Shown here: in pieces, positions 1 through 10,454 of the stretch
Layout of the letters: each line of letters begins with the position of its first letter
How positions within the stretch are numbered: the stretch's first letter is position 1
Assembly: GCA_934776915.1 (NCBI GenBank)
Contig: CAKVNA010000019.1
Location: 1-10,454, forward strand
DNA length: 10,454 nucleotides
DNA from: an uncultured Clostridia bacterium
GTDB taxonomy: Bacteria > Bacillota > Clostridia > Christensenellales > UBA1242
Reading direction: 5' to 3'
Translations under genes and position numbers: made by a program
Notes under the pieces: model-generated
Databases searched by the model: none
The model's input: only the letters and a program-made list of their open reading frames with translations
Told to the model about the DNA's origin: nothing

Positions 1-1
1 A

Positions 2-571
2 TCAACAAGAGAACAACTTAATGCAAGAGATCAAATCCTTGAATATATAAGTTATATTTCTAATGAAGATAGAGCGGAGATTTTCGCTGCTCTTGATGAA
101 GAACTTAAGAAAAACAAATCAATCATTAACAGTCTTGATGAATACACTGCAACCTTGCAAGTTTTCAATGCAAGAGTAAATTGTTTTGCAATTCGTTCAG
201 CTATAAACTCATATTATCATTATGTGACTGATAAATATATAAATGAGATTTGCAAAATTAGAAACAACAAATATAACTTCCTAGAAAATGCAAAATGTTT
301 TAGAAAAAGACTCAAATCTTTGTCCGCAGAAGATAGACAAAAAATACTTGAAAAGAATGAGGATGAAGCAAGCATTCGCTTATATTTCGACGAACATAAT
401 AAGGGCTACAATATTGCGTTAGAACGCAGCCAAGCAGGTAGAATTCTGAATAAAACACTTCGAGAGATTGAAAAAGAAATCAAAGCAGAGCAAGAATATG
501 AAGCAGCAGAGCAAGAATACGATGAAGCTGAGCAAGAATACGAAGAAATTGAACAAGCACCAGAAATGTAG
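2..571 (+). CDS. Partial unknown helical protein with repetitive acidic C-terminus
   Basis: The frame is open from the left edge to a TAG at 569-571, so the N-terminus lies outside the window and 189 residues are visible. An in-frame TTG at 155 is not a credible start, because coding sequence continues upstream and no ribosome binding site precedes it. I do not recognise the family. The visible protein is rich in Glu, Lys, Asn, Gln and Tyr, with no membrane segment or signal peptide, and looks almost entirely helical. The last 30 or so residues are three near-identical seven-residue units of the type AEQEYEx followed by a partial fourth, which suggests a charged coiled coil or extended acidic tail. 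The gene ends on a hairpin terminator and converges on pnp, so it is a separate transcription unit. A cytoplasmic structural or accessory protein is a guess. Coding status is well supported; function is unknown. Confidence 0.7.
   Translation, partial: STREQLNARDQILEYISYISNEDRAEIFAALDEELKKNKSIINSLDEYTATLQVFNARVNCFAIRSAINSYYHYVTDKYINEICKIRNNKYNFLENAKCFRKRLKSLSAEDRQKILEKNEDEASIRLYFDEHNKGYNIALERSQAGRILNKTLREIEKEIKAEQEYEAAEQEYDEAEQEYEEIEQAPEM
485..559 (+). repeat. 21-bp in-frame tandem repeat (3.6 copies)
   Basis: Three consecutive 21-base units start at 485, 506 and 527, with a degenerate 12-base partial copy at 548-559. Each unit encodes a seven-residue block AEQEY followed by two variable residues (EA, DE, EE). 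Copies differ by a few mostly conservative or third-position changes. A 21-base unit keeps the frame, so copy-number change would only alter tail length. Confidence 0.85.
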
Positions 572-582
572 AAACATAATAG

Positions 583-611
583 AAAAAGGCAGTCAAGCGG
601 CTGTCTTTTTT
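583..611 (+). terminator. Rho-independent terminator of the left-edge gene
   Basis: A 10-bp stem (583-592 with 601-610, one G-T wobble) encloses an 8-base loop. The right arm ends in six T. It starts 11 bases after the stop codon at 569-571 and serves the plus-strand gene. Confidence 0.8.
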
Positions 612-637
612 GTTATAAATAATCTTTGAGTTAAAAT

Positions 638-668
638 AAAAATCTCCCAGTTAATTTGGGAGATTTTT
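638..668 (-). terminator. Rho-independent terminator of pnp (bidirectional)
   Basis: A perfect 12-bp inverted repeat (638-649 with 657-668) has a 7-base loop. Each arm has an A5/T5 outer end, so it can work on both strands. On the minus strand it lies 45 bases past the pnp stop and is the likely end of the pnp transcript. On the plus strand it backs up the terminator at 583-611. Confidence 0.8.
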
Positions 669-712
669 AGTTCTTGTTTTAATTTATTTTTTGCAAGATG
701 TAGGGTGAAACC

Positions 713-2803
713 TTACATTTTTTCAAGGAGTTTGAGGTCAACTCTGCCCTTGTCGTCAACTTTAATAACTTCAACGCTAACTGTGTCGCCAAGGTTTACA
801 ACGTCTGTTACCTTTTCAACTCTTTCTTTTGCGAGTTTTGAAATGTGAATCATGCCGTCTTTGTTTGGAGCAAGTTCAACAAATGCACCAAATTGCATAA
901 TTCTTACAACTTTGCCCACAAATTTTTGACCGACTTCAACATCTGTAACAATGTTCATAATTATCTCTTTTGCTCGTTTGCTCATTGCTTCATCGCAAGT
1001 TGCAATAAACACTTTGCCGTCATCATCAATGTCAATCTTAACACCAGTTTCGTCAATAATCTTGTTGATAACTTTTCCGCCTGTGCCAATGACATCTCTA
1101 ATCTTGTCTGGGTCAATGTTAAAGGAAATAATCTTTGGAGCATATTTTGAAAGTTGTTCACGAGGTTGTTTGATTGTGTCAAGCATAATTCCCAAAATGT
1201 GCATACGCCCTTCTTTTGCTTGATTTAGAGCAGTTGTCAAAATGTTTTTGTCAATGCCCTTAATTTTAATATCCATTTGGATAGCGGTTATGCCCTTTTC
1301 TGTTCCAGCAACCTTAAAGTCCATGTCACCAAGGAAGTCTTCCATGCCTTGAATGTCACTCATAACAGCAACTTTACCACTTTCGACATCTTTAATAAGT
1401 CCCATTGCAATGCCTGCAACTGGTGCTTTAATCTTAACACCAGCGTCCATAAGTGAAAGTGTAGAGCCACAAACGCTTGCCATTGAAGATGAACCATTTG
1501 AACTTAAAACTTCACTTACAAGACGCAAAGCATATGGAAATTCCTCTTCGCTTGGAATAACAGGTTCCAATGCTCTTTCTGCAAGTGCACCATGTCCGAT
1601 TTCCCTTCTGCCTGGGCTTTTGAGTGGTCTTGCTTCGCCAGTTGCATAAGGTGGCATGTTGTATTGATGAATATATCTTTTTGCGTCTTCGTCATCAAGA
1701 CCTTCAAGTTTTTGAACATCTGCAATAGTTCCCAATGTCAAGCAGTTGAGGACTTGTGTTTGTCCACGTGTAAACACTGCGCTGCCGTGAACTCTTGGGA
1801 GCACACCCACTTCGCACCAAATTGGTCTGATTTCTTTAAGTGTTCTGCCGTCTGGGCGTTGACCCTTGTTGATAATCTTGCTTCTGACTTTTTCTTTTGT
1901 CATTTTGTAAAGAACATCAGCAATCATCTTCTTCCCTTCTGGGAAAATTTCTGCAAAGTGTTCAAACACTTCATTGTTCAAAGCTTCTTGTCTTTCTTGA
2001 CGAGTTTCTCTGTCTGTTGTGTCCAAAGCATAGTCAAGTTTGCTATCTGCATATTCTCTTACAGCCTTGTCAATTTCCTCAGTTGGAACAAAGATTGGAA
2101 GGTCTGTTCTTTTTGCCTTGCCAATTTTTGCAACAATATCGTTTTGGAAAGCGACCAATTTTTTGATTTCTTCGTGAGCAAACATAATTGCGTCAAGCAT
2201 TTCTTGTTCGCTGACTTCTTTTGCACCTGCTTCCACCATAAGAATTGCCTCGCTTGTGCCAGAAACAGTTACATGCATATCGCTTTTTTCTTTCTGTGCT
2301 GGGGTTGGGTTGATAATAAATTTTCCGTCAACGCAGCCAACAACAACACTGCCCGTAGGCCCTGCCCATGGAATATCTGAAATGGAAAGTGCCACGCTTG
2401 AAGCAAGCATTGCAAGTGGTTCTGGAGCAATGTCTGGGTCAACAGATAGTGCCGTGCAGACAACTGCAACATCGTTATAAAACCCTTTTGGGAAAAGTGG
2501 TCTTAAAGGTCTATCGATAAGTCTTGATGTCAAAATAGCCTTATCGCTTGGTCTTCCTTCTCTCTTTTTAAATCCGCCAGGAATTTTGCCCACAGAATAC
2601 ATTTTTTCTTCAAAGTCCACCCCAAGTGGAAAGAAGTCAATGCCATCTCTTGGGCTTTCTGCCATGGTCACGCTGCATTGAACAACAGTTTCGCCGCATT
2701 TGACCCAGCAAGTGCCGTTGGCTTGTTCACTGTATTTTCCAGTTTTAACAGTCAATTTTCTTCCGCCAACAGTCGTTTCAAAAATGCTTTCATTTACGCT
2801 CAT
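713..2803 (-). CDS. pnp: Polynucleotide phosphorylase (PNPase)
   Basis: A cytoplasmic trimeric exoribonuclease that degrades RNA 3' to 5' by phosphorolysis, releasing nucleoside diphosphates. It works in mRNA turnover and RNA quality control. The 696 residues match the family's usual length of about 700. Visible in order are the first RNase PH-like domain, with a GGFKKREGRPS segment near residues 76-86 (the position of the FFRR loop in E. coli) and SRLIDRPLRPLFP near 93-105; the all-helical linker near 205-310; and the second, catalytic RNase PH domain, with SNGSSSMASVCGSTLS at 435-450 and the acidic GDMDFKVAGT at 492-501. A KH domain has the loop IGTGGK at 572-577 (usually IGPGGK), and an S1 domain runs from about 622 to the end. 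The protein stops straight after S1, without the low-complexity tail many homologues have. The ATG at 2801-2803 follows AGGAG by six bases. Confidence 0.98.
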   Translation of the reverse strand: MSVNESIFETTVGGRKLTVKTGKYSEQANGTCWVKCGETVVQCSVTMAESPRDGIDFFPLGVDFEEKMYSVGKIPGGFKKREGRPSDKAILTSRLIDRPLRPLFPKGFYNDVAVVCTALSVDPDIAPEPLAMLASSVALSISDIPWAGPTGSVVVGCVDGKFIINPTPAQKEKSDMHVTVSGTSEAILMVEAGAKEVSEQEMLDAIMFAHEEIKKLVAFQNDIVAKIGKAKRTDLPIFVPTEEIDKAVREYADSKLDYALDTTDRETRQERQEALNNEVFEHFAEIFPEGKKMIADVLYKMTKEKVRSKIINKGQRPDGRTLKEIRPIWCEVGVLPRVHGSAVFTRGQTQVLNCLTLGTIADVQKLEGLDDEDAKRYIHQYNMPPYATGEARPLKSPGRREIGHGALAERALEPVIPSEEEFPYALRLVSEVLSSNGSSSMASVCGSTLSLMDAGVKIKAPVAGIAMGLIKDVESGKVAVMSDIQGMEDFLGDMDFKVAGTEKGITAIQMDIKIKGIDKNILTTALNQAKEGRMHILGIMLDTIKQPREQLSKYAPKIISFNIDPDKIRDVIGTGGKVINKIIDETGVKIDIDDDGKVFIATCDEAMSKRAKEIIMNIVTDVEVGQKFVGKVVRIMQFGAFVELAPNKDGMIHISKLAKERVEKVTDVVNLGDTVSVEVIKVDDKGRVDLKLLEKM

Positions 2804-2809
2804 TTTTTT

Positions 2810-2814
2810 CTCCT
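2810..2814 (-). promoter_or_regulatory. Ribosome binding site of pnp
   Basis: AGGAG on the minus strand, six bases before the ATG, supports the start at 2803. Confidence 0.75.
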
Positions 2815-2826
2815 AATAACTCTTTT

Positions 2827-2855
2827 AGTTTGCCACAACAAACAAATATTGTCAA
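2827..2855 (-). promoter_or_regulatory. Candidate promoter of pnp
   Basis: The minus strand reads a perfect TTGACA (-35, 2850-2855), a 17-base spacer and CAAACT (-10, 2827-2832). The weak -10 is preceded by TGG, an extended -10 (TGn) arrangement that could compensate. Transcription would start near 2820, giving a leader of under 20 bases. It lies between the rpsO terminator and pnp, so pnp can be expressed independently of rpsO. Confidence 0.55.
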
Positions 2856-2884
2856 TCATATTGCCCATTTTATAAAAAAAAATT

Positions 2885-2924
2885 AAAAAAACGGGCAGAG
2901 ATAGTTTTCGCTATCCCAAACCCG
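2885..2924 (-). terminator. Rho-independent terminator of rpsO
   Basis: On the minus strand an outer CGGG/CCCG stem (2921-2924 with 2892-2895) and an inner 7-bp stem with one G-U (2911-2917 with 2898-2904) are separated by a small internal loop. A run of seven T follows (2891 down to 2885). It begins just beyond the rpsO stop codon. Confidence 0.85.
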
Positions 2925-2932
2925 CTATTAAA

Positions 2933-3193
2933 TTATCTTATGTTCAAAGATTTCTTCAAACTTCTGAATTTTTCAATGTCCTCTTTTTCAAGATAACTCA
3001 AAAGTCCTTTTCTTTGTCCAACAAGTTTCAAAAGTCCACGACTTGAATGTTTGTCGCTTGGATTTGCCTTAAGATGTTCAGTCAAGTGATTGATTCTTTC
3101 GGTCAAGATTGCAATTTGAACTTCTGTTGAACCAGTGTCTTTTTCATTTCTAGCATACTTCTTGATGATTTCGTCTTTAATTTGTTTGTCCAT
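2933..3193 (-). CDS. rpsO: 30S ribosomal protein S15
   Basis: A primary 16S rRNA-binding protein of the small subunit that organises the central domain and contributes to an inter-subunit bridge. The 86 residues are close to the usual 89. Recognisable blocks are [20 protein letters not shown] (residues 21-40), then the region around [22 protein letters not shown]. The normally invariant DHHSRRGLL reads DKHSSRGLL here, a mild divergence in the rRNA-contacting loop. The frame is open 12 codons further upstream, but the ATG at 3191-3193 is chosen because it begins the conserved S15 N-terminus and follows AAAAGGAGT by seven bases. The neighbour downstream is pnp, the classic rpsO-pnp order. It has its own promoter (3282-3310), an approximately 80-base structured leader and its own terminator, so it can be regulated separately. 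Confidence 0.97.
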
Positions 3194-3200
3194 TTTTCTA

Positions 3201-3209
3201 ACTCCTTTT
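3201..3209 (-). promoter_or_regulatory. Ribosome binding site of rpsO
   Basis: AAAAGGAGT on the minus strand, seven bases before the ATG at 3193, decides the start over an upstream in-frame ATG at 3229. Its GGAGT is repeated in the leader at 3256-3260. Confidence 0.8.
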
Positions 3210-3275
3210 ATAGATTCGCCACACAGCAAAGCAAGCCGTTTGGAGTATAACTCGAACTCCCTTGCCGTAGGTAAC
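3206..3275 (-). promoter_or_regulatory. Candidate autoregulatory leader of rpsO mRNA
   Basis: Between the predicted transcription start (near 3275) and the ribosome binding site, the minus strand can fold GCAAG (3261-3265) with CTTGC (3231-3235), enclosing GGAGT (3256-3260) paired with ACTCC (3242-3246) around a 9-base loop, with a six-base one-sided bulge. The same ACTCC could instead pair with GGAGT of the ribosome binding site. S15 is known to repress its own mRNA in several bacteria through leader structures that differ between lineages. That this leader binds S15 is inference. Confidence 0.4.
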
Positions 3276-3281
3276 GCAGAT

Positions 3282-3310
3282 ATAATATATCATTTTCCCT
3301 CATTTGTCAA
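3282..3310 (-). promoter_or_regulatory. Promoter of rpsO
   Basis: TTGACA (-35, 3305-3310 on the minus strand), a 17-base spacer and TATTAT (-10, 3282-3287, five of six consensus). It lies 28 bases after the recJ stop. No convincing terminator separates recJ from it, so read-through from recJ is also possible. Confidence 0.8.
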
Positions 3311-3337
3311 GCGTTTTGCAAAAACTTTATTTGTTTT

Positions 3338-5704
3338 TTAAACAGTTTTAAGCGTCAAACACACTTCGTTATAAAATTGTGAATTTGTAAGCGGTGACAC
3401 AACTTTTTTATCTTCTTTTAGTGATTTAAGTCCCAAATCGTCTTGCATTTCAAAGATTTTAAGTTCCAAAAACACATAAAGGCAGAAAATAAATTGTTTG
3501 AAATTTATTGACCTATCTTTGCTTTGTAGTTGTTTGAAAAGTGAAATGTCGCTTAAGAAACTGTCTTGACTTGACGCAAAGTCGCTTAAAAGTTTGAAAT
3601 ATTTAGCAAAAACTTTTCTATCAGTTGAAAGTCCAACAAAAATTTTTCTATCAATTTTTTTGTCCGCTGGCACATAAACTGTTGCACCCGAGTGCTTTGA
3701 TATTTCTTTTAAAAATCCTGCTGACAGCACTCCGTCAAGAAATACAATTCGCTTGTATGAGCCAAAGTTATCAAAGTCTGTTGGACACAAAACGATACTA
3801 TTTACACCGCTATTTTTTATAACTTCATAAAGACAATGTGACAAAACAAGGTCGCTATTTTCTATGCAAAATTCTCTATATGCTCCAAAGGAATAACTAA
3901 CAAACAGTGTTCCAAAAGCGTCTTGCTTTGCTTGATTTACAATTTGTTTAAGCCTATTTTTATCCCAAAATTGTGGTTTTTTTGTGCCACAAGAGCCATA
4001 TGAAAGTTGTTTTAAATATTCGCCAAGCATAATGTCATCTGTTTTTGGTTTGACAAGTTTGCCCGTTGAGATGTCATTTGCAATGCCCTTGTAATATCTT
4101 TTCCCCTTAAAACTTGAACTCTGGAATTCAAGTTGAACACTTCTATCACTTGAGCCTTTAAGAAGTGGCAAATATTTGTAGCAGTTGAAGGCAATAATGT
4201 TTATATTTTTGTTGAAAATTGTCAAATGATTTGGGTGTTTTGGCATTGTAGAAAATGTTGCACCTTCGCTCAAATTCAATTTGAAAATTGGCTTTGAGTT
4301 GCCGCAGCCGCATGGCTCAATAAGTTCTAGGTCAGAGATTAGTTTGTCGTTAATTTGGTCAAACTTCAGTTCCATATCAAACTTTTCGCATGGCAAAAAG
4401 TCATCTGGCGAGTAGTGCTTGTCAAGATAGTTGTTTAAGCTGGACAAAAAGTCGTTGAATTGCTTTTTCCTAATTGTAAGCCCTGCAGCCATTTTATGTC
4501 CGCCAAAAGTTTCAAGTGTTTTTTTTGTGCAAGAAATGGCACTGAAAATGTCAATGTCGTTTATGCTCCTTGCACTGCCCTTAAGTTCTTCGCCCATATC
4601 GCTTAAAAGAATTGTTGGGCGGTTGTATTCCCCAGCAATTTTTGCTGCAACAATTCCCAAAACGCCACTATCCCATTTTTTGCTAAAAAGCACAATGGAC
4701 TTGTAATTTGCAATATTTATTTGAGAAAGTTTGTCCACCACATCATCATAAATTCTATTGCAAATGGCTTGGCGTTCGGTGTTTAGGTTGCCAAGTGTTG
4801 TTATGGTGTTTTTAAGAAGCAATTTGTCATCTTTTATATATAGTTTAAGTGCTACACTTGCGTCACCCATTCTGCCTGCGGCATTGATTTTTGGCGAAAG
4901 TTTGTAGGCTATGTCTGTTGACGAACAATTAAGTTGCATTTTGTTTTCTTCAAAAAGCATCTTTATGCCCAGCGGCAAAGTCTTGTCAAAAGATTGCATG
5001 CCCAGTTTGACAATAGCCCTGTTTTCATCTTCCAATGGAACAATGTCGGCAATGGTTGCTATGGCACATATCCCAAGATATTTTTTTGCTTCTTCAAGAC
5101 CTGATAGTGCTTGCACCACTTTAAAGGCGACTCCCGTTCCGCAAAGATATTTAAATGGATATTTCTGTCCGTCAAGTTTTGGGTCAACGACTATTGTGTT
5201 TGGGATAATTTCTGGAATATCATGGTGGTCGGTGATAACAATATCAATGCCCAATGCCCTTGCAAATTCCACTTCCTCATGGCAAGAAATTCCGCAATCC
5301 ACGGTTATGATAAGTGACGGATTGTATTTGTCTTTCACTCGCAAAATGGAGTCTTTTGTCAGTCCATAACCATCAACATATCTGTTTGGAAGAAAGTAAT
5401 CTACATAGAAATTTCTTTCGGCAAAATACTTAATTAAAATGGCACTGGCGCTTACGCCGTCAACATCATAGTCGCCAAAAATAAGCACTTTTTCATTATT
5501 TTCTACTGCTTTGTTTATTCTTTCTACAAGTTCCTTCATTCCGCCAAGCAAAAATGGGTCATGGAAACTCTTGTCCGTTGGGTTTAAAAAGTGTTTTAAT
5601 TTTTCTTCAGAGGTCACACCACGCTTTTCCATAAGGTTCAAGACAATGGGTGAAATATTATATTTTTTTGCAATCTCCTCTATTTTAAATTCTTCAGTTC
5701 TCAT
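3338..5704 (-). CDS. recJ: Single-stranded-DNA-specific exonuclease RecJ
   Basis: A DHH-family 5' to 3' exonuclease acting on single-stranded DNA in recombinational, mismatch and base-excision repair in the cytoplasm. The 788 residues match Gram-positive RecJ. Visible metal-binding motifs are GDYDVDG (77-83), VDCG (135-138), DHH (159-161) and ADIVPL (219-224). NAAGRMGDA (274-282) follows, then the DHHA1 part with SARS (377-380) and GGHKMAAG (401-408), and an OB-like region around EPCGCGN. The roughly 250-residue C-terminal part is less conserved, as in other Gram-positive RecJ. The ATG at 5702-5704 must be the start: in-frame TGA TAA lies 10-15 bases upstream, and residues 16-30 already match the family N-terminus. 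There is no Shine-Dalgarno sequence, and the promoter lies directly against the start codon. It sits downstream of secF behind a terminator, in the common secD-secF-recJ order. Confidence 0.97.
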   Translation of the reverse strand: MRTEEFKIEEIAKKYNISPIVLNLMEKRGVTSEEKLKHFLNPTDKSFHDPFLLGGMKELVERINKAVENNEKVLIFGDYDVDGVSASAILIKYFAERNFYVDYFLPNRYVDGYGLTKDSILRVKDKYNPSLIITVDCGISCHEEVEFARALGIDIVITDHHDIPEIIPNTIVVDPKLDGQKYPFKYLCGTGVAFKVVQALSGLEEAKKYLGICAIATIADIVPLEDENRAIVKLGMQSFDKTLPLGIKMLFEENKMQLNCSSTDIAYKLSPKINAAGRMGDASVALKLYIKDDKLLLKNTITTLGNLNTERQAICNRIYDDVVDKLSQINIANYKSIVLFSKKWDSGVLGIVAAKIAGEYNRPTILLSDMGEELKGSARSINDIDIFSAISCTKKTLETFGGHKMAAGLTIRKKQFNDFLSSLNNYLDKHYSPDDFLPCEKFDMELKFDQINDKLISDLELIEPCGCGNSKPIFKLNLSEGATFSTMPKHPNHLTIFNKNINIIAFNCYKYLPLLKGSSDRSVQLEFQSSSFKGKRYYKGIANDISTGKLVKPKTDDIMLGEYLKQLSYGSCGTKKPQFWDKNRLKQIVNQAKQDAFGTLFVSYSFGAYREFCIENSDLVLSHCLYEVIKNSGVNSIVLCPTDFDNFGSYKRIVFLDGVLSAGFLKEISKHSGATVYVPADKKIDRKIFVGLSTDRKVFAKYFKLLSDFASSQDSFLSDISLFKQLQSKDRSINFKQFIFCLYVFLELKIFEMQDDLGLKSLKEDKKVVSPLTNSQFYNEVCLTLKTV

Positions 5705-5710
5705 GTCAAT

Positions 5711-5739
5711 ATATTATCATATTTTTGCCACTCTGACAA
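5711..5739 (-). promoter_or_regulatory. Candidate promoter of recJ giving a leaderless mRNA
   Basis: TTGTCA (-35, 5734-5739 on the minus strand), a 17-base spacer and TAATAT (-10, 5711-5716, four of six consensus). Only six bases separate the -10 from the recJ ATG, so transcription would start at or within a few bases of the start codon. An overlapping alternative -10, TATGAT (5716-5721), would give a leader of about six bases but has no good -35. Confidence 0.5.
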
Positions 5740-5774
5740 CCACCTTTTTGCACAAAAAAATAATTTTTTGCAAC

Positions 5775-5807
5775 AAAAAACCCATCACATATTTATGATA
5801 GGTTTTT
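5775..5807 (-). terminator. Rho-independent terminator of secDF
   Basis: A 12-bp stem including A/T outer pairs and one wobble (5775-5787 with 5796-5807) has a roughly 8-base loop. On the minus strand it ends in GGG followed by six T. It begins about 30 bases after the secF stop and separates secDF from recJ. Confidence 0.8.
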
Positions 5808-5838
5808 AAAAACAACTATTTGTTAAAGAAAATCAAAA

Positions 5839-6894
5839 TTATTCTTCTTCAATTTCAATTTCGTCATCATCTTCTTTCACATTTGCTGGAACATTGTGAG
5901 ATAAGACATAATGTCTTTGTTTTGCCATAACACTCCAAAGTGCTGGGATAACGAACAAGTGAGTGGCATACACAACAACAATTCCCGCAATGCAGGCAAG
6001 AGCCACATGAAGAATATTTTGAACAGTTAGAACACCAACAGCAATGCTTGCGATAAGCGCAATTATATAAACAATTTGATTTTTCTTCCAAAGGCTGTCA
6101 ACTGCAACACTTGCAAGTTCTGTATTAGACTTAATTTTCAAAGTTGGGTCATTGCCCTTTTCCTTAATTGTAAACAACAAATCTGCCGTTGCATAGACGC
6201 TTAGGCAAAGGACCAAAGCGGTCACTGCAAAGATGTATGAGTTAATTTCAATTCTTGCAAGACCAACAAAGCAAAGTGTCAAAAGAACATCAACAATGCC
6301 CGAAATTGCCATAACAAGAGCGCCCAAAGTCTTAAATCTTATGCAAGCATATATAATGGCAAGCACAAGTGCAAACAGCATACAAGCCCCAACAATGAAC
6401 CATGTTCGTGAACTTTGAGTTGCGTTGATTTCTGTTGTTTGTCTTGTCATATCAAAGCCGTCACCCAAAAATTCAATGCATTGTTCCGGGCTGTCTTTCA
6501 CTGCAAAAAATGCTTCGGAATCGTTGAATTGTTTGTTAATTGCAACACGGATGTCTTGCAAAGTTTTGCTGTCTGTCTTTTTGAAAGTCACAACAAAAGT
6601 TTTTGTGCCATAGTCACCTTGAGTTTGGAAAGATTCAATTTTTACACCTTTCCCTGTCAAAATCTTTCTTACACCATTTGAAGCAATTTCGTAGTCAGTT
6701 GGGCTTTCAATGTCAATGTTGCTGTTTTCAAATTGAACAACAAGTTGTGTCCCGCCCGAGAAGTCAATGCCCTTATTAAAACCAAATACACCAACAATTA
6801 CGCCCGCCACAACAATAAGCGCAAGCATAACAATAAGTGCTGGCTTAAAAAATTTCATAATGTCAAAAGAAGTGTTTTGTTTATTAGATTTCAT
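5839..6894 (-). CDS. secF: Protein translocase subunit SecF (divergent)
   Basis: An inner-membrane partner of SecD that helps pull proteins through SecYEG, normally using the proton gradient. The 351 residues show a first membrane segment at about 18-38, the SecF signature GIDFSGGT at 42-49, an extracytoplasmic P4-like domain to about 160, and a cluster of hydrophobic segments from 165 to 325. The usual motif near the fourth helix, of the form YSxNDTxxxFDRIRE, reads LSVYATADLLFTIKE at 231-245. By hand alignment, Ala235 replaces the essential Asp, and Lys271 sits where the essential Arg is expected. The C-terminus ends in a strongly acidic tail (EDDDEIEIEEE). The ATG overlaps the end of secD by 11 bases and follows AGGGAGG by nine bases, suggesting coupled translation. 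Assignment rests on the GIDFSGGT motif and pairing with SecD; proton coupling is doubtful. Confidence 0.9.
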   Translation of the reverse strand: MKSNKQNTSFDIMKFFKPALIVMLALIVVAGVIVGVFGFNKGIDFSGGTQLVVQFENSNIDIESPTDYEIASNGVRKILTGKGVKIESFQTQGDYGTKTFVVTFKKTDSKTLQDIRVAINKQFNDSEAFFAVKDSPEQCIEFLGDGFDMTRQTTEINATQSSRTWFIVGACMLFALVLAIIYACIRFKTLGALVMAISGIVDVLLTLCFVGLARIEINSYIFAVTALVLCLSVYATADLLFTIKEKGNDPTLKIKSNTELASVAVDSLWKKNQIVYIIALIASIAVGVLTVQNILHVALACIAGIVVVYATHLFVIPALWSVMAKQRHYVLSHNVPANVKEDDDEIEIEEE

Positions 6895-8269
6895 TTCTCA
6901 CAGCCTCCCTTTTAAGATTGTAAAGACCTTTCTTGGTGCTGTTCAAAACCATGTAGCAAGCGCAAACGCCACGCAACATAACAAACAGTGTAAAGTAATT
7001 TACAAAAAGTCCAACAAATAGCACACAAGCCATGTGTTTTATGCCTTGTGTTCCCACAATATAAAACACTGCAAGAAGGATAAGCAAGAAAGAATATTTT
7101 TCAAGAGTTGGAAGGACATTTTTCTTGAACCCTGCTCTAATTGCATTTGGAATTTTCTTGCCCGAAGCATATTCTTTGCGTATTCTTTCAAAAATTTGAA
7201 CCATGGAAGAAACGAGAATTAGGAATGTTGCAACAACTCCCAAAACTCCATTTATATCCATAACAACAAGTGGAATTGATTGAAGAAGGAATGCAAAGAT
7301 TGCCACAAAAACAAGCATACTCCAGCTGGCAAGTGCGCCAAACATTCTGTATCTTGTGGATAGGAACAACATAACGCCAACAACCATTGCCACAAGTCCC
7401 ACAATAAGCATTGTTTTTACATTTCCAAAAATTCCAACAACGGAAGTTGAAAGTCCGCTTGTGATGTTGTTATCTACAACTTTTTTAAGAATAACTGGTT
7501 TTGAAAGACTGTTGATTTGAAGTGCCAATGTGTTTGCAAATTCTTCATTTCCATATGCCAAAGTAAGACTTGAGATTGTGCCAGTTTCACTGATTGACCT
7601 GCCTTGTTTCCCTTCATTGTCATACAAAATATTTTGCCCATTTACATGCAAATAGAGTTTGTCAGTGCTACTTGCTCCAGTGGTCATGTTCCTTAACATT
7701 TCTTGCCCTTCGTCATTAAATTCAATAACGACCGACCACAAGTCAGTTGAGCCATAACTTGCCGCTTGCACATAACATTTTTTGAAATATTTGCCAGTTA
7801 TGCTGCCCTCGGCGTCACTTGATGTGCTTTTGTTAAGACTTATTCCGCTTTCAGACGCAATGGACGAAAAAAGGTCTGTCCCAAGCCCACTTTTTGAGAA
7901 CATATTTGTAAGTTTTTCATCATCATAGTTTGAAACAACAATCCTAATTGTCCTTTTTGTTTCCTCGCCAGAGTTGTCCACATGTCCCGACACTTCAAGC
8001 CCATAGCTTGCAAAAACACTTTTATATTTGTCCACAGTTGAGTTTACAGCAATTTCAAATTCACTGTCACTCATGCCTTCTCCTCGCTGTGCCTCAAAGA
8101 CAGACAATCTGCCCCCTGCGATATCATATCCATAATTTATTGCGCCAGCAAATCCACGAAATGTTGTGTTTGTGGTTGGAATAACAAAACTGACAAAAGT
8201 GAGCAACATTCCGATGACTGTCAAAATTGCCACAAGCACAAGTTTAATTCTAGAACTAGTTTTGGTCAT
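6884..8269 (-). CDS. secD: Protein translocase subunit SecD (divergent)
   Basis: A membrane partner of SecF in the Sec translocon accessory complex. From the chosen start it is 461 residues, a normal length for separate Clostridia-type SecD. Visible are an N-terminal membrane segment (about 9-31), a large extracytoplasmic domain to about 280 in which the LGLDLRGG motif is worn down to YGYDIAGG (46-53), and five hydrophobic segments at about 286-435. The family hallmark IFERIRKE is intact at 359-366, but the preceding GMAVDANVL reads FLILVSSMVQ, placing Ser354 at the normally essential proton-relay Asp. The frame is open upstream to 8380, but the ATG at 8267-8269 has AAAGGAG ten bases before it and a near-perfect promoter just upstream that lies inside the longer frame, so the longer form is unlikely. 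It is co-transcribed and overlapping with secF. Confidence 0.9.
   Translation of the reverse strand: MTKTSSRIKLVLVAILTVIGMLLTFVSFVIPTTNTTFRGFAGAINYGYDIAGGRLSVFEAQRGEGMSDSEFEIAVNSTVDKYKSVFASYGLEVSGHVDNSGEETKRTIRIVVSNYDDEKLTNMFSKSGLGTDLFSSIASESGISLNKSTSSDAEGSITGKYFKKCYVQAASYGSTDLWSVVIEFNDEGQEMLRNMTTGASSTDKLYLHVNGQNILYDNEGKQGRSISETGTISSLTLAYGNEEFANTLALQINSLSKPVILKKVVDNNITSGLSTSVVGIFGNVKTMLIVGLVAMVVGVMLFLSTRYRMFGALASWSMLVFVAIFAFLLQSIPLVVMDINGVLGVVATFLILVSSMVQIFERIRKEYASGKKIPNAIRAGFKKNVLPTLEKYSFLLILLAVFYIVGTQGIKHMACVLFVGLFVNYFTLFVMLRGVCACYMVLNSTKKGLYNLKREAVRNEI
6904..6910 (-). promoter_or_regulatory. Ribosome binding site of secF
   Basis: AGGGAGG on the minus strand, nine bases before the secF ATG and lying inside the 3' end of secD. 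It fixes the secF start and fits translational coupling. Confidence 0.75.
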
Positions 8270-8279
8270 TAAAGCCCGT

Positions 8280-8286
8280 CTCCTTT
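8280..8286 (-). promoter_or_regulatory. Ribosome binding site of secD
   Basis: AAAGGAG on the minus strand, ten bases before the ATG at 8269. It decides the start against upstream in-frame codons. Confidence 0.7.
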
Positions 8287-8299
8287 CAATATGCAATCT

Positions 8300-8328
8300 A
8301 TTATATAAAATAAAAATAGTTAAGTCAA
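8300..8328 (-). promoter_or_regulatory. Promoter of secD-secF
   Basis: TTGACT (-35, 8323-8328 on the minus strand), a 17-base spacer and a perfect TATAAT (-10, 8300-8305). Predicted start is near 8293, a leader of about 25 bases. The DNA immediately upstream (8330-8375) is A/T-tract rich and could act as an UP element. This is the strongest sigma-A-type promoter in the window. Confidence 0.85.
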
Positions 8329-8431
8329 TCACAATTTCAATTTCGTTGAAAATTTTTCGTGAAATTTTTAAAACATACAAAAAAAATGACTTAAATCACC
8401 CCAATTTTTGCCCAAAACTCACAATTCAAAC

Positions 8432-8459
8432 AAAAAAAGTGGAGTTTGTTCCACTTTTT
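8432..8459 (-). terminator. Rho-independent terminator of the TIGR04086-type gene
   Basis: A perfect 10-bp stem (8434-8443 with 8450-8459) has a 6-base loop, followed on the minus strand by T7. It begins about 25 bases after the stop of the upstream membrane protein and insulates secDF from it. Confidence 0.85.
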
Positions 8460-8483
8460 CGTCAAAAATTCAAATTGTATGAT

Positions 8484-8870
8484 TTATTTCTTCAAATTCA
8501 CAAGGAATATGCCTGCAATAAGTCCCACAAGCCCTGCAAAAAGCACATCAAAAAGAATGCTTAGGCTAAAAGTAAAAGTTGCTGACAAAAGTCCAAACAC
8601 AGCATACGCCACAACACTGTAAATTGCCCCAACAAGAAGTCCTTTTATCGCCCCTTTGCTTCTGTCGGGCTTCAATGCAACATTCACCCCAAGAACCACA
8701 CTCACAACCTTTATAATCTGATTTACAATCTTAATTGTTGTGTCACCCATTTGCACAAATTTATACACAAGCGCAAATGCCAGCACCCCCACAATCGACA
8801 CACACACCGCAACAAGAACTCCCTTCAAAACGCCAAGAATACTTGCCTTTTTATCCAAAACACCTTCCAT
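8484..8870 (-). CDS. TIGR04086/DUF3792-type four-helix membrane protein
   Basis: A small integral membrane protein of 128 residues with four hydrophobic segments (about 12-37, 49-64, 77-95 and 98-125), a basic N-terminus (DKK) and a short C-terminal LKK. Length, topology, glycine-rich helices and position just upstream of secD fit the TIGR04086/DUF3792 family, which I recall as frequent near secD and yajC in Clostridia. Its biochemical role is unknown; a link to the Sec machinery is only suggested by location. Start choice: the ATG at 8868-8870 follows the purine run GGGGGAAGA directly, whereas an in-frame ATG at 8888, adding MFLGED, has no ribosome binding site. The gene is followed by its own terminator. 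No terminator is visible between it and the upstream surface-protein gene, so the two may share a transcript. Confidence 0.75.
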   Translation of the reverse strand: MEGVLDKKASILGVLKGVLVAVCVSIVGVLAFALVYKFVQMGDTTIKIVNQIIKVVSVVLGVNVALKPDRSKGAIKGLLVGAIYSVVAYAVFGLLSATFTFSLSILFDVLFAGLVGLIAGIFLVNLKK

Positions 8871-8952
8871 ATCTTCCCCCAAAAACATAAATTTAACAAC
8901 TGCTTGTCACTATTTAATGTTTATGGGCAAAAGGTCACAAATATTCATAAAA

Positions 8953-10454
8953 TCACTTCCAAATAGCAAGCAAAGTTTGGTCGCCAACTGTTGTATATTG
9001 AGTTGAGGAAGTGACAATATCCGCCCCGTAACTTCTGAAATCGGTTGCCAAACTGTTTTCCTTTAGGCGGAAGTCTTTTATGGTTAAATAACACTCACTA
9101 GCTGAATTTACAAGAGCTGGAAATCGTATGGTCAAGTAATTTCCGTCAACCAAGTCTTCCTCACGGGGACAAAATGTAATATAAAACATAAGATCATCAT
9201 CAATATAATCTGACTCACTTTTTAGAATAGCAGCAAATGTATCATTTGCAAGTCTGTTTGTGTAAACACCTTGCTTACCTGCTCCAACTGAAATAAACAT
9301 ATAATTTAAACTTGCTGAACAATTAAGTTCTTGTCTGATAAAAGATAATGTATAACTCTTGCCCGCTTGCACTTGAACATTAGTTGAAATTTCATTGTAT
9401 AAATTGCCGCTTTGAATTGAGTATTTGCCGTCTGCAAGTTGCAACATATTTTCATTCGTTGAATTTTGATTTGCAACTTCTTTATCTAAGGCATATTCCA
9501 GTTGTACATTGGAAATTGAAACATTTGCAGAGTAAGGATTTATAAACCTAACTGGTCTGAACGCAAAATATCTTGTTGGGGAGTCCCAATTATTAGTTGT
9601 AGCATAGCCTTCGTGATAATAAAAAGTAATAACACACTTTCCCTTTATCCAAGGGAAATGCTGATAATAAATATCTCGGTTATAATTACCTTCAACCCCA
9701 CAACCCACAGAACACATCATTTCTCCTAGATAAGTTGAGCCGTCATTGGTTGAGGAGTTAACAACATAATCAAAACTAAATGTGTAAGTCAGTCCTTTGA
9801 TAAGATAAATATCAGTTGTATATTGAATATAATATTTATTATCTACCGTCACCGTTCTGTCGGCAAAGTCTAACAAATTCTTAGAATAAGGTTCATATTC
9901 CGTTGCAGTGTCGCCATATTCCAGTTGAATTTTGTAAACATCTGCGTTAATGCTTTTCTCCGCCGTGTATGAGCGTAGCAAACGCAAATAAAGATAAGGT
10001 CTAGAAGACAACTGCTCTGAGGTTGGAGTAAATGCACAAGCAAGCCTATATTCTCCCCCATCGGTATAAATCATTCCACCAGAAACAATATCTTTCGTAA
10101 AACTCCCATTGACCGAAGTTTCGCCACAACCAATACTCGTATCAAAGTCGGCACCGTCCGAAATTGAATTTACTCTATAGTAAAAACTAAGGGTATATGT
10201 TACCCCCGCTTCCAATACAAAATCACAACCAACATTGTTGTTTTGTCCCTCATAATAACTTGTAACAGTCACATTTCTATCTGCAACATTTATTAAATTC
10301 TTTCCCCTATGCCAGCCAACAAAGGTTTTGCCGCTTCTGGTTGGGGTTGGAAGCGTGCCATAAGTGTTACCAAGCGTTACAGGCTTAGAGGATACCCCCC
10401 CCCCCCCGTTGTGGATAACTCGCCGCCGTTGGCGTTGAATGTAACGGTGTAGGT
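8953..10454 (-). CDS. Partial surface protein with split InlB B-repeat and three beta modules, frameshifted at a poly-G tract
   Basis: The 5' end lies beyond the right edge. From the edge to 10408 one frame encodes TYTVTFNANGG and following residues, the first strand of an InlB B-repeat (Flg_new/Listeria-Bacteroides repeat). After 13 G the repeat continues as VSSKPVTLGNTYGTLPTPTR and GKTFVGW, but in a different frame. As written, the upstream frame stops at TAA 10377-10379, so the product is truncated; 11 or 14 G would join the halves. The downstream frame is open for more than 480 codons to TGA at 8953. After the Trp come three tandem beta-rich modules (10302-9028), then TSSTQYTTVGDQTLLAIWK, which resembles the second half of the same B-repeat. 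There is no LPXTG or C-terminal membrane anchor. The likely role is a secreted or surface adhesin or glycan-binding protein (inferred). A GTG at 10272 is not a credible start. Confidence 0.75.
   Translation of the reverse strand, partial: LHRYIQRQRRRVIHNGGGGVSSKPVTLGNTYGTLPTPTRSGKTFVGWHRGKNLINVADRNVTVTSYYEGQNNNVGCDFVLEAGVTYTLSFYYRVNSISDGADFDTSIGCGETSVNGSFTKDIVSGGMIYTDGGEYRLACAFTPTSEQLSSRPYLYLRLLRSYTAEKSINADVYKIQLEYGDTATEYEPYSKNLLDFADRTVTVDNKYYIQYTTDIYLIKGLTYTFSFDYVVNSSTNDGSTYLGEMMCSVGCGVEGNYNRDIYYQHFPWIKGKCVITFYYHEGYATTNNWDSPTRYFAFRPVRFINPYSANVSISNVQLEYALDKEVANQNSTNENMLQLADGKYSIQSGNLYNEISTNVQVQAGKSYTLSFIRQELNCSASLNYMFISVGAGKQGVYTNRLANDTFAAILKSESDYIDDDLMFYITFCPREEDLVDGNYLTIRFPALVNSASECYLTIKDFRLKENSLATDFRSYGADIVTSSTQYTTVGDQTLLAIWK
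9028..10302 (-). repeat. Three tandem jelly-roll-like protein modules
   Basis: Module 1 spans about 10302-9886, module 2 about 9882-9463 and module 3 about 9453-9028, each roughly 140 residues. Shared landmarks are the opening KNLINVADRNVTV / KNLLDFADRTVTV / ENMLQLADGKYSI; then GVTYTLSFYY / GLTYTFSFDY / GKSYTLSFIR; then SIGCGETSVNG / SVGCGVEGNYN / SVGAGKQGVYT; and the closing IQLEYGDTATEYEPY / VQLEYALDKEV / FRLKENSLATDFRSY. The closing LE-G-xATEYEPY type motif is common in carbohydrate-binding-like beta-sandwich domains of surface and phage tail proteins. The copies are diverged at DNA level, so this is an old duplication. Confidence 0.75.
10395..10407 (-). repeat. Poly-G tract (13 G on coding strand), candidate phase-variation switch
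   Basis: Thirteen uninterrupted C on the plus strand, i.e. 13 G in the coding direction, sit inside the B-repeat of the surface-protein gene. They lie between codons for ELSTT and VSSKP. A tract of 3k+2 G (11, 14) keeps the frame and encodes a Gly run. Thirteen puts it out of frame, with a stop six codons after the tract. Tracts of this length are prone to slipped-strand length change. Confidence 0.85.

Follow-up and report, generated by a model that had tools for sequence, protein, structure and literature searches.

The switching of genes by poly-G tracts is a classical, already known mechanism. In Neisseria, a homopolymer between the -35 and -10 elements of porA, opc and fetA alters promoter strength, and amongst the phase-variable loci of Campylobacter jejuni surface glycan genes are prominent; these two genera, as well as Gardnerella and Bifidobacterium, each belong to another phylum than the organism considered here. 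The family of this organism has a promoter layout like the Neisseria promoter-spacer runs, mostly ahead of what look to be lipoprotein and membrane-anchored genes. One C. jejuni genome has 29 polyG/C loci of at least seven bases, which switch reversibly between ON and OFF by frame (PMC4965091). The genomes of Gardnerella have a median of 20 G/C runs of at least eight bases, many of them associated with surface proteins, InlB B-repeat regions are named amongst the motifs of the tract genes, and length variation was shown for one gene (PMC11287997). The sortase-pilus genes of the gut commensal Bifidobacterium breve include an intragenic G10-G11 tract that splits a surface gene into two frames, with a measured mixture of tract lengths (PMC9187656), while for Ca. 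Mycoplasma girerdii metagenomic repeat tracts were linked to surface proteins and length variants were recovered from the population (PMC5476646). A 2025 review counts among the major open questions why genomes with many phase-variable loci appear to be restricted to pathogens, which may be a matter of database bias (PMC11868660).

The locus described here lies in a 10,454-nucleotide stretch of DNA from an uncultured Clostridia bacterium (the whole stretch is hereafter the window). Like Gardnerella, the lineage of the window has many G/C runs tied to likely surface proteins, InlB B-repeats included, whereas about 70% of the Gardnerella tracts lie upstream of the gene and the passages of that study considered here place no run inside a B-repeat (PMC11287997). 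An intragenic G run dividing a surface gene over two frames is shared with B. breve, which has one or two such clusters per genome as opposed to the many runs in the window family (PMC9187656), and apparent frame-based switching at many polyG/C loci per genome is shared with C. jejuni (PMC4965091). Ca. M. girerdii is likewise an uncultured organism with tracts in surface proteins, although its repeats are described as mainly dinucleotide, with two length-variable homopolymers (PMC5476646). The open-licence literature, under the terms searched, yielded no account of phase variation by poly-G tracts in the lineage of the window, and the large repertoire of the lineage, also not found described, is a stronger and more interesting result than the single locus. 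The family offers a direct test of the pathogen-restriction question in uncultured, small-genome Clostridia, for which metagenome reads allow culture-free tract-length counts, with dozens of likely surface genes to score in each genome. Switching by G runs might also account for surface genes that appear broken, and for a share of the contig ends, in such assemblies.

A 13-G tract within a B-repeat

The coding (-) strand of the window carries 13 consecutive G at 10395-10407 (13 C on the + strand), only 47 bases from the contig end. The homopolymer exceeds the length predicted by the composition of the window, which has a GC content of 37% and in which the next longest homopolymer listed is a run of nine A; the six overlapping 8-G matches all fall within 10395-10407, while shuffled sequences had a mean of 0.06 and none of 200 reached six. 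On the coding strand TYTVTFNANGGELSTT precedes the run and VSSKPVTLGNTYGTLPTPTR comes after it, in another frame. The upstream frame is open to the contig end and ends at TAA 10377-10379, and the downstream frame is open to 8953 (about 480 codons), such that the gene is out of frame as assembled and the tract is placed where changes in length shift the reading frame. The start of the gene is missing, as the - strand gene in the last 1.5 kb runs off the contig. The tract and the stop codon named in the original prediction are thus present, and its frame arithmetic, by which 11 or 14 G would restore continuity and 13 G is the OFF state, is correct. The features are as follows.

8484..8888, - strand: neighbouring gene, DUF3792 membrane protein (Pfam)
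8953..10394, - strand: downstream open frame of about 480 codons plus stop, rest of the likely surface protein (frames, Pfam, homologues)
8956..9024, - strand: apparent C-terminal strand of the B-repeat (..TVGDQTLLAIWK; by eye)
9025..10266, - strand: apparent insert, lying after the GW motif and ahead of the last B-repeat strand (weak Pfam matches; units by eye)
10267..10401, - strand: downstream half of the B-repeat, PF09479 (Flg_new; E 7.1e-6, 26.5 bits vs cut-off 27)
10377..10379, - strand: TAA closing the upstream frame as assembled (frame reading)
10395..10407, - strand: 13-G homopolymer, 13 C on the + strand (sequence, shuffles, frames)
10408..10454, - strand: 5' part of the B-repeat in the TYTVTFNANGGELSTT frame, truncated where the contig ends (frames, Pfam match)

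The InlB-type B-repeat / Flg_new profile (PF09479) is matched across the two sides of the run, with the upstream 22-residue piece matching positions 1-15 (E 0.0024, 18.4 bits) and the downstream piece matching positions 9-53 (E 7.1e-6, 26.5 bits). As these matches follow one another along the profile, the G run divides a single B-repeat, which agrees with the prediction of a single repeat lying in two frames. Each piece alone scores below the PF09479 cut-off of 27 bits because the repeat is split and carries what appears to be an insert. Past the GW motif there are about 410 residues, in three tandem units (counted by eye), with weak matches of carbohydrate-binding type to CBM_4_9 and DUF642, both under cut-off. 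Because this stretch ends in an apparent last B-repeat strand, a large insert seems to sit inside the repeat; by eye, the protein end TTVGDQTLLAIWK resembles such a strand and is comparable to the end TTIGDHTLTASW (..TIGDHTLTASW) of L004, a relative described below. The tract may sit at a loop that tolerates a Gly linker of varying length, as originally proposed; an AlphaFold model of the downstream piece, with three sequences in the alignment, had a pLDDT of 47. The B-repeat and the weak carbohydrate-binding-type matches suggest that the product, whose N-terminus is beyond the contig end, is a likely B-repeat surface protein that may be displayed at the cell surface.

Taken with the phase suggested for a separate record and the family runs at switch positions (see below), this anatomy supports the original prediction, and the tract is most likely a slipped-strand poly-G contingency locus, an on/off switch. 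During replication, slippage would cause the run to gain or lose G, and the tract length in each cell would then decide whether ribosomes that start upstream go on to translate the remainder of the B-repeat surface protein. Expression of the full protein at this locus would thereby be expected to switch reversibly.

Homologues and neighbourhood of the window gene

A search of public proteins returned two close homologues of the downstream piece. P0002 is 79-80% identical over 87% of the piece and begins after the tract region, so it is mute on the tract. P0001, which is 95-96% identical over the whole length, begins M-ADNSLARGGGVSSK, just ahead of its own Gly run. When P0001 is back-translated one base before the start codon, the only reading is [DHNY]-G-[GR/stop]-[Q/stop]-[LF..], which is NGGQL-like compared to the NGGEL of the window. 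Judging from these protein letters, the B-repeat frame of P0001 would disagree with its downstream frame and do so in another phase than the window, so that the two judgeable records would each be out of phase, in different ways, with the downstream protein conserved between them. This suggests that the window tract varies in length. Homopolymers are error-prone in sequencing and assembly, only 47 bases separate the tract from the contig end and, for some Bifidobacterium G tracts, Illumina reads are reported to stop inside the tract (PMC9187656), all of which would fit a miscounted homopolymer in a gene with one fixed frame and no switch. Such a miscount is unlikely, given that a separate record also appears to be out of frame in the other phase and that the family has runs of 9-17 G at consistent switch positions, where in-frame and out-of-frame states are both found.

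An in-frame form of the window gene was not seen, and none of the 31 homologues has at least four consecutive Gly. A close copy was not found in the 309 family genomes at 1e-12, a weak negative as at most five candidates were scored in the genomes listed and the search missed L002, a 38% relative that was found with P0001 in G001. The gene was also not found in viral contigs. The closest contig to the window is L001 (CAMENR010000004.1), which belongs to genome G001 of the closest genus (12 genomes) in this family of 309; the SecD it encodes is 83% identical to that of the window, and a RecJ at 89% identity to that of the window (P0034) was taken as of the G001 lineage. L001 has the gene row yajC-like, DUF3792-like, secD, secF, recJ and pnp (named by eye), and the surface gene is absent beside the DUF3792-like gene next to secD. 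The absences from the family genomes (a weak negative) and from the equivalent place in L001, together with the lack of an in-frame homologue and two judgeable records that are both out of frame (P0001 by its protein letters), are what a decaying pseudogene with a permanent frame break would leave. This reading is quite improbable, since about 480 downstream codons are without a stop and conserved at 95-96% and 79-80%, and the sole visible break is at the homopolymer. In the same neighbourhood, the window encodes separate, overlapping SecD- and SecF-like genes at 5839-8380, of which the SecD-like gene is under the Pfam SecD_SecF_C cut-off (16.7 vs 20.5) and the SecF-like gene is over it. A promoter scan of the window was uninformative (10 found vs 7.0 expected).

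Five places in G001 match P0001 (L002-L006), and L002, the best match (38% over residues 9-183), was read on the coding strand along with L004 and L006. In all three, a membrane segment at the N-terminus stands shortly ahead of a B-repeat (SYTV[TS]FDPxGG..SSK.VKLGDNYG), and the Gly codons at the position of the tract are G-rich, with short or interrupted runs (6 G in L002). These G-rich but short stretches in the relatives suggest that the Gly-Gly codons of the repeat could have been the origin from which the window run expanded. A non-repetitive site in sister genomes had originally been put forward as evidence against a contingency locus; that is the type of site seen in L002, L004 and L006, but these relatives are distant.

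G runs across the family and phylum

Each run of at least nine G was counted once in a sample of 147 family genomes, and such runs were present in 109 of them (791 in all over 153.6 Mb, or 5.1 per Mb, with a median of 2 per genome). The richest was G081 with 46 runs in about 1.2 Mb, then G057 (37), G053 (33), and G014, G039, G068 and G150 (30 each). In a sample from the phylum, 301 of 398 genomes had a run of at least nine G. At a threshold of at least 10 runs per Mb there were 20 of the 147 family genomes compared to five of the 398 phylum genomes (the latter by eye; G366, with 74 runs, amongst them), and run richness is therefore concentrated in the family, though it also occurs outside of it. 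In the phylum sample, G366, G161, G270, G500 and G170 had 23-74 G runs and are possibly further large phasomes. Within the closest genus, seven of the 12 genomes had any run (maximum, 5) and G001 had none; in G009, L007 has 12 G in the apparent signal peptide of another secreted protein, out of frame.

The expectation that G runs would recur at the same B-repeat position in other genes found no support amongst the tracts compared. None of 146 other distinct tracts had a B-repeat on both sides, leaving the run in the window alone amongst the 147 tracts, and the three G001 relatives are without a long run; L043 has a loose B-repeat motif on one side only, which was read as a chance match. The placement of the window tract is thus unusual amongst those seen. 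The accompanying remark that far fewer examples were known from commensal Bacillota understates the case for this lineage, given the many family G runs at switch positions.

Loss of mismatch repair was considered as a cause of run richness and found no support as far as MutL is concerned: its loss is not the general reason, as MutL was present in 138 of the 147 family genomes (137 over cut-off), including all seven with at least 30 runs. Amongst the nine family genomes without a MutL match, one (G100) has 21 runs.

Several runs were of other types. In G024, G131, G082, G061 and G119, runs of mostly nine G after C have similar non-coding surroundings and look like a dispersed repeat. Nine G occur inside a gene resembling a C5 cytosine DNA methyltransferase (by eye; L065, G004:C194) and inside a gene with an SGGKDS motif (L059, G004:C105), while a glycosyltransferase-like protein and two acyltransferase-type membrane proteins (by eye; L025, L064 and L069) have a frame change or stop at 9-10 G. 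L060 (G005:C16, about 13754-13886) has three G runs (18, 10 and 15) in about 130 bases, with no clear frame.

Two probable switch layouts and length differences among copies

The G runs of the family occur in two layouts, after the start codon, where changes in length would act on translation, and between the -35 and -10 elements, where they would act on promoter spacing. For the first layout, 60 runs were fetched from four genomes picked partly for having many runs, such that the proportions are not family averages (G076, 20 of 20; G053, 17 of 33; G095, 3 of 8; G014, 20 of 30; most runs near contig starts were omitted). A ribosome-binding-type site and an ATG were found within 60 bases before the run at 46 of the 60 loci, with runs 9-17 long and mostly 12-14, and similar leaders recur before many different genes in G076, G053 and G014. 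A downstream frame of at least 200 aa was available for 22 of the 46 leader loci (the other 24 had no such frame in the fetched DNA and were left unscored), and the ATG was in that frame in eight of the 22, near the one third expected of freely drifting runs. All 25 of the downstream frames of at least 200 aa amongst the 60 loci had a strongly hydrophobic segment in the first 350 residues scanned. Of ten downstream proteins compared to Pfam, two matched PF09479 over cut-off and five matched GLUG (three over, two under), with one having both; three had no match and one had only a weak DUF3671 match under cut-off.

The second layout was searched for with the pattern TTGAC-gap-G9-gap-TATAAT, allowing a spacer of about 9-34, and had 50 matches in 23 of the 147 genomes, compared to none for the reversed pattern. 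The spacer was 16-20 in 37 of the 50 matches, most often 18-19, and 21-31 in the rest. A gene was close downstream at 27 of 30 promoter loci examined, with 11 encoding a lipobox, nine another N-terminal signal or membrane segment, and seven neither, one of the last being an ABC-type ATP-binding protein (by eye). Across both layouts, the genes at these G runs look to be mostly membrane-anchored or lipoprotein.

Copies of these loci within the same genome were compared for tract length, with flank identity defined for promoter sets over the stretch between the hexamers and for leader sets over the 14 bases before and six after the run. The number of G differed beside identical near flanks in nine of 11 sets (promoter, 6 of 7; leader, 3 of 4). 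These copies are mostly separate loci, and the comparison therefore indicates a tract length that changes more quickly than the flanking sequence, as opposed to one locus varying. Long G runs are able to slip at the RNA level, so RNA polymerase or ribosome slippage at the run could yield some full protein at any DNA length; this is highly improbable as the explanation, as it leaves unexplained both the differing DNA lengths beside identical flanks and the promoter-spacer runs. Replication slippage is the simplest common cause for the changes in frame and in promoter spacing. In three run-rich genomes, 25 of the 74 runs listed (of 83) had a contig end no more than 150 bases away; where the length of the contig was known, this held for 14 of 61 runs compared to 1.4 expected. 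Mixtures of tract length could break assemblies in this manner, and so could leaders common to paralogs.

On balance, though with moderate confidence, the evidence favors a family of uncultured Clostridia with genomes of ~1 Mb, some members of which have large poly-G phasomes (reaching 46 runs in a genome); in these, many membrane-anchored proteins would have received copies of a start-codon leader, and lipoproteins would have the promoter-spacer layout. Some members of this small-genome lineage would switch many likely surface proteins by runs of ~9-17 G, which would extend many-locus phase variation beyond the known pathogens, and the B-repeat gene of the window would be a member of such a phasome, with a tract that arose by expansion of the repeat's own Gly-Gly codons. 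At four of the leader loci (L125, L129 and L137 in G053 and L113 in G076), a short inverted repeat, TAGATAG..CTATCTA, directly follows the G run and is kept across paralogs; the RNA might fold into a hairpin there, at the very beginning of the gene.
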